A stretch of 64,000 bases of DNA from Megasphaera vaginalis (ex Bordigoni et al. 2020) (GTDB lineage: Bacteria > Bacillota > Negativicutes > Veillonellales > Megasphaeraceae), in NCBI RefSeq assembly GCF_900240295.1, contig NZ_OEQB01000002.1, forward strand, positions 124,001 to 188,000, given 5' to 3'. This document shows positions 1-64,000 of this stretch, in pieces. The notes under the pieces are model-generated. The model saw only the letters and a program-made list of their open reading frames with translations. It did not search any database and was not told the origin of the DNA. Positions within the stretch are counted from its first letter, which is position 1. Each line of letters starts with the position of its first letter. Made by a program: the position numbers and the translations under genes.

Positions 1-42
1 TTATTTCAGGCGAACTGATCTCCCGTCAAGGCAGGCGAGCTT

Positions 43-540
43 ATGACCCAGGAAGACCTGACCAAACGCTTTTCGTGCGGTGCAATTGAAAAAGAATATG
101 AAAAAGCGCGTGCCCTGTCCTTCATGTTTCAGCTGGCTTTTACGGCCGTAGGTATTTATTTTTTCTGGCTCATGCTTCCGGAACGGACGATTGCCGCCAA
201 GTTGGACAATATTGCCGTCTTGTGTTTTTGCCTGTGGCAGATACACCGACAGCGGGATATTCTCTGCTACACGACGGCCAAAGGACTGATCGTGCGGCGT
301 CAATGCACGTCGGCGCGGGATCTTCTGAGCGGACAGCTGCACCCGGAAAAGCAATTGCTCTTCGTTCCGTATCGGGATATTTTTGAAATTGCCGATACGT
401 GGCGCGAATTTCGCTTGGGACAGCCGATAGAGGGCGGCCTTGTAATTTTGCCTGTTCAGCTTCAATTTCTCTCCGGAAAAGATAAGCGGGAAATATTGGA
501 TCGCATTCGTGATGGGGCAGAAAAAGATGAGGAAGAATGA
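43..540 (+). CDS. Small two-TM membrane protein, unknown function
   Basis: I do not recognise this 165-residue protein. Two hydrophobic stretches (residues about 26-45 and 51-66) suggest a hairpin in the inner membrane. The rest is a soluble, charged C-terminal domain of about 100 residues ending in an acidic tail (EKDEEE), probably cytoplasmic. The ATG at 43 follows an in-frame stop at 16-18, so the start cannot lie further upstream; a weak AGGCGAG precedes it. Bases 1-18 could be the last codons of a preceding gene. The layout resembles small PH-like or YcxB-like membrane proteins, but no motif confirms that. Confidence 0.6.
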   Translation: MTQEDLTKRFSCGAIEKEYEKARALSFMFQLAFTAVGIYFFWLMLPERTIAAKLDNIAVLCFCLWQIHRQRDILCYTTAKGLIVRRQCTSARDLLSGQLHPEKQLLFVPYRDIFEIADTWREFRLGQPIEGGLVILPVQLQFLSGKDKREILDRIRDGAEKDEEE

Positions 541-680
541 GAATTACAGAGAGATCAAATGAAATCAGGTGAAATCAAAAAATAACAGGTATGTTTCGCC
601 TCCACTTTATTCTTTACTATTTTAATGAGATAAAGTAAAATAAAGAAGCATCATCAGTAGGCATTGTGGAGGCGATATAC

Positions 681-1475
681 ATGGGATGGAAGCGGTATGC
701 GGCGTTTGCCGTTGTCGGGGTGGTTCTTGCCGGCGTGCTTGCCGGTTGCGGACAGGATAAAACGGCTGCTGGCGGTCAACAGAAGCGTGCTAAGATCGTT
801 ATCGGCTTGGATGATAATTTCCCGCCTTTCGGGTTTCATGATGAATCGGGCGAACTGGTCGGCTTTGATATTGATATGGCTAAAGAAGCGAGCAGGCGTC
901 TCGGCATGGAGGTGGAATTCAAGTCCATCGATTGGGACAGCAAGGAAGCGGAGTTGAAGAGCAAGAATATTGACGCCATCTGGAGCAGTCTTTCCATCAC
1001 GCCGGATCGGGAAAAGAATATCCTTTTCTCCCGAGCCTATGAAAACGGGCCGCAAATATTGCTGGTACGCAGTGATTCGACGATCCGCGGCAAAGCTGAT
1101 CTTGCCGGCAAAATAGTCGGGACGCAGCAGGGAAGCACGGGACTGGAAGCGATTGACGCGGAGCCGGAACTGAAGAATTCTTTTAAGGAATTGAAACAAT
1201 ATTCCGATAATGTGACGTCTTTCATGGATCTGGAAGTCGGCCGCATTGATGCCGTCGTCGTTGCCAAGACGACAGCAGGATATTTTATGAAGAAAAACAA
1301 GGCTGATTTCCGCATTATCGACGTAGGTTATCCCGCTGTTCCCAGTGGCGTCGGCCTGCGCAAGGAGGATACGGCGTTAAAAGAAAAGCTGGATCGTGTC
1401 CTGGAAGAAATGCACAGCGACGGGACGGCACAGAAATTTTCGGAAAAATGGTTCGGTATGGATATAACGGTATAG
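681..1475 (+). CDS. Amino-acid ABC transporter substrate-binding lipoprotein 1
   Basis: Family 3 (polar amino acid) periplasmic binding protein that delivers its ligand to the permease and ATPase encoded downstream. The N-terminus is a lipoprotein signal with lipobox L-A-G-C (Cys23), followed by a short linker and the typical lobe-1 start GLDDNFPPFGF and GFDIDMAKEA. A GTG at 666 is in frame, but GGAGG at 668-672 lies 8 bases before the ATG at 681 and creates the lipoprotein signal, so 681 is preferred. The next gene is a close paralogue sharing the same blocks. The ligand (cystine, arginine, glutamine or other) cannot be read from the sequence. Confidence 0.93.
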   Translation: MGWKRYAAFAVVGVVLAGVLAGCGQDKTAAGGQQKRAKIVIGLDDNFPPFGFHDESGELVGFDIDMAKEASRRLGMEVEFKSIDWDSKEAELKSKNIDAIWSSLSITPDREKNILFSRAYENGPQILLVRSDSTIRGKADLAGKIVGTQQGSTGLEAIDAEPELKNSFKELKQYSDNVTSFMDLEVGRIDAVVVAKTTAGYFMKKNKADFRIIDVGYPAVPSGVGLRKEDTALKEKLDRVLEEMHSDGTAQKFSEKWFGMDITV

Positions 1476-1485
1476 GAGGCAGAAG

Positions 1486-2283
1486 ATGAGACTCAAAAAA
1501 ATGATTTGTGCAGGATTGTTGACGGTTGCGGCAGTATCGTTATTGACCGGCTGCGGCGGCAGCGGCGCGAAGCAGGCGGAACAAAAGTTGCCGGATAAAT
1601 TGGTTATCGGACTGGATGATAATTTCCCGCCGATGGGATTCCGCGATGACAGCGGCGCGTTGGTCGGCTTTGATATCGATTTGGCCAAAGAAGCTTCCAA
1701 ACGGTTAGGCGTCGAAGTTGAATTCAAGCCGATCGACTGGGACAGCAAGGAAGCCGCTTTGAAGAGCAAGCAGGTGGATATGCTTTGGAACGGGTTGACG
1801 ATTACAGAAACACGGGCGCAGCAGATCGCCTTTTCCAAGCCGTATATGAAGAATTCCCAGCTCCTCGTTGTGCGCAGCGATTCACCGGTTACCGACAGGG
1901 CCGGTTTGGCCGGCAAGGTTATCGGCACGCAGGAAGGCAGCAGCTCTGTTGACGCTCTCGATAAGGTTCCCGATTTTAAAGGTTCGCTGGCTGATGTAAA
2001 ATTGTACGGTGATTTTGTAGCTGCCTTTATGGATCTGGAAGTCGGCAGGACCGATGCGATTCTTGTTGACAGTGTCGTCGGCCGGTACTACATGAGCAAA
2101 AAAGAAGGCAAGTTCAAGGTTATCGACGATCAGATGGGCAATGAAGAATTCGGCGTCGGCATGCGTAAAGAAGACACGCTGTTGCAGGAAAAAATGAATG
2201 ACGTGCTGAAGCAGATGGGTGAAGACGGCACGCTGACGAAGCTGTCGCAGAAATGGTTCGGCGAAGATATTACGATTAAATAA
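1486..2283 (+). CDS. Amino-acid ABC transporter substrate-binding lipoprotein 2
   Basis: Second family 3 solute-binding lipoprotein, starting 10 bases after the first behind a strong AGGAGG. Lipobox L-T-G-C (Cys23). The protein is collinear with its neighbour throughout (GLDDNFPPMGF, GFDIDLAKEA, MDLEVGRTDAI, KWFGEDITIK), so the pair is a tandem duplication. Differences around the ligand cleft (WNGLTITETRAQQI against WSSLSITPDREKNI in copy 1) suggest different substrate preference or affinity while sharing one permease/ATPase. Confidence 0.93.
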   Translation: MRLKKMICAGLLTVAAVSLLTGCGGSGAKQAEQKLPDKLVIGLDDNFPPMGFRDDSGALVGFDIDLAKEASKRLGVEVEFKPIDWDSKEAALKSKQVDMLWNGLTITETRAQQIAFSKPYMKNSQLLVVRSDSPVTDRAGLAGKVIGTQEGSSSVDALDKVPDFKGSLADVKLYGDFVAAFMDLEVGRTDAILVDSVVGRYYMSKKEGKFKVIDDQMGNEEFGVGMRKEDTLLQEKMNDVLKQMGEDGTLTKLSQKWFGEDITIK

Positions 2284-2367
2284 ATACAGGAAAATACACA
2301 CGTTTGAAGCGCGATGAGGGACGATTTCAGCCCCTCATTTCGTGCGTTTCGGGTAAAGGAGAATCCA

Positions 2368-3018
2368 TTGGAATATTTTTTTACGATAGTGCCTTCCGTT
2401 GCTGCAGGGCTGCAGATTACACTGAAAATTTTTGCGATTACCATCGTCCTCAGCCTGCCGCTGGGAATCATCATGGCCGTCGCCAGATTGTCCCGGATCA
2501 TGCCGCTGCGCAAATTTATGGGGGCGTATATTTATATCATGCGTGGTACGCCGCTGATGCTGCAGATCCTGTTTATTTATTACGGCCTGCCGTTCATTAT
2601 TGAAGGGCTGAAGCTGCCTGATTTTCCGGCGGCTATCATCGCTTTCGTGTTCAACTATGCCGCATATTTTGCCGAAATATTTCGCGGCGGGATTCAGTCC
2701 ATTGATCGTGGACAATATGAAGGCGCTAAAGTTTTGGGGATGACCTATGTCCAGACGATGCGCCGCATCGTTCTGCCGCAGGTCATCAAACGGGTCCTGC
2801 CGCCGGTCGCGAATGAAACGATCAATTTGCTGAAAGATACGTCTCTGGTTTACATCCTGGCGATGAATGACATTCTTCGCATTACGCGGTCGATCGTACA
2901 GCGCGATTTCGATACGACGGCGTTTATCGTTGCCGCCGTGTTCTATCTCTTTTTCACCTTTATTCTGACCAACGTTTTCGGCTACCTGGAAAAACGCTAT
3001 GCCGTATATGATGAATAG
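2368..3018 (+). CDS. Polar amino-acid ABC transporter permease
   Basis: Inner-membrane permease of the HisMQ/GlnP family with about five membrane segments and the EAA loop ([20 protein letters not shown]) that docks on the ATPase. An upstream ATG (2314) is in frame, but AAAGGAG ending at 2361 sits 6 bases before a TTG at 2368 that gives the usual short N-terminus [11 protein letters not shown] therefore take TTG 2368 as the start. Only one permease gene is present, so a homodimer is expected. It lies between the two binding proteins and the ATPase, in one operon. Confidence 0.92.
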
Positions 3019-3032
3019 GAGGAGCCGCAAAC

Positions 3033-3800
3033 ATGAGTTTTATTGAAATGAAGCACATTAGAAAAAGATTCGGATCGTTAGACGTGTTAAACGATGTTTC
3101 CCTTGCCGTCGATGCCGGCGAAGTCATTTCCATTATCGGGCCGTCAGGCAGCGGCAAGAGTACATTTCTTCGCTGTCTTTGCCAGCTGGAGACGATCGAC
3201 CGAGGTGAAATTACCGTTGACGGCCGGTGCATGGCGCAGCAGCCGGCAGACGGCGGCCACTCCGTTTATGCGCCGGCTGGTGAGGTGCGGGCCATCTGCC
3301 GTCGCATGGGCATGGTTTTTCAGCACTTTAATCTCTTTCCGCATATGACGGTTCTGGAAAACATATTGGAAGCGCCGCGCGTCGTCAAAGGCATGAAAGA
3401 CGAAGAGATTCTTCCCGTCGCCGAGGCCTTGCTGCGCAAAGTCGGCCTTTGGGAAAAAAAGGATACCTACCCGTCCCGTCTTTCGGGCGGACAGAAACAG
3501 CGCGTGGCTATTGCCAGGGCATTGGCCATGAATCCGGATATCATGCTTTTTGACGAGCCGACGTCGGCCTTGGATCCGGAGCTGACAGGCGAGGTTCTGC
3601 AGACGATCAGGCAGCTGGCGGACGACGATATGACCATGATCATCGTGACCCATGAAATGGCCTTTGCCAAAGAAGTGGCCGACCGCGTTCTTTTCATGGC
3701 GGACGGCATTATTCAAGAAGAGGGAACGCCGGCGGACGTATTCGAACATCCGCAAAACGAACGGACAAAAAGCTTCCTGCAATCAATGCTTCATTTTTGA
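3033..3800 (+). CDS. Polar amino-acid ABC transporter ATPase
   Basis: Cytoplasmic ATPase of the GlnQ/HisP family powering the importer. Visible motifs are Walker [10 protein letters not shown] (residues 36-44), Q-loop region [15 protein letters not shown] signature LSGGQKQR near residue 150, Walker B IMLFDEP near 170, D-loop SALDPE and the switch His in VTHEM. A roughly 20-residue insertion ([14 protein letters not shown]) before the Q-loop is longer than in GlnQ and resembles HisP. An AGGAGG precedes the ATG, and a terminator follows directly. Confidence 0.95.
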
Positions 3801-3803
3801 GAA

Positions 3804-3834
3804 GAAACCGCACTGCAGTCGGTGCGGTTTTTTT
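3804..3834 (+). terminator. Terminator of the amino-acid ABC operon
   Basis: Inverted repeat AAACCGCAC / GTGCGGTTT (3805-3813 and 3822-3830) followed by a run of T, 4 bases after the ATPase stop codon. Confidence 0.9.
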
Positions 3835-3870
3835 ATCGCGGCCATGTAAAAGGATATTTACTGTATGATA

Positions 3871-3890
3871 ACGTATACGTATGCTATAAT
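3871..3890 (+). promoter_or_regulatory. Extended -10 promoter for pgi
   Basis: TGCTATAAT (3882-3890) is a perfect extended -10; no good -35 is seen 17 bases upstream. A small perfect palindrome ACGTATACGT (3871-3880) lies directly upstream and could be an operator, though nothing in the sequence names a regulator. Confidence 0.55.
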
Positions 3891-3940
3891 ATACGGTAAA
3901 AGAATGGATAGGTATTCATAACAGAAAGGCAGTGATTGCC

Positions 3941-5380
3941 ATGGCCAGCATTACGTTACAATCAGGATTTACCTTCGATGCGGGGACGTTATACGGACCT
4001 GACGGCGTTACGGAAGAAGAACTGTCCGCATTTGAAGAATGTTGCGGCAAAGCGCATACGGCGCTGATGGATATGCGCAGAAAGGGGACGATCGACGGGC
4101 ATCTGTCAAAAGACGGCGAGCCCGAGGCCGTACTCTTTACCAGATTGCCGTATATAGCTGAAGAGAATATTAATACGCCTGAACGCATCATGGCGCTGGA
4201 GACCTTGGGGCGGACGACGCGCAACCGCGTTGACGCCGTCGTTTTTTTCGGTATCGGCGGCTCCTACTTGGGCGGCAAAGTTCTCTTTGATGTCCATTGC
4301 GGCGCTTTCTGGAATTATCAGTCTACGGCGGAGCGGAACGGATATCCCAAGATCTTTTTCTCTGGAAATAACGTGGACTCCCGTTCCCTTGGCGAGATCA
4401 TCCGATTCTTGCAGGGAGAGCGCAACGCAAAGCCTGCCTATACGGTCATGGCCGTGCTGCTTTCCAAATCGGGGTCGACAATTGAACCGATGTCCAATTA
4501 TATGATTTTCCGCCAGGCCATGATGGATGCGTCGGTCGCGTTGGAAACCGTTGCCGTAACCGACCCGCATGTAGGGGAAAAAGAAACGTTGTTGCATCAT
4601 CTGGCGGAAAAATCAGACTGGCCGATCTTTTTTGTTCCTGACGGCGTCGGCGGCCGGTTCAGCGTTTTTTCCGAAGTCGGCCTGATCGTGGCCGCTCTCA
4701 TCGGCTTCGATATCCGCGCTTATCTGGACGGTGCCAGGGCTATGGATCAGGTCTGCCGGAACGGCGACTGGCATGAAAATCCTGCGCTCTTCAACAGTGC
4801 CTTGAAATATCTGGCAGGCAAGCTTCACGGCCGTTGTCTGGAAGTGCTGATGCCGTACGGCGATTGCCTGAAATCACTTTCGGAATGGTATGTCCAACTG
4901 CTGGCCGAATCTCTCGGCAAGCGGCTGGATAAGCGGCAGCGTGTCGTCAATTACGGCAGAACGCCGATCGTGGCCGTCGGTACGACGGATATGCATGCAC
5001 AGACGCAGGAGCATCAGGAAGGGCCGCAGGATAAGGTCGTTCAATTCATTTCGGTGACCGACTGGGAAAATGATCTGGTCGTTCCCCATCTATACGACGA
5101 ATATGCACAGTTGGAAGCATTCAGCGGTTTGCCGCTGAGCCGCATTCTGGAAAGCGCCCGCAGCGCTAATGCGGAGGCCCTGGCCAGTGACGGCCGTCCC
5201 AGCGCCAATTACATTTTGCCGCAGCTGAATGCCTACCATCTCGGCGAGCTGATGTACATGCTCTGCCTTTCCGTCGCCTATGAAGGCGAATTTGCTGCTG
5301 TCGATGCCTTCAATCAGCCGGGCGTCGAGATTTATAAAAAGTTTTTGGGCAGTCGGCTGAAGGCCCTGAAGGAAGGGTAA
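3941..5380 (+). CDS. pgi: Glucose-6-phosphate isomerase
   Basis: Cytoplasmic glycolytic enzyme interconverting glucose-6-phosphate and fructose-6-phosphate. The sugar-phosphate-binding SIS-type blocks are evident: FFGIGGSYLGGKV near residue 100, LLSKSGSTIEP near 175, and the family signature GGRFSVFSEVG near 236. At 479 residues it has the usual length of this branch. GTG 3932 is an alternative start but lies only 2 bases from AAAGG, so ATG 3941 is preferred. Its product fructose-6-phosphate is the substrate of GlmS encoded at 33.2-35.1 kb. Confidence 0.93.
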   Translation: MASITLQSGFTFDAGTLYGPDGVTEEELSAFEECCGKAHTALMDMRRKGTIDGHLSKDGEPEAVLFTRLPYIAEENINTPERIMALETLGRTTRNRVDAVVFFGIGGSYLGGKVLFDVHCGAFWNYQSTAERNGYPKIFFSGNNVDSRSLGEIIRFLQGERNAKPAYTVMAVLLSKSGSTIEPMSNYMIFRQAMMDASVALETVAVTDPHVGEKETLLHHLAEKSDWPIFFVPDGVGGRFSVFSEVGLIVAALIGFDIRAYLDGARAMDQVCRNGDWHENPALFNSALKYLAGKLHGRCLEVLMPYGDCLKSLSEWYVQLLAESLGKRLDKRQRVVNYGRTPIVAVGTTDMHAQTQEHQEGPQDKVVQFISVTDWENDLVVPHLYDEYAQLEAFSGLPLSRILESARSANAEALASDGRPSANYILPQLNAYHLGELMYMLCLSVAYEGEFAAVDAFNQPGVEIYKKFLGSRLKALKEG

Positions 5381-5387
5381 GGAAGTA

Positions 5388-5504
5388 ATGAGAATCCTGG
5401 TTACAGGCAGAGCCGGCTATATCGGCAGTCATCTTGAAGAAAGTATTGCCGCTGCCTGGGCTTGGCATCAAAGTCATCCGGACGGGTATGATGATGCGGG
5501 CTGA
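5388..5504 (+). pseudogene. N-terminal stub of a GalE/SDR-type sugar epimerase
   Basis: An ATG with AAGGAAG in front opens a 38-codon frame starting MRILVTGRAGYIGSHL, the unmistakable NAD-binding Rossmann start of UDP-glucose 4-epimerases (usually V-T-G-G-A-G-Y-I-G-S-H; here one glycine of the dinucleotide loop is Arg). The similarity stops after residue 18 and a TGA follows at 5502-5504. The remaining roughly 290 residues of the family are missing, so this is a 5' remnant left by a deletion that joined it to the secretin gene pair. A complete epimerase of this type exists at 28514. Confidence 0.75.
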
Positions 5505-6105
5505 GGTACGGCTTCTGATTCGGAAGATAAGGAACTGTTCGGTTCCACACGCAAGACGTTTACTCCCCTACGGAGTGATCCTGACCATCGTGTCGGGGAT
5601 GGCGTTCTTGTGGGACGGGCCGCTGCTTGAAAAGAAAACGGTCATAGGGGAGTCGGAGATGCGCGAGGCGTCTCCGGCTCCTTTTTCTTACGCCGGAACA
5701 GAAGAGAAACGGAGCCAAGAGAAAAAGGAAAAAAGCGACGGTAACGGCGCGGCAAAGGAAACGGAAAAGACGGGGAAACTGATTTTTACGACATTGCCGT
5801 CATTGCGCCATCGGCCGCTGCCTGATCTGTTTGCCGCAGCGCCGGATCCGACTGAAGAGGCGGCTGTGCAGACGTTGCCGGCGGCAGTACAAGAAGGAGC
5901 CCAAAAAGGGACGAAGGCGTCTGCGCCGCCTGTTATTCTCGGCTACATGGCGCAAGGCGCGCGTCAGGTCGTGCTGCTTTCTGACGGTACGCTGACGGCG
6001 GCTTGCCGGGCCGGTGATCATTTTGGATCCTATACGGTGAGTTATATTACGGACGGTATCGTCGGTTTGACGAAAGGTGGCGAGACGATTGAATTGTATC
6101 GATAA
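5488..6105 (+). CDS. PilP/GspC-like secretin partner protein
   Basis: About 205 residues: basic cytoplasmic N-terminus, one membrane segment (about 25-42), a long low-complexity linker rich in Glu, Lys and Pro, and a compact C-terminal domain (about 150-205; GYMAQGARQVVLLSDGT ... GETIELYR) with the look of the PilP/GspC homology domain that contacts a secretin N0 domain. It overlaps the secretin gene that follows, which supports that role. The ATG cluster at 5488-5496 is the best start; an upstream TTG at 5434 would lie inside the epimerase stub. No PilM, PilN or PilO gene precedes it. Assignment rests on layout and position. Confidence 0.6.
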   Translation: MMMRAEVRLLIRKIRNCSVPHARRLLPYGVILTIVSGMAFLWDGPLLEKKTVIGESEMREASPAPFSYAGTEEKRSQEKKEKSDGNGAAKETEKTGKLIFTTLPSLRHRPLPDLFAAAPDPTEEAAVQTLPAAVQEGAQKGTKASAPPVILGYMAQGARQVVLLSDGTLTAACRAGDHFGSYTVSYITDGIVGLTKGGETIELYR

Positions 6106-7276
6106 ACGTACGGCCCGGCGCTGGTTGGGACCGGTTTTGTTCTGGTGTGTTTTCTGTGGCAATCCGATTGCCGCCGCGCCCCTTTCCGTCGATGTCAGTG
6201 ACGCTCCGATCCGTACGGTTCTGGAGGGATTGGCCAAAAGCGGCGGCATCAATCTCGTCGTTGACGATACGGTGCAGGGATCAATGACGCTGCACCTGGA
6301 AAATGTGACGGCAGAAGAAGCCATCAAGGCGATCGTTGCCGGTCAAAACCTTTATTATAACCGCGGCGGCGCCATCGCGTCGATTACGGCAGGGCGGGAA
6401 CAGAGAGGGGTCAAACGGCTGTATACATGGGCCCTGCAGCATGCGGAGCCGGCAGAGGTGGCCGAGGCCGTCAGGGCGGCGATTCCGGCGGAGCAGGTCC
6501 GGACCTATGCAGGCACCAACCGCATCGTCATTGGCGGCACGCCGGCGGAAGCGGCGGCAGTCGGCAGACTGGTTGAAGTGCTGGATCGGGAAGCGGCGCA
6601 GGCCGATGTGGAAGTGGAAGTCGTATCCTTGACACAGGACGCGATGAAGGAGCTCGGCCTGGACTGGAGTTGGGGCGGCGTGCCGGGAGGACCCGGACGG
6701 AGCGGACTTTTTTCTTTTGAAGGAAAAGTACGGGCGTTGTTGACAGAAGGCAAGGCCAAATTGTTGGCCCGGCCGCATTTGCTTGCCGCCAACGGAAAAG
6801 AGGCGAAGATCCTCATCGGCGACCGCATTCCCGTCCTGACGGAGCATGAAAAGGGACAGGAAAGCGTCACGACGACGGAATATCGCGATGCCGGCATTCA
6901 GCTCGTCTATACGCCGCGCATTCATGACGACGGCAGTGTGACCGCCAAAATTGACGCCGAAGTCAGTACGCCCGTGCTGGTGCCGCAGCTGAAAGCCTAT
7001 CGCATCGCTACGCGGCAAGTGACGACGGAGGTGCGGATGGAGCCGGGCAAGACGTTGGTTATCGGCGGCCTTATCAATCGTGAAGATGTCGAAAATTTCC
7101 GCAAAATACCGCTGCTCGGTGATCTGCCGGTCCTCGGCAGGCTTTTTCGCAGCCACTACCGCAGCCAGAAAGAGACGGAAATCGTTATCCTTATCCGGTT
7201 GCGGTCAAAAGAGGAGACAAAGGTGCCGGAAGAATACGATACGCTGCGACAACGGCGCGTGAATGTGGTACAATAG
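6089..7276 (+). CDS. Secretin (PilQ/GspD family outer-membrane channel)
   Basis: Signal peptide, then an STN/N0 domain (PLSVDVSDAPIRTVLEGLAK), an N1-like domain with the alternating pattern VKRLYTWALQHAEPAEVAEAV, and the secretin core ending in GKTLVIGGLINRE and KIPLLGDLPVLGRLF, the classical secretin C-terminus. At 395 residues it is a short secretin with only two N-domains. TTG 6089 has AGGTGG 8 bases upstream and is preferred to GTG 6077. It should form the outer-membrane pore of a type IV pilus, competence or type II system; no ATPase, platform or pilin gene occurs in this window. Confidence 0.88.
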   Translation: MNCIDKRTARRWLGPVLFWCVFCGNPIAAAPLSVDVSDAPIRTVLEGLAKSGGINLVVDDTVQGSMTLHLENVTAEEAIKAIVAGQNLYYNRGGAIASITAGREQRGVKRLYTWALQHAEPAEVAEAVRAAIPAEQVRTYAGTNRIVIGGTPAEAAAVGRLVEVLDREAAQADVEVEVVSLTQDAMKELGLDWSWGGVPGGPGRSGLFSFEGKVRALLTEGKAKLLARPHLLAANGKEAKILIGDRIPVLTEHEKGQESVTTTEYRDAGIQLVYTPRIHDDGSVTAKIDAEVSTPVLVPQLKAYRIATRQVTTEVRMEPGKTLVIGGLINREDVENFRKIPLLGDLPVLGRLFRSHYRSQKETEIVILIRLRSKEETKVPEEYDTLRQRRVNVVQ

Positions 7277-7281
7277 CGCAG

Positions 7282-7322
7282 GAAGTGTTTCTTGGTACCC
7301 ACTTCACAAAAAATCAAGGAGG
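7282..7322 (+). promoter_or_regulatory. preQ1-I riboswitch overlapping the queT ribosome-binding site
   Basis: P1 is GAAGTG (7282-7287) paired with CACTTC (7300-7305). The loop reads TTTCTTGGTACC, matching the class I pattern of a UUC followed by the P2 strand and a C-containing ligand contact. The A-rich tail (7308-7313) leads to TCAA (7314-7317), which can pair with loop bases TTGG (7292-7295) to form the H-type pseudoknot. The same bases run into the Shine-Dalgarno AAGGAGG (7316-7322), so ligand binding should hide the ribosome site. It stands directly before a QueT-family gene. Confidence 0.9.
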
Positions 7323-7330
7323 TTTTTCTG

Positions 7331-7819
7331 ATGTCGAACCTGCGTATTCTCATGGTGAATGCCGTTATTGCCGCAATTTACGCCATTCTGACGATCGTGC
7401 TGGCGCCTGTCAGCTACGGCCCCGTGCAGATCCGCTTTTCCGAATTCATGACGCTCTTCGCTTTTTCCGACAGAAAATGGATTCCCGGTCTTGTCGCCGG
7501 CTGTTTTCTGGCGAATATGGGAAGTCCGTTCGGCTTGCCGGATATGCTGGTCGGAACGACGGCTACTTTTCTTGCCACCGTTGTCATGTCACGGTGCGCC
7601 CATTTGTTTGTCGCTTCCTTGGCGCCGGTCTTTTTCAACGGCGTACTGATTGCGCTGGAATTGGCCTATTTGACGGAAATACCGGAAGAAATTTCCCTTT
7701 GGGCGATGATGGCCTATATCGGTGCCGGCGAATTTTTATCCGTCTCTGTCAGCGGTATTCTGATCTATAAGGGGCTGCTGAAAAATAAGGGATTCGCCCG
7801 TTACTTTCAGAAGGCGTAA
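7331..7819 (+). CDS. queT: Queuosine-precursor (preQ1) transporter, QueT family
   Basis: 162-residue inner-membrane protein with about five or six hydrophobic segments. It carries the QueT/COG4708 signature near the N-terminus (LAPVSYGPVQIRFSEFMTLF) and GSPFGLPDMLVGT in the second third. Members are S-components of ECF importers that bring in preQ0/preQ1 for the tRNA modification queuosine. The ATG at 7331 sits 8 bases after AAGGAGG; an in-frame TTG at 7292 lies inside the riboswitch and is not the start. The riboswitch in front independently supports the substrate. No ECF ATPase or T-component gene is nearby. Confidence 0.9.
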   Translation: MSNLRILMVNAVIAAIYAILTIVLAPVSYGPVQIRFSEFMTLFAFSDRKWIPGLVAGCFLANMGSPFGLPDMLVGTTATFLATVVMSRCAHLFVASLAPVFFNGVLIALELAYLTEIPEEISLWAMMAYIGAGEFLSVSVSGILIYKGLLKNKGFARYFQKA

Positions 7820-7829
7820 AATGAAAAAT

Positions 7830-7862
7830 GCTTTCCTCCCGATGAAGAGGAAAGCGTTTTTT
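7830..7862. terminator. Bidirectional terminator between queT and the reductase gene
   Basis: Arms GCTTTCCTC (7830-7838) and GAGGAAAGC (7847-7855) followed by GTTTTTT on the plus strand, with an A-rich flank that works as a T-run on the minus strand. The convergent genes end on either side. Confidence 0.88.
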
Positions 7863-8775
7863 AAAACGAGGCGGAGCGCTTTTTCAATTCTGCATAAAAG
7901 CGTGTCGTAACGGGCAGCGTGAGGTGCAGTTCCGCCGCTTTTTTCAATACATGGCCGCTAAAGGTTTCCAATTCATTGGCCCGTTTCGCCTTGAAATCGC
8001 GGGCCATTGAGCTCGTTGCCGCAGCATTGCGTTTATCCGTCATGGAGCGGTAGATTTCGTCAGGCAGCGATGGCGACAGGCGAATGCCGGCGGCGACGCC
8101 GACACGGTGCGTTTCTTCCAGGAGATCATGAAATTCTTTCAGCCATTGCGGATGTTGCAGCAAGTCGCCTGTCGTCGCGTCGTAATAGGCGGTAATGACG
8201 TTGTAGGCGCAGTTGATAATATATTTATGCCACGCTTCGGCATCCATATCATCGGGGATCTGACAGTCGAATACGCCCGTTTCGTCGAGGAGGCGCCGCA
8301 CTGTTTCCAAGGCGTCGGAATCGCCTTTACCGATACAAAGTTTGGCGTAGTCGCTGGTTTGGCGAATGGAATAATCCGTATCGTAAGCAGTGGTGATGTA
8401 AATCAACGAATCCAGGACGCGGCCCTGCGGCGTCTGCTTTTTGGTTACGTCATAGTGGTCGATGCCGTTCAGAACGGGGACGATAATGGTTTGTTCAGCA
8501 ATGCAGGGCTGTAAGGCGGCCAATGCTTCGGAGAGAGAATAATTCTTGACACAGATAAAAATTACATCCTGGCGGCCGGCAGCAGCCGGCGTAGCCGTTA
8601 CGAAGGGATGAAAGATGTGTTCTCCCATCCGTCTGCTGTGGACGACAAGGCCTTTTTTCGCTAATGATTCCCGGCGTTTTCCGCGGGCGATTAAGGTGAC
8701 ATCCTGACGGTGGGAACACAAAACGGCGGCAATATAGCCGCCGACACCGCCGATGCCGCTGACCATGCATTTCAT
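7861..8775 (-). CDS. panE: 2-dehydropantoate 2-reductase family (ApbA/PanE)
   Basis: 304 residues. The N-terminal Rossmann fold begins MKCMVSGIGGVGGYIAAVL (GxGxxG) with ARGKRRESL matching the NADP-binding Arg/Lys segment. The central block VLNGIDHYD corresponds to the conserved LQNG region, and EAWHKYIINCAYNVITA to the K-N-A-N catalytic helix; a C-terminal helical domain follows. The family reduces ketopantoate to pantoate for CoA synthesis, though many paralogues act on other 2-keto acids, so the symbol is tentative. The start at 8775 has a purine-rich AAGGAAG upstream. Confidence 0.82.
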   Translation of the reverse strand: MKCMVSGIGGVGGYIAAVLCSHRQDVTLIARGKRRESLAKKGLVVHSRRMGEHIFHPFVTATPAAAGRQDVIFICVKNYSLSEALAALQPCIAEQTIIVPVLNGIDHYDVTKKQTPQGRVLDSLIYITTAYDTDYSIRQTSDYAKLCIGKGDSDALETVRRLLDETGVFDCQIPDDMDAEAWHKYIINCAYNVITAYYDATTGDLLQHPQWLKEFHDLLEETHRVGVAAGIRLSPSLPDEIYRSMTDKRNAAATSSMARDFKAKRANELETFSGHVLKKAAELHLTLPVTTRFYAELKKRSASF

Positions 8776-8857
8776 AGAAGGACTTCCTTTCTTGTTGTCA
8801 TTGTTACTAATTATACTGCAAAAAGAAAGTGATTCAAAGAAAAAAACATATGAACTA

Positions 8858-8916
8858 TTGCGCATGTGTTTGTTCATGTGTTATACTACAACTAACATAT
8901 AAACAAATAATCATAT
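8858..8916 (+). promoter_or_regulatory. Promoter and possible ArsR/SmtB-type operators of the metal ATPase
   Basis: A TATACT -10 (8882-8887) lies 18 bases after TTGCGC (8858-8863). The spacer holds GTTCATGTG, the near inverse of CATATGAAC found at 8847-8855. A second element ATATAAACAAATAATCATAT (8897-8916), just before the ribosome site, resembles the ATATGAACAAATATTCATAT pattern of CzrA/SmtB-type operators. No ArsR-type regulator gene is in the window, so the identity of the regulator is inference. Confidence 0.45.
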
Positions 8917-8930
8917 AAAAAGGAGATATT

Positions 8931-10841
8931 ATGTGTGAAAAAATGTCGCAACAAGAACCGGTAAGCCGTTGCACCTGTACTTGCGGCTGCTGTGGTGAAC
9001 AGGCGGAGGAAAGCGGAAAGAAACGGCTCTTGCCCGTCTTTGCAGGTATTTGCGCATACTTGGCGGCGTATATATGGCCGCTGCCGGACAAGGGCAGCCT
9101 ATATCTTTACGGTTTTGCGTATCTGTTGATCGGTAAAGACGTTATTCAGGCGGCTTGGCGTAATATTCGCCGTAAAGACCCGTTTGACGAAAATCTGCTC
9201 ATGGTCATTGCCAGCGGCGGAGCCTTTCTTATCGGCGATTGTGTCGAGGCTGTAGCCGTCATGCTTTTCAGCCGTATCGGCGAATTTTTGGAAGAACGGG
9301 CTGCCGGTAAGAGCCGCCGTCAGATCAAGGCGGCTATCGATCTGAGGCCTGATGTTGTCTGCCGCATTCGAGACGGCAGAGACGTCGAAACGATCCCTGC
9401 CGCCGCCGCGAGGACGGGAGACCGTCTTCTGGTACGGCCCGGTGATCGTATTCCCTTAGACGGTATCGTGGCGGCAGGAGAGTCCGTCCTCGATATGTCC
9501 GCTCTCACCGGTGAAGCGCTGCCGCTGACTTGTCGTGAAGGGGACGGTGTGCTGTCGGGGGCAATAAACAAGACCGGCGTGATTGAGCTGACGGTAACGA
9601 AGGAACTGGCGCAATCTACGGTCTCGAAGATTTTGCAAGCCGTGGCGGCTGCGGAAGCGCAAAAACCGCGACTTGACCGGTTTATTACCCGGTTTTGTCG
9701 GCTGTATACGCCTGCCGTCGTAGCGGCGGCGATAGTGACGGCCGTCGTGCCGTCTCTCGCCGGCGGGCAGTGGCATTATTGGCTGTACACGGCACTGACC
9801 TTTTTGGTCATCAGCTGCCCCTGTGCCTTGGTGATCAGTATTCCGTTGGCTTTTTCCGCCGCTATCGGCGCGGCGGCCAAAGGAGGAATTCTGTTTAAAG
9901 GGGCGGCGGCACTGGAACGGCTGCATGAAGTCAAAACCGTCATTTTTGATAAGACCGGGACACTTACGGAAGGTCGCTTTTCCGCGCAACGTGTCTGCGC
10001 TGCCGGCAGGTTCACGGAAGCGGCCGTTCTGGCCGCGGCGGGAGCCGTTGAACAGGGATCGCAGCATCCGTTGGCCAAGGGAATCGTGGCTGCGGCAACT
10101 GTCGGCGGCCGTACACTCTCTCCGGCGCTCCGCAGCAGAGAATTCGCCGGAGAAGGCGTTGTTGCCATTGTCGACGGTCATTCGGTCGCCTGCGGCAGCT
10201 TGCGGCTGCTGCAGCGGCTCGGTACGGCGGTACCGTCCGTGGCGGCGGCAGGAGCGGCGGTCATCTTCGTCGCCGTCGACGGCGAATATGCCGGCCATAT
10301 TATCCTTACGGATACGGTAAAGGACGATGCGGCCGCAGCCGTCAACGGCATTAAGAAGCTCGGCCTTTATACGGCAATGGTTACCGGTGATCGTGCGGCG
10401 GCGGCAGGCGTCGTGGCCGGAACGCTCGGTATCGATCAGACGCTGGCAGACTGCCTGCCGCAGGACAAGGTCGCGGCGTTGTCGTCGCTGCGGCAAGAAC
10501 GGGGGGCCGTTTTCTTCGTCGGTGACGGCATCAACGACGGTCCCGTTCTTTCCGGCGCCGATGTTGGCGGCGCTATGGGCAGCGGCGCCGACATCGCTGT
10601 CGATGCGGCTGACGTCATTTACATGCACGGCGCCGTCAGTGCCGTTCTTCGTTCACTGCTACTATCCCGGCAGACGCTTGCCGTCGTTCGGCAGAACGTC
10701 GTGTTTGCCCTTGGGGTGAAAGGCCTGGTCATGCTGGCCGGTCTTGCCGGATTCGCTTCCATGTGGGGTGCCGTTTTTGCCGATGCCGGTGTCGCCGTTT
10801 TATGTATTGCCAATTCGGTTCGCATTTTGTATCAAACGTGA
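8931..10841 (+). CDS. P1B-type heavy-metal ATPase (Zn/Cd/Co type)
   Basis: 636-residue inner-membrane P-type ATPase expected to export a soft or transition metal. Signatures: membrane Cys-Pro-Cys in SCPCALVISIPL (near residue 295), TGE loop ALTGEALP, phosphorylation motif DKTGT (near 340), and GDGINDGP near 530 where the family normally has GDGINDAP. There is no N-terminal HMA domain; instead residues 2-21 hold six cysteines in a CxCxCxCC-like cluster (Cys14, 16, 18, 20, 21 plus Cys2). The CPC-SIPL context fits the CadA/ZntA subgroup (P1B-2). AAGGAG precedes the ATG and a terminator follows. Confidence 0.92.
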   Translation: MCEKMSQQEPVSRCTCTCGCCGEQAEESGKKRLLPVFAGICAYLAAYIWPLPDKGSLYLYGFAYLLIGKDVIQAAWRNIRRKDPFDENLLMVIASGGAFLIGDCVEAVAVMLFSRIGEFLEERAAGKSRRQIKAAIDLRPDVVCRIRDGRDVETIPAAAARTGDRLLVRPGDRIPLDGIVAAGESVLDMSALTGEALPLTCREGDGVLSGAINKTGVIELTVTKELAQSTVSKILQAVAAAEAQKPRLDRFITRFCRLYTPAVVAAAIVTAVVPSLAGGQWHYWLYTALTFLVISCPCALVISIPLAFSAAIGAAAKGGILFKGAAALERLHEVKTVIFDKTGTLTEGRFSAQRVCAAGRFTEAAVLAAAGAVEQGSQHPLAKGIVAAATVGGRTLSPALRSREFAGEGVVAIVDGHSVACGSLRLLQRLGTAVPSVAAAGAAVIFVAVDGEYAGHIILTDTVKDDAAAAVNGIKKLGLYTAMVTGDRAAAAGVVAGTLGIDQTLADCLPQDKVAALSSLRQERGAVFFVGDGINDGPVLSGADVGGAMGSGADIAVDAADVIYMHGAVSAVLRSLLLSRQTLAVVRQNVVFALGVKGLVMLAGLAGFASMWGAVFADAGVAVLCIANSVRILYQT

Positions 10842-10850
10842 TATAGTAGA

Positions 10851-10887
10851 GAGGAAGAACGCCGCAATCTGTTCTTCCTCTTTTTTT
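10851..10887 (+). terminator. Terminator of the metal ATPase gene
   Basis: Perfect arms GAGGAAGAAC (10851-10860) and GTTCTTCCTC (10871-10880) followed by seven T. Confidence 0.93.
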
Positions 10888-10956
10888 CGCAAGAGAAAAG
10901 GAGCGAAAGCGTCCCGTGAAATGCTGTGGGGAAGAGATTACTGTTGAGGTGAACGT

Positions 10957-12273
10957 ATGATGAATAAGCAACGATATCTTGTCGCCGTATTGGCGGCACT
11001 GACCGTTATCGGTACGGCCTTACCCGGTTTTGCCGCAGAAGGGGGCGGTTTATCGGACCGGATTAAGGCCGTTTTGGCCGGTTACGATGCGCGTAACGGC
11101 GCAGGCAAGGAAGAAACGGGTAAGGACGGTAAAAAGGATGTGCCGGCCGAGCTCTTTGTGTTGCCGGAAAAAACGGTTGACAATATGAAAGCGACGTGGC
11201 TGATGGATGGGGCGACTGTTGCGCGAAGTGATCGCGCCATCCACGCCTTTGCCATGGACCGCAGCGTCGTGTTGGCAAAACATGGCGCCGCTGTGGTCTT
11301 GGAACGACTGAAGATCGACAAGGGTGGCGATACGACGAGTGAAGAAGGCGGCCGGCATAATGGGCAGAATGCAGCCGTTCTGGCTGTAGAGAGCAAGGTG
11401 AAGCTGGACGGTTCATCCGTTTCGTCCGCTGCAACGGGCGCCGCCGCCGTGGCGGTCGTCGGTACTGACGGCAATGTGACAGTAAGGCGGAGCCGCCTTT
11501 CGACGGCAGGAAAGGATTCCCCGGCCGTTGCCGTGTTGCCGGCGGCTGCTGCGGAGCTGACCGACAGCGAACTCGTGACGCGAGGGCGACAGAGCGCCTG
11601 TCTGTATTCGGCGGGCAGCGTCACGGTTGCGGGAACTAAGGGCTTTGCGGCAGCGGGGCCGATTGCGGTGCTCAAGGACGGCGGCCGTATTTCGCTGGAA
11701 GACAGCAGCTTTTCCGGCACTGCAGAAGGCGTTATGCTGGACGGCCCGGCAGCCGAAGGCGGCGAGGCTTCGTTCGAGGCGAAACACACGCGCCTGGAAA
11801 ATACCGGCGCCGCGCCCTTATTCCGCGTCGGGAATATGACAGGCCATATTTATCTGGAAAATACGGTGTTGCTGTCCGCCGCTCCGGCGGTCGTTGCCGT
11901 ATGCGACGGCGGTGCGTTGACGCTGGCGACGGCAAAGCAGTCCTGGTCGGGAAACGTCGTGGCTGATAAAACTAGTACGGTCATGGTGTCACTGCAAGAC
12001 GGCGCGGTTTGGACGGGAACGATGAACGGTACGGCAGAAGCGGAGAAAGCTGACGTCAATCTGGACCGATCCTCGCAGTGGATATTGACCGGTCCTTCTC
12101 ATGTCACGGTGCTGAGCGATGCCGACAGGAGTCTGCAAAATATTCGCAGCGGCGGGTACGACCTCTATTACGACCGACAAGCTGCCGGTAACGACTGGCT
12201 GCACGGGCGGACCCTTGATCTGCCCGGCGGCGGTCAGCTGTTACCGCAGCCCGTACGGGACGCCGTCACATGA
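10957..12273 (+). CDS. Exported beta-helix-like repeat protein
   Basis: 438 residues with a Sec signal peptide ending near ALPGFAA (about residue 27), then a long stretch of short degenerate repeats of about 20-25 residues of the type A-V-x-V-x-x-x-G-x-V-x-L-x-x-S-x-x, as in right-handed beta-helices of autotransporter passengers and pectate-lyase folds. It has no beta-barrel, SLH, LPxTG or lipobox, so it would be released to the periplasm or need a separate translocator. Both flanking genes are unrelated. The function is unknown; the fold is inferred from the repeat pattern alone. Confidence 0.65.
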   Translation: MMNKQRYLVAVLAALTVIGTALPGFAAEGGGLSDRIKAVLAGYDARNGAGKEETGKDGKKDVPAELFVLPEKTVDNMKATWLMDGATVARSDRAIHAFAMDRSVVLAKHGAAVVLERLKIDKGGDTTSEEGGRHNGQNAAVLAVESKVKLDGSSVSSAATGAAAVAVVGTDGNVTVRRSRLSTAGKDSPAVAVLPAAAAELTDSELVTRGRQSACLYSAGSVTVAGTKGFAAAGPIAVLKDGGRISLEDSSFSGTAEGVMLDGPAAEGGEASFEAKHTRLENTGAAPLFRVGNMTGHIYLENTVLLSAAPAVVAVCDGGALTLATAKQSWSGNVVADKTSTVMVSLQDGAVWTGTMNGTAEAEKADVNLDRSSQWILTGPSHVTVLSDADRSLQNIRSGGYDLYYDRQAAGNDWLHGRTLDLPGGGQLLPQPVRDAVT

Positions 12274-12381
12274 CCGGCGGGAAGAGCGGCGCGCTGCAGG
12301 AAAGAAAAGAGCTTTCATTTTCCCTGTTATTTTATGTAGTGATAATATATAATAGCTTTATAAAAAGTAAGATATTTTTAG

Positions 12382-12952
12382 GCTGTTAATTTGATCAATG
12401 TGATGGGAGCAACCAAGCAGATGGCGGCAAAAGTATGCCGGGCCATGAACCGGTTAGGAAAGATCGGATTCGTTGTGGTCCGTTTCGGGAATGTGCTCGG
12501 CAGTCGCGGGAGCGTAGTGCCTTTATTAAAAAAATTGCGGAGGGAGGACCGGTAGCAGTCACAGATCCGGCAATGTCCCGGTATTTTATGACGCTTCTGG
12601 AAGCGGGCGTCTTAGGAAAAGGCGGAGAGCTGATCCTGTTGGATATGGGAAATCTCCGTAAAAATTATTGTTATGGTACGAAATATGATTCAATTATCGA
12701 GTTATATTCCGGATGTGGATATAAAAATGCACCGGTCTTCGTCCGGAAGAGAAGCTGTTTGAGGAGCTTTTAACATCACAGGAAGGCACACGAAAGACAA
12801 CCCATGAAAAAATATTCGAGGCAAAAGTGGCTAAGATGGAGTCTGAATGGCTGGAAGATACATTGAGCGCCCCGATAAGTACCAAAAATGATTTAGAAAC
12901 CATTCAGACGTTAAAGGAAATAACTTCCACTTACCAACCTAATCATAAATGA
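12382..12952 (+). pseudogene. Decayed C-terminal part of a CapD/WbpM-type nucleotide-sugar 4,6-dehydratase
   Basis: Four pieces in changing frames reconstruct the family C-terminus: AVNLINVMGATKQMAAK with VVVRFGNVLGSRGSVVPLLKK (12382-12534), IAEGGPVAVTDPAMSRYFMT with LILLDMG (to about 12655), IIVMVRNMIQLSSYIPDVDIK (to about 12735), and LRPEEKLFEELLTSQEGTR to the stop at 12950-12952. The first shift lies in a run of seven A (12528-12534). The N-terminal half with the NAD site is absent, so this is not a single sequencing error. The gene would have made the 4-keto-6-deoxy substrate for the aminotransferase that follows. Confidence 0.85.
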
Positions 12953-13006
12953 GGAAAATAAATTGGCATAAAAAATGTGTTTTATAAAGTGAATGAAAAG
13001 GAGAAA

Positions 13007-14239
13007 ATGATGAAAAATAGGAATATTTCATTTAGCCCGCCAGATATGAGTGATTTGGAAATACAGGAAGTGGCAGAAGCCTTGCGTTCCGGATGGATAA
13101 CTACCGGGCCGCGTACAAAAAAGCTGGAAGAGCTGATTGCCAAGTATGTTGGAGTCAATAAGGCTGTTTGCCTGAATTCTGCCACCGCGGCAGAAGAACT
13201 TAATTTGCGGATCCTAGGGATTGGGAAAGGTGATGAAGTTATCGTTCCCGCCTATACTTATACATCTTCTGCGGCGGCAGCCATCCACGTAGGCGCCACT
13301 ATAAAATTTGTAGATTCACAAAAAGATTCGATAGAAATGGATTACGATCAGTTAGAGCAAGCGGTTACAGATAAGACAAAAGCTATTGTTCCGGTAGATC
13401 TCGGTGGGGTGATTTGCGATTATGACCGTATTTTCGAGATTGTGAATAAGAAGAGAGGACTTTTTAAACCAAGTGGAAACACTGATTTGGGGAAGAGAAT
13501 TCAGGCGGCTATCGGCAGAGTGGTGATTGTTGCAGATTGTGCCCACGCGTTAGGTTCTGAGCGTCAGGGAAAAATGGCAGGGGCAATTGCAGATTTCAGC
13601 AGCTTTTCTTTTCATGCTGTGAAGAATTTCACTACGGCAGAAGGAGGGGCTTCTACATGGCGTAGTATTCCCGGTATCGATGATGAGGAAGTTTATCATT
13701 GGTTCCAGCTATATAGCCTCCACGGGCAGTCAAAAGACGCTCTTCATAAGATGCAGCTCGGAGCGTGGGAATATGATGTCGTAGCGCCTTTGTATAAATG
13801 CAATATGACAGATATCATGGCAGCAATCGGTTTGAAGCAATTTGAGAGATATCCTAAGCTGTTGGCCAGACGAAAAGAAATTATTGAACGGTATGATGCG
13901 ATGTGTGATGAATTGGGAGTTTTGCATATCAAACATTTTTCGGAAGGGCAACGCAGTTGCGGACATCTGTATATTACTCGTATTCCTTGGGCGGATGATT
14001 GTATGCGGAGAAATATTATTACGAAAATGGCTGAACATGGTATTGCCTGCAATGTTCATTACAAACCGTTGCCAATGATGACTGCTTATAAAGATTATGG
14101 ATGGGATATCAAAGATTTCCCTAATGCATATAATCTGTATAAAAATGAAGTTACGCTTCCTCTTCATACGAAATTGACCGATGAAGATGTAGACTATGTG
14201 ATTCATTGTTTCCAAGGAATCATTAGGAATACTAAATAG
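13007..14239 (+). CDS. DegT/DnrJ/EryC1-family sugar aminotransferase
   Basis: PLP-dependent enzyme, about 410 residues, that transaminates a 4-keto (or 3-keto) nucleotide sugar. Visible: NSATAAEELNLRILGIGKGDEVIVP, the PLP-contact VVIVADCAHALGS, and the Schiff-base lysine in SFHAVKNFTTAEGG (about Lys206). The closest recognisable group is the PglE/WecE-like UDP-4-amino-sugar transaminases. AAGGAG precedes two adjacent ATG codons (13007, 13010). It directly follows the decayed dehydratase that should feed it, so its substrate must now come from elsewhere or the branch is dead. First intact gene of the AT-rich polysaccharide locus. Confidence 0.9.
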   Translation: MMKNRNISFSPPDMSDLEIQEVAEALRSGWITTGPRTKKLEELIAKYVGVNKAVCLNSATAAEELNLRILGIGKGDEVIVPAYTYTSSAAAAIHVGATIKFVDSQKDSIEMDYDQLEQAVTDKTKAIVPVDLGGVICDYDRIFEIVNKKRGLFKPSGNTDLGKRIQAAIGRVVIVADCAHALGSERQGKMAGAIADFSSFSFHAVKNFTTAEGGASTWRSIPGIDDEEVYHWFQLYSLHGQSKDALHKMQLGAWEYDVVAPLYKCNMTDIMAAIGLKQFERYPKLLARRKEIIERYDAMCDELGVLHIKHFSEGQRSCGHLYITRIPWADDCMRRNIITKMAEHGIACNVHYKPLPMMTAYKDYGWDIKDFPNAYNLYKNEVTLPLHTKLTDEDVDYVIHCFQGIIRNTK

Positions 14240-14289
14240 GCGGATCAAGGAAAATGTTTAAACGAGAACTTTTGGAATGAGGTGTTCTT

Positions 14290-14970
14290 GTGCTGTGCCA
14301 ATGGGATGAACTTCCGATGGAAATGCAGAATCCGGAAGTAAAGATTTATTATGATATTCTTGTCAAAAAAAGAAACCAACTTTTATTAAAGGCTGTTTTT
14401 GATAAAATAACGGCACTGTGCCTGTTAATTTTTCTATCGCCGGTTTTTCTGTTACTGGCATTGTTAATCAAAGCTGACAGTAAGGGGCCTGTCTTTTTTA
14501 GGCAAGAGCGCGTTACCCAATATGGCCGGCCTTTTCGAATTTATAAGTTCAGAACGATGGTGGATCATGCAGAAAAATTAGGAACCCAGGTAACAACCCA
14601 ATCCGACAGCCGTATAACAAATATAGGTAATAAACTCAGAGGGTGCCGTTTGGATGAATTGCCCCAGCTTATCAATATTCTTAAAGGAGAAATGAGTTTT
14701 GTCGGGACGAGACCTGAAGTTATGAAATATGTAAAGGCATATACTCCTGAAATGATGGCAACATTATTGCTGCCGGCAGGTGTTACAAGCGATGCAAGTA
14801 TCGCATATAAAGACGAGGAGAAGCTTTTGGCGGATACGGATAATGCAGATGAAACATATATTCAGGTGGTTCTTCCTCAAAAAATGAAGTTCAATTTGCA
14901 AAGTATAAAAAATTTCAGCTTTCTTAATGATATTCTGACTATGTTTCGGACAGTGGGGGCGGTTTCATGA
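14290..14970 (+). CDS. Initiating sugar-phosphate transferase (PglC/WcaJ family)
   Basis: 226 residues with one re-entrant hydrophobic helix near the N-terminus (ITALCLLIFLSPVFLLLALLI) and the conserved cytoplasmic core GPVFFRQERV, YKFRTM, DELPQLINILKGEMSFVGTRPE. It transfers a sugar-1-phosphate to undecaprenyl phosphate, starting assembly of the repeat unit at the inner membrane. The length without extra N-terminal TM helices is of the small monotopic PglC type. GTG start with GAGGTG 6 bases upstream. Together with the aminotransferase and lost dehydratase it suggests an amino-deoxy sugar such as a bacillosamine derivative as the first sugar, by inference. Confidence 0.9.
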   Translation: MLCQWDELPMEMQNPEVKIYYDILVKKRNQLLLKAVFDKITALCLLIFLSPVFLLLALLIKADSKGPVFFRQERVTQYGRPFRIYKFRTMVDHAEKLGTQVTTQSDSRITNIGNKLRGCRLDELPQLINILKGEMSFVGTRPEVMKYVKAYTPEMMATLLLPAGVTSDASIAYKDEEKLLADTDNADETYIQVVLPQKMKFNLQSIKNFSFLNDILTMFRTVGAVS

Positions 14971-15722
14971 TACAAAAAGGATTAGTTTCCATAATCACTC
15001 CTACATACAATTGCGGAGCTTTTATTGGAGAGACGATAAAATCGGTACTTTCTCAGACCTATGAAGATTGGGAGATGATTATTGTCGATGATTGTTCCAC
15101 AGATGATACGGAAAATATAGTAAAAGAATATACGGAGAAAGATGATAGGGTACGATATTATAAGCTGAAAAAAAATTCAGGACCGGCAGTAGCAAGAAAT
15201 GAAGCCATGCACCATGCAAAAGGAGAATACATGGCCTTTTTGGATAGTGATGACTTATGGATGCCGGATAAGCTGGTACGGCAAATACGATGGATGGAAT
15301 TAAATGGATATCCATTTTCAAATACGTCATATGAACAAATTGATGAGAGAGGGCAATCCTTGGGGAGAGTGGTTAAGTCGATAGGAAAGACCGGCTATAG
15401 CCGTTTATTGCTGGATTGTCCTGTGGGGAATTCAACCGTTATGTACAATGTGGAAAAAATGGGGTATTTTGAGGTTCCGGACATAAGGAAGCGCAATGAT
15501 GATGCTCTTTGGCTTAAAATGCTGAAAAAAGAGAAATATATGTATGGAATGCCGGATGTCCTCATGAAATATAGGATACGGGGAAATTCCGTTTCCAGTA
15601 ATAAATTTAAATTAGTAAAATATCACTGGATTCTTTATCGCAATATTGAGCACCTATCCGTATGGAGGTCATTATTCCATATAGGATATTGGGGAATCAT
15701 AAAAGTTTTAAGGATAAAATAA
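14967..15722 (+). CDS. Family 2 glycosyltransferase
   Basis: 251 residues, GT-A fold. Nucleotide-binding start VSIITPTYNCGAFIGETIKS, IIVDDCSTDDT, and the metal-binding D-x-D in FLDSDDLW. The GT2 pattern resembles enterobacterial chain-extending transferases such as those adding Gal, GalNAc or Rha; the sugar cannot be told. ATGA overlap with the upstream sugar transferase shows translational coupling. Confidence 0.88.
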   Translation: MIQKGLVSIITPTYNCGAFIGETIKSVLSQTYEDWEMIIVDDCSTDDTENIVKEYTEKDDRVRYYKLKKNSGPAVARNEAMHHAKGEYMAFLDSDDLWMPDKLVRQIRWMELNGYPFSNTSYEQIDERGQSLGRVVKSIGKTGYSRLLLDCPVGNSTVMYNVEKMGYFEVPDIRKRNDDALWLKMLKKEKYMYGMPDVLMKYRIRGNSVSSNKFKLVKYHWILYRNIEHLSVWRSLFHIGYWGIIKVLRIK

Positions 15723-15733
15723 TTAGAGACGGA

Positions 15734-16495
15734 ATGATGAAAATACAGGTGCTGGTTGCTACGATGCATCAAAGAGATCACTCTTTGCTAAACAAAATGA
15801 ATATACAAACGGATGCCATTATAGGAAATCAGTGTGATTTTAATTCAATTGAGCACTTTAATTGGCGCGACCATCATATTGCTTATCTGAACTTTGCGGA
15901 ACGTGGGGTTGGATTGAATAGGAATAATGCCTTAATGCGTGCGGATAGTGAGATCTGTCTATTCGCGGATGACGATATGGCCTATGTAGATGGATATGCA
16001 GATATTGTAAGAAGGGCTTTTGAAGAAAATGGGGATGCAGATGTAATCATATTCAATGTATACGAAGAAAGAACGACGCGTTTTAAAATACAAAAACGCA
16101 CGCGAGTGGGGTATTTAAATTATCTGCGCTACGGAACTGCCCGCATTGCAGTTAGGTTAAAAAGTATTAGAATGAACGGTATTTATTTTAATCAGTGCTT
16201 TGGCGGAGGAACGCCTCATTGCCATGGGGAGGATAATCTTTTCCTGACTGCCTGTCTGGATAAAAAGTTGAAAATATATGCAGTTCCTGAATATATAGCA
16301 ACGCTTACAAATGAAAGAGATTCAACTTGGAATAATGGATATGATGATAAGTATTTAAGGGATCAGGGTATTCTTTACAAAATGATTTCTCCCAGATTTT
16401 GGAAACTGCTTTGTTTGCAGGATGCCATTAGACATCGTTCTTTATATGGAAGAGGAATTGCAGAATTATATTTCCTTATGACTGGACATAAATAG
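15734..16495 (+). CDS. Glycosyltransferase-like protein (GT2-related)
   Basis: About 253 residues beginning MMKIQVLVATMHQ. The D-D-D metal motif in LFADDDMAYVDGYAD and the later FNQCFGGGTPHCHGEDNLF are typical of a divergent GT-A group common in streptococcal and clostridial capsule loci. GAGACGGA lies just before the ATG pair at 15734/15737; an in-frame ATG at 15662 lies within the previous gene. It sits between another GT2 and the polymerase. Donor and acceptor are unknown. Confidence 0.78.
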   Translation: MMKIQVLVATMHQRDHSLLNKMNIQTDAIIGNQCDFNSIEHFNWRDHHIAYLNFAERGVGLNRNNALMRADSEICLFADDDMAYVDGYADIVRRAFEENGDADVIIFNVYEERTTRFKIQKRTRVGYLNYLRYGTARIAVRLKSIRMNGIYFNQCFGGGTPHCHGEDNLFLTACLDKKLKIYAVPEYIATLTNERDSTWNNGYDDKYLRDQGILYKMISPRFWKLLCLQDAIRHRSLYGRGIAELYFLMTGHK

Positions 16496-16509
16496 GTTTT
16501 GAGGTAATT

Positions 16510-17724
16510 ATGAATAATAATGATAGAAAATTAAGTAATTTCAGTACGTTATATTTTTTTATTTCTATGTTAATCTTTCTGGTTTTTGTGCAATCCGGAA
16601 AAGCTTTAAATGATAATATTGATATTCCGCATATCGTAGTTGGATTTACGCCACTGATGATTGTGATGGCTTTCGGCCTGTTTATGCTTGCAGTTATAGT
16701 TTTGCGGAAAGGGAAAGTCTTATTAGACATGATATCTCTCATCATGTGTATTAGATTGATTTTTCCTTTAATCCCTCTTGTTTATGAGCCACAGGCTTCT
16801 GAATTTGTCGGGAATTATGCGATTCTGATTATGGATATATTAATTTATTTAATTGCGGCAAATAGCATAGTTGATTTTAACGGACTAAAAAAAGCTGTAT
16901 TGCTTGTTTTCTTATTGATTTGTGTGCAAACTTGTGTTGAAGCATTAATTGGTACATACACATTCTTCGATGATACCTATTTTTATAAAAATGATCTTGT
17001 CATACCTGTTGGAGGAAGTAATGCCATAGCTGCCAAAATAATACCGTTATTTGCTTTTCTTTACTGTGCGGAAACTGGGAAGAAAAAAAGAATCGCCTTG
17101 CTTTTAATCATGTTAATTTCTGTCATTATCACGAAATCACGCGGAGGAATGATTGTTGCTTTATTGAGTTTAGTTATAATGCATTCTTGGGGGAAAAGGC
17201 TGTCGTTTAAAACAATTGTGTCTTTTTTTATTATATTGACAATAGCTTTGGCAGCGGGAATTTATTTTTTGTTTGATACAAATATCGGAATGTTGGCTTT
17301 TTCCTTATCCGACAGTACAGTGATCGGGAGACAAGACTTGTTATTATACGGAATTTCTTTGTTTTTTGATCATCCTCTGTTAGGGAATGGCTTTTCTGAT
17401 GAAGTTGTTTTTTATAATCCACATAATTATATTTTGTATACATTAATGGCGTTTGGCCTTGTGGGGCTACTTCTTTTCTGCGTGCTCATGTTTTTTGTCT
17501 TTAAGTCGTTTTGCGGATATTCTGCAGATCTTTTTGTTAGAGGGTCTGTTTGCTTTTTGCTGTGTGTCCTTATGGAAGGATTGGGGGAAATTGTTCTTTA
17601 CTCTTATATTTCTGATTTTATGTTGTGGTTTATTTTAGGAGCAACGATGTCTAGGATAAGAGCTATAAAACTAAAACAAATGCAGTCTGTCTCAGGGGTG
17701 ACTGATGGAGTTATATCTATATGA
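16510..17724 (+). CDS. Polysaccharide polymerase (Wzy-like, O-antigen ligase fold)
   Basis: 404 residues, hydrophobic through most of its length with about ten predicted membrane segments and a longer loop containing GRQDLLLYGISLFFDHPLLGNGFSDE, matching the Wzy_C/WaaL pattern (R..L....I..F..HP..G.G) that ends in NPHN before a final helix group. It would polymerise undecaprenyl-linked repeat units on the outer face of the inner membrane. Sequence is very AT-rich, as usual for this gene class. Stop and next start overlap (ATGA). Confidence 0.85.
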   Translation: MNNNDRKLSNFSTLYFFISMLIFLVFVQSGKALNDNIDIPHIVVGFTPLMIVMAFGLFMLAVIVLRKGKVLLDMISLIMCIRLIFPLIPLVYEPQASEFVGNYAILIMDILIYLIAANSIVDFNGLKKAVLLVFLLICVQTCVEALIGTYTFFDDTYFYKNDLVIPVGGSNAIAAKIIPLFAFLYCAETGKKKRIALLLIMLISVIITKSRGGMIVALLSLVIMHSWGKRLSFKTIVSFFIILTIALAAGIYFLFDTNIGMLAFSLSDSTVIGRQDLLLYGISLFFDHPLLGNGFSDEVVFYNPHNYILYTLMAFGLVGLLLFCVLMFFVFKSFCGYSADLFVRGSVCFLLCVLMEGLGEIVLYSYISDFMLWFILGATMSRIRAIKLKQMQSVSGVTDGVISI

Positions 17725-18584
17725 TTAATGTTTTGGTATTAAATTATAATGATGCAGACAGTGTGATGAAACTGGTAAACTGCATAGAAACTTACAAATG
17801 TATTGATCATATTGTCATTGTGGATAATTGTTCTCAGGATGATTCTTTTCAAAGATTAAAGAGTATAGTGGATAATAAGGTTGATTTAGTATCAAGCGGG
17901 CATAATGGTGGTTATGGAGCAGGTAATAATTTTGGAATCCGATATATTGCCGATCACTATCAATCGAATTATATCCTGCTTTGTAATCCAGATGTGATTA
18001 TCAAAGAAGATGTCATCATTAAATTGGCGGGATTTTTGCAGACACACGATGATTATGTGATGGCAGCGCCCTTTATGCTGGATGCGGAAAAACAAAAACA
18101 ATATAACACAGCCTTTAGAATTCCAGAGAAATGGGAATATATTTTTTCATTAGACGTTTTTATTTCTAAATTGACGAAATCTTTCCATTACAAAGGGATT
18201 GATTCAATTAGAAGTGAGTATAAAGATGTGGAAGCCGTTTCAGGATCGTTGTTTTTGTTGGATACGAATAAGATGCTTACATATGGAATGTATGACGAAA
18301 ATATATTTTTATATTGTGAAGAAATTGTTTTGGCCATAAAGTTAAAAAAAGCACAGTTAAAAACGGCGTTACTTCTTACGGAAACCTTTATCCATAATCA
18401 TTCTGTATCAATTGATAAGTCCTTTCATTCACAGTATGCAAAGCATACGCTTTTAATGAAGAGCAAATTGTATGTGATTAAGAATTATTATAATAGCAAT
18501 CGTATTGAAAATTTGCTTGCATATTTATTATCCCGGATATCATTGTTGGAAGTCATGGTTATTTCTAAAATCAGAGGTAAATAA
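17721..18584 (+). CDS. Family 2 glycosyltransferase, rhamnosyltransferase-like
   Basis: 287 residues. INVLVLNYNDADSVMKLV, HIVIVDNCSQDDSF, the glycine-rich NGGYGAGNNFGIRY and the LLCNPDVIIKED acidic motif are the hallmarks of the WbbL/RfbN-type rhamnosyltransferase group. The presence of a full dTDP-rhamnose pathway at 24.3-28.5 kb supports dTDP-L-rhamnose as donor, although this is inference. It overlaps both neighbours by a few bases. Confidence 0.87.
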   Translation: MINVLVLNYNDADSVMKLVNCIETYKCIDHIVIVDNCSQDDSFQRLKSIVDNKVDLVSSGHNGGYGAGNNFGIRYIADHYQSNYILLCNPDVIIKEDVIIKLAGFLQTHDDYVMAAPFMLDAEKQKQYNTAFRIPEKWEYIFSLDVFISKLTKSFHYKGIDSIRSEYKDVEAVSGSLFLLDTNKMLTYGMYDENIFLYCEEIVLAIKLKKAQLKTALLLTETFIHNHSVSIDKSFHSQYAKHTLLMKSKLYVIKNYYNSNRIENLLAYLLSRISLLEVMVISKIRGK

Positions 18585-19785
18585 TGGCAGATAATATTTG
18601 TAAGAACTTTAGAAAAGAAGAGTGCTGCGGTTGCGGAGCCTGTGTCAATATTTGTCCGACGGGGGCATTGTCTTACGGAAGGGATCAGTATGGATTTACT
18701 ATACCGCAGATAGAGGAGAGCAAGTGCATATATTGCGAGAAATGCATAGATGTTTGTCCATTTATTCAGTGCAAAAATGGAGAGGGTGCCCGAATTCCGT
18801 TAAGGACATATGCAGCCTTGAACAAAAGGGCAGATGAAGTTTTTCGCAGTACCTCCGGCGGTATTTTTATCGTATTGGCGAAGGAAGTTATTTTACGTGG
18901 TGGCATAGTAGTCGGATGTACCATGGATTCGGCGTTCAAGGTGAAACACATCATTGTCTCTACCGAGGATGACTTGAAGAGTCTGCAAAAATCCAAGTAT
19001 GTACAAAGTGATATGGGATACATTTATCGTGAAGTAAAGCGGACATTGTTACAAAAAAAGAAGGTGCTGTTTTCCGGTACACCTTGTGAGGTTGCTGCAA
19101 TAAAGAGATTCTTGGGAAATATGGATACAACTGATTTATATCTGGTGGAAGTGGTCTGCCACGGAGTACCGAGCCAGGAGTTTTTTGATGACTATATAAA
19201 GAATTTACATGATGTAGCGGGCGGACTGAAAAAATACACCTTTCGTATAAAGCGTAAAGCTGAAAACGGAATGAATTGGTTTTTCTCTTATCAAAGGAAA
19301 ATGGGGAAAGCGTCATAAAAAATTGGCCGGAAGACAGCTTTAACTATTATTATATGAAGTCATATTCCTATAGGGATGGTTGTTATCAATGTCCGTTTGC
19401 ACGAGAAAGACGACAGGCGGATATTACATTATGTGATTATTGGCATTGGGAAAAATATCATGAAACAAAGTTCTCCCCTAATGCAACGGTATCCGGTGTT
19501 TTGGTGAATACAGAAAAAGGGGAAAATCTATTTGAGGTATTAAAAGACCATTTTCAGATGGAGGAAACAAAATTCGATGATATTATCCGCCATAACGGGT
19601 GCCTGCAAAGGCCGTCCCCTTGTCCGGACGGAAGAAACAATGTGCTCAATACTTGGAAGATAAAAGGGTATGGATATTTAGATCGTGAATTCAGGAGAAA
19701 ATACAAACGACAAATATGGAAGTATTCTGTCATGAGACATGTACCAAATTCTGTCATTCGTGTCTTGCATTCATGGAGAGGTTGA
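18584..19785 (+). pseudogene. FrhB-like iron-sulfur polysaccharide protein, frameshifted
   Basis: Residues 1-70 hold two 4Fe-4S ferredoxin motifs (CCGCGACVNICP and CIYCEKCIDVCP), followed by an F420-hydrogenase beta-subunit-like domain (SGTPCEVAAIKRFLG, VVCHGVPSQEFF). The frame stops at 19316-19318, but its continuation lies one base earlier in phase from about 19276 (DGCYQCPFARERRQADITLCDYW) to 19785. Both parts together give about 400 residues, the normal length for this family, which often accompanies pyruvyl-transferase genes in capsule loci. One missing base around 19270-19318 explains it; short homopolymers (five T, four A, four G) lie there. It may be a true mutation, phase variation or an assembly error. 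Confidence 0.83.
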
Positions 19786-19786
19786 T

Positions 19787-20839
19787 ATGGATATAAAAAT
19801 AATCACGATTCATGCCATGCATAATCCGGGATCCGTGTTTCAGGCGTATGCACTGCAGAAATACTTAAGTAAACAACATAATGCACAAATTATTGATTAT
19901 CGCCCAGGCTATTTTTACAGTGAGGGTTCAAAAATTAAGTTGTGGACTAAAAAGATACTTTTTTCAGGATCTTATGGAAGCCGAAATAAGAAGTTTAATC
20001 AATTTATTCAGGAAAATTTGGTGTTGACATCGTTATATACGGATTATAATCAGTTGGAAAACGGAAATTTACATGCAGATGTGTTTATGGCAGGCAGTGA
20101 TCAACTGTGGAATACGGATTTTCCCTGTGGGCATGATAAGGCGTTTTATTTAGAATTTGTGAAACAGGGAAAGAAGGTTTCGTATTCTACTTCCGTTGGT
20201 AAGGAAAATATCGATTTCTCAAATTTATCTGTTTTGAAGGGGAAATTGCCCTATTTTGATGCTTTAGCCGTAAGAGAGAAGTCGAATGCGGAATTTTTGA
20301 CAAAAGAATTGGGGCGAAGTGTAAAATGGGTGTGTGATCCGGTGTTTCTGTTGGAAGCCGAAGAATACATGCCTTTTATTTCTTCTGAATCGCCGATAGA
20401 AGATCCTTATGTAGTCATTTATCTTTCAGGTGCAAACCGGATTCTCGATGAAATCGTGAATTATTATCATCAGCGTGGATTAAAAGTAGTTTTAGCAGGT
20501 GGATTTACCAGACGTTGTAAGTGTGATATCCATATCAAAGACGTGGGGCCGGAAGATTTTTTAAATCTTATTTATCATTCTCAGGCTGTAATTTCCAGTT
20601 CTTTTCATGCGACTGCGTTCAGCCATATTTTTCATAAGGAGTTTATTACATTGGTGCCCAAGGCCAATGGGGAGCGTATCTACAGTCTTTTAAGGAAATC
20701 AGGACTGATATACCGAGGTGTTGATTCTACATTGAATTGGAATTTGTTAGAAAAAGAGACAGATTGGAACAAAGTACAAAATAATTTGGAGGAATATATC
20801 AGAGAATCCAAAGAATATTTATCTAAAGTTTTGGAATAA
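19787..20839 (+). CDS. Polysaccharide pyruvyl-transferase family protein
   Basis: About 350 residues of the PS_pyruv_trans/WcaK-CsaB superfamily: N-terminal DIKIITIHAMHNPGSVFQAYAL, FMAGSDQLWN, YSTSVGKE and the C-terminal ISSSFHATAFSHIFHKEF with its conserved His. Such proteins add pyruvate ketals to sugars, though many members of this subgroup have not been tested. ATG 19787 follows GGAGAGG; an upstream in-frame ATG at 19739 is inside the previous gene. It forms the usual neighbour pair with the FrhB-like gene. Confidence 0.85.
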   Translation: MDIKIITIHAMHNPGSVFQAYALQKYLSKQHNAQIIDYRPGYFYSEGSKIKLWTKKILFSGSYGSRNKKFNQFIQENLVLTSLYTDYNQLENGNLHADVFMAGSDQLWNTDFPCGHDKAFYLEFVKQGKKVSYSTSVGKENIDFSNLSVLKGKLPYFDALAVREKSNAEFLTKELGRSVKWVCDPVFLLEAEEYMPFISSESPIEDPYVVIYLSGANRILDEIVNYYHQRGLKVVLAGGFTRRCKCDIHIKDVGPEDFLNLIYHSQAVISSSFHATAFSHIFHKEFITLVPKANGERIYSLLRKSGLIYRGVDSTLNWNLLEKETDWNKVQNNLEEYIRESKEYLSKVLE

Positions 20840-20994
20840 AATGATATGTAATATTAAAAAGTTTATACTGTGAATTTCCCAAGATATTTAGTGAATGTTT
20901 TTTGCAGAAGAATGCGTGCGACGATAAATCGCAATGGATTAACATTTATTTAATTTCTTTATTAGTCGGGTTTGGTGCCGGAGTAGAATATTAT

Positions 20995-21627
20995 ATGATA
21001 CAAATTTTGTTAACTTTTATAAAAGCAATTTTACAACGAAACCAATGGAGAAAATTAAATTCCCATAATTATACTACGGTTTCGCAATTACAGATTTTTA
21101 ATCTTCACAAAATAAAAGTGGGGAAAGGAACTTATGGAAAGATTAATGCACATCTTTTTAATCATGAGGATGATGTAGTATTAGAAATCGGTAATTATTG
21201 TTCCATTGCGAAAGGAGTTCATTTTATCTGTGGTGGAGATCATTATTTCGATCATTTGATGACGTATCCGGTTTTAAATAAAGTTTGGGGAGAAGATGAG
21301 GCAATAACAAAGGGGAAAATAACAGTTGATGATGATGTTTGGATTGGTACAAATGCATTAATTTTATCTGGGGTTCATATTGGGCAAGGGGCAATCATTG
21401 CAGCGGGAGCAGTTGTGGTTAGCGACGTGCCGGCCTATAGTATTGTGGGAGGAGTTCCTGCGACTATTATTAAATGGAGATTCAGCCAACCAGTCATTGA
21501 TAAACTCATTACGATTAATTTTGGCGGAATAGATTTTTCTTTTATTGATAAGCATAGAGAATTATTTACAGAAAAAGTTGATATGGATTTACTTGAAAAA
21601 GCAATTAAAGAAATAAAAGATAAGTAG
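20995..21627 (+). CDS. Hexapeptide-repeat acetyltransferase (CatB/Vat-like)
   Basis: About 210 residues with a left-handed beta-helix: VGKGTYGKINAHLF, LEIGNYCSIAKGVHFICGGDH (catalytic His region), then ITVDDDVWIGTNALILSGVHIGQGAIIAAGAVVV and VGGVPATIIKWRF. This is the acyl-CoA-dependent O-acetyltransferase group that decorates surface sugars. An in-frame TTG at 20902 would add a hydrophobic segment, but the family starts about 30 residues before the GxGTYG motif, which favours ATG 20995; its ribosome site (GGAG, 11 bases upstream) is weak. Confidence 0.82.
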   Translation: MIQILLTFIKAILQRNQWRKLNSHNYTTVSQLQIFNLHKIKVGKGTYGKINAHLFNHEDDVVLEIGNYCSIAKGVHFICGGDHYFDHLMTYPVLNKVWGEDEAITKGKITVDDDVWIGTNALILSGVHIGQGAIIAAGAVVVSDVPAYSIVGGVPATIIKWRFSQPVIDKLITINFGGIDFSFIDKHRELFTEKVDMDLLEKAIKEIKDK

Positions 21628-21639
21628 AGGCGTTGATAA

Positions 21640-23043
21640 ATGAATGTAACCCGACTGATCAGAAATATATCATATTCATTTTTCGCTAATTTTATTTCTT
21701 TGTGTGGATCTGTTATTATGACAATATTTGTTCCTAAGTTTATGCCAATTGTCGATTATGGTATTTGGCAATTATTCTTGTTTTATTTTTCCTATATGAG
21801 CTTTTTTCATTTTGGCTGGTCAGATGGAATTTATTTACGATATGCGGGAAAATCATTTGATGAATTGGATTCGAAGGTTTTTGCCGGTCAATTATATGGG
21901 CTTGTATGTATGGAATTATTGCTTGCATCATTAATCTGGCTGTTTAGTAAATATTTTGTTGAAGATTATACCAAACAGAATCTATTGCTTTATTCTGCGT
22001 TTTCATTACCATTTTTACATTTTAATGCAATGTGCGGCTTTATTCTTCAAATGACAAATAAAATTTCCGGTTATGCTAAAATTATCTTAACCGAGAGGGT
22101 CCTGCTACTTGCTATAGTGTTTTTGCTTCTGATTATTGGATATAATTCTTTTTATGATTTATATTATGCAAAAGTAATATCCCTTTTGGGAGCATCCTTA
22201 TTTTGTGTAAAAATCTGTTATAGGCTTCTGTATTTTCAATTTACTTCACTTAAGGAATTCGTTTATGAAACGTTTATGAATATAAGTGCAGGGATTAAGC
22301 TTATGTTTGCGAATATAGCAAGCATGCTTATTATTGGTATTGTCCGTTATGGGGTCTCGGTAGGATGGGATGTTGTAACTTTTGGAAAGGTGTCATTGAC
22401 TTTAGGTATCTCAAATTTTTTAATGATATTTATCAGTGCGGTTAGTGTCGCGTTTTTTCCTATATTGAAGCATGTGGAGGAAAGCAAGCTGGCAGGTCTT
22501 TATGTGAAACTTCGTAGCGGGTTGTCTGCTATCCTTTTGGCTCTACTGATTTTTTATTATCCGATAAGGTGCTTGTTGTCATGGTGGCTTCCACAGTATG
22601 AGGATAGTTTGGTGTATATGGCCGTTTTATTTCCTGTTTGCATATTTGAAAGCAAGATGCAATTGTTGGTTAATACTTATTTGAAGAGTATGCGGCAAGA
22701 GTTTCTGATGCTAAAAATCAATAGTATTGCAGTTATATTAAGTGCGATTGTCACTGTCGTATCGGTTGAATTGTTCCATAATTTAGATATGACAATCTTT
22801 TCAGTAGTATTTTTATATGCAATCAGATGTTTTTATGCAGAAGTAAAATTGCAAAAATTATTAGGACTACACCTTGGTAAAGACATGGTAGTGGAATGCT
22901 TATTGGTAGGCACATTTATTGCTGGCGGATGGATTTGGGACAATTTTATATGCATGGTTATTTATGGAGCAGCATATATGGCATATTTGGCGTGGAATAA
23001 AAAACAAATAACAAATTTAATTTCAATAATAAAGACTATATAA
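21640..23043 (+). CDS. Wzx-type oligosaccharide flippase
   Basis: 467 residues, about twelve to fourteen membrane helices of the MATE/MOP fold. The N-terminus [27 protein letters not shown] is the usual first helix pair of polysaccharide flippases (PST family). It moves the lipid-linked repeat unit across the inner membrane to the polymerase encoded at 16.5 kb. It is the last gene before the nucleotide-sugar synthesis block. Confidence 0.87.
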
Positions 23044-23069
23044 GTTTTTTAGAAGGAGAATTGTTTTTT

Positions 23070-24299
23070 ATGAATATAGCAATTGCAGGTACAGGGTATG
23101 TGGGTTTGTCATTAGCAGTTTTATTGTCACAGCATAATCATGTGATGGCGGTGGATGTGGTTCCGGAGAAGGTGGAGCTGATTAATCAGCGAAAGTCACC
23201 GATTCAGGATGATTATATCGAAAGGTATTTGGCAGAAAAGAAATTGGATCTGACTGCGACGCTTGATGCGAAAGTGGCTTATAGTCATGCCGATTTTGTC
23301 ATTGTTGCTACTCCAACGAATTATGACAGCCAGAAAAACTTTTTTGATACGAGCTCGGTAGAGTCGGTCATTCGACTTGTGATGGAATATAATCCTGATG
23401 CCGTCATGGTTATTAAATCGACGATTCCTGTCGGATATACAAAAAGTATCCGTGAGAAAACGGGCAGCAGGAATATTCTATTTAGTCCTGAGTTTTTGCG
23501 AGAAAGCAAGGCCCTTTATGATAATCTTTACCCGAGCCGTATTATCGTAGGCACTGACAGCGATGATGAACGTCTTGTGGAAGCGGCGCATACGTTTGCC
23601 GGACTTTTACAGGAAGGTGCGATAAAGAAAGATATTCCCACGCTTTTTATGGGATTTACAGAAGCGGAAGCGGTAAAACTTTTTGCAAATACGTATTTGG
23701 CGATGCGTGTTTCTTATTTCAATGAGCTGGATACTTATGCGGAAATGAAGAAATTGGATACGCAGCAGATTATCAATGGTGTATGTCTTGATTCACGAAT
23801 TGGGGCATACTATAATAATCCTTCTTTTGGCTATGGAGGATATTGTTTGCCAAAGGATACCAAGCAGTTGCTGGCCAATTATTCGGAAGTTCCTGAAAAT
23901 CTGATTGAAGCAATCGTCCAGTCAAATCGGACACGCAAGGATTTCATTGCCGGACAAGTGCTGGAAAAAGCGGGATATCATTGCAGCGGTGACGAACATG
24001 CGGAGAAAGAAAAGCCTTTAGTGATTGGGGTCTATAGATTGACAATGAAATCCAATTCAGATAACTTTCGACAGAGCAGTATTCAAGGAGTCATAAGAAG
24101 AATTAAAGCTAAGGGCGCTAAAATCATTATTTATGAGCCGACCTTGGAAAATGGAAGCATGTTTTTTGGAAGTATGGTTGTGAATGATTTAGACAGATTC
24201 AAAAAAGAAAGCCAAAGCATCATTGCCAATCGATATGACAGCAGCCTCAATGATGTCAGGGATAAGGTCTATACGAGGGATATTTTTGCAAGAGATTAA
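23070..24299 (+). CDS. ugd: UDP-glucose 6-dehydrogenase
   Basis: 409 residues. Rossmann start [19 protein letters not shown], the substrate block [24 protein letters not shown], and the catalytic cysteine in [16 protein letters not shown] (about Cys259). It oxidises UDP-glucose to UDP-glucuronate with two NAD. The shorter linker and YDNLYPSR are typical of the group found in capsule loci. Start at ATG 23070 behind AAGGAG; three upstream codons from TTG 23061 are also open. Confidence 0.92.
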
Positions 24300-24320
24300 A
24301 GAATGTAAGGGAGAGGCTTT

Positions 24321-25214
24321 ATGAAGGGAATTGTTTTAGCCGGCGGCAGCGGGACGCGGTTGTATCCATTGACGATGGTGACATCGAAGCAGCTTTTGCC
24401 GATTTATGATAAACCGATGATTTATTATCCCTTGTCTACGTTGATGTTGGCCGGGATTCGGGATATTCTGATTATTTCTACGCCGATGGATTTACCTAAT
24501 TTTGAACGTCTTTTAGGAGATGGCTCAAGATATGGTATCCATTTGAAATACAAGATACAGCCTTCTCCTGACGGATTGGCACAGGCATTTATACTGGGTG
24601 AAGAATTTATTGCCGGAGAGCCTTGCGCCATGGTTCTGGGGGATAATATCTTTTATGGCGCCGGGTTGACAAGGTATTTGAAGGGGGCGGCAGAAGACGC
24701 ACAGCATGCGGCAGGTGCGACTGTTTTCGGATATTACGTGGATGATCCGGAACGTTTTGGCGTGATTGAATTTGATAAACAGGGGAAAGCGATTTCGATT
24801 GAAGAGAAACCTAAGAATCCAAAGTCTAATTATGCAGTGACCGGATTATATTTTTATGATTCCAAAGTATGTGAGTATGCGAAGCAGGTCAAACCGTCAG
24901 ATCGTGGAGAATTGGAAATTACGGATTTGAATAAAATGTATCTGGATGATGGAAACTTGCAGGTGGTCACTCTGGGACGCGGGTATGCGTGGCTGGATAC
25001 CGGGACCATAGATAGTCTAAGTGCTGCTGCTGATTTCGTCCGGGCGGTGGAAACGCGTGCGGGAATCCATATAGCGGCGCTGGAGGATATTGCATACCAG
25101 CAGGGCTGGATAGATAAGGCGACATTGGAAGAGAGTGCTGAAAAGTATGGAAAGAGCCCGTATGGACAATATCTGAAAAAGGTGGCCATGGGGAAGATTC
25201 TGTCGGAAGTGTGA
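24321..25214 (+). CDS. rmlA: Glucose-1-phosphate thymidylyltransferase
   Basis: 297 residues, first enzyme of dTDP-L-rhamnose synthesis. The pyrophosphorylase motif [11 protein letters not shown] (residues 8-18), [27 protein letters not shown] and [20 protein letters not shown] are almost identical to RmlA consensus. It is separated from rmlB by an S23-type gene and short repeats, while rmlB, rmlD and rmlC follow in order. Confidence 0.97.
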
Positions 25215-25222
25215 GTATAGAA

Positions 25223-25277
25223 GGCAGACATCGGAGGACAGAAGTCAGAAGGAGAAAGCTAGAAGACAGATGTCAGA
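25223..25277. repeat. Short purine-rich repeats left of the S23-type gene
   Basis: The segment is a run of related units (GGCAGACA at 25223-25230, GACAGAAGTCAGAAGGAG in the middle, AGATGTCAGA at 25268-25277). Units of the same family recur in inverted orientation to the right of the gene (25758-25799). They lie outside any coding frame. Confidence 0.65.
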
Positions 25278-25368
25278 GATTAGATGATAAAATATGATGG
25301 AAATCGTTTAATCTATGCATTTTTATATGGACTTTGCTGAGTGGTGATTAATAAGGGGCTTGAGAATC

Positions 25369-25722
25369 ATGAATTTCCAGAAAATGATTGTTTGGCAGAA
25401 ATCCATGACTCTTGCTGAAAAAGTATATGAAGCAGTGAGATTTCTTCCGAAAGAAGAGTTGTTTGCTTTGTCTTATCAAATGCGGCGAGCAGCGGTTTCT
25501 GTTCCGTCTAACATTGCTGAAGGTGTTGCACGTGCTACAAAAAATGATACAAAGTATTTTTTGACGATAGCACGAGGTTCGGTAGCTGAGTTGCAGACTC
25601 ATATTTTAATTTGTAAAAGGCTGAAATATATAGAAGAAGAGCAAGCTCGGATTCTGTTGGATTTAGCGGATGAAATACGAAAAATGTTATCAGTATTGAT
25701 TAATAAAGAAAATTTGATATGA
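25369..25722 (+). CDS. Four-helix-bundle protein, S23/IVP family
   Basis: 117 residues of the bAvd/S23 group first known from intervening sequences in 23S rRNA genes: MNFQKMIVWQKSMTLAEKVYE, FALSYQMRRAAVSVPSNIAEG and FLTIARGSVAELQTHI are the hallmark blocks. Members form pentameric helix-bundle barrels with a basic face; the cellular role of stand-alone copies is not settled. ATG 25369 lies 10 bases after AAGGGG. It interrupts the rml cluster and is bracketed by short repeats in inverted orientation, so it looks like an inserted cassette. Confidence 0.9.
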   Translation: MNFQKMIVWQKSMTLAEKVYEAVRFLPKEELFALSYQMRRAAVSVPSNIAEGVARATKNDTKYFLTIARGSVAELQTHILICKRLKYIEEEQARILLDLADEIRKMLSVLINKENLI

Positions 25723-25757
25723 AGCTGGATGTGATAAAGGCTTCCTATGTTATTTAG

Positions 25758-25799
25758 TGTCTGCCATCTGATATCTTTTCTCTATTAAATCTGACATCT
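25758..25799. repeat. Short repeats right of the S23-type gene, inverted relative to the left set
   Basis: TGTCTGCC (25758-25765) is the exact reverse complement of GGCAGACA at 25223-25230, and TCTGACATCT (25790-25799) the exact reverse complement of AGATGTCAGA at 25268-25277. The order is not that of simple transposon ends, but both sides use the same repeat family. Confidence 0.65.
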
Positions 25800-25829
25800 C
25801 TTATTTCTATTAAGAGGAAGGAGATAGAC

Positions 25830-26852
25830 ATGACGATTATTGTTACCGGGGGCGCCGGATTCATTGGCTCCAATTTTATTTTTTATATGATGAAACAGCG
25901 CCCGGAGGATAGGGTGGTTTGTCTGGATAAGCTGACCTATGCGGGGAATCTTGCCACTTTATCTTCTGTTATGGATAAGGATAATTTCCGCTTTGTGAAA
26001 ATGGATATCTGTGACAGACTGGCGGTGTATCGATTATTTGAAGAAGAGAAGCCCGATGTGGTCGTTAATTTCGCTGCAGAATCCCATGTAGACCGGTCTA
26101 TCGAAAATCCTGAGATATTCTTACAGACGAATATTATCGGCACAGCTGTATTGATGGACGCCTGCCGTAAATATGGAATCATGCGTTATCACCAGGTATC
26201 GACGGACGAGGTATATGGTGATTTGCCCATTGATCGTCCGGATTTATTCTTCCATGAAGATACGCCGATCCATTCTTCCAGTCCGTACAGCACATCCAAG
26301 GCTTCTGCAGACCTTCTGGTCATGGCCTATCATCGCACATATGGGCTGCCTGTCACGATAAGCCGCTGCTCCAATAATTACGGGCCTTACCAGTTTCCGG
26401 AAAAACTGATTCCGCTTATGATTGTCCGTGCGTTGGCAGAGGAGAAGTTGCCTGTGTATGGAGAAGGCCTGAATATCCGTGACTGGCTGTATGTGGAAGA
26501 TCACTGCAAGGCAATTGACTTGATTCTCCAAAGAGGAACATTGGGAGAAGTTTATAATATCGGCGGGCATAATGAAATGAAGAATATCGACATCGTTCAC
26601 CTGATTTGTGAGTATTTGCAGAAGCCCCTTTCATTGATCGAGCATGTAACAGACAGGAAGGGACATGACCAACGGTATGCGATCGATCCGACGAAGATCC
26701 ATCATGAATTAGGCTGGTTCCCTGAGACCAAGTTCAAGGACGGCATCGGGAAAACGATTCAATGGTATCTGGACAATCAGAACTGGTGGAAGGAAATAGT
26801 ATCAGGAGAATATCAGGGATATTATCAAAAAATGGATGAAAATAAAAAGTAA
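25830..26852 (+). CDS. rmlB: dTDP-glucose 4,6-dehydratase
   Basis: 340 residues, extended SDR. TGGAGFIGSNF at residue 6, YHQVSTDEVYGDLP containing the catalytic Asp-Glu pair, YSTSKASADLL with Tyr153/Lys157, and NNYGPYQFPEKLIPL: all standard RmlB blocks. It makes dTDP-4-keto-6-deoxyglucose. AAGGAG precedes the start. Confidence 0.97.
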   Translation: MTIIVTGGAGFIGSNFIFYMMKQRPEDRVVCLDKLTYAGNLATLSSVMDKDNFRFVKMDICDRLAVYRLFEEEKPDVVVNFAAESHVDRSIENPEIFLQTNIIGTAVLMDACRKYGIMRYHQVSTDEVYGDLPIDRPDLFFHEDTPIHSSSPYSTSKASADLLVMAYHRTYGLPVTISRCSNNYGPYQFPEKLIPLMIVRALAEEKLPVYGEGLNIRDWLYVEDHCKAIDLILQRGTLGEVYNIGGHNEMKNIDIVHLICEYLQKPLSLIEHVTDRKGHDQRYAIDPTKIHHELGWFPETKFKDGIGKTIQWYLDNQNWWKEIVSGEYQGYYQKMDENKK

Positions 26853-26906
26853 TTAAGATCATTAAAAGCCATTGCAAATGGGGAAGATTCTTGAGCGGAG
26901 GGAAGC

Positions 26907-27842
26907 ATGAAGGTATTTGTGACGGGTGTGACCGGGCAACTTGGACATGATGTGATGAACGAATTGGCTAAACGGGGGTATGAAGGAATCGGAAGTGCCG
27001 TAGAACCTGTTTATACAGGCATTCAGGACGGTACGGCGGTTACCAGGATGCCGTATATTTCCTTGGATATCACGAATCAGTCGGACGTAAGGGCTGTGTT
27101 GGAGAATGTCCGCCCTGATGTGATTATCCATTGTGCGGCATGGACGGCCGTCGATGCGGCGGAGGATGAAGATAAAAAAGCGCTGGTGAAGGCGATTAAC
27201 GTGGATGGCACCAGATATATCGCGGAAGAAGCAAAGAAGTTAAATGCCAAGATGGTTTATATCAGTACGGATTATGTGTTCAACGGTCAGGGAACGAAGC
27301 CTTGGGAACCGGATTGCAAAGAGTACGCACCGCTTAATGTATATGGGGAAACAAAGCTTGGTGGAGAGCTGGCGGTTTCAGAACTGCTGGAGAGATATTT
27401 CATTATCCGTATCGCGTGGGTGTTTGGCACGAACGGAAAAAATTTCATCAAGACGATGCTGAATGTGGGGAAGACGCACGAGGAGGTTCGTGTTGTTGAT
27501 GATCAGGTCGGGACGCCTACATATACGTTAGATCTTGCCCGTCTCTTGGTGGATATGGTGGAAACAGAAAAATATGGTTATTACCATGCGACGAATGAGG
27601 GTGGCTTTATTTCCTGGTATGATTTTACCGTGGAAATATTTAAGCAGGCCGGATATACGACAAGGGTTGTGCCGGTTACGACAAAGGAATATGGAGTTTC
27701 CAAAGCAGCACGGCCGTTTAACAGCCGGTTGGATAAACAGAAGCTTGTGGATTATGGCTTTACACCGTTGCCGGACTGGAAAGATGCATTGAAACGATAC
27801 TTGCAAGTAGTTGCGGATCGTCGGGAAGGCAGGGAGAAGTGA
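26907..27842 (+). CDS. rmlD: dTDP-4-dehydrorhamnose reductase
   Basis: 311 residues. MKVFVTGVTGQLGHDVMNEL, DITNQSDVRAVLENVRPDVIIHCAAWTAVD, YISTDYVFNGQG and the Y-x-x-x-K in YGETKLGGE are standard. It reduces the epimerised keto sugar to dTDP-L-rhamnose. GGAGG lies 8 bases before the ATG, and rmlC begins 3 bases after the stop. Confidence 0.95.
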   Translation: MKVFVTGVTGQLGHDVMNELAKRGYEGIGSAVEPVYTGIQDGTAVTRMPYISLDITNQSDVRAVLENVRPDVIIHCAAWTAVDAAEDEDKKALVKAINVDGTRYIAEEAKKLNAKMVYISTDYVFNGQGTKPWEPDCKEYAPLNVYGETKLGGELAVSELLERYFIIRIAWVFGTNGKNFIKTMLNVGKTHEEVRVVDDQVGTPTYTLDLARLLVDMVETEKYGYYHATNEGGFISWYDFTVEIFKQAGYTTRVVPVTTKEYGVSKAARPFNSRLDKQKLVDYGFTPLPDWKDALKRYLQVVADRREGREK

Positions 27843-27845
27843 CAT

Positions 27846-28454
27846 ATGGGGCAGATAAGAGTAGAAAAAAATGTAGGCGGTATCGAAGGGCTGTGTGTAA
27901 TCACACCGGCGATCCATGGGGATGATCGCGGGTATTTCATGGAAACTTATAATCAGAGGGATATGGAAGAAGCCGGTTTCCATATCCGTTTTGTTCAGGA
28001 TAACCAGTCTATGAGTAAAAAAGGCGTCCTGCGCGGACTTCATTTCCAGAAACATTTTCCTCAGTGCAAGCTGGTGCGTGCTATCCGTGGCAGCGTTTTT
28101 GATGTTGCCGTAGATTTACGTTCCGAGTCTGTCACCTATGGAAAGTGGCATGGCATCGAATTGACTGCGGAAAATAGAAAGCAGTTCCTCATTCCTGAAG
28201 GGTTCGCCCATGGATTCTTGGTACTTAGTGCGGAAGCGGAGTTCTGCTATAAGGTGAATGATTTCTGGCATGCAAATGATGAGGGCGGTCTGGCATGGAA
28301 TGATCCTGAAATAGGTATCATATGGCCTCAGCTGCAGGGAGAATATGCGGGAAATGCCGCAAGTGGCGGATATGCCATGGAAGATGGCACGCCACTCAAT
28401 TTGAGCGACAAAGATCAGAAATGGCTGGGACTTAAGGATACGTTTAAGTTCTAA
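27846..28454 (+). CDS. rmlC: dTDP-4-dehydrorhamnose 3,5-epimerase
   Basis: 202-residue cupin-fold epimerase: GYFMETYNQRDMEEAGF, QDNQSMSKKGVLRGLHFQ with the catalytic His, VRAIRGSVFDVAVDLR and PEGFAHGFLVLS. It converts dTDP-4-keto-6-deoxyglucose to the L-lyxo form used by RmlD. Closely packed with rmlD. Confidence 0.96.
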   Translation: MGQIRVEKNVGGIEGLCVITPAIHGDDRGYFMETYNQRDMEEAGFHIRFVQDNQSMSKKGVLRGLHFQKHFPQCKLVRAIRGSVFDVAVDLRSESVTYGKWHGIELTAENRKQFLIPEGFAHGFLVLSAEAEFCYKVNDFWHANDEGGLAWNDPEIGIIWPQLQGEYAGNAASGGYAMEDGTPLNLSDKDQKWLGLKDTFKF

Positions 28455-28513
28455 GTGATGAGGTTCCGGCAATGCAAGCGCGGGAATAGTTTATAAGATA
28501 AAAGGGGCATATT

Positions 28514-29434
28514 ATGAAAATTTTAGTGACCGGCGGGGCGGGGTTTATTGGATCCCATTTGACGCGGCTGCTGATGGAGCGTGGCGAGGATGTCATTGTG
28601 TTGGATAATCTGGCTACCGGGCTTCGGGAGAATCTGCCTGCTGGGGTGATTCTGCTGGAGGCGGATGTTTGCAGTGAAGGAGCACGCAAGCTGATGGCGG
28701 CCGGCGGCTTTGATGCCATTGTTCATCTGGCGGCGCAGACGATGGTGGACGCCTCTATCCGGGATCCGCTGTATGATGAACGGAATAATATCGGCGGCAT
28801 GGTGAATGTGCTGGAAGCGGCCAGGACGGGCGGTGTGAAGCGTGTCGTATTTTCTTCCACGGCGGCCGTTTACGGGGATGTGCCTGAAAGTGCGCTTCCG
28901 ATACGGGAAGACCGGACGGCGAGTCCGTTGTCTTTCTATGGGCTCAGCAAAGTGGTTTCCGAAAAGTATATGGAGCTGTACCATCAGCTGTACGGTCTGG
29001 ATTATGTGGTGCTCCGTTTTGCCAATGTTTTTGGCGAGCGTCAGGGAGAAGGCGGAGAAGGCGGAGTTATCAGCATATTTACAAAGAAGATTGCCTACGG
29101 GGAAGGAATTTCTATTTTTGGTGATGGCAATCAGACGAGGGATTTCATTTATGCCGGCGATATTGCCAGTGGGATTTATGCAGCGCTCAAAACGGATCGG
29201 GTGAATGAGGTATATAATCTCAGCACGGAAACGGAAACCAGTCTGAAGGAGCTGGTGCAATTGCTGGGCGATGTGGCAGGGAAGCCGATTCAACCGGAAT
29301 TTTCCGCACCTCGTGAAGGAGATATTTACCGCTCTGTCTTGTCCAACCGGAAGGCGATGGAAGCCTTGAGGTGGAAGCCGGAAATGCCGATGAAGGAAGC
29401 CTTACGGCGCACATATGGGCATTTTCTGAAATAA
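28514..29434 (+). CDS. NAD-dependent nucleotide-sugar epimerase (GalE-like)
   Basis: 306 residues, extended SDR: MKILVTGGAGFIGSHLTRLL, HLAAQTMVDASIRDP, SSTAAVYGDVPES, catalytic tyrosine in SFYGLSKVVSEKYM and RFANVFGERQG. It resembles the UDP-glucose/UDP-GlcNAc 4-epimerases of Gram-positive capsule loci and could supply UDP-Gal or UDP-GalNAc. Higher GC than the 13-24 kb part, closer to the genome core. Confidence 0.9.
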   Translation: MKILVTGGAGFIGSHLTRLLMERGEDVIVLDNLATGLRENLPAGVILLEADVCSEGARKLMAAGGFDAIVHLAAQTMVDASIRDPLYDERNNIGGMVNVLEAARTGGVKRVVFSSTAAVYGDVPESALPIREDRTASPLSFYGLSKVVSEKYMELYHQLYGLDYVVLRFANVFGERQGEGGEGGVISIFTKKIAYGEGISIFGDGNQTRDFIYAGDIASGIYAALKTDRVNEVYNLSTETETSLKELVQLLGDVAGKPIQPEFSAPREGDIYRSVLSNRKAMEALRWKPEMPMKEALRRTYGHFLK

Positions 29435-29462
29435 TTCATATATAGATGGGAGAAAGAAGTAT

Positions 29463-30233
29463 TTGCAGATGGTGGCAATCAGTCGGGAAGAGGTCAGAAA
29501 TAAATTTAATACGTATCTGTCCCGGTTTGACCAGACAGATGAAGCCATCCGGTTGAAGCTCGTCCATTCTTTTAAAGTGGGCGGGCTTTGTGCATGCATC
29601 ACGGAAAGTCTGGGCTTGCCCCGCAGTGACGTAGATCTGGCATGGTTGATCGGCCTGCTCCATGATATTGGGCGGTTCGAGCAGGTGAGAAGGTACCATA
29701 CGTTTGTTGACGGTCATTCTATGGATCATGCCGGGTATGGCGCTTCTTATTTGTTTTCAGAGGGACATATTCGCGATTTTCTTTCTGATGACGCGGCGGA
29801 TGATATCATCCGCGAAGCGGTCGGACAGCACAGCGCTTATCGCCTGGAGGTGGATTTGACGGAAAGGCAACGGTTATTCTGCCAGATTGTCCGTGATGCG
29901 GATAAGATCGATATTTTCCGTGTCTATGCGGTGTACGCTTTCGGCAAGAAGAATATGCTCCATGTCAATATTTCTGATTTGGAAACATCAGCTGTTTCGG
30001 AACCTGTCATGGAAGCGGCACGCCGTCGGAAAGCGGTTCCCGCCGAACTTGCCCAGACGACGATCGACTTTTATGTAGGCATGCTTTGCCTGTATTTTGA
30101 GCTTGTTTATCCGATCAGTCCGGAAATTGTCAGGGAGCAGGGAAATTACAGGAAGCTTTTGGCGGTTCATTCCCGGAATGAGGAGACGGAAGAACGGTTA
30201 AATGAACTGCACCGTTTGATTGGCGAGGTATAG
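29463..30233 (+). CDS. HD-domain metal-dependent hydrolase
   Basis: 256 residues. HD superfamily metal sites: His in LVHSFKVG, the HD pair in GLLHDIGRFEQ (about residue 67), then DGHSMDHAGYGASYLF, AVGQHSAYR and the distal Asp in IVRDADKIDIFR. This pattern fits HD phosphohydrolases acting on nucleotides; the substrate is unknown. TTG start at 29463 or ATG 29469, with GGGAGAAAG upstream. It trails the epimerase by 28 bases and may be cotranscribed with it. Confidence 0.85.
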   Translation: MQMVAISREEVRNKFNTYLSRFDQTDEAIRLKLVHSFKVGGLCACITESLGLPRSDVDLAWLIGLLHDIGRFEQVRRYHTFVDGHSMDHAGYGASYLFSEGHIRDFLSDDAADDIIREAVGQHSAYRLEVDLTERQRLFCQIVRDADKIDIFRVYAVYAFGKKNMLHVNISDLETSAVSEPVMEAARRRKAVPAELAQTTIDFYVGMLCLYFELVYPISPEIVREQGNYRKLLAVHSRNEETEERLNELHRLIGEV

Positions 30234-30337
30234 GCTGGAGTTTTACAAGCGTTGCGAAAGAAATAATTGGACAGACAAAACAGATTGTGGTTTTTCAGCA
30301 GGAGCTGAACGAGCACAATCTGTTTGTTTTGCCTTAT

Positions 30338-31269
30338 TTAATATATGCAGTGGTTTTGCGCAGGAGGATGTTGTCCATTTTTTATGCCTGTGTCTTCTGC
30401 GTTGAATCCGCAGTTGGCTTCCGCGATGAGGTCTTTCATCGGTACGAAGGCGGCTTTGGCGAGGAAAATTCTGCTCTGCCGAAGTTGTTGTTGCTTAGAT
30501 CGCAAGCTGTAAGGAAATCCGGCTTATCTGCAAAGTCAGCGGGACCCTGTATGCCGTTCCGGCGGGCTGTATATATGGCTGTACTGGTCAGTGATGTCAT
30601 TTCCGGAATAGCTGCCCGGCTGTAAATATAATTTACGCTGATGGAATAGGCCTTCGGCTGGGGATGGAGGACCTTTCTGTAAGAAATACGGCGATTAAAA
30701 CTGTACGTTTTTTCATTGTTTAACGAAAGGATGCGAAGATTTTTGATATATTTTTCGTGGGCATTCCCTTTCGGCGTGACGCAGTAGGAACCGGCAAAGC
30801 CATAGGGTTTACAGATATGGCTGACAGGACCGGCGCCCTTACCGGCATAGATGTGGGCTTCCCATTTTCCGGAACCTTGTAAATTAGGAAACGTAAGATA
30901 CGGGTACTCCCCTTCCTCTTTACCCTGATTCATCATGACGTCTTTACCCATCGGGGACAAGGTGTCGGACGCCACCTCATAATACATGGAACCGCCGGAG
31001 GCGAGGGCTCCCGGATTTAGAATACCGCGTTTTGCGGCTACGATCTGCGCAAGAGCAGGGGACTGGGATTGGATGATACCGACAATCGTGCCAACGGGCC
31101 TGCAATTCGGCCAATAGGAATGTACTGTGAATAGGTATATCACCATTTCGAGGAATGTAAAGAAAGATATATATATGTTATTACAATGAGAAGCGCGTTC
31201 AAGCATCCCTTGATTACGTTGCCTGATCGAATATCGAGACAAGAAGGCATCTGCATAGAAAAACGCCAA
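30338..31269 (-). pseudogene. Broken minus-strand gene of unknown function
   Basis: An open frame from about 31269 to 30436 reads protein-like only after roughly 31100 (SGGSMYYEVASDTLSPMGKD, SGKWEAHIYAGKGAGPVSH, GPADFADKPDFLTACDLSNNN). Near 30450-30470 the likely continuation moves to another frame (RIFLAKAAFVPMKDLIAEAN, then a stop at 30338-30340). No start with a ribosome site or signal peptide is visible, so the 5' end is also lost or rearranged. The AFVPMKDLIAEA segment is faintly like stalk-domain (copper amine oxidase N-terminal) proteins of Negativicutes; I do not assign a function. Confidence 0.4.
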
Positions 31270-31455
31270 CGATTTCTTGCCGGAGTAAATAGCCTAATGT
31301 TGGGTGACACTTCATCAAACGCCCTCTTTTTTTCATTGCAGGAAAGGGTCGGCGCTTTCAGCCGGAAGCATGCGCGGAGCGAATTCATCATAATAGGTTA
31401 AATTTAAGATATAACGTTTAACTTTAAAACAATTTAAAATTATTAAAGTTTTTCC
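31270..31455. other. Non-coding spacer before the T-box promoter
   Basis: About 190 bases that become strongly AT-rich toward 31455. A short open frame across 31186-31401 has no ribosome site and no recognisable composition. No repeat or RNA structure was recognised. Confidence 0.4.
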
Positions 31456-31484
31456 TTGACAAGGAGTCTTCTTCCGTGGATAAT
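31456..31484 (+). promoter_or_regulatory. Promoter of the T-box leader
   Basis: TTGACA (31456-31461), 17-base spacer, GATAAT (31479-31484): a near-consensus vegetative promoter starting transcription about 31491. Confidence 0.85.
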
Positions 31485-31490
31485 AAAAAG

Positions 31491-31783
31491 CAACTTTCCA
31501 AACAATTGCATCTGCGGCATAATTGCCGCTATAGACGATGAACGGGAAGAGCGCATTTTCACGGTGTAAAGAGAGTCCGTATTTGGTGAAAGCGGATCAC
31601 ATGGAGTGTGGCTGACATCGCCCGGGAGTTTCGGCGTCGACTTATTTTTCTAGAGAATATGAGGCGCAGACGTGTTTCAGCGTTAATGAACGTCTTGTCG
31701 GACAATGAGTATAATGACAGGGTGGTACCGCGTACATCGCCCCTGTCGCCGTTTCTTCGGAAATGGCGGCAGGTGTTTTTTTT
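31491..31783 (+). promoter_or_regulatory. T-box riboswitch, specifier probably AUC (isoleucine)
   Basis: The tRNA-acceptor-binding T-box AGGGTGGTACCGCG (31719-31732) is a perfect consensus. Stem I shows AGAGAG (31570-31575), the distal GGTGAA loop (31585-31590) and a base helix CGGG (31543-31546)/CCCG (31621-31624). In the internal loop the order GAC-AUC-G places AUC (31617-31619) at the specifier position, read by tRNA-Ile. A GC-rich terminator hairpin (31742-31773) with eight T follows. Uncharged tRNA should open the antiterminator and raise expression of the MFS gene. The T-box call is firm, the specifier less so. Confidence 0.92.
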
Positions 31784-31835
31784 AACAATTTTTGGAAAGC
31801 AGGGGGAATATTGTCATACAGAGGGGGATGTAGTG

Positions 31836-33146
31836 ATGGAACGAGTATTGGAGAACAGAGCTGTACAGGCCGTAATGACGAACTTTCGCTGGAAGGTCGC
31901 CTTTCTTATTTTTATGATCAGCTTTGTCGCGTATATGGATCGTGTCAATTTGTCTGTCGCCACGCCGGTTATTATGCAGGAATTCGGTTTTACAAAAATG
32001 GATATGGGCTTTATTCAGACCTGCTTTTTTGCCGGGTATGCGCTGATGCAGGTGCCGGGCGGTATGTTGGCTGAAAGGCTGGGGCTGCGCCGGACGGGCG
32101 CGCTGGCCATTCTCTGGTGGTCCGTATTTACGGCGTTGACGGCCTTGGCGAAAGGGAAGATCAGCTTTGCCGCCGTGCGGTTGCTGTTCGGTCTCGGCGA
32201 AGGCCCGGTTTTTCCGTCTTTAGGCGCGGCGACGTTCAACTGGTTCAACCGACATGAAAAAGGCAAGGCCAGTTCGTCGATTCTGCTCGGCACTTTTTTC
32301 GGTCCCGTCGTCGGCCCAGCCGTGACGGTGGCGTTGATGGCAGCTTTCGGCTGGCATGCCGTGTTCTTGCTTTTCGGCGCAGTCGGTGTCCTGCTTGCTT
32401 ATGTTTGGCATCATTTTGTCGTTGACAATCCGGCTGACAGCCCTTATGTAAATGAGCTGGAAGCCGATTATATCCATCAAGGGCGCAGCGCGGCCGCAAC
32501 GGGAAAAACGGTAGCTCCGTGGGGAACTTTTCTTCGTTCGTCCCAATTCTGGGCCGTCGGCATTCAGTTTATGGTTGTCGACTACATCATGTATGTGTTT
32601 TTATCTTGGCTGCCGCTGTATCTGACGGAAGTGCACGGCTTATCGTTGAAAACGATGGGGATCTGGGCTTCTTTCCCCTGGGTTGCGTTAATGGCCATGG
32701 TTTTTGTTGCCGGGTTCATCTCCGATAAGATGGCTAACGGCGCAAACAGCGAACGCCAATATTCCATGCGTACCGTAACGGCAATGGCCGGTGTCGCCGT
32801 CTGTTCTCTCGGCCTTTACATTGCGGCTCATACGCCGAGTGCGGCGATGAATATTTTCTGGATGTCCGTTTCGTTGGGAGCCTTGGGATTTTCCATGAGC
32901 GCCAGCTGGTCGACGGTGATCTCGTTAGGCGGTCAGTATACCGGCTCCGTTTCGGGCTGGATGAATCTTTGGGGAAATATCGGCGGCGTTCTGGCCCCGA
33001 TTGTAACGGCCTATTTCGTTACCAATTACGGTTGGAATGAAGCCTTTACGGCTACGTCTCTTTTCGGCATCGTCGCCGTCGTCTGCTGGTTTTTCGTCAA
33101 ACCGGGAAAAATGCTGGTTCCGAAAAAAAGGCCGGCAGCGGAATAA
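31836..33146 (+). CDS. MFS transporter, anion:cation symporter-like
   Basis: 436 residues, twelve membrane segments. SFVAYMDRVNLSVATPVIMQEFG in helix 1, the loop 2-3 motif GGMLAERLGLRRTG and RLLFGLGEGPVFPSLGAATFNWF are those of the ACS group (hexuronate/galactonate/organic-anion importers). ATG 31836 is 8 bases after GGGGGA; the frame stays open far upstream but that part is the T-box. T-box control implies a link to amino-acid supply, so the cargo may be an amino acid, its keto acid or a precursor rather than a sugar acid. Confidence 0.87.
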   Translation: MERVLENRAVQAVMTNFRWKVAFLIFMISFVAYMDRVNLSVATPVIMQEFGFTKMDMGFIQTCFFAGYALMQVPGGMLAERLGLRRTGALAILWWSVFTALTALAKGKISFAAVRLLFGLGEGPVFPSLGAATFNWFNRHEKGKASSSILLGTFFGPVVGPAVTVALMAAFGWHAVFLLFGAVGVLLAYVWHHFVVDNPADSPYVNELEADYIHQGRSAAATGKTVAPWGTFLRSSQFWAVGIQFMVVDYIMYVFLSWLPLYLTEVHGLSLKTMGIWASFPWVALMAMVFVAGFISDKMANGANSERQYSMRTVTAMAGVAVCSLGLYIAAHTPSAAMNIFWMSVSLGALGFSMSASWSTVISLGGQYTGSVSGWMNLWGNIGGVLAPIVTAYFVTNYGWNEAFTATSLFGIVAVVCWFFVKPGKMLVPKKRPAAE

Positions 33147-33178
33147 CGTATAAGATAGGGAATTATGTAGGGGTAAAA

Positions 33179-33208
33179 AAAGAGCATCTTCGGGGGAAGA
33201 TGCTCTTT
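33179..33208. terminator. Bidirectional terminator between MFS gene and glmS
   Basis: Arms AGAGCATCTTC (33181-33191) and GAAGATGCTCT (33196-33206), A-run on the left and T-run on the right, between two convergent genes. Confidence 0.92.
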
Positions 33209-33234
33209 TCGCGTATTACGTTGATGACTGACGT

Positions 33235-35064
33235 TTATTCGACAGTGACCGATTTTGCCAGATTGCGCGGCTTGTCGACATCACAGCCTCTGGTGATAGC
33301 TGCGTAATAAGCCAGAAGTTGGAGCGGGATAACGGCCAGAATCGGCATCAGCAGTTCGTCGATTTCGGGAACGCGAATTACGTGGTCGACATATTTTACA
33401 AGCTCCGTGTCGCCTGCAGCGGCAATGCCGATGACGATGGCGTCCCGGGCTTTGACTTCTTTGATATTGCTCAGCGTCTTTTCATAAACGCTCTTCTGGG
33501 TAGCCAGGGCGATAACGGGGACGCCGTTGACGATCAGCGCCAGCGTACCGTGCTTCAATTCACCGGCGGCGTAAGCTTCTGCGTGAATGTAAGAAATTTC
33601 TTTCAGCTTCAGCGAGCCTTCCATGGCGACGTTATAATCCAGAGAACGGCCGATAAAAAAGGCGTCTTCGTTGAAACCGTATTTCTTGGCGAAGGTCTTG
33701 ATCGGCTCGACGTCTTCCAAGGTGCGGCCGATCTGGTCCGGCAGGTTGCGCAATTCGCCGATCAGGGCCATGAGGCGGTCGGCAGGCTGTGTCTGTTTGA
33801 TGGCGGCCATGTAGAGAGACAGCATGAAAAACGTAACGAGCTGTGTCGTATACGCTTTGGTCGAGGCGACGGCTATTTCCGGGCCGGCCCAGGTATAAAC
33901 GACCTGATCGGCTTCACGGGCGATGGAGGAGCCGACGACGTTGGTTATGGCTAACGTCTTGGCGCCGCGCCGTTTTGCTTCTTTCAACGCCGCCAGGGTG
34001 TCGCTCGTTTCGCCGGACTGGCTGACGACGATGAGCAGTGTTCCCTCATCGATGATCGGATCGCGATAGCGGAATTCGGAAGCGATATCCGTTTCCACCG
34101 GAATGCGGACCAGCTTTTCGATGTACGTCTTGCCGACGAGACCGGCATGGTACGCCGTTCCGCAGGCAACGATAAAAATCTTGCGGAAGCCGTTCAGGTA
34201 AGCGGCGTCCCAGTTCAGTTCATCCATGACGATCCGACTGCCGTCTTTGGAGATGCGGGGCGACGTCGTATCGCGGACAGCTTTCGGCTGTTCGTGGATC
34301 TCTTTGAGCATGAAATGTTCATAACCGCCCTTTTCGGCCGTTTCAGCATTCCACGTTACTTCAAAGATCTTCTTGTCGAGCTTTTCTCCGGAAAGGTCGG
34401 TGACAGTGACGGCGTCCTTGCGGACGACGGCCATCTCTCCGTCGCTTAAGATATACGTTTTCCGCGTCCTGGTAATGATCGCCGGAATATCGGAAGCGAT
34501 GAAATTTTCTCCTTCCCCGAGGCCGACGACAAGAGGATTGTCTTTTTTCGAGCAAATCAGAACGCCGGGATCGGCTTTGGACATAAAGACCAGCGAGTAC
34601 GAGCCGTCAATGCGGTGCAGCACGTTTCGTACGGCCTTTTCAAAATCGCCGGCGTACAGATCAGCCAACAGATGAACGACGACTTCCGTGTCCGTTTCCG
34701 ATTGGAAGACGTGGCCCTTTTTGAGCAACGCTTCCTTCAGAGGCAAATAATTTTCAATAATGCCGTTGTGGACGACGGCGAAATTCCCCGTGCCGTCCGT
34801 GTGGGGGTGCGCGTTGATATCCGACGGACGGCCGTGCGTCGCCCAGCGGGTATGGCCGATGCCGACGGTGCCGACAGGCATGTTGCCGGCAATCTTATCG
34901 ACTAAAGATGCCAGACGGCCGACACATTTTTCCACGCGAATCGTCTGGCCGTCGTCGACGGCGATACCGGAGGAATCGTAGCCGCGGTATTCCAGCTTCG
35001 TCAATCCTTCGATTAAAAACGGGGCAGCCTGTTCATTACCGACGTACCCTAATATTCCGCACAT
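33235..35064 (-). CDS. glmS: Glutamine:fructose-6-phosphate aminotransferase
   Basis: 609 residues. After removal of Met, Cys1 is the glutaminase nucleophile (MCGILGYVG). GHTRWATHGRPSDINAHPH and the class II glutamine amidotransferase domain cover the N-terminal 240 residues; two SIS domains follow (SQSGETSDTLAALKEAK; SLDYNVAMEGSLKLKEISYIHAEAY), and DKPRNLAKSVTVE is the standard C-terminus. It makes glucosamine-6-phosphate for peptidoglycan and surface sugars. Start 35064 has GAGGAGG 9 bases upstream. Expression is controlled by the ribozyme in its leader. Confidence 0.98.
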   Translation of the reverse strand: MCGILGYVGNEQAAPFLIEGLTKLEYRGYDSSGIAVDDGQTIRVEKCVGRLASLVDKIAGNMPVGTVGIGHTRWATHGRPSDINAHPHTDGTGNFAVVHNGIIENYLPLKEALLKKGHVFQSETDTEVVVHLLADLYAGDFEKAVRNVLHRIDGSYSLVFMSKADPGVLICSKKDNPLVVGLGEGENFIASDIPAIITRTRKTYILSDGEMAVVRKDAVTVTDLSGEKLDKKIFEVTWNAETAEKGGYEHFMLKEIHEQPKAVRDTTSPRISKDGSRIVMDELNWDAAYLNGFRKIFIVACGTAYHAGLVGKTYIEKLVRIPVETDIASEFRYRDPIIDEGTLLIVVSQSGETSDTLAALKEAKRRGAKTLAITNVVGSSIAREADQVVYTWAGPEIAVASTKAYTTQLVTFFMLSLYMAAIKQTQPADRLMALIGELRNLPDQIGRTLEDVEPIKTFAKKYGFNEDAFFIGRSLDYNVAMEGSLKLKEISYIHAEAYAAGELKHGTLALIVNGVPVIALATQKSVYEKTLSNIKEVKARDAIVIGIAAAGDTELVKYVDHVIRVPEIDELLMPILAVIPLQLLAYYAAITRGCDVDKPRNLAKSVTVE

Positions 35065-35094
35065 GTGCAAGAACCTCCTCTATAAAATAAAGTA

Positions 35095-35260
35095 GATAAA
35101 GTTCCTGTTGATCTCGAGTCTGCTTTGTCCCCTCCGTTACCGAAGGGCTTTTACAGTTCGTATCGGCAGATCTTGCCGAGAGGCATCCGCTGACTGTTCG
35201 ACGACCTCTTCCTCGTCTTCTTGCCTGAGTGCAAGAGCTAGCGCTGAGACAGATATGCTG
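35095..35260 (-). ncRNA. glmS ribozyme: glmS ribozyme-riboswitch
   Basis: Read on the minus strand, the 5' part is AGCGC-TAGCTC then TTGCACTC-AGGC and GACGAGG (35211-35217). AGCGGATGCCTC (35180-35191) and CTGTAAAAGCCC (35145-35156) follow, in the order and near-identity of the glmS catalytic core. Cleavage is expected between A35245 and G35244. A small hairpin (GACAG..CTGTC) sits just 5' of the site. Glucosamine-6-phosphate is the cofactor for self-cleavage, which destabilises the glmS mRNA. The 3' boundary of the core is approximate. Confidence 0.94.
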
Positions 35261-35351
35261 TCTTTTTAATACGGCGCTGCCGGACATACAGGAAAATGAA
35301 CGGCAACGGCGGAGCAGGGAAATAGTATATAACATTTCCTGATCCTGTCTC

Positions 35352-35380
35352 ATTTTAATAGATTGTCCGATGATAGTCAA
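35352..35380 (-). promoter_or_regulatory. glmS promoter
   Basis: On the minus strand TTGACT (35380-35375), 17-base spacer, TAAAAT (35357-35352). Transcription would start near 35345, giving a leader of about 280 bases that contains the ribozyme. The stretch between here and 35630 on the plus strand shows no gene. Confidence 0.75.
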
Positions 35381-35651
35381 GATAAGCGGCTTCGGCCGGT
35401 TTTTTGCAGCCCTTTCCTGCCGGTCAGAAGGGGAAGATCGGCGGGATAAGACGAGAGAAAATCAGCCCATTGTCACAGTTGTGACACAAAAAGAAGACAA
35501 CAGTTTATCAATTACAGGAAACAGGGACTTTCCGTATATGGATTTTGCAAAAAGCCTAACAAGGGGAAGCTCTTTATGATAAAATGAATGAACAATTAAA
35601 GATAGGAAGAAGATCGTGTAAGCGCTTAGCGTAAGAAAGGAGACTACTATC

Positions 35652-36518
35652 ATGAAGATAAACAAAGTAAGCGCGGCTTTGGCCGTGACAACCGTATGCT
35701 TCGCCGTTTCCGCCGCCGCTCCCGCTGCGGCGCGGACCGTCGATATCGGCAGTCTGATCCTGGCCCAGCTCAAGGAAGCCAATCCGCTGACGCAAATCAC
35801 GCAGTCGGCGGCGGATAACGGTTCGACGTCGACGACGGCGCCGGCGACGTCCGCGCCGGATCCGCAGGCCGCGGAGGTGACGAAGGTCCCTGCCGTGCCG
35901 GAAGAAAAACCGAATCATCTGGAAATGGTGCTTGTCTTGGACCGCAGCGGTTCCATGGGCGGGCTGGAAAGCGATACGATCGGCGGTTTCAATTCCATGA
36001 TCGAAAAGGAACGGAAACTCGCCGTCGATGCCAATGTAACGACGGTGCTGTTCAATAACCATGCAGAAACGGTGTATGACAGAGCTAAGCTTGCCGATGT
36101 CAAGACGATGACCGATAAGGATTATCAGGTCGGCGGTATGACGGCTCTTTACGATGCCGTCGGCACGACGATACATACGGTGGAAAAGACGGCGGGCATT
36201 GCCGATAAAGGTAATAAAGTGCTTTTCGTGATCATTACGGACGGATTGGAAAACAGCAGCAAAGAATATACGCAGGATGCGGTCAAGCGCATGATTTCCG
36301 ACAAGAAGGAAAAGGACGGCTGGGAATTTATTTTCTTAGGCGCCAATATCGACGCGGAAGCGGAAGCGCAGAAGATCGGCATTACGCAGGACAAAGCGGC
36401 CACGTACACGAACAACAGTGAAGGCGTTCGCGCCAACTATGCGGCTGTCGCCGAGCTGGCGCATTCTCTTGCTTATCATCGTGCCATTACGCCCAATTGG
36501 AAAAATAACATTAAATGA
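35652..36518 (+). CDS. Exported von Willebrand factor A-domain protein
   Basis: 288 residues. Signal peptide (cleavage near AAPAAA, about residue 27), a Thr/Ala/Pro-rich linker (about 50-85), and a VWA domain with the metal-ion-dependent adhesion site: DRSGSMG (Asp97), a Thr in GGMTALYDAVG and the downstream Asp in VIITDGLEN. There is no C-terminal membrane anchor or barrel. The form is close to small VWA proteins of unknown ligand. AAGGAG precedes the ATG. Its neighbours (barnase/barstar) do not suggest a common pathway. Confidence 0.88.
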   Translation: MKINKVSAALAVTTVCFAVSAAAPAAARTVDIGSLILAQLKEANPLTQITQSAADNGSTSTTAPATSAPDPQAAEVTKVPAVPEEKPNHLEMVLVLDRSGSMGGLESDTIGGFNSMIEKERKLAVDANVTTVLFNNHAETVYDRAKLADVKTMTDKDYQVGGMTALYDAVGTTIHTVEKTAGIADKGNKVLFVIITDGLENSSKEYTQDAVKRMISDKKEKDGWEFIFLGANIDAEAEAQKIGITQDKAATYTNNSEGVRANYAAVAELAHSLAYHRAITPNWKNNIK

Positions 36519-36662
36519 AAAAATCGGTTCCGCGACGCACGGCATGCCCTTATCGTGGATGACGCGGACAGAAGAGACGGCCAATATGAGCAAGCCGTCT
36601 CTTTCCGCGCGGCCGGCGGATAAGGCGTCGCTGTTCGGAACAGTACCGAAAGGAGGACGTTC

Positions 36663-37124
36663 GTGAAACGGATTATTACGTATGCTCTCATCGCCTTTGT
36701 CGCTCTTTTCGTTTTGGCCGGCTGCGGCAAAAGCAATGATGCGGCTGCCGCCAAACCGGCGTCTGCGGCAAAGCAGCAAGTCAGCGTGGAAGAACGGGGA
36801 ACGTATACCGATAAGGATCATGTCGCCGCGTATATTCACGCCTATAAAAAGCTGCCGTCCAACTATATTACGAAAAAAGAGGCGCAAGCGCTGGGCTGGA
36901 AAGATAAGGGAACCTTGGATACGGTGGCGCCGGGCAAGAGTATCGGCGGCGACCGCTACGGGAACTATGAAAAAGCCGTTCCCGACAAGCAAGGCCGTAC
37001 TTGGCGGGAATGCGATATCGATTACGTCAAAGGCAATCGCGGCGCCAAGCGTATCGTCTATTCCAATGACGGGCTGATTTATTATTCTGCCGACCATTAT
37101 AAGGATTTTCAGCAGTTATATTGA
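36663..37124 (+). CDS. Barnase-type guanyl-preferring ribonuclease, lipoprotein
   Basis: 153 residues. A lipoprotein signal with lipobox L-A-G-C (Cys21), a short linker, then a full barnase domain: LPSNYITKKEAQALGW, VAPGKSIGGDRYGN, RTWRECDIDY, AKRIVYSNDG and SADHYKDF. The catalytic base Glu116, Arg130 and the general acid His145 align with barnase Glu73, Arg87 and His102. It cleaves single-stranded RNA. Known barnases are secreted; this one should be lipid-anchored at the cell envelope. GTG start; GGAGG lies 6-7 bases before it. The inhibitor gene follows 12 bases later. Confidence 0.95.
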   Translation: MKRIITYALIAFVALFVLAGCGKSNDAAAAKPASAAKQQVSVEERGTYTDKDHVAAYIHAYKKLPSNYITKKEAQALGWKDKGTLDTVAPGKSIGGDRYGNYEKAVPDKQGRTWRECDIDYVKGNRGAKRIVYSNDGLIYYSADHYKDFQQLY

Positions 37125-37136
37125 GGAGAGTCAGCG

Positions 37137-37406
37137 ATGAACGAATACCTGATAGACGCGGAGCGAATGAAGACAAAAGACGAGGCGCATCATTACTTGC
37201 AGCGTCTCTTCGCCTTTCCGGACTATTACGGCGCCAATCTGGACGCTTTACACGATCTGCTCGGCGAAATCGGCGAGGAAACGCTTCTCAAAGTGCCGCG
37301 CAAGTTGGCTGACGAAGCGTATTTGTCTGCTTATGGCGCAGCGATGCTGCAGGTTTTCCTGGCCGCCGCTGCTGAGAACGAGTTTTTAACGGTGCAGCTG
37401 GTATAG
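37137..37406 (+). CDS. Barstar-family ribonuclease inhibitor
   Basis: 89 residues: MNEYLIDAERMKTKDEAHHYLQ, then the barstar core FAFPDYYGANLDALHDLLGEI with the acidic helix (Asp/Glu residues that plug the barnase active site), ending in a hydrophobic strand. There is no signal peptide, so it acts in the cytoplasm to neutralise barnase before export. It is cotranscribed directly behind the nuclease. Confidence 0.95.
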   Translation: MNEYLIDAERMKTKDEAHHYLQRLFAFPDYYGANLDALHDLLGEIGEETLLKVPRKLADEAYLSAYGAAMLQVFLAAAAENEFLTVQLV

Positions 37407-37471
37407 ACTGCGCGAAATCCGGTCGGGATGGTCATCCTGCCGGTTTGTTGGAGCGAAAGGAGAGGTTGCTG

Positions 37472-37669
37472 ATGAAATGTCCGCGATGCGGCAAGCCGGT
37501 TCCGCCAGGTGCAAAGACCTGCCCTTATTGCGGCGCGCCGTTGCCGCCGCCGGGCAGCCGCAAGGAAGAGGAGATGCCGAGCGTATCGGCAAAGACGACG
37601 GGAATCGGTGTTGCCGTCGTTATCGTCGTTGTGCTTGCCGCTGTTGCCGCTTTTGTACTGCTGCGCTGA
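37472..37669 (+). CDS. Small zinc-ribbon single-TM protein
   Basis: 65 residues: N-terminal zinc ribbon MKCPRCGKPVPPGAKTCPYCG (two CxxC pairs), a Pro-rich hinge, and one C-terminal membrane helix (IGVAVVIVVVLAAVAAFVLL) ending with a single Arg. Tail-anchored or N-in topology is expected, with the ribbon in the cytoplasm. Function unknown. AAAGGAG precedes the ATG. Confidence 0.8.
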   Translation: MKCPRCGKPVPPGAKTCPYCGAPLPPPGSRKEEEMPSVSAKTTGIGVAVVIVVVLAAVAAFVLLR

Positions 37670-37684
37670 ACGGAAAAGAATACA

Positions 37685-37724
37685 AAAAAGGAAGACTGCG
37701 GTCTCAAAGCAGTCTTCCTTTTTT
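37685..37724. terminator. Bidirectional terminator
   Basis: Arms AAAAAGGAAGACTGC and GCAGTCTTCCTTTTT around a 9-base loop, between the zinc-ribbon gene (plus) and the exported basic protein (minus). Confidence 0.92.
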
Positions 37725-37731
37725 GTATCTG

Positions 37732-38309
37732 TCAGAACAGCCAACCCAATATTTTTCTGGCAACGTCGGCTCCCATTTTAGCCGCTTTGATGCCGGCCTT
37801 GGCCGGCGCCGTTTTTGCATCAATCCCTTTTTGGATAGCCTTTTTGGCGATTTTTCCGGCTGCATGATTGGCCTTTTTTCTTGTTCTCTCGGCGATTTTG
37901 GTATCCTTACCGTTTTTCTTCGTTTTCGCGGCGCCTTCATTACGGCAGATCGGGATGTGGTCTCTTGCTTATCGTCGCGACGCCCCTGAACGCCTCTTTC
38001 GCCGGCTAAGCCCGCGTCGGCGCGGAGCGGTCGCGTACTTGCTGCGGTCCCTGTCGGGACCGGATGCGGCGCCGTGTTGAACCGGTCGGCAATGGCGGGA
38101 GCGGGATGGATGTTATATTCATAAACAGGTGTTGCCGGTGTTTTTTTCGTTTGTTCTATGGCAAGCTCTTGCCGTAAATTCATTCTTTCCCGCAGAGACG
38201 GGAAAGAATGCTGCGCTTGCTCTTCCTGCATCGCTGCCGGCGTCGCGGCGGCCAGGAGAGGCAGCGGCGTGCTCAGCAACAGAAAAAGAGGGATGATGGC
38301 TTTGTTCAT
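37732..38309 (-). pseudogene. Exported Ala/Lys-rich protein, frameshifted near its middle
   Basis: The frame starts with a good signal peptide (MNKAIIPLFLLLSTPLPLLA) and reads to about 37950. From there the same frame becomes an unlikely Arg/Pro-rich string that runs through the terminator hairpin to 37704. A shifted frame gives an ordinary amphipathic Ala/Lys-rich C-terminus (IAKKAIQKGIDAKTAPAKAG ... VARKILGWLF) and stops at 37732-37734, just before the terminator. The shift lies around 37935-37965. The protein itself is unknown to me; the intact form would be about 190 residues. Confidence 0.65.
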
Positions 38310-38464
38310 GATAGATCCTTTCCCATAACAAATGCCGGAACGTACCGGACAGACGACGGCGTAAGCGGTGCTCGAACCGACATACTATTGTTATAGTATA
38401 TATACTGGGACTATGAAAATGCAAGTATTTCATAGAGGATGAACCCCGCTTTTTTAGTATGGCG

Positions 38465-38530
38465 AACAAGAGCATCTCGCCGCGATCGCGATATAGACCG
38501 TAGAATTCGCGCGGCGAGATGCTCTTGTTT
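38465..38530. repeat. 20-bp perfect inverted repeat
   Basis: Arms at about 38465-38484 and 38510-38529 are exact reverse complements (AACAAGAGCATCTCGCCGCG) around a 25-base loop. It lies 30 bases beyond the stop of the minus-strand gene that follows and may act as its terminator, but the arms are longer and the T-run less direct than in the other terminators here. The surrounding 38310-38556 shows no gene. Confidence 0.7.
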
Positions 38531-38556
38531 TACATACATGACAGCTGAATTTGAAA

Positions 38557-39045
38557 TTATCTTGTCTGAAAGAACGGCAACTTCTGTGCACTTTCATCCT
38601 TTTTTTCGTTTTTTTGCTTTTCCTTCAGCTTTTTTTCGTTTTCCTTATGTTGATCATTTTTTTTCAGATCGGTCTTGTTCGTCTGTCGATACTTATCATC
38701 TTTCGTGGCAACCGTATAAGACCGATTTTCTTTTCCCTCGCTGCGGCTGAGTTGGCCGGCGTTGTCGTTCCGGGTACGCGTGGCGACATGGGAGGACGGC
38801 GCCGTCTTGTTCGTACGGCCTGCTTGATCATGGCGATTCGTCGCTGGTTCTTTCTGCGCCGTGTCGTTGTCTTTTTTCTGATCGGCATTTCCATCTCGAT
38901 AGGAGTAGGACCGGTTATCAGGCGAAACGACGGCTCGATTATTGCCGCTGTTCCATTCCGGTGAAGTCGGAGCCGCCGTGTCGGCTGCGTAGAGCGGCGC
39001 GGTCATCATCATTAACGCAACTAAAGGCGCCCATATTTTTTTCAT
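38557..39045 (-). CDS. Exported, highly charged protein of unknown function
   Basis: 162 residues. Signal peptide MKKIWAPLVALMMMTAPLYA ending at an A-x-A site, then a low-complexity hydrophilic chain rich in Asn, Asp, Lys, Arg and Thr, with a strongly charged C-terminal third (KKNDQHKENEKKLKEKQKNE). Probably disordered, periplasmic or secreted. It resembles the neighbouring broken exported protein in composition only. I do not recognise a family. Confidence 0.65.
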   Translation of the reverse strand: MKKIWAPLVALMMMTAPLYAADTAAPTSPEWNSGNNRAVVSPDNRSYSYRDGNADQKKDNDTAQKEPATNRHDQAGRTNKTAPSSHVATRTRNDNAGQLSRSEGKENRSYTVATKDDKYRQTNKTDLKKNDQHKENEKKLKEKQKNEKKDESAQKLPFFQTR

Positions 39046-39319
39046 GATGCAAACCTTCTTGTAAGAATGGGTTTATTCTAGCACGAAAGGAGACGGTTTT
39101 ACAGCGAAAACGACGATTTACTCCAAGGTGTGAAAAGGTTGTAACAATAGACGTGAGATCGACAAGAATCTGTCATACAAGCCTCGCCGGTAAATAGCGG
39201 ATAAAGGCGTATCTTCTTCTTGCGGAAAATCGGCTGTCAGTGTTTGCCATGAAGGGAAGATAATGCTATGATGAAATGGAAATCAAACTTGCATCCGGAT
39301 AAACAGGGGGGAATGGATT

Positions 39320-40486
39320 ATGTTTAATCTTTATATACCGACAAAGGTGCTGTTTGGCTGCGGGCAGCTGAACAATCTCCACAAGCAGACGATGCCGGGG
39401 AAAAAAGCGTTGATCGTCGTGTCGAACGGGAAATCGGTAAAAGTCAACGGCTATCTTTCACGGACGGAAGAACAGCTTCATCAAGCCGGTGCGGAGACGT
39501 TTTTGTTTGATAAGATTGAAGCGAATCCGCTGCATACGACGGTTACTGCCGGGGGCCATTACGCGGCGCAGGTAAAAGCCGATTTTCTGGTCGCCCTCGG
39601 CGGCGGCAGCGTGCTTGACGCGGCCAAGGGGATTGCCGTCGTCGCCGCCAACGGCGGCGATGTTTGGGATTATGTTACCAACGGTACGGGAAAGGGCAAA
39701 GCCATTGCCGCGAAACCGCTGCCGATCCTGGCCATACCGACGACGGCGGGAACCGGTTCGGAAACGGATATGGGCGGCGTCATTACCAACAGGGAAACAC
39801 GTGAAAAAACGCCGATCAAGGATCTCTCCCTGTTTCCGCAGGTCGCTGTCATTGATCCCGAGCTGATGCTTACGGTGCCGCCGCGATTCACGGCGTATCA
39901 GGGATTTGATGCGCTGTTTCACAATATTGAAGGCTATATCGCCAATAAAGCCAGTGACATGAGCGAAATGATCGCCTTGACGGCGATTGAACATCTTGCC
40001 GCCTATTTGCCGCGAGCCGTTGCCGACGGCACTGATTTGGAAGCGCGGGAAAAGGTGGCCTTTGCCAGTTATCTCGGCGGCGTCGAAATGGTCGTCTGCT
40101 CGACTGTCAGCGAACACTCGCTGGAGCATTCGCTCTCCGCGTTTCATCAGGAACTGCCGCACGGCGCAGGCCTGATTATGCTCAGTGAAGCCTACTTTAC
40201 CTATTTTATCGAACACCATGCCTGTGATGAACGATTTGTCCGGCTGGCGAAGGCCTTGGGAAAGGTCGATGCCGCCGTTCCGACAGACTTCATCAGCGCC
40301 TTGAAGACGTTGCAGCAAGCTTGCGGTGTTGCCGAGCTCAAGATGTCCGATTACGGCATCGTACCCGATGAATTCCCGGAAATGGCACGCATTGCGAAAT
40401 CGGCCATGGCCTTTTTATTCGCCTCCGACCGTATTCCCTTATCCGAGGCGGATGTCGTCGAAATCTACGAAAACGCGTATCGATAA
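39320..40486 (+). CDS. Iron-containing alcohol dehydrogenase
   Basis: 388 residues, group III NAD(P)-dependent dehydrogenase of the butanol/1,3-propanediol family. LVALGGGSVLDAAKGIAVV binds the cofactor, IPTTAGTGSETDMGGVI is the family signature, and the metal ligands sit in GFDALFHNIEGY, SEHSLEHSLSAFHQELPHGAGL (His-rich). The position of the first metal ligand (QGFDALFH, where Fe-ADHs have D-AL-HA-E) is typical. The physiological substrate is an aldehyde or alcohol not specified by the sequence. It stands alone between terminators. Confidence 0.92.
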   Translation: MFNLYIPTKVLFGCGQLNNLHKQTMPGKKALIVVSNGKSVKVNGYLSRTEEQLHQAGAETFLFDKIEANPLHTTVTAGGHYAAQVKADFLVALGGGSVLDAAKGIAVVAANGGDVWDYVTNGTGKGKAIAAKPLPILAIPTTAGTGSETDMGGVITNRETREKTPIKDLSLFPQVAVIDPELMLTVPPRFTAYQGFDALFHNIEGYIANKASDMSEMIALTAIEHLAAYLPRAVADGTDLEAREKVAFASYLGGVEMVVCSTVSEHSLEHSLSAFHQELPHGAGLIMLSEAYFTYFIEHHACDERFVRLAKALGKVDAAVPTDFISALKTLQQACGVAELKMSDYGIVPDEFPEMARIAKSAMAFLFASDRIPLSEADVVEIYENAYR

Positions 40487-40551
40487 ACGGGAGAAGTGAT
40501 GACAAAAACGGTCTCGATGCCGGGTGTACCGTCAATAGAATAGCGATAAAG

Positions 40552-40579
40552 AAAAAAGCCTCCGTACGGGGGCTTTTTT
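40552..40579 (+). terminator. Terminator of the alcohol dehydrogenase gene
   Basis: A-run, GCCTCC, loop GTAC, GGGGGC and a run of T; works in both directions. Confidence 0.9.
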
Positions 40580-41130
40580 CCTTATACAAAATATGCAATT
40601 AAGCGGTACTGTGATTACCGGTGAAAATGAATAAATATGTAAATGATCGGTGTGGCTATATAGATGCGTCCGGCCGACATCGGTCAGGTAAAGACGGTGC
40701 GAACTGATGAAAAAAAGAAAGTTTTCTGTTGGCAAGGCATTTACAGTGGAAGCATAGACACTGTCATTTTCTTTAAGTCGATAAGACAAAAACGGGGCGG
40801 CGGGAGCATTGGGGTATCGATGCGGTTTGGCGATATATTATTAAAATATGAAACATGTAACATTATTTAAGCTAATATTCGTGGTTAATACATAAGATTA
40901 ATGCAATGGTACATTGTAAATTGATTATAAATTATAAAAAATATATTGCATTTTGAATGTGTAATGTGGCAAAATTTAGTCTGTAATGTTATATTGCGAG
41001 GACATAGCGTACAGGGAGGGATAAAAGGAAGAAATACTTACTTGCAAAAGCGAAAAAGAGCATGACTACCGGATTTTCGGACACTGGCAAGTTTTAGTAT
41101 TTTTGACCCTTTATCTGAAGGAGGAAAAGA
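40580..41130 (+). other. Gene-free region upstream of the giant adhesin
   Basis: About 550 bases without a convincing gene. The right half is very AT-rich. TGTTATATT (about 40987-40995) could be an extended -10 for the adhesin, leaving a leader of about 125 bases; no strong -35 or operator is evident. No RNA structure was recognised. Confidence 0.35.
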
Positions 41131-44100
41131 ATGAATAAGATTTACAAAGTAATGTGGAGTAAGGTTAAAAATTGCTATGTAGTCGTTTCGGAAATGACAG
41201 GGATTGCGAAAAATCGGGGGAGGGGGGTAAGAGCCTCTAAACCCGCTCTGGGAGCGGTTTTTGCGGCTTTTATGCTGACCGTGGCTCCTGTCGGCGTACA
41301 TGCAGCGCCGGCGACGAATCCTGCGGGAGAGGGGCCAGGCGTGGCCATTGGTACAGGTTCCTCTTCCAATCAGGCTTCATCAGTGGCTGTCGGAAATACG
41401 GCAGTAACCACAGGAGCGCAGGCATTGGCAGTCGGTTACCAGAATACGGCAGGGAGCATGAATGCTGTAGCCGTAGGAACCAGCAACAATGCATCACAAG
41501 GAAACGCTGTGGCCATCGGCGTGAAGAATACGGCGTCAGGTAGTAGCAGCGTAGCTCTGGGACAGTCAAATACGACGAGCGGTGTATCCAGCGTCGCCGT
41601 CGGCAACAGTAATCAGACTAAGGCACAAAATGATTACGCCTTTGGCGCAGGAAATATCATCACGGGCACGACGTCCTATGCGCTGGGAAATGCCAATAAA
41701 ATCGGGTCGAATAACGCTTATGCCATTGGTGAAAATAATGTAAATACCGGTCTTCGTGCAACGACGGTTGGGAATAGCAATAAGGCGGGCGGGCAGGATG
41801 GCTTCGCAGCCGGTTATAATAATGTGATTGGCTCTACTTCTAAAAATGCCGTGACTATCGGAAACGGAGCGAGAGTGGGAGCGACCAGCGGGTCGGGAAC
41901 GGTCGATTCGACGACGGGTTTGGTTACAGGGACTTACAATGGTGAAGTGGATGCTACAGGTGGCGTGGCTGTCGGAAATGCAGCGAATGTAATGGCTAAA
42001 AACGGCATGGCTTTGGGCGTATCCAGCAGTGCGACTGTTGACGACGGTGTGGCACTGGGAAGCAATGCTGTGGCAAATCGTGCAGCAGCAACCACAGATA
42101 GCAAAAATATCGGTTATGATTTTGGAACAGGCAAGGCTTCTACGATAAATAACGGAATTTGGAAGTCTAATAAAGGGGCTGTATCCGTAGGAAATGGTGC
42201 TGGAGTAACCCGCCAGATTACGAGCGTGGCAGCAGGCACGAATGACACGGATGCGGTCAATGTGGCACAGTTGAAAGGGATTTCCAACGGTTATTTCCAT
42301 GTCAATACGACGAATACCGGCGTGGCGGCAGTAGGGAATAATTTGGGCACATTAACAGCTACAGCAGGAGCAGGTGGAATGTATTCCGTTGCTGCCGGTG
42401 TGAATGCGAAAGTACAGCAGGCAGCCGATAACGGCGTGGCTGTGGGTTATAATACGAATGCTCAGGCGGCGAACACCGTTGCTATCGGAAGTGGCGCAAG
42501 TGCATCTGCTACCGGCGTATCCGGTGTATCCGTCGGTGCCGCCAGCAGTGTGACAAAAGAAGGCGGCGTGGCGCTGGGGAGTGGCTCTGTAGCCGATCGC
42601 GCAGCCGGTTATTCCGTGTATGATCCTCTCAGCAAAAAAGTTATTACTGACGAAGCAAGCATCGCGGCCGCAATGGGAAAGACAGCACAATTGAATACGA
42701 CCAATGATAATATCGCTACTGCCCAAGATAATTATGATAAGGCAAAGGCGACTTACGAATCGACTAATGCCGCCGCAGATAAAACAGCAATGGATAAAGC
42801 GCTCGCAGCCTTAAATGCGGCAAAGACAGCGAAAGCGGCCCTCCTATCCCCGTATCAGTCTGTTTCGGGCGCCGTATCGGTCGGGAAATCCGGCGTCACC
42901 CGCCAAATCATCAATGTAGCAGCAGGCAGCGCCGATACGGATGCAGTGAATGTGGCGCAGCTGAAAGCGGCGCAGGCGCATTTTTACGGAGTGAACTCCA
43001 CAGACAGCACCAAAGGGAACTATAACGGAAACGGTGCGAAGGGAGAAAATGCATTGGCTGCAGGCGTAGAGGCCGCTGCAAATACAAAAAATTCCATAGC
43101 CATAGGAAATAAAGCACAAGTCTTGGGAAATGGTGGTAATGCTACTGGAACCAGCAGTATTGCTATCGGAGATAATGCCCTCATTACAACTAATGGACTT
43201 GATTTAACGAGCATTGCCATGGGTAAAAATGCAAAAGTTTTAAATGGCAGCGGGAAACAGGAAAAAGCGTTAAGCTTCATGCCAGATAACTATGCGTCTG
43301 GTAATCTTCCTATTAATGCGGATAAGTCAGCCGGCGGTATTGCCATCGGTACAAATTCGTTTGCCCGTACGGCCAGCATCCAGATTGGTTCGCATACTTT
43401 TGACGGATATACCATGGGCGGTACGGTGATTGATAACACGTCGCAAGCAAATATTGTGGGCATGACGACTATTGGTACGAATACGTACAATAAGGGTGCC
43501 TTGGCCAATATGTATGGTGCATACTCTGTTATCAGCGGAGACTTTACCGGTGCAGGTGGTTTCAACAGTTACTTCTATGGTTCTCAAAATTTCGGGGCCA
43601 ATGTGGTCGGCTCCTTGAATAGTATCCGGTCTGCAGGGAAGAGTACCTCTAGCGGTATTGCCAATAGTATCGTTGGCTTAGCAAATATTACTGAGAATGC
43701 GAATGGAGCACTTATTTACGGTGCAGGAAATAAAATCAGTAATTCTGTGAGATCAATTGATGGTGTTAATACCTTAACAAGCTTATTGACTGTTGATGAC
43801 ATGTCCGATGTTTTACGGCAAGGGATTCAAAATTCTGATGGTGGCGGTGCGACGTTGGCCATCGGTGGCGGAAATACAGCGGATTATACACAGGCCTCCC
43901 AGATGATCGGTGTCAACAATACATTGAAGGGGGCAAGCGAATCGGTCAGCAAGTTCAATATGCTTGACGGTTTTAAGAACACGGCAACGAATGTAACCCA
44001 TGTGACTGTCGTCGGTTCCCAAAATAAGGTGGAAGAGGGGACATCCGATATCCTCATTGGCGACAATCATACTGTAACGGGAACAAATGCCAACAATATC

Positions 44101-47100
44101 ATTCTCGGCAGTGCCGATACGGATGCAGCTAAGGCGGCGATTAACGGCGTCAGCGAAACGGTCAGCATCGGTCATAATTCTGTGGCGTCTGCCAATAAAG
44201 CCATTGCCATCGGTACGGGAAATAAAGTGACTGCCGAAGGTTCCGGAGCCATCGGTGATCCGAATACAGTCAGCGGAACCGGTTCCTATGTACTGGGCAA
44301 TGATAATACAGTGACAACAAAGAATGCGTTCGTCTTGGGCAACAAGGTCACAACGACAGCCGATAATTCCGTGTTCCTTGGTGACAGCTCTGCGTATGTA
44401 GCAAGCGGTGACACGACGAAAGGAATAGATAAGACCTATACAAGTGATACAGTGGCAGGAAATACCGTCAACTTTGCCGGCGGGGATAAAGTAGTCGGCG
44501 TTGTATCTGTCGGTTCTGCCGATCAGACGCGCCGTATCCAGAACGTGGCGCCGGGACTGATCAGCGCAACCTCCACCGATGCTATCAACGGCAGCCAGCT
44601 CAATGCGGTGGTAACCGGATTAAACAATTCCGTTGATGCGGCAAAGGCCCACTATTACAGCGTAAATGATATGGACGCTGCGCTTAAGAATTTGGGCAAT
44701 TACGACAATGACGGGGCGCAGGGCATTGCGTCCATCGTGGCAGGCCTCGGTTCTTCTGTCAAAGTGGGAAGCAACCAATTTCAGGGAGCGACAGCCAGCG
44801 TATTTGGTACATTGAATACAGTAGATGCTTCTACGGGTGGAACTTTTGATGGCGTGGCCAACAGCATCGTCGGTGTGGCCAATACGACGAAGAATGCCAA
44901 TGCAGCCCTCATCTTTGGCGCAGGCAATCTTATTACGAATTCTTACGGAGATGTAAGTCTTGATACAAGCGCGTTAGATACAAGCACGCCGGAAAGATTG
45001 ACGGCATCACTGGCGGCAGCCGTGAAGGATAGCGGCGGAGATGTGCTGGTAATCGGCGGAGCGAACGCAGTAGACAATGGACAGTTCTCACAGGTGACAG
45101 GTATCGGGAATAAACTGACGGGCAAAACAACTGCAAGCCAGTACAATTCCATTACCGGTTCAAAGAATGAAGCGACAAATGTGCAGCATGTCACCGTGAT
45201 GGGCTCTGAAAATAATGTGACAAATACGACGGGCACCCTTGTTCTTGGGGATAAGAGGACATTGACAGGCGCGGACGGAAGCATCGTCCTTGGCTCTTCT
45301 GCAAGCGGATTGACGACCAGTGTCAAGAATGCAGTAGCGATCGGCACAGACGCGAATGTGGCGACGGAAGGCGGCGTGGCGCTCGGAGCGAACTCGGTCG
45401 CTGCCATAAATAAAGGGGTGGCAGGATATGACCCCCTGACAGGAACCGTATCCACTAATACAGGGGAAACATGGAAATCGACAGCAGCTGCTGTTTCGGT
45501 AGGTGACGCAGCAAAGCAGATTACCCGCCAGATTACCAATGTGGCAGCAGGTACAGCAGACAGCGATGCTGTCAATGTGGCACAGCTGAAAGCGGTTAAA
45601 ACGGCAGTGGATACGGCAGTAGAGGGAAGCAAGATCCATTTCTTCTCTGCAAAGGGTAGCAGCAGTGAAGCAAATTATAATAATGATGGTGCTACCGGTG
45701 ACCGTGCTTTGGCAGTTGGCGCAGGTGCCAAGGCGGAAGGTTTGAAAGCGATAGCGCTTACCGGTGGGACGGCGAAAGGTGATTTCTCTTTTGCCGTAGG
45801 AAATGGTGCAACTGCAAATGGCTGGGGCGCTGTTGCGATTGGGGCCGGTACGTTAGCTGAACAACAGGGGACCGTGGCGCTTGGACATGGTGCAAAAGCA
45901 TATAGCCTTGAATCGGTTGCTTTAGGCTATAATACGCAGGCAGGTGCGCCTGCCGGACAGCCGGGGGCTGGAAATGAAGCGCAGACTGCCATGGGCAGCG
46001 GTACAATCGCTACCGGTGGAGCGGCGACTGCATTCGGCTTTGAATCCGTGGCCAGCGGAGCTCATGCCATTGCCGGCGGTGATCAGGCTAAGGCAAGCGG
46101 TCAGGATTCCGTAGCATTAGGAAAAGGAACGGAAGCGTCCGGTACATGGTCTGTAGCCTTAGGGAATGATACGAAGGCTACTAATAATTGGTCAACTGCC
46201 ATGGGGGTTGAAACGACTGCTTCCGGAGAAAGTTCCACAGCCATGGGGGTTGCAACACTTGCCTCTGGAGTTGCTTCTACAGCGATGGGAAGCGCGACAC
46301 AGGCGACCGGCGCCGGTTCCACGGCAATGGGCGGCAGCACGATTGCAGCTGGCAAATTGTCTTTGGCAAGCGGCGCAAAATCACAAGCCAATGGGGATTA
46401 TTCTACCGCTATGGGATTTAGCAGTCAGGCAAATGCAAAGAACAGCGCTGCCGTTTCCGGCGGCATTGTGGAAGAAACTGCGGAAAATTCCGTAGCTATG
46501 GGGAAAGATGCAAAAGCGATCGTGGCAGATACAGTGGCATTGGGAAGCGGTTCTGTGGCATCTACTGAAAAAGGTAAGGTTGGCTATGATGTTTTCGGTG
46601 TTGATCATTCCAATGATACCGATGGTGTATGGAAATCTACGGCGAACGCTATTTCTGTCGGCGACGCGGCAAATCAGATTACCCGTCAGATTACCGGTGT
46701 GGCAGCAGGTACAGAAGATACTGATGCTGTCAATGTAGCACAGTTAAAGGCACTGGAAAAGAAGACTAATGAGGCTGCCTCAGCGTCACAGAAGCATACT
46801 TCCGTGACGGCAGGAAAGAATATTTCTGTACAAGCGGGAGTGAATGCACAAGGTGGGGCTAATTATGAGATCAGCCTGAATAAAAATATTGATCTGGGAA
46901 CCGACGGCAGCATCAAAGCCGGAAACACGATCATCAATCAGGACGGCGTCATGACGAATACGGTCAACGCGACAACGGTAAAAGCCGGAGATACGACGAT
47001 AAATACTAACGGTATGACCATTACAGGCGGACCGACGATCACCAAGACTACGGTGGACATGAATAATCAGCAGATTCATAACGTGGCAGCCGGCACGTCC

Positions 47101-48366
47101 GCGAATGACGTGGCTACTGTCGGGCAAGTGGATCAGAAGATCACGGACGGTGTGGCAAATGCCTCTGTCACCGGCGGTACGATCGGTGCGGACGGAACGG
47201 TTTCGTTGACTAAAGGTGATCAGTCTGCGGTGACGCTCGACGGTAAACTGACAGATGTTTCCGCCAAAGCCGGGGAATATAGTATTGCCAATGGCACCGT
47301 AACGATCGGCATGCAGGATAATTATTCCGGCGCCGCTGCAGGGAACATCGTTATCAAAGACGTGGCGAAGGCCTCCGACTTGGCGACGGAAGAGGGTGAC
47401 CGCAAAGCGGCCGATACGGCCATTACGGATACAATCGGCGCGACAAGCACGACGGCGCTGAAAGAGTCTTACAAGAACACCAACTACATCCAAAACAGCG
47501 GAACCTTAGCGGCTGCGGATAAAGCGCTGGACAGTCAGATCAAGACGAATGCCGATAATATCACCAATCTTGGCAATACAATCAACCACATGGGCAATCA
47601 AGTAGGCGAGCTGGGCGACCGCGTCAATAAAGTCGGCGCGGGAGCGGCGGCGTTGGCGGCCCTTCATCCGCTCGATTTCGACCCTGACGACAAGTGGGAC
47701 GTTGCGGCCGGGTACGGAAATTACAAAGACGCCCACGCAGTAGCGGTCGGCGCTTTCTACCGTCCCAATGAAGATACCATGTTCAGCGTAGGCGGCTCCT
47801 TCGGCAATGGCAATAATATGGTCAATGCCGGCGTCAGCGTTAAGCTGGGACAGGGAAATCACGTTTCCACGTCCAAAGTCGCGATGGCGAAAGAAATTGT
47901 GGACTTGCGTGATGAAAATAAGGATTTAAAGAAGCGCTTAGATACGATGGAACAGAAAATGAATGCCATCTTGGGACTGTTGGATACAACCAAAACGGCG
48001 GATTTCCCTGATGTTCCTAAAAATCATTGGGCCTACGAATACGTATCCAAGCTTGCCGGGAACGGTATCTTGGAAGGCTATCCGGACGGTGATTTTTCCG
48101 GTGATCGGACGATGACCCGTTACGAGATGGCGGCAGTATTCTATCGGGCGTTAAAAAACGGCGCTTCCGTTGATTCGGATATGGACCGTGCCATGAATGA
48201 ATTTGAACCGGAACTCCGGCAGATTCGCTTGGATCGTATCAGGGTGGATCGCGTTTCCGGGAAAGATAATGAACGGAACAAAGTGGAACGCGTCCGCGTG
48301 AATAACGAAAATGACCAACAGAATAAGATATACCGGGATGTATACGGCACCCGTATCAGTCACTAA
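41131..48366 (+). CDS. Trimeric autotransporter adhesin (YadA-like) with C-terminal SLH domain
   Basis: 2411 residues. An extended signal peptide region (MNKIYKVMWSKVKNCYVVV) precedes a normal signal ending near VGVHAAPA. Head regions consist of 14-residue YadA repeats (AVGxxAxAxGxxSVALG type), broken by neck motifs N-V-A-A-G-x-x-D-x-D-A-V-N-V-A-Q-L-K near residues 360, 590, 1465 and 1850, with related ones near 1135 and 1980. The YadA anchor (VNKVGAGAAALAALHPLDFD ... VNAGVSVKLGQ, about 2160-2240) forms the trimeric barrel. After it come a coiled coil (about 2250-2285), an SLH domain (FPDVPKNHWAYEYVSKLAG ... GDRTMTRYEMAAVFYRA, about 2290-2340) and a charged tail. AAGGAGG precedes the ATG. The post-barrel part should face the periplasm and bind peptidoglycan. 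Confidence 0.97.
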   Translation: MNKIYKVMWSKVKNCYVVVSEMTGIAKNRGRGVRASKPALGAVFAAFMLTVAPVGVHAAPATNPAGEGPGVAIGTGSSSNQASSVAVGNTAVTTGAQALAVGYQNTAGSMNAVAVGTSNNASQGNAVAIGVKNTASGSSSVALGQSNTTSGVSSVAVGNSNQTKAQNDYAFGAGNIITGTTSYALGNANKIGSNNAYAIGENNVNTGLRATTVGNSNKAGGQDGFAAGYNNVIGSTSKNAVTIGNGARVGATSGSGTVDSTTGLVTGTYNGEVDATGGVAVGNAANVMAKNGMALGVSSSATVDDGVALGSNAVANRAAATTDSKNIGYDFGTGKASTINNGIWKSNKGAVSVGNGAGVTRQITSVAAGTNDTDAVNVAQLKGISNGYFHVNTTNTGVAAVGNNLGTLTATAGAGGMYSVAAGVNAKVQQAADNGVAVGYNTNAQAANTVAIGSGASASATGVSGVSVGAASSVTKEGGVALGSGSVADRAAGYSVYDPLSKKVITDEASIAAAMGKTAQLNTTNDNIATAQDNYDKAKATYESTNAAADKTAMDKALAALNAAKTAKAALLSPYQSVSGAVSVGKSGVTRQIINVAAGSADTDAVNVAQLKAAQAHFYGVNSTDSTKGNYNGNGAKGENALAAGVEAAANTKNSIAIGNKAQVLGNGGNATGTSSIAIGDNALITTNGLDLTSIAMGKNAKVLNGSGKQEKALSFMPDNYASGNLPINADKSAGGIAIGTNSFARTASIQIGSHTFDGYTMGGTVIDNTSQANIVGMTTIGTNTYNKGALANMYGAYSVISGDFTGAGGFNSYFYGSQNFGANVVGSLNSIRSAGKSTSSGIANSIVGLANITENANGALIYGAGNKISNSVRSIDGVNTLTSLLTVDDMSDVLRQGIQNSDGGGATLAIGGGNTADYTQASQMIGVNNTLKGASESVSKFNMLDGFKNTATNVTHVTVVGSQNKVEEGTSDILIGDNHTVTGTNANNIILGSADTDAAKAAINGVSETVSIGHNSVASANKAIAIGTGNKVTAEGSGAIGDPNTVSGTGSYVLGNDNTVTTKNAFVLGNKVTTTADNSVFLGDSSAYVASGDTTKGIDKTYTSDTVAGNTVNFAGGDKVVGVVSVGSADQTRRIQNVAPGLISATSTDAINGSQLNAVVTGLNNSVDAAKAHYYSVNDMDAALKNLGNYDNDGAQGIASIVAGLGSSVKVGSNQFQGATASVFGTLNTVDASTGGTFDGVANSIVGVANTTKNANAALIFGAGNLITNSYGDVSLDTSALDTSTPERLTASLAAAVKDSGGDVLVIGGANAVDNGQFSQVTGIGNKLTGKTTASQYNSITGSKNEATNVQHVTVMGSENNVTNTTGTLVLGDKRTLTGADGSIVLGSSASGLTTSVKNAVAIGTDANVATEGGVALGANSVAAINKGVAGYDPLTGTVSTNTGETWKSTAAAVSVGDAAKQITRQITNVAAGTADSDAVNVAQLKAVKTAVDTAVEGSKIHFFSAKGSSSEANYNNDGATGDRALAVGAGAKAEGLKAIALTGGTAKGDFSFAVGNGATANGWGAVAIGAGTLAEQQGTVALGHGAKAYSLESVALGYNTQAGAPAGQPGAGNEAQTAMGSGTIATGGAATAFGFESVASGAHAIAGGDQAKASGQDSVALGKGTEASGTWSVALGNDTKATNNWSTAMGVETTASGESSTAMGVATLASGVASTAMGSATQATGAGSTAMGGSTIAAGKLSLASGAKSQANGDYSTAMGFSSQANAKNSAAVSGGIVEETAENSVAMGKDAKAIVADTVALGSGSVASTEKGKVGYDVFGVDHSNDTDGVWKSTANAISVGDAANQITRQITGVAAGTEDTDAVNVAQLKALEKKTNEAASASQKHTSVTAGKNISVQAGVNAQGGANYEISLNKNIDLGTDGSIKAGNTIINQDGVMTNTVNATTVKAGDTTINTNGMTITGGPTITKTTVDMNNQQIHNVAAGTSANDVATVGQVDQKITDGVANASVTGGTIGADGTVSLTKGDQSAVTLDGKLTDVSAKAGEYSIANGTVTIGMQDNYSGAAAGNIVIKDVAKASDLATEEGDRKAADTAITDTIGATSTTALKESYKNTNYIQNSGTLAAADKALDSQIKTNADNITNLGNTINHMGNQVGELGDRVNKVGAGAAALAALHPLDFDPDDKWDVAAGYGNYKDAHAVAVGAFYRPNEDTMFSVGGSFGNGNNMVNAGVSVKLGQGNHVSTSKVAMAKEIVDLRDENKDLKKRLDTMEQKMNAILGLLDTTKTADFPDVPKNHWAYEYVSKLAGNGILEGYPDGDFSGDRTMTRYEMAAVFYRALKNGASVDSDMDRAMNEFEPELRQIRLDRIRVDRVSGKDNERNKVERVRVNNENDQQNKIYRDVYGTRISH

Positions 48367-48422
48367 AGACGGTTTGGCTCGTTTGGCTTGTCAGCGGTTT
48401 GAGCGGCTGATGAGGCATGCAT

Positions 48423-48460
48423 ACAAAACGTGTACCTGCATATGCAGGTACACGTTTTGT
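48423..48460 (+). terminator. Perfect palindromic hairpin after the adhesin gene
   Basis: A 38-base perfect palindrome with each half starting ACAAAACGTGTACCTGCA. Likely the adhesin terminator or an mRNA 3' stabiliser, although the T-run after it is short. Confidence 0.7.
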
Positions 48461-48470
48461 GCTTAGTATG

Positions 48471-48512
48471 TAAAAAAATCCCCTTTGCAGATCGATCTGC
48501 AAAGGGGGATTG
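48471..48512 (-). terminator. Terminator of the tRNA-Gly gene
   Basis: On the minus strand: ATCCCCCTTTGCAGAT, a tiny loop, ATCTGCAAAGGGGAT and seven T, four bases past the tRNA CCA end. Confidence 0.88.
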
Positions 48513-48515
48513 GTA

Positions 48516-48589
48516 TGGAGCGGATGAAGGGGATCGAACCCTCGTACCAAGCTTGGGAAGCTCGTATTCTACCACTGAATTACACCCGC
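48516..48589 (-). tRNA. tRNA-Gly (anticodon CCC)
   Basis: On the minus strand the acceptor is GCGGGTG paired with CATCCGC plus discriminator U and encoded CCA. D-arm GTAATTCAGTGGTAGAAT, anticodon stem CGAGC/GCTTG enclosing loop TTCCCAA (anticodon CCC), T-arm with GGTTCGATCCC. All four arms pair, with one G-U in the acceptor and one in the anticodon stem. Confidence 0.96.
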
Positions 48590-48668
48590 ATGCGAATTCT
48601 TATCTAGTATAGCAGATGAAGGCGGTAGTTGTAAAGTGTGGCAAGGCGTCAGCTTCGAAAAAATGGGG

Positions 48669-49325
48669 TTACAAGTGACGGTTTTGCCGCAAGGCGGCGT
48701 ATTGCGCGAGCAGATCCGTTTTTGCCGGGCTTTGATAGGCGTAATCAGGTTGCGCTTCTTTTGCCTTTTCAACGGCGTTTTTTAAGTCATAGTAAACTTG
48801 CCATTTCGCTTCGACGAGATCGTGGCCCTGCTGCCGCAGGAGAAAGGCCGGGTGGTATGTCGGCATGACGGGGATGCCGTCATAGTCTAGCCATTTGCCG
48901 CGGTTGCGCATAATGCTGGCGGCGTGACCGCAAAAGTATTGGAAGGCGACTTTGCCCAGGCAGACGATAACGGCAGGCCTGACGATGGCGATTTCCTGTG
49001 TGAGGTGAAGGTTGGCGCAGAATTTTCCTTCGTCCAGCGTCGGCGTCCGGTTGTTGCGCGGGCGGCATTTGACGATATTCGTCACGTAGACTTTGTCGCG
49101 CGTGAGGCCGACGCTCCAGAGCGCTTTGTCCAGCAGCTGTCCCGACGGCCCGACGAGGGGAACGCCGTATTCATCTTCCACACTGCCGGGGCCTTCGCCG
49201 ACGAACATGAGCGGCGCCGTATCGGGACCGGAATTTTGCGTCGGACCGCGGTTTCCTTCGCGGCGTAAGGGGCAGGAACTGCAGGTCAGAAGTCCTTGCA
49301 GCCATTCTTCGCGTGTTGCCGTCAT
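48669..49325 (-). CDS. Uracil-DNA glycosylase, iron-sulfur family 4/5 type
   Basis: 218 residues. Cluster cysteines appear as CSSCPLR (Cys15, Cys18) with later Cys in VKCRPRNNR and KFCANLHL. Motif 1 is GEGPGSVEDEYGVPLVGPSG (GEAPG-type) and motif 3 is MPTYHPAFLLR. It removes uracil from DNA in base-excision repair. The C-terminal 30 residues beyond the fold are of no known function. The start overlaps the stop of ybaK (ATGA), so the two are translated as a unit. Confidence 0.93.
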   Translation of the reverse strand: MTATREEWLQGLLTCSSCPLRREGNRGPTQNSGPDTAPLMFVGEGPGSVEDEYGVPLVGPSGQLLDKALWSVGLTRDKVYVTNIVKCRPRNNRTPTLDEGKFCANLHLTQEIAIVRPAVIVCLGKVAFQYFCGHAASIMRNRGKWLDYDGIPVMPTYHPAFLLRQQGHDLVEAKWQVYYDLKNAVEKAKEAQPDYAYQSPAKTDLLAQYAALRQNRHL

Positions 49326-49837
49326 GAGCGAACCCTCCCGTCTGTTAAGATAATATCATCCATCGTCAAATCGGCGAAGGTCGCGCCGCTGAGCGCCGTC
49401 AGCGCTGTCGGAGCGAGGAGAATCTGCCGGCCCCGCTGACCGGCGCTGATGCTGATCGTTTCCAGGGTCGCCGCCGTGCGGTCGAGGTACGTGGGAAAGT
49501 TTTTTTTCATGCCCAGCGGCGAACAGCCGCCGCGGATATAGCCCGTAAGGCCGAGCAGATCCTTTACGTGTATCAAGGCGACGCTTTTATTGCCGCTGCA
49601 GGACGCCGCTTTTTTCAAATCCAGTTCCTGGTGGCAGGGAATACAAAAAACGACAGGTCCCGTTTTGTTGCCTTGTGCCACGAGGGTTTTAAAGACGCGT
49701 TCCGGCGCTAAGCCGAGGGCTGCCGCGGCATGGATGCCGGAGAGGTCATTTTCGTCGAATGCATATGCCTTTGTCGTGTACGGTATTTTTTCTTTGTCCA
49801 GAAGGCGCATGACATTCGTCTTTTTTTGTTTTGTCAT
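49322..49837 (-). CDS. ybaK: YbaK/EbsC-type aminoacyl-tRNA deacylase
   Basis: 171 residues of the INS/YbaK superfamily: TNVMRLLDKEKIPYTTKAYAF, ERVFKTLVAQGNKTGPVVFCIP, the essential lysine in LDLKKAAS and GYIRGGCSPLGMKKNFPTYLD. It hydrolyses mischarged Cys-tRNA(Pro) in trans. GGAG precedes the ATG. Coupled to the glycosylase gene. Confidence 0.93.
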   Translation of the reverse strand: MTKQKKTNVMRLLDKEKIPYTTKAYAFDENDLSGIHAAAALGLAPERVFKTLVAQGNKTGPVVFCIPCHQELDLKKAASCSGNKSVALIHVKDLLGLTGYIRGGCSPLGMKKNFPTYLDRTAATLETISISAGQRGRQILLAPTALTALSGATFADLTMDDIILTDGRVRS

Positions 49838-49928
49838 GGAAAAGAACTCCTTCGTTACGTATTTTTTTTCTGTTCGCTTTCGCCGCCGGGCCGATTGTCT
49901 CTGTTGGCCGTCGGTTTGGCCGTATTCG

Positions 49929-50786
49929 TCATGCCGCTTTTTTTCCCAAGAGGACGACGGCCGTCAGAATGCAGATGATGCCCAGCACGCCGCTGAGCGT
50001 CAGGTCTTCATGGAATACGGCAAATCCCGTGAGCGTCGAGGTCAGCGGTTCTACCGAGGCCAGCACCGAAGCCCGTCCGGCTTCCATTCTTCGCAGCCCG
50101 AAGGTGTAGAGAGAATAAGGGAGCGCCGTTGAGAGGAGACCTAGCAGCAAGAGGAAGAAAATGACCGCCGTGTTTTCCATGGCGAGCCGGCCGATTTGGG
50201 TAATCCCGCTGAACGGAAGCAGCGCCAGTGAAGCGACGATGAAGGTCCAGCTGGTGACGGTCAGGGGCCGGTATTTTTCCAAAGCATAGTGGCCGAAGAC
50301 GGAGTACAACGCGTAGCCGAGGCCGGCGCCGAGACCGGCCAGGATACCGGCTGTAGAAACGGAGCCTGCGCCCAGGCCGCTGACCAGAACGCAGCCGGAA
50401 AAGGATAGGAGCAGGCAGAGGGCTTTGAGACTCGTGAAACGTTCTTTGAAGAGAACGACTGAGAAGATCATGACGATGCTGGGCGCCGTATACAGGAGAA
50501 TGGCGGCTACGGAAAGCGTTGTCAGCTGAATAGCCGTAAAATAGCAGACGTTGAAAAAGACGAGACTGCCGATACCGGTGCCGAGAAACATCCAACAATC
50601 TTTTTTTCTGATGCGCAGCGAGCGGGGATCGCGTATGACGGCGACGGCAACCAGGATGAGGGCCGTGACCAGCGACCTTCCCAGGGCCAGCTGCAACGGT
50701 GACAAGCCGAAGCCCGCAATGGTACGGGAAAAGAGGCCGATAATACCCCAGCAGATACCGGCTGCAATAATACTTAGTGTTGCCAT
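49929..50786 (-). CDS. EamA-family (DMT) transporter
   Basis: 285 residues with ten membrane segments in two EamA repeats (MATLSIIAAGICWGIIGLFSR and ILAGLGAGLGYALYSVFGHY start the halves). Exporter of a small metabolite, commonly an amino acid. ATG 50786 has AGGTGAAC just upstream; an earlier in-frame ATG at 50834 lacks a ribosome site. Stands alone between ybaK and a divergent operon. Confidence 0.87.
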   Translation of the reverse strand: MATLSIIAAGICWGIIGLFSRTIAGFGLSPLQLALGRSLVTALILVAVAVIRDPRSLRIRKKDCWMFLGTGIGSLVFFNVCYFTAIQLTTLSVAAILLYTAPSIVMIFSVVLFKERFTSLKALCLLLSFSGCVLVSGLGAGSVSTAGILAGLGAGLGYALYSVFGHYALEKYRPLTVTSWTFIVASLALLPFSGITQIGRLAMENTAVIFFLLLLGLLSTALPYSLYTFGLRRMEAGRASVLASVEPLTSTLTGFAVFHEDLTLSGVLGIICILTAVVLLGKKAA

Positions 50787-51001
50787 AGTGCGTTCACCTG
50801 ATTTATCGTGATGTACATTTCCTTTATTAAGCATAGCAGAAATATGGCTGCAGTACTACGGTTTTATAGAGTAAATTTCAGAAAATAACGTATGAAACAG
50901 TCGTCGGTCCGGTAGCAGGATGGCGCAGAAGGGGAGGCGTTTCGTTGCATCTGCTGCAGGACTCCTCTATAATACAGGTAGACTATAAAGGGGGCATGAG
51001 C

Positions 51002-51790
51002 ATGAAGATTTCGTCGCTGCAAATGCACTTGGCTTTCGGTGAAACGCAGGCCAATTACGACAAGGCGTCCCGATTTTTGGAAAAAGCCGCCGCAGCCGGC
51101 AGTGATATTGCCGTTTTGCCGGAGCTTTGGAATACGGCTTTTTATCCCGATGACGTCCGGGAAATCGCCGATCATGACGGCGCGGAGACGAAGGCGTTTC
51201 TTTCCCGCGCCGCCAAACGGTACGGCATGAATATCGTCGGCGGTTCCGTAGCCAACCGCCGCGGGGAGAAGCTTTACAACACGACTTTTATCGTTGACCG
51301 TGAAGGCAAACTTGTCGGCGAGTACGATAAGGTGCATCTTTTTTCACCGGGTAGAGAAGATGTCGTTTTTACGGCCGGCGAGGCGTTGAACGTCTTTTCT
51401 CTTGACGGCGTGACGATGGCGTCTGTCATTTGTTACGATCTCCGTTTTTGCGAATGGGTGCGGCTGACGGCACTTGCCGGGGCGAAGGTGCTCTTCGTGC
51501 CTGCGGCCTGGCCGTTGAGCCGAGCCGATCATTGGCAGCTCCTCAATCGGGCGCGGGCCGTGGAAAACCAGTTTTTTGTCGCTTCCTGCAACGGCTGCGG
51601 TCAGTCGGGGCCGATGCTGGCTGGCGGCCACTCGCAGCTCATCGATCCCTGGGGCGCCGTCCTGTCGCAAGGCGGCGCGGAAGAGGCCGTACTGACGGCG
51701 GCATTCGATTTGACCGTTGTTGATGACGTGCGTCGAAAAATCGACGTCTTTGCCGACAGGAGACCGACGCTGTACGCCGGCACTACGTAA
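51002..51790 (+). CDS. Carbon-nitrogen hydrolase (nitrilase superfamily, omega-amidase-like)
   Basis: 262 residues with the catalytic triad: Glu41 in AVLPELWN, Lys near 110 in YDKVHLFSPGRED and Cys near 144 in SVICYDLRFCEW. This set of blocks matches omega-amidase/YafV-like enzymes that remove the amide from alpha-ketoglutaramate and similar compounds. ATG 51002 is 7 bases past AAAGGGGG; ATG 50996 would be too close. First gene of a run with an AEC transporter and an M20 amidohydrolase, suggesting import or export and hydrolysis of an amide. Confidence 0.88.
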   Translation: MKISSLQMHLAFGETQANYDKASRFLEKAAAAGSDIAVLPELWNTAFYPDDVREIADHDGAETKAFLSRAAKRYGMNIVGGSVANRRGEKLYNTTFIVDREGKLVGEYDKVHLFSPGREDVVFTAGEALNVFSLDGVTMASVICYDLRFCEWVRLTALAGAKVLFVPAAWPLSRADHWQLLNRARAVENQFFVASCNGCGQSGPMLAGGHSQLIDPWGAVLSQGGAEEAVLTAAFDLTVVDDVRRKIDVFADRRPTLYAGTT

Positions 51791-51805
51791 CGGAAGGCCG
51801 GAATC

Positions 51806-52753
51806 ATGTTGGATGGCGCAGTGCAGGGACTGCAGGGAATTTTTGAAATACTGTTTATCATGGCCGTCGGCTTCGGTATGGCCAGAAAGGGCTGGGTGAT
51901 GGCGGCGACGAGCGCTCTTTGGACGAAGATCGTCATGAAGGTGGCGCTGCCGTTGTATATGCTCTGCCAAATGGAGAAGGATTTTACGCAGGCGTCGCTG
52001 TTGCAACTGGCGCCGGATCTGGCTCTGCCGTTGGCGTCTATGCTTTTGGCTTACGGTCTCGGCCGCTTGGCGGCAAAAGGGCTGAAGATACGAAGAAAAC
52101 GGCAAGGCATCTTCATTACGTGTTTTTTCATTGCCAATACGATTTTTATCGGACTGCCCGTTAATCTGGCGCTTTTCGGCAGCGGCAGCGTACCGTCCGT
52201 CATGCTGTATTACATGGTCAATACGACGCTGTTCTGGACTGTCGGCATGTACCACATCGTCGGTGACGGTCTCGGTGCAGGCGGCAAAATGCCCCTTTTT
52301 TCGGTAATGACGCTGAAGAAGATTCTGTCGCCGCCGCTGCTTGCTTTTCTGGCAGGACTGGTGCTGGTGCTTGCCGATCTGCATTTGCCGGAATTTCTGC
52401 TCACGTCGTTTCTTTATGTCGGCAATTTGGCGACGCCAATGTCGCTTATGGTTATCGGCATGGAAATGTCGTTTCTTTCGTTGGCCGAAGTTCACTGGGG
52501 GAAGGATATTATCGGCGCCTTAGCCGGCAGGTTCCTTGTTTGCCCGCTTTGTGTGCTGGTCCTGCTGCCGTGGATCGGTGTCAGTCCCATGTCGGCCAAG
52601 GTCTTCGTCATGCAGGCGGCGATGCCGGCAATGACGCAGATGACCGTTGTGGCCAAGGTTGTCGGCGCCGATGTGGCGTATTCGACGGAGGTCAGCTTTA
52701 TTTCCATTATGTTGGGAATGGTTGTCATTCCGCTTTATATGATGATCGTATAA
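51806..52753 (+). CDS. AEC-family transporter
   Basis: 315 residues, ten membrane segments (auxin-efflux-carrier fold): EILFIMAVGFGMARKGW, FITCFFIANTIFIGLPVNLALFG and the C-terminal MQAAMPAMTQMTVVAKVVGAD match the family. Bacterial members carry malate or related dicarboxylates. It lies 15 bases after the nitrilase gene and 30 before the amidohydrolase. Confidence 0.9.
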   Translation: MLDGAVQGLQGIFEILFIMAVGFGMARKGWVMAATSALWTKIVMKVALPLYMLCQMEKDFTQASLLQLAPDLALPLASMLLAYGLGRLAAKGLKIRRKRQGIFITCFFIANTIFIGLPVNLALFGSGSVPSVMLYYMVNTTLFWTVGMYHIVGDGLGAGGKMPLFSVMTLKKILSPPLLAFLAGLVLVLADLHLPEFLLTSFLYVGNLATPMSLMVIGMEMSFLSLAEVHWGKDIIGALAGRFLVCPLCVLVLLPWIGVSPMSAKVFVMQAAMPAMTQMTVVAKVVGADVAYSTEVSFISIMLGMVVIPLYMMIV

Positions 52754-52783
52754 AAGATCCGTTTGCTGAAGGGGGCTTTATGA

Positions 52784-53959
52784 ATGGATGGGGAAAAACG
52801 ATGGCAAGAGGCGTTGCAGGAATATTGCGGCAAGGCCTTTGCCTTGAATTATCAGATTGCCGGCGATCCCGAGCTGTCGGGAGCGGAATATCATGCCTGC
52901 GCCGCTTTCGTTCGGGAATGCCGTGCTTTGGGCATGGCGACGGAGGAACGGTTTACGCAGCAGCCGACTGCCTTTCGTGCCGCCGCCTGGCGTGCCGAGC
53001 GGCCGCTTTTCAGGGCCGCCGTACTGGCTGAGTACGATGCCCTTCCCGATATCGGCCACGGCTGCGGTCATGCGGCTAACGGTGCGATCAGCTTTTTGGC
53101 TGCGGCAGCGCTGCGGCGCTTGGGGCAAGCGGAGGGGCTGCCCTTTGATGTCGATCTTATCGGCACGCCTGACGAGGAACTGCACGGCGGCAAAGTTATC
53201 ATGTGCCGCGCCGATGTATTTAAGGCTTACGATGTGGCTGTCATGGTGCATGTGTCGGCAAATGAGACGAATCCTAACTGCCGTTTTTTGGCGTTGAATG
53301 ATTTTCTTATTCGCTTTCACGGTCAGACGGCGCATGCCGCGGCGGTGCCGTGGCAAGGGCGCAACGCCTTGAACGGGGCCATGTTGGCTTTGCATGCCAT
53401 GGATATGCTGCGGCAGCACGTGCGGCCCGAAACGCGGTTGGCGTCGTGTATCCGCAACGGCGGTTCGGCTTCAAACGTCGTGCCTGACCTTGCCGAGATA
53501 GAATGTTGTATCCGCCATAGTGAACGGCCTTATTTAAATCAACTGATCAAACGGGTCATGAACTGCGTCAGAGGGGCGGCTTTGGCGACGGAGACGACCT
53601 ATGACGTCGAAGAAGTCGGCTGCGCTTTTGACGACCTTCTTTGGAACGAACCGCTGACGGAAATATCGCGCAGCGTCCTACGGGATCTGGACATACCGTT
53701 TACGGAACCGGTCTGCGGCGGCAGTTCCGATATCGGCAATGTCAGCTATCAGTGTCCGGCAGTTCATCTTCACCTGGCTATGGGGGATACGTACTATCCG
53801 GGCCATACGCGGGAGATCGCCGAAATGGTGCAGCGCAAAGACGTAGAACCCGTTATCGTCAGCGGCGCCGATATTATCGGGCGAATTTTGTTTAAGCTGG
53901 CGGCCGACGGCGCTGTCCGTGAGAAGGTCAAACAGGGTTTTCTGGAAGGAACGAGATAA
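52784..53959 (+). CDS. M20-family amidohydrolase (AbgB/ACY1L2-like)
   Basis: 391 residues. Metal and catalytic residues in AVLAEYDALPDIGHGCGHAANG and GTPDEELHGGKVIM; the dimerisation-domain motif FHGQTAHAAAVPWQGRNALNG; the C-terminal GGSSDIGNVSYQCPAVHLHL. This form corresponds to the AbgB/ACY1L2-type peptidases that cleave p-aminobenzoyl-glutamate or related N-acyl or dipeptide amides. GGGGG lies 8 bases before the ATG. Operon with the two genes before it. Confidence 0.92.
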   Translation: MDGEKRWQEALQEYCGKAFALNYQIAGDPELSGAEYHACAAFVRECRALGMATEERFTQQPTAFRAAAWRAERPLFRAAVLAEYDALPDIGHGCGHAANGAISFLAAAALRRLGQAEGLPFDVDLIGTPDEELHGGKVIMCRADVFKAYDVAVMVHVSANETNPNCRFLALNDFLIRFHGQTAHAAAVPWQGRNALNGAMLALHAMDMLRQHVRPETRLASCIRNGGSASNVVPDLAEIECCIRHSERPYLNQLIKRVMNCVRGAALATETTYDVEEVGCAFDDLLWNEPLTEISRSVLRDLDIPFTEPVCGGSSDIGNVSYQCPAVHLHLAMGDTYYPGHTREIAEMVQRKDVEPVIVSGADIIGRILFKLAADGAVREKVKQGFLEGTR

Positions 53960-53998
53960 AGAAGGAGAAAGCATTTCACAGCAAAGAAAGTGCGCGTA

Positions 53999-54283
53999 AT
54001 GAGTTGGAAAGAAGTTTATGCCGAAAAGATCGTAACGCCTGCCGAAGCCGTCCGAAAAGTACATTCCGGCGACAGCGTGATTCTGACTCACGCCTGCGGC
54101 GAGTCGCAATGACTGACCGCCGCCTTGACGGCCGCAGCCGTGACGACGTCACACAACGACGTCGATTATGTGGTCACGGAATACGGCATTGCGCAGTTAA
54201 AAGGGAAAAGCCTGCAACAGCGGCGGGAAGCGTTGCTTGCCATTGCTCATCAGGACTTTCGAAAAGAGCTTGCCGGAGCCTGA
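53999..54283 (+). pseudogene. Internally deleted acetyl-CoA hydrolase/CoA-transferase gene
   Basis: The first 37 codons (MSWKEVYAEKIVTPAEAVRK, SGDSVILTHACGESQ) are the N-terminus of 4-hydroxybutyrate or acetyl-CoA transferase proteins. An in-frame TGA (54110-54112) follows, then LTAALTAAA joins VTTSHNDVDYVVTEYGIAQLK and QRREALLAIAHQDFRKELAGA, the family C-terminus. About 1 kb of the middle, with the catalytic glutamate, is missing. Head and tail remain in one phase, so a single deletion plus a nonsense codon explains it. Confidence 0.88.
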
Positions 54284-54300
54284 CGTTGATGGAAAGATAC

Positions 54301-54337
54301 AAGAGAGAAGAAATTTTTTTTCTTCTCTCTTTTTTTG
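54301..54337 (+). terminator. Terminator
   Basis: AAGAGAGAAGAAA, T-rich loop, TTTCTTCTCTCTT followed by five further T. Confidence 0.85.
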
Positions 54338-54349
54338 TTGTAATTACAA

Positions 54350-54378
54350 TTGACGAAAGAAGACTGTAATGGTACTAT
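54350..54378 (+). promoter_or_regulatory. Promoter of the flavodoxin gene
   Basis: TTGACG (54350-54355), 17-base spacer, TACTAT (54373-54378). A weak Fur-like half-site (AATTATCA, near 54404-54411) follows downstream. Confidence 0.65.
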
Positions 54379-54447
54379 TTAATCGGAAAGAATAGATGAA
54401 ATAAATTATCAATATAAACGAAGAATCTGCTGAAAGGAGAGATCGTT

Positions 54448-54900
54448 ATGAAGTCGATTGTTTTGTATTCCTCATTCACGGGACGGACGAAAGCTGTTGC
54501 CGAAGCTGTAGCCAGCGGTTTGCCGCAAGGGACGCCTTGCGTTTCCGTCGAGCATATTCCTGATGATATTGACTCCTATGACTGCGTGTTTTTCGGCTGC
54601 TGGGTACATGACGGCGTAGCTGACGAAGGTTCTCAGCAAGTACTGGGAAAGCTTCACAACAAGCACATCGCCGTATTTGCCACCATGGCGGAAGATCCGT
54701 TTTCCGATGAAGCGTCCAAGAGCCTGCATAATGCCATTGAGATTCTGCCGCCGGGCAGCCGTGTAGACGGAACCTATATTACTATAGTGCAATCAAAAGA
54801 ACATTTTATGGATATGATTACGGAGACGCCTCATGATATGGACTTGAGCGGGGCCCGGCTGTTCGCGGAAAACACGTTCAGCCGTATTCTGGCCGCTTGA
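54448..54900 (+). CDS. Flavodoxin-family protein
   Basis: 150 residues. FMN phosphate loop YSSFTGRTKAVAEAVASGL (T/S-x-T-G-x-T type), CVFFGCWVHDGVADEGSQQ and IAVFATMAEDP at the isoalloxazine side. A small electron carrier; its position before the haem-uptake genes suggests a link to iron limitation or haem handling, by inference. GGAGAG precedes the start. Confidence 0.88.
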   Translation: MKSIVLYSSFTGRTKAVAEAVASGLPQGTPCVSVEHIPDDIDSYDCVFFGCWVHDGVADEGSQQVLGKLHNKHIAVFATMAEDPFSDEASKSLHNAIEILPPGSRVDGTYITIVQSKEHFMDMITETPHDMDLSGARLFAENTFSRILAA

Positions 54901-55051
54901 TTGCGGCAGCGGCGGAACCGTTTTGTGATCGCAGGCCTTACGGGGCCGGGGGACGTTGCCGTCATTGCGCTTGGGGCTGCGAAAACGGGGACGCTCTTTT
55001 GCGCGGAGAAGTGGCACGGCGTAAAAAAAAATGATAAAATTAAGGTGCATA

Positions 55052-55083
55052 CTGCTGCAGGCGGGTCTTGCAGCAGTTTTTTT
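55052..55083 (+). terminator. Terminator
   Basis: CTGCTGCA (55052-55059), loop, TGCAGCAG (55069-55076) and seven T. It closes the flavodoxin unit; the 150 bases before it contain no recognisable gene. Confidence 0.88.
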
Positions 55084-55132
55084 ACGAATCGGGAGATGTC
55101 GCGGTACAGCTGAGCTTGATCCGGAGGGGACT

Positions 55133-56081
55133 ATGTCGTACAGGTATGTTCGCTTTTTCACTATTATACTGGCTGCTGCTTTTGTTTGCGCCGTAGCCTG
55201 GGTTTCCTGGGGAAAGACTACTGGCCGGTCAGGAATCATGCAGCGGCTGACGGACAGTACGGGCGCCGTCGTGCTGCTGCCCGCCCATCCGCAGCGCGTC
55301 GTCATTTTGAACGCGTCCAATCTGGATCTGTATTACGGCGCCGGCGGAACTGTTGTCGGCAGGCCGCTGACCTCTTCTTTGATGCCGGAGCTGGCGGAAA
55401 AGGTAGAGGATATTCCTGCTGTCGGTTCCGTTTATCAGCCGAGTGTGGAAGAGATCGCCGCTATGCAACCCGATCTGGTTATCGGTGACGATGTTCCCTT
55501 CCACCGCAGCTTGCGTAACAGTTTGGCGGAAGAAGGAATACCGCTCTATATTAACCGCCTGCATACGTATGATGACGTCTTGCAGACGCTGCGTTTTTTC
55601 GGCCGCCTGACGGGACAGGAAGATACGGCGGCGGCCTTGGAAAAGACGATCGCCAAAGAGTATGCCGTCGTTCACGATAAAGCGATCGGTAAAAAAGCGC
55701 CGCGGACCTTGATCCTTTTCGGCACGCGCGAGGCCTTACAGATGGCTACGGGAAGATCCTTCAGCGGCGCCTTGCTTAACGAAATCGGCGGTGGTAACAT
55801 TGCCGATTTCGTTAAGCAAGGCGCCGCTGGTTCCCTTGGACGAAGCCTATATTGCCGCAGCCGATCCGGAGGTCATCCTCTTCATCAACATGGTGCATGA
55901 TCCGGCCGTAGTGGATTCGTTCCGCAAGGATATGACGGCAGGAAATATCTGGCAGCGTCTCAGCGCCGTCCGCAACGGCCGAGTTCGTTTTCTGCCCGGC
56001 GATCTCTTTGCCGTCAATCCCGGATCGCGCATAGCCAAAGCGATGGCCGTCCTCTATTGTCGGGTGTACAGTACGAAATAG
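55133..56081 (+). pseudogene. Haem/iron ABC transporter binding protein, frameshifted copy
   Basis: Reads as a class III (FepB/HmuT/IsdE-like) binding protein: N-terminal membrane segment, LTDSTGAVVLLPAHPQRVVI, PSVEEIAAMQPDLVIG, GRSFSGALLNEIGGGNIAD. At about 55805 the frame is lost, and the rest (PLVPLDEAYIAAADPEVILF ... FLPGDLFAVNPGSRI) continues in another phase to 56081. The break coincides with a 28-bp perfect inverted repeat. A collinear intact paralogue follows at 56392, so loss of this copy is probably tolerated. GGAGGGG precedes the ATG. Confidence 0.92.
55762..55829. repeat. 28-bp perfect inverted repeat inside the broken binding-protein gene
   Basis: Arms 55762-55789 and 55802-55829 are exact reverse complements around a 12-base loop (GGTGGTAACATT). 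The left arm codes for normal family sequence (SGALLNEIG); the right arm has replaced the sequence expected after NIAD and shifts the frame. Confidence 0.95.
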
Positions 56082-56192
56082 GGCGGTGCAGGCGGCGAGT
56101 CGCGATCCTTTCCATGTAATCGACAGTCGGTACAATTATCAGCGGTGTTCTGCATTTGTGATACGAGGCATGACGGCCTGTTGCTATCGAAG

Positions 56193-56250
56193 ATGAAAAT
56201 AAGGGGCTGTAACCGGATGAGTTTATCCGGTTACAGCCCCTTATTTTCAT
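56193..56250. terminator. 26-bp perfect hairpin between the two binding-protein genes
   Basis: Arms 56193-56218 and 56225-56250 are exact reverse complements with a 6-base loop; the outer ends are A-rich on the left and T-rich on the right (TTATTTTCAT), so it can end transcription both ways. The rest of 56082-56300 is without a gene. Confidence 0.8.
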
Positions 56251-56314
56251 TGTTCGGGAAAACAATAGCGGCGAGCCGTTGATGGCGAAAATATTGGTGT
56301 TATATTAATTTTAT

Positions 56315-56373
56315 TTGACAACAATAGAGAAAAAAAGTACAATCTCATTTGAATGATAATAGATGTCATTATC
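56315..56373 (+). promoter_or_regulatory. Promoter with Fur box for the haem-uptake operon
   Basis: TTGACA (56315-56320), 17-base spacer, TACAAT (56338-56343): near-consensus promoter. GATAATAGATGTCATTATC (56355-56373) has both outer hexamers of the 19-base Fur consensus intact (14 of 19 matches) and covers the transcription start region, so iron-bound Fur should repress the operon. Confidence 0.85.
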
Positions 56374-56391
56374 TAAGAAGGAGGCGATTTT

Positions 56392-57351
56392 TTGGGAAAG
56401 CCAATACGTATGTTGAGGATTACAGTGGCTTGCTGCCTTGTGGTGTTGATCGGCTGGCTGGGACTGTACGGAAGTAGCGGCGGTAATAGGGCGGTGCGGC
56501 AGGTTACGGACAGTACGGGAACGGTCGTAAACATTCCGGTACATCCGCAACGCGTCGTTTTTCTGAATGTGTCCAACATGGACATGTATTATGCGGCAGG
56601 AGGTACGGCTGTCGGTAAGCCGTCGTCGGAGTCCGTCTCGCCGACGTTGCAGGAAAAGACGAAGGACGTTACGGAAGTCGGTATCATTCATAATCCAAAC
56701 GTTGAAACGATTTTGTCATTAAATCCCGATCTGGTTATCGGGGTCAATGTCCCATTCCATAACAATTTGCGGGCTACGTTGGAAAAAGCGGGGATTCCGT
56801 TGTATATCAATGCGCTTGATTCTTATGATGATGTATTGGAAACGCTGCGCTTTTACGGCGAGCTGACGGGACAGGAGAAAAAGGCGGCAGCGGAAGCCGC
56901 GCGTATTGAAGAGGTACACCGGCAGATTTTTTCCCGTACAGAAGGGAAAGAAGGTCCGCGAACGTTAATTATCTTCGGCGCACCGGGCAGCTTCAGTATG
57001 GCGACGAGCAAGTCTTTCAGCGGTGATTTGCTGACACAACTTGGCGGCGTCAATATTGCTGACGGAGCGGCGGAAATGGAAAGTGGTTTTGTGCCTTTGA
57101 GTATGGAATATATTGCAAAGCGCGATCCGGAAGTTATCCTGTTTATCAGTATGGTAAAACGTCCGGCAATCATTGAAAATTTCCAAGAGGAAATGGCCGG
57201 AAGTTCACTTTGGCAAGGAGTCAGTGCCGTGCAGCAAGGAAGAATTTATTATTTGCCGGGAGAGCTGTTTGCCGTGAATCCCGGGACGCGCATTGCCGAA
57301 GCCTTTGACGTATTGTATAACGATTTGTATGGAAACGGTGCGGCGCAATGA
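56392..57351 (+). CDS. Haem/iron ABC transporter binding protein, intact copy
   Basis: 319 residues: N-terminal signal or membrane anchor (VACCLVVLIGWLGLYG), then a class III binding fold: VTDSTGTVVNIPVHPQRVVF, TILSLNPDLVIGVNVPFHNN, SKSFSGDLLTQLGGVNIADG, REDPE-like AKRDPEVILFISMV and FAVNPGTRIAEAFDVLY. TTG start with GGAGG 8-9 bases upstream; ATG 56410 is an alternative. It delivers haem or an iron chelate to the permease that overlaps its stop. Paralogous to the broken copy upstream. Confidence 0.92.
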   Translation: MGKPIRMLRITVACCLVVLIGWLGLYGSSGGNRAVRQVTDSTGTVVNIPVHPQRVVFLNVSNMDMYYAAGGTAVGKPSSESVSPTLQEKTKDVTEVGIIHNPNVETILSLNPDLVIGVNVPFHNNLRATLEKAGIPLYINALDSYDDVLETLRFYGELTGQEKKAAAEAARIEEVHRQIFSRTEGKEGPRTLIIFGAPGSFSMATSKSFSGDLLTQLGGVNIADGAAEMESGFVPLSMEYIAKRDPEVILFISMVKRPAIIENFQEEMAGSSLWQGVSAVQQGRIYYLPGELFAVNPGTRIAEAFDVLYNDLYGNGAAQ

Positions 57352-58358
57352 TGCTGCGTAACGAAACAACGGATAAACGGCTGGCCTTACGGTATGCCGT
57401 CTTGGCAGCCGGACCGATGATACTGGTTGTTCTCCTTTTTATCGGTATTGCCGCCGGCGCCGTTTCGATGACAATGACGGAAATATGGCAGGTTTTGACC
57501 GGCGGCGGGCAAGGTGAAAATTATCGCATTATTTATTATCTCCGTCTGCCGCGCGTTTTTTGTGCGGCGCTGACGGGGACAAATCTGGCGCTGGCAGGAT
57601 GCATACTACAGGGAATATTGCGTAATCCGCTGGCTGATCCCGGCATTATCGGCGTTACGGCCGGCGCCGGATTGGCGGCGATGGCGCTGATGCTGGTCGT
57701 ACCTGAAATGACGTATCTGGTTCCTTTCGCCGCCTTCCTGGGGGCGCTGGCGGCCGCTGCCGCCGTTTTTCTCCTGGCTTGGGAACGCGGCATCAACCCG
57801 TTACGGCTCATTTTGGCCGGTGTCGCTATTGCCGCCTTTTTCGGCGGCGGCACGGCGGCGCTGTCAGTGTTTTTTTCCGATAAAATTCAAGGCACCGTCA
57901 ATTGGATGGCCGGCGGTTTTGCCGGTGCGAGTTGGCAGCATGTTTTCATGATCCTGCCATATAGCGCTTTCGGCATTGTCGTGGCGTTGTGGAGCTACCG
58001 TAAGCTCAACGCCTTGCAACTGGGTGATGATGTGGCCGCTTCTCTGGGCTTACACGTGGAACGGACACGTTTTTTTCTCGTCGCCATCGCCGCGCTGCTG
58101 GCGGCATCTGCAGTCAGCGTAGCCGGCCTGCTGGGATTTGTCGGGCTGGTCGTTCCACATATTATGCGTCTGCTCGTGGGATCCGACTTTGAATTTCTTT
58201 TGCCGGCTTCAGCTGTTTTCGGTGCCGTTCTGGTTATCGGTGCGGATATCGTTGCCCGGACGGCTTTCAGTCCCGTCGAGGTGCCTGTGGGAATTTTCCT
58301 TTCCTTTTTGGGAGCTCCTTTTTTCCTTTATCTGTTGAAGCGGAGAATGAGAACATGA
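57348..58358 (+). CDS. FecCD-family haem/iron ABC permease
   Basis: 336 residues, ten membrane helices in the BtuC/HmuU fold: RLPRVFCAALTGTNLALAGCILQG near the N-terminus, NPLADPGIIGVTAGAGLAAM, and GLLGFVGLVVPHIMRLLVG with the coupling-helix G-x-x-x-P-H. ATGA-type overlaps on both sides link it to the binding protein and the ATPase. Confidence 0.95.
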   Translation: MMLRNETTDKRLALRYAVLAAGPMILVVLLFIGIAAGAVSMTMTEIWQVLTGGGQGENYRIIYYLRLPRVFCAALTGTNLALAGCILQGILRNPLADPGIIGVTAGAGLAAMALMLVVPEMTYLVPFAAFLGALAAAAAVFLLAWERGINPLRLILAGVAIAAFFGGGTAALSVFFSDKIQGTVNWMAGGFAGASWQHVFMILPYSAFGIVVALWSYRKLNALQLGDDVAASLGLHVERTRFFLVAIAALLAASAVSVAGLLGFVGLVVPHIMRLLVGSDFEFLLPASAVFGAVLVIGADIVARTAFSPVEVPVGIFLSFLGAPFFLYLLKRRMRT

Positions 58359-59158
58359 GTGATACTTTGGAAATGTGCGATGTTGCGCTGGGGTACGGCG
58401 ATCGTGCCGTTGCGGAACATATTAATTTGTCGTTTATGGAGCCGGCGATCGTATCTATTATTGGGCCGAACGGCTCCGGCAAGTCAACTTTGCTCAAGGC
58501 TTTGGGACGCTTGCTGAAACCTCGTTGCGGCACCGTTTATTTAAACGGCGACGATATTCGTTCATGGCCGTCGGCGGAAACGGCCAAACGGCTTTCCGTT
58601 TTGCCGCAGTCGGCGCAGGCTCCCGGCGATATGACGGTCCGTGATTTGGCTGCTTGCGGCAGGATACCGTACCAGTCGGCGTTTTCCCAATTGCAGGAGA
58701 CAGATCGGGAGGCTATTGACAATGCGTTGGCGGCAACGGGGTTGCAAACGATGGCCGACCGTCCGCTTGCAGCGCTTTCCGGCGGCGAACGGCAACGGGC
58801 TTGGTTGGCAATGGCGCTGGCCCAGGAACCGCAGATTTTGCTGCTCGACGAACCGACGACATATTTGGATATTCATTATCAGTTGGACCTGATGGAACTG
58901 ATCCGGCAGCTTCACCAGACTTTGCGGATTACGGTGATCATGGTAATGCACGATTTAAACTATGCCGCCCGGTACAGTCAGCGGCTGATTGCGGTGAAAG
59001 ACGGCGCCGTCATGGCGGACGGTTCTGTGGAAGAGGTGTTTGTACAGCCTGTTTTAGAAGCGCTGTACCAGGTTAAAGCCACGGTATTGAAGGTAGGCGA
59101 GGGCGATGTGACGCAGCTTGTTTGTGTGCCGTATAAGACGGAGTGCGGCATGACCTAG
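58355..59158 (+). CDS. Haem/iron ABC transporter ATPase
   Basis: 267 residues. Walker A IGPNGSGKST near residue 37, Q-loop LPQSAQAPGDMTVRDLAACG, signature ALSGGERQRAWLAMALAQ, Walker B ILLLDEPTTYLDI and switch His VMHDLNYAARYSQ: the FecE/HmuV pattern. Completes the importer begun at 56392. Confidence 0.95.
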   Translation: MSDTLEMCDVALGYGDRAVAEHINLSFMEPAIVSIIGPNGSGKSTLLKALGRLLKPRCGTVYLNGDDIRSWPSAETAKRLSVLPQSAQAPGDMTVRDLAACGRIPYQSAFSQLQETDREAIDNALAATGLQTMADRPLAALSGGERQRAWLAMALAQEPQILLLDEPTTYLDIHYQLDLMELIRQLHQTLRITVIMVMHDLNYAARYSQRLIAVKDGAVMADGSVEEVFVQPVLEALYQVKATVLKVGEGDVTQLVCVPYKTECGMT

Positions 59159-59269
59159 AGAAGAGACGTGCTCATGGCATCTTCACCGAAGACAGGCATG
59201 CATCGGACCGTTGCGTCAGCATAAAGAATGTATGACTTGGTAAGAATAATGACAAAAGGAGATGATTTG

Positions 59270-61414
59270 GTGAGAAAAGAATATATACTGCGTGCCGTTA
59301 TTATTTCCGCCTTATGTACAGGCGGGGTTTGCCACGGCGCCCTGGCGGAAGAGACGGCGGACAAGACGATGAAGAGCAGGGATATCATCGTTACGGCATC
59401 TAAAACGGCGGAGGAAATTCGGACGGAGCCGCAGGCCGTAGAAGTGATCACTGCCGATGATATGCGGCGAATGGGGGCTGACGATCTCCTGACGGCGTTG
59501 GCTTTGGCGAATAACTTGAATTTATCGAAGGCAACCATGACCGGAAATGCCGTACAGATTCGCGGTATGAGCACCAATCACGTGCTGATTCTCGTCGACG
59601 GCAAACGGTATGCCGCCGAAGATACAAATGTGACGACAAATGTATACAACTTGCAGCGGCTAAATGTTGATGATATTGAACGCGTTGAAATCGTTCGCGG
59701 CCCTTCCAGCTCGCTTTACGGGTCAGACGCCATGGGCGGCGTCATCAACGTGATCACGAAGGTGCCTGAAAAGGCCGGCGGTAATGTCGGTATGGTGACC
59801 GGTTCTTCGTTGACTGCCGGCGCTTTTAATTTCAATTTCGGCAAGCACGGACGTTGGACGACAAGCTTTGACGGCCGTATCGAACAAGAACGAAGGCATA
59901 ATCGCTATACGCACAGTGAATCGTTGAATCCGATGACGCACCAGGTGTCTTCCGTGACGGACGGGAATACCGGCTCTTATGGCACACGCCGTATGTTCCA
60001 TTTGGTTTCGCAGTATGATTTTGAAAACGCGAACAAGAATAAGCTGCGGTTTGATGTCGATCTTATGAATGAAGATGCGCGTTCCGATTTTGCGGATACG
60101 AAATCCCATATTTATGTTGGCGACGGGTATTTGATGCAAATGGGACCGTTTCCGAAAGCGCCGAAAGATTGGGTCTTGACGAATAAAAATAAACGGGAAT
60201 GGTATCACAACGACCAATATGGCTTCAGCGTAGAATATACAGGAAAAACGAAACGAAATGCCTATACGTTCCGTTCCTATTATAACGAATTGAAAAAGGA
60301 TTCCCATCTGTATAACGATCGTGTGCTGCCGAAGGAAAAAGTACGGGTCAACGTGCCGCCTATGTTGATTCCTAAAATAGGGTTTCCTTTTATTGATTAT
60401 GACTATGGCGCCCAGTATGCGAAAGAAGATACGGATTACGCCAAATACAGCACGTGGGTCACGGAAGCGCAGGATACGCTGTACATCGGTGAGAACCATA
60501 ACCTGACCTTTGGCGGTGAATACCGAACGCTGGAGTATAAGGGCACACGTCTTAGCGATTCGCCGACAGGCGTCAACAAACGGGCGGAAACACATGGTGT
60601 TAATTCTTACGCCGCTTTTATACAGGATCAATGGCAGATCAACGACAAGCTTTATTTGGTGCCGTCTCTGCGCTATGAGCATAACAGCCGCTTCGGCTCG
60701 GAAACGACACCCCGTTTAGGACTGACGTATGCGATCAATCCTTATTGGCGATTTAAAGCCAATTACGGTCGTGGCTACAAAGCGCCGTCTATCAGCGAAA
60801 TGTATATGCGTATGCATCGATCGATGGGCCCCATGTCTGTCAATATTTATGGCAATCCTGATTTGAAACCGGAAAAATCCCGCAGCTACGACTTCGGCGT
60901 CGAAATGGAAAAGGGCGCCTGGTTCGGCAAGGTGACGTATTTTAACAATGATGTCAGCAACTTGATTACGACGGATAAGATTGCCGGGACCGATTCCGAT
61001 TATCACTATATCAACGTAAACGAGGCCGGGATAAACGGTGTGGAAGCGGAAGTTGGCAAGCGTTTGAATAATCGCTGGACCGTTAAGCTGACGCACAATT
61101 ATCTGGATGCAGTGAATCAGCGGTCGCATCAGCGGCTGAATAACCGGGCGAAGAATACGACGACGCTGCAGCTTATTTACGATGACCATAACGCGGATAA
61201 AGGATTCAGCGCGATTCTTTGGGATCAATTCTCCGACAAGTACCGGCTGAATGACCAGGATTACACGTATAATACACTGAATTTTTCGTTTGACAAGCAC
61301 GTGACGAAGGATATTTCCGTTTATGGCGGCGTGGAGAATATTCTCAATAAAAAGGTGGATGACTTATACGTTGACGGCCGCTTCTGGCGTATTGGTGCGG
61401 AATGGCGCTGGTAA
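59270..61414 (+). CDS. TonB-dependent outer-membrane receptor
   Basis: About 714 residues. Signal peptide (ILRAVIISALCTGG ... GALAEE), TonB box area RDIIVTASKTAEEI, plug domain with VQIRGMSTNHVLILVDGKRY and IERVEIVRGPSSSLYGSDAMGGVINVITK, then a 22-strand barrel ending in the C-terminal aromatic strand RFWRIGAEWRW (closing Trp). GTG 59270 is 7 bases after AAAGGAGA; longer in-frame starts lack such a site. It passes haem or an iron complex across the outer membrane to the ABC importer encoded just before it. No tonB/exbBD genes are in the window. Confidence 0.95.
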   Translation: MRKEYILRAVIISALCTGGVCHGALAEETADKTMKSRDIIVTASKTAEEIRTEPQAVEVITADDMRRMGADDLLTALALANNLNLSKATMTGNAVQIRGMSTNHVLILVDGKRYAAEDTNVTTNVYNLQRLNVDDIERVEIVRGPSSSLYGSDAMGGVINVITKVPEKAGGNVGMVTGSSLTAGAFNFNFGKHGRWTTSFDGRIEQERRHNRYTHSESLNPMTHQVSSVTDGNTGSYGTRRMFHLVSQYDFENANKNKLRFDVDLMNEDARSDFADTKSHIYVGDGYLMQMGPFPKAPKDWVLTNKNKREWYHNDQYGFSVEYTGKTKRNAYTFRSYYNELKKDSHLYNDRVLPKEKVRVNVPPMLIPKIGFPFIDYDYGAQYAKEDTDYAKYSTWVTEAQDTLYIGENHNLTFGGEYRTLEYKGTRLSDSPTGVNKRAETHGVNSYAAFIQDQWQINDKLYLVPSLRYEHNSRFGSETTPRLGLTYAINPYWRFKANYGRGYKAPSISEMYMRMHRSMGPMSVNIYGNPDLKPEKSRSYDFGVEMEKGAWFGKVTYFNNDVSNLITTDKIAGTDSDYHYINVNEAGINGVEAEVGKRLNNRWTVKLTHNYLDAVNQRSHQRLNNRAKNTTTLQLIYDDHNADKGFSAILWDQFSDKYRLNDQDYTYNTLNFSFDKHVTKDISVYGGVENILNKKVDDLYVDGRFWRIGAEWRW

Positions 61415-62316
61415 GGATGCAGGGTGCCGGGTGGAAAGCGGCGGTTATGGCGGCAGTGTTGTCGTTTTTTTTGACAACAGTTGCAGCTCATGACGTTACT
61501 TTTCCAACTGTTGCGCCCCCGTTTTTCTTGGAAGCCGCATCTGGCCGTTTGACGACGGCGGCAGCGCCGGCTGCGGCGGCGCGTGGTTCCCGCGTCATCT
61601 TCTTCAATGAATTCCATGACAGCGAGGACTGCCATGCGGCCGAATACGACATTTTGCAGGCCTTGTATGCGCAATACGGCGACAGACTGGTGCTTTCCAT
61701 GGAAATGTTTGAACGGGATGTGCAGCCTGCTGTCGATGCTTTTTTGCATGGAGAGACGGATGAGGCCGAATTTTTGTCGGCAACGCGCCCTTGGCCGAAT
61801 TATGATCGGGATTACAGCGCGATCGTTCGATTTGCCAAGGTGCATCGGCTGCCGCTGTTGGCAGCCAATATTCCGCGGCGTATAGCGGCCGTTTACGCGC
61901 GAACCGGCTCCTTGGCGGAGCTGGCGGAAAAAGAGCGCGCCTATTTGCCGCTTGTCCGGCGCAAGGGGTCGGCAGCGTATGCGGCAAAATTTACTGCCGT
62001 TATGAACCGGATAGGGCAAGTCGGCATGAAGGTGGAAGAAGATCGCATTCCCTTGCTGTATCAAGCGCAGTGCCTGAAGGATGATACGATGGCGGAAACC
62101 TTGTCGGCGTACGGGACGGCCCATCCGCAAGCCATCATTTATCATCTTCAAGGCGCTTTTCACGGCGAAGAAGGACTGGGCGTCATCGAGAAGCTGCACC
62201 AACTGCAGCCGGCCTGGCGTCTGACGGCGATCACGGCTGTTCGCAAGGGCGAAGGCGATAATGCAGACGTATTGCAGCGTTATCGTTCTTATGGAGACTA
62301 TTTGTTTATCAATTGA
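61402..62316 (+). CDS. ChaN-like haem-binding/Tiki-fold protein
   Basis: 304 residues. Signal peptide, then a ChaN (Cofac_haem_bdg) domain: RVIFFNEFHDSEDCHAAEYD, LVLSMEMFERDVQPAVDAFL, RPWPNYDRDYSAIVRFAK and IIYHLQGAFHGEEGLGV with His/Glu residues at the ligand site. ChaN of Campylobacter is an iron-regulated haem-binding lipoprotein; here no lipobox is seen. It overlaps the receptor gene by 13 bases, so it belongs to the same operon and may take haem from the receptor. Confidence 0.9.
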   Translation: MALVRMQGAGWKAAVMAAVLSFFLTTVAAHDVTFPTVAPPFFLEAASGRLTTAAAPAAAARGSRVIFFNEFHDSEDCHAAEYDILQALYAQYGDRLVLSMEMFERDVQPAVDAFLHGETDEAEFLSATRPWPNYDRDYSAIVRFAKVHRLPLLAANIPRRIAAVYARTGSLAELAEKERAYLPLVRRKGSAAYAAKFTAVMNRIGQVGMKVEEDRIPLLYQAQCLKDDTMAETLSAYGTAHPQAIIYHLQGAFHGEEGLGVIEKLHQLQPAWRLTAITAVRKGEGDNADVLQRYRSYGDYLFIN

Positions 62317-62374
62317 CGGAGGGGCTGCAAAGCAGTGTTGCAGCCTTTCTGTACACAGGAGGCGGGCAGTTGGA

Positions 62375-64000
62375 ATGATTCACGCGTTAGTCGCCGGTTA
62401 TGGACCGTATAAGAAAATTGTTTTTGCCGTTATGCTCGGTTCTGTTGTTACGGCGGCTCTGGAAGTTGTTTTTCCCATGCTCATCCGACAGCTTTTGCAA
62501 GATGTGTTGCCCTTGCAGGACGGATACTTGCTGGCGGAACGGTCATTTCTTCTGTTTTCACTCTATCTGCTTTGCCTAGCCGTTACTTTCGGCGTTCACT
62601 ATTACGGCCGAGCCATGGGCTGTGCCATTGAAAATGACTTGCGATGCAGGCTCTTTGCACATTTGGAGGGCATGCCGTTTTCTTTTTATGACAATATGAA
62701 GGTAGGGCAGTTGCTGTCGCGTCTGATCAGCGATATTGCGGAGATCGGGGAGCTGGCCTTTCAGTTACCGAATCTGCTTGTGGTCTGTACGATTACCATG
62801 CTTGGCGGCGCTGCCTGTCTCGTATATATTCATTGGCAGATGAGCCTCGTTGTCATGGTCCTGCTTTTGGTAAAAACGGCTGATACGATTATTCTCAACG
62901 GTAAGATGAAGACCGCTTTCCACGCAGCGCGAAGAGAAGTGGGCAATTTAGGAGCTTTGGCGACGGAAAGTCTTGGCGCTGTTCGTCTGGTACAGGCTTT
63001 TGCCAATGAAGCGAGAGAACGGCGGCGTTTTGCATGTGCCAGTCGTCGCGTACAGGATGCGCAGACGAAAACGGTACGTTGTGAAGCGTATTTGCTCAGC
63101 AGCGTGACCTTTTTTTCTCATACCCTTCATCTGCTGATTATCGGCATCGGCGCCTGTCTGATCATGGGCGGATCGCTGACGTTCGCCGATCTGGTCGCGT
63201 ATTTGCTTTACCTGATGCTTTTTATTCGTCCGATCATGCAGCTTACGTTGCTGACAGAGCGTTATCAGCGCGGTTTGGCAGGCTTTCGTCGTTGTCAGGA
63301 ACTGTTGGCGGCACCGCCGTTGTGTTATGGCGATGAGAAGGCGATCAGTGCCGGACCGATCAAGGGTGATGTCGTTTTTCGGCATGTGAATTTTTCTTAT
63401 GACGGCGTGCGCCCCGTTCTTACGGATTTCAACCTGCACATTCGGCCCGGCGAGAAGGTTGCCGTTGTCGGCGCTACCGGAGCGGGTAAAAGCAGTATTG
63501 CCAACTTGCTGCTGCGCTTTTACGATTTCCAGTCGGGAGAGATTCTTTTGGACGGCGTTAATATCAGACAATATGAATTGTCCTTTTTGCGGCGGACAAT
63601 CGGCATTGTGCCGCAAGACGTTTTTCTGTTTTCCGATTCCATCGGCGATAATATTGCCTTTGGCAGAAGCGGCGCTTCCTTTGCTGAAATTCGAGAAGCG
63701 GCGGCTGCGGCTCACGCTGCCGATTTTATTGAGGCATTGCCGGACGGCTATGAAAGTTTTATCGGCGAACGGGGTGTCAAGTTATCGGGAGGGCAAAAGC
63801 AGCGGTTGGCTATTGCCCGGATTTTTTTAAAGAATCCGCCTGTGTTGATTTTGGATGAAGCCACGTCGGCTTTAGATAATGAGACGGAAAAACAAATCGT
63901 ACAATCGCTGAAAAAGGTTGCCGAGCAGCGTACGACCCTGGTCATTGCCCATCGTCTGGCAACGGTACAGGATGCCGACAGGATCCTCGTCCTGCAAAAC
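62375..64000 (+). CDS. ABC exporter, fused permease-ATPase (runs off the window)
   Basis: Partial: 542 codons without a stop. N-terminal six-helix ABCB/MsbA-type exporter domain (ALEVVFPMLIRQLLQD, GMPFSFYDNMKVGQLLSRL), then an ATPase with Walker A VVGATGAGKSS, VPQDVFLF, signature [16 protein letters not shown], Walker B VLILDEATSALD and the H-loop IAHRL. AGGAGG lies 12 bases before the ATG. Only the last tens of residues are missing. It lies 58 bases after the ChaN-like gene and may export haem, a siderophore or a lipid; the cargo is unknown. Confidence 0.93.
   Translation, partial: MIHALVAGYGPYKKIVFAVMLGSVVTAALEVVFPMLIRQLLQDVLPLQDGYLLAERSFLLFSLYLLCLAVTFGVHYYGRAMGCAIENDLRCRLFAHLEGMPFSFYDNMKVGQLLSRLISDIAEIGELAFQLPNLLVVCTITMLGGAACLVYIHWQMSLVVMVLLLVKTADTIILNGKMKTAFHAARREVGNLGALATESLGAVRLVQAFANEARERRRFACASRRVQDAQTKTVRCEAYLLSSVTFFSHTLHLLIIGIGACLIMGGSLTFADLVAYLLYLMLFIRPIMQLTLLTERYQRGLAGFRRCQELLAAPPLCYGDEKAISAGPIKGDVVFRHVNFSYDGVRPVLTDFNLHIRPGEKVAVVGATGAGKSSIANLLLRFYDFQSGEILLDGVNIRQYELSFLRRTIGIVPQDVFLFSDSIGDNIAFGRSGASFAEIREAAAAAHAADFIEALPDGYESFIGERGVKLSGGQKQRLAIARIFLKNPPVLILDEATSALDNETEKQIVQSLKKVAEQRTTLVIAHRLATVQDADRILVLQN

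Follow-up and report, generated by a model that had tools for sequence, protein, structure and literature searches.

A frameshift at a perfect 28-bp inverted repeat in a spare substrate-binding protein gene of Megasphaera vaginalis: a probable quasipalindrome template switch

In a template switch the growing strand folds on itself, serves for a while as its own template and then goes back to the original one, and an imperfect inverted repeat becomes a perfect one (PMC7202029, PMC8604942, PMC8794818). At the Escherichia coli thyA hotspot and in lacZ reporters, quasipalindrome mutations convert a short imperfect inverted repeat into a perfect one through nascent-strand copying (PMC7202029), and such events can inactivate a gene (PMC7202029, summarising Ripley 1982, Dutra and Lovett 2006). 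Multinucleotide mutations attributed to template switching in yeast lie in coding sequence and enlarge an arm from a short seed, from 5 to 16 bp in REG2 and from 4 to 11 bp in UTP5 (PMC8604942). A template-switch origin has also been proposed for RNA hairpins, in which one event yields a perfect stem and the patterns reach 59 bp (PMC8794818). We describe a locus of Megasphaera vaginalis that resembles these systems: a perfect inverted repeat, with one arm probably grown from a short seed, occupies the point at which a protein-coding gene changes frame.

The broken gene and the repeat at its frame junction

The window (the whole 64,000-nt stretch that was analysed) carries at 55133–56081, on the plus strand, a frameshifted gene for a substrate-binding protein (Peripla_BP_2, IsdE-like), assigned by Pfam, NCBIfam and alignment. 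Frame 0 holds over 55133–55801, up to the residues NIAD, and frame +1 runs from 55830 to 56081, beginning VPLDEAYIAAADPEVILF; the initial annotation was therefore right that the frame is lost exactly at the hairpin. The C-terminal part is open to its end, family-like over ∼83 codons and 54–55% identical to the nearest relatives. PF01497 matched the N-terminal part with 50.9 bits, over the cut-off, and the C-terminal part with 21.1 bits, under the cut-off of 27.5 but at the correct profile positions. TIGR03659 (NCBIfam IsdE) matched the two halves with 62.9 and 31.3 bits and the intact paralogue described below with 160.3 bits, all under the equivalog cut-off of 298.65 bits. By profile the binding proteins are related to IsdE, and heme binding is putative.

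The tandem paralogue at 56392–57351 (plus strand; profile matches and repeat scan) is IsdE-like, intact and in frame, and lacks the hairpin. It is followed by a FecCD permease gene and an ATPase gene that belong to the same uptake operon (57348–59158, plus strand; profile matches). Together these genes are predicted to form an iron/heme/B12-type uptake operon. The tandem binding-protein genes are separated by a 26-bp perfect intergenic hairpin (56193–56250), terminator-like on both strands; the genome has many such long, perfect hairpins between genes. A strong promoter-like site (56315–56343, 11 of 12) lies ∼50–80 bases upstream of the intact copy, and a Fur-box-like sequence, GATAATAGATGTCATTATC, was spotted by eye before the same copy at 56355–56373. 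Promoter-like or Fur-box-like sites of comparable strength were not seen upstream of the broken copy. Just upstream of the latter, at 54448–54900, is a flavodoxin-domain gene (Flavodoxin_3, weak BilS match), and a flavodoxin gene is found near the operon in several relatives too.

The repeat at the frame junction is described here on the plus strand. Its left arm (55762–55789) codes for the family sequence SGALLNEIG, its 12-nt loop (55790–55801, GGTGGTAACATT) for GGNI, of which NI is conserved, and its right arm (55802–55829) consists of the 6 nt GCCGAT (Ala-Asp) and a further 22 nt. As the initial annotation had stated for 55762–55829, the repeat is perfect, with 28/28 nt complementary (100%). 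GCCGAT agrees with the codons of the conserved Ala-Asp and is complementary to ATCGGC on the other side of the loop, and the further 22 nt are the reverse complement of 55762–55783 at every base. Within the loop, TG/CA and two G·T pairs are possible, which would extend the stem to at least 32 pairs around a 4-nt loop. The folding z-score against shuffled sequence was −12.0 as DNA and −11.7 as RNA, and the chance expectation for such a repeat in 2.2 Mb is ∼1e-9 (2.2e6 × ∼100 loop lengths × 4^-28).

Intact relatives and divergence of the spare copy

The ancestral state was read by proxy, from the paralogue and from relatives ∼40–55% identical. In 16 relatives, the paralogue at 56392 included, NIAD (or NIAE) is followed by 24–27 variable nucleotides in frame and then by VPL or a close variant; this interval measures 22 nt in the broken gene. 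A perfect repeat longer than 7 bp was not found in the NIAD–VPL region of these 16 relatives, and the paralogue is indeed normal and hairpin-free there, as had been claimed, being in frame and with repeats of at most 7 bp.

Both flanks of the hairpin, NIAD before it and VPLDEAYIA after it, fall within the family alignment, which is what a switch followed by a return would produce. The left arm aligns as well, SGALLNEIG corresponding to the family sequence SGDLLxxLG, and the right arm bears no resemblance to the family in the frames on either side. The match of the left arm to the family directly supports it as the donor, and the assignment of the right arm as its copy is well supported by the alignment. 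The description of the left arm as conserved family sequence stands in so far as FSGALLNEIG is of the family type, but needs amending at two otherwise invariant positions, where the arm deviates (D213A and L218I). The left-side codons of the relatives differ from those of the broken gene, and a clear seed of their own at NIAD–VPL was not seen in them.

A scan of contigs with the family alignment returned 11 named relatives, all of the intact type, the nearest being Megasphaera micronuciformis, Colibacter massiliensis and Anaeroglobus geminatus. A scan of genome contigs with the N-terminal part of the broken gene alone gave no match, and an orthologue of the broken copy was not found among the genus, family or order genomes examined. 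The loci of the relatives hold one such gene beside the permease, and the second copy upstream is absent from them; judged from these loci, the broken gene is an additional paralogue. In A. geminatus (L016, L090) the intact gene has an orthologue that is frameshifted too, near residue 185, away from the NIAD site. This frameshift may be a sequencing error, since the neighbouring hydrolase gene is split as well.

Among 97 positions invariant across eight relatives, 23 are changed in the broken copy and 1 in the intact paralogue. In a tree the broken copy sits on a long branch (1.32), with a weak placement (51/41 support). The changed residues and the long branch suggest that this copy was either weakly constrained or functionally diverging, before the event or since. 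Because it was diverging fast, the gene may have been under weak constraint when the hairpin arose.

Template switching and competing explanations

A single quasipalindrome template-switch mutation very probably inactivated this spare gene for an iron/heme-type substrate-binding protein. The nascent strand would pause after ...ATCGGC-GGTGGTAACATT-GCCGAT, and its 3′ end, GCCGAT, would fold back onto ATCGGC through 6 bp, or ∼10 counting TG/CA and the two G·T pairs. The polymerase would then copy ∼22 nt of the left arm as its reverse complement, and the strand would unfold and, from the VPL codons on, be extended on its true template again. As an outcome, 22 nt would replace ∼27 (24 in one relative), and everything downstream in the gene would be read in frame +1. 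GCCGAT is the likely 6-bp seed and may be ancestral. Given a seed at the inner edge, the simplest version has the plus-sense nascent strand snap back on itself intramolecularly, and intermolecular switching is an alternative route; we infer how many steps there were, which strand took part, whether copying was intra- or intermolecular and what the ancestral bases exactly were. The initial annotation had proposed a template switch in which the left arm was the donor and the right arm received the copy. The proposal is well supported by the alignment of the left arm, the replacement of the variable NIAD–VPL loop by the right arm, and 16 relatives in frame and hairpin-free.

The same hairpin could have been made in several steps, by an inverted duplication or microinversion and a separate deletion in an already decaying duplicate. 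Such a history would fit the long branch and the 23 of 97 invariant positions altered, where the intact copy has 1 of 97. Two or more events in succession, an inverted duplication and a deletion, would have produced an identical trace. A single switch-and-return, however, explains the new arm and the length change together, and the reading frame carries no second lesion, so that we regard a multistep origin as unlikely.

An assembly or library artefact is still less probable. The right arm or the frame error would then stem from a fold-back chimera or a misassembly, and the real gene would be intact. The assembly is a draft of 17 contigs, and some library types handle hairpins poorly. However, the repeat spans 68 bp, less than an ordinary short read, and lies in the middle of a 346-kb contig, away from its ends, and homologous sequence resumes after it, to which a fold-back chimera would not return. 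From these two features, the length of the repeat and the return of homology, we infer that an artefact is improbable. In addition, real coding sequences show no general excess of long repeats of the kind that whole-genome amplification chimeras produce, and the broken gene is independently degenerate.

A functional hairpin, acting as a programmed frameshift, a translational bypass site or a reversible switch controlling the gene, is very improbable. The RNA hairpin at the frame junction is very stable (−64.8 kcal/mol), both reading frames extend over the stem, where they overlap, and the loop that was replaced is variable in the family. Against this, the hairpin is kept at the NIAD–VPL site in 0 of 16 relatives, the left arm codes for ordinary family sequence, the structure is present once in the genome, and conserved residues have been lost. 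Equally hard to credit is a population in which recurrent template switches turn the locus from one form to the other, with and without the hairpin, so that the second binding protein is phase-variable. A palindromic REP- or MITE-like mobile element, which a compact perfect hairpin might recall, was rejected as scarcely credible, for the hairpin occurs in a single copy, the gene became ∼5 nt shorter on balance, not longer, and the left arm, which codes for conserved family sequence, is gene sequence and was not inserted.

Two statements of the initial annotation are not supported. The mutation had been described as "caught in the act", but the only clue to its date is that the remainder of the frame is still open. 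Reversal, said to be able to restore the gene, would not be simple, because the original 24–27 bases were overwritten and no copy of them exists at the locus; conserved residues have been lost as well.

Rank in the genome and comparison with described systems

The 28-bp arms are the longest perfect inverted repeat within any ORF of the 2,202,232 bases scanned (2.20 Mb of the 2.206-Mb genome, in stretches), and the hairpin sequence occurs in a single copy in the genome. Runners-up in ORFs that resemble real genes have arms of 19, 18 and 16 bp; the 18-bp repeat belongs to the start region of a transporter ORF and may precede its true start. The remaining repeats of at least 20 bp are intergenic, terminator-like or within ORFs judged by eye to be spurious. 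In 400 kb of one relative, repeats longer than 13 bp inside ORFs were not found.

Two of the shorter repeats lie outside the window. The 19-bp case is a perfect, loopless 38-bp palindrome, in frame (PSPAPPAVPETATG), in the proline-rich linker of a TonB-like gene (G000:C2:201746-201783, locus L052); it is possibly a second, tolerated template-switch product. The 16-bp perfect repeat, with a 10-nt loop, is in an sbcC-like gene (G000:C1:512783-512824, locus L096). In other bacteria sbcC is the gene of a palindrome-processing nuclease.

The mechanism is a textbook one and the locus presents no new phenomenon; it is a clean, unusually long instance in a coding gene that was redundant. A direct match for a natural bacterial case of this kind was not found in the open-access literature, and the locus offers a clear natural bacterial record of a replication error that has been studied mostly in E. 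coli and yeast. It also suggests that perfect repeats inside coding genes could flag such events in single genomes; here the whole-genome scan returned the present hairpin and two weaker candidates.

When compared with the events assayed in E. coli, the present one comes from a natural genome assembly, with ∼22 nt apparently copied from a ∼6-bp seed. The longest arm in the yeast table is 16 bp, shorter even than the stretch apparently copied here, and 28 bp is therefore long for a coding gene; the yeast cases described are amino-acid replacements, whereas here the frame is shifted (PMC8604942). The length of the hairpin nevertheless has a precedent in the template-switch patterns of RNA hairpins, given their reach of 59 bp. 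Those cases concern RNA genes, in which selection maintains the structure, whereas here a protein gene is broken (PMC8794818). Long perfect inverted repeats inside protein genes, as here, are also reported as coding palindromes in the mitochondrial genes of Nematomorpha (PMC6649704). Their arms are described as belonging to the coding sequence, whereas in M. vaginalis the frame is lost at the repeat.
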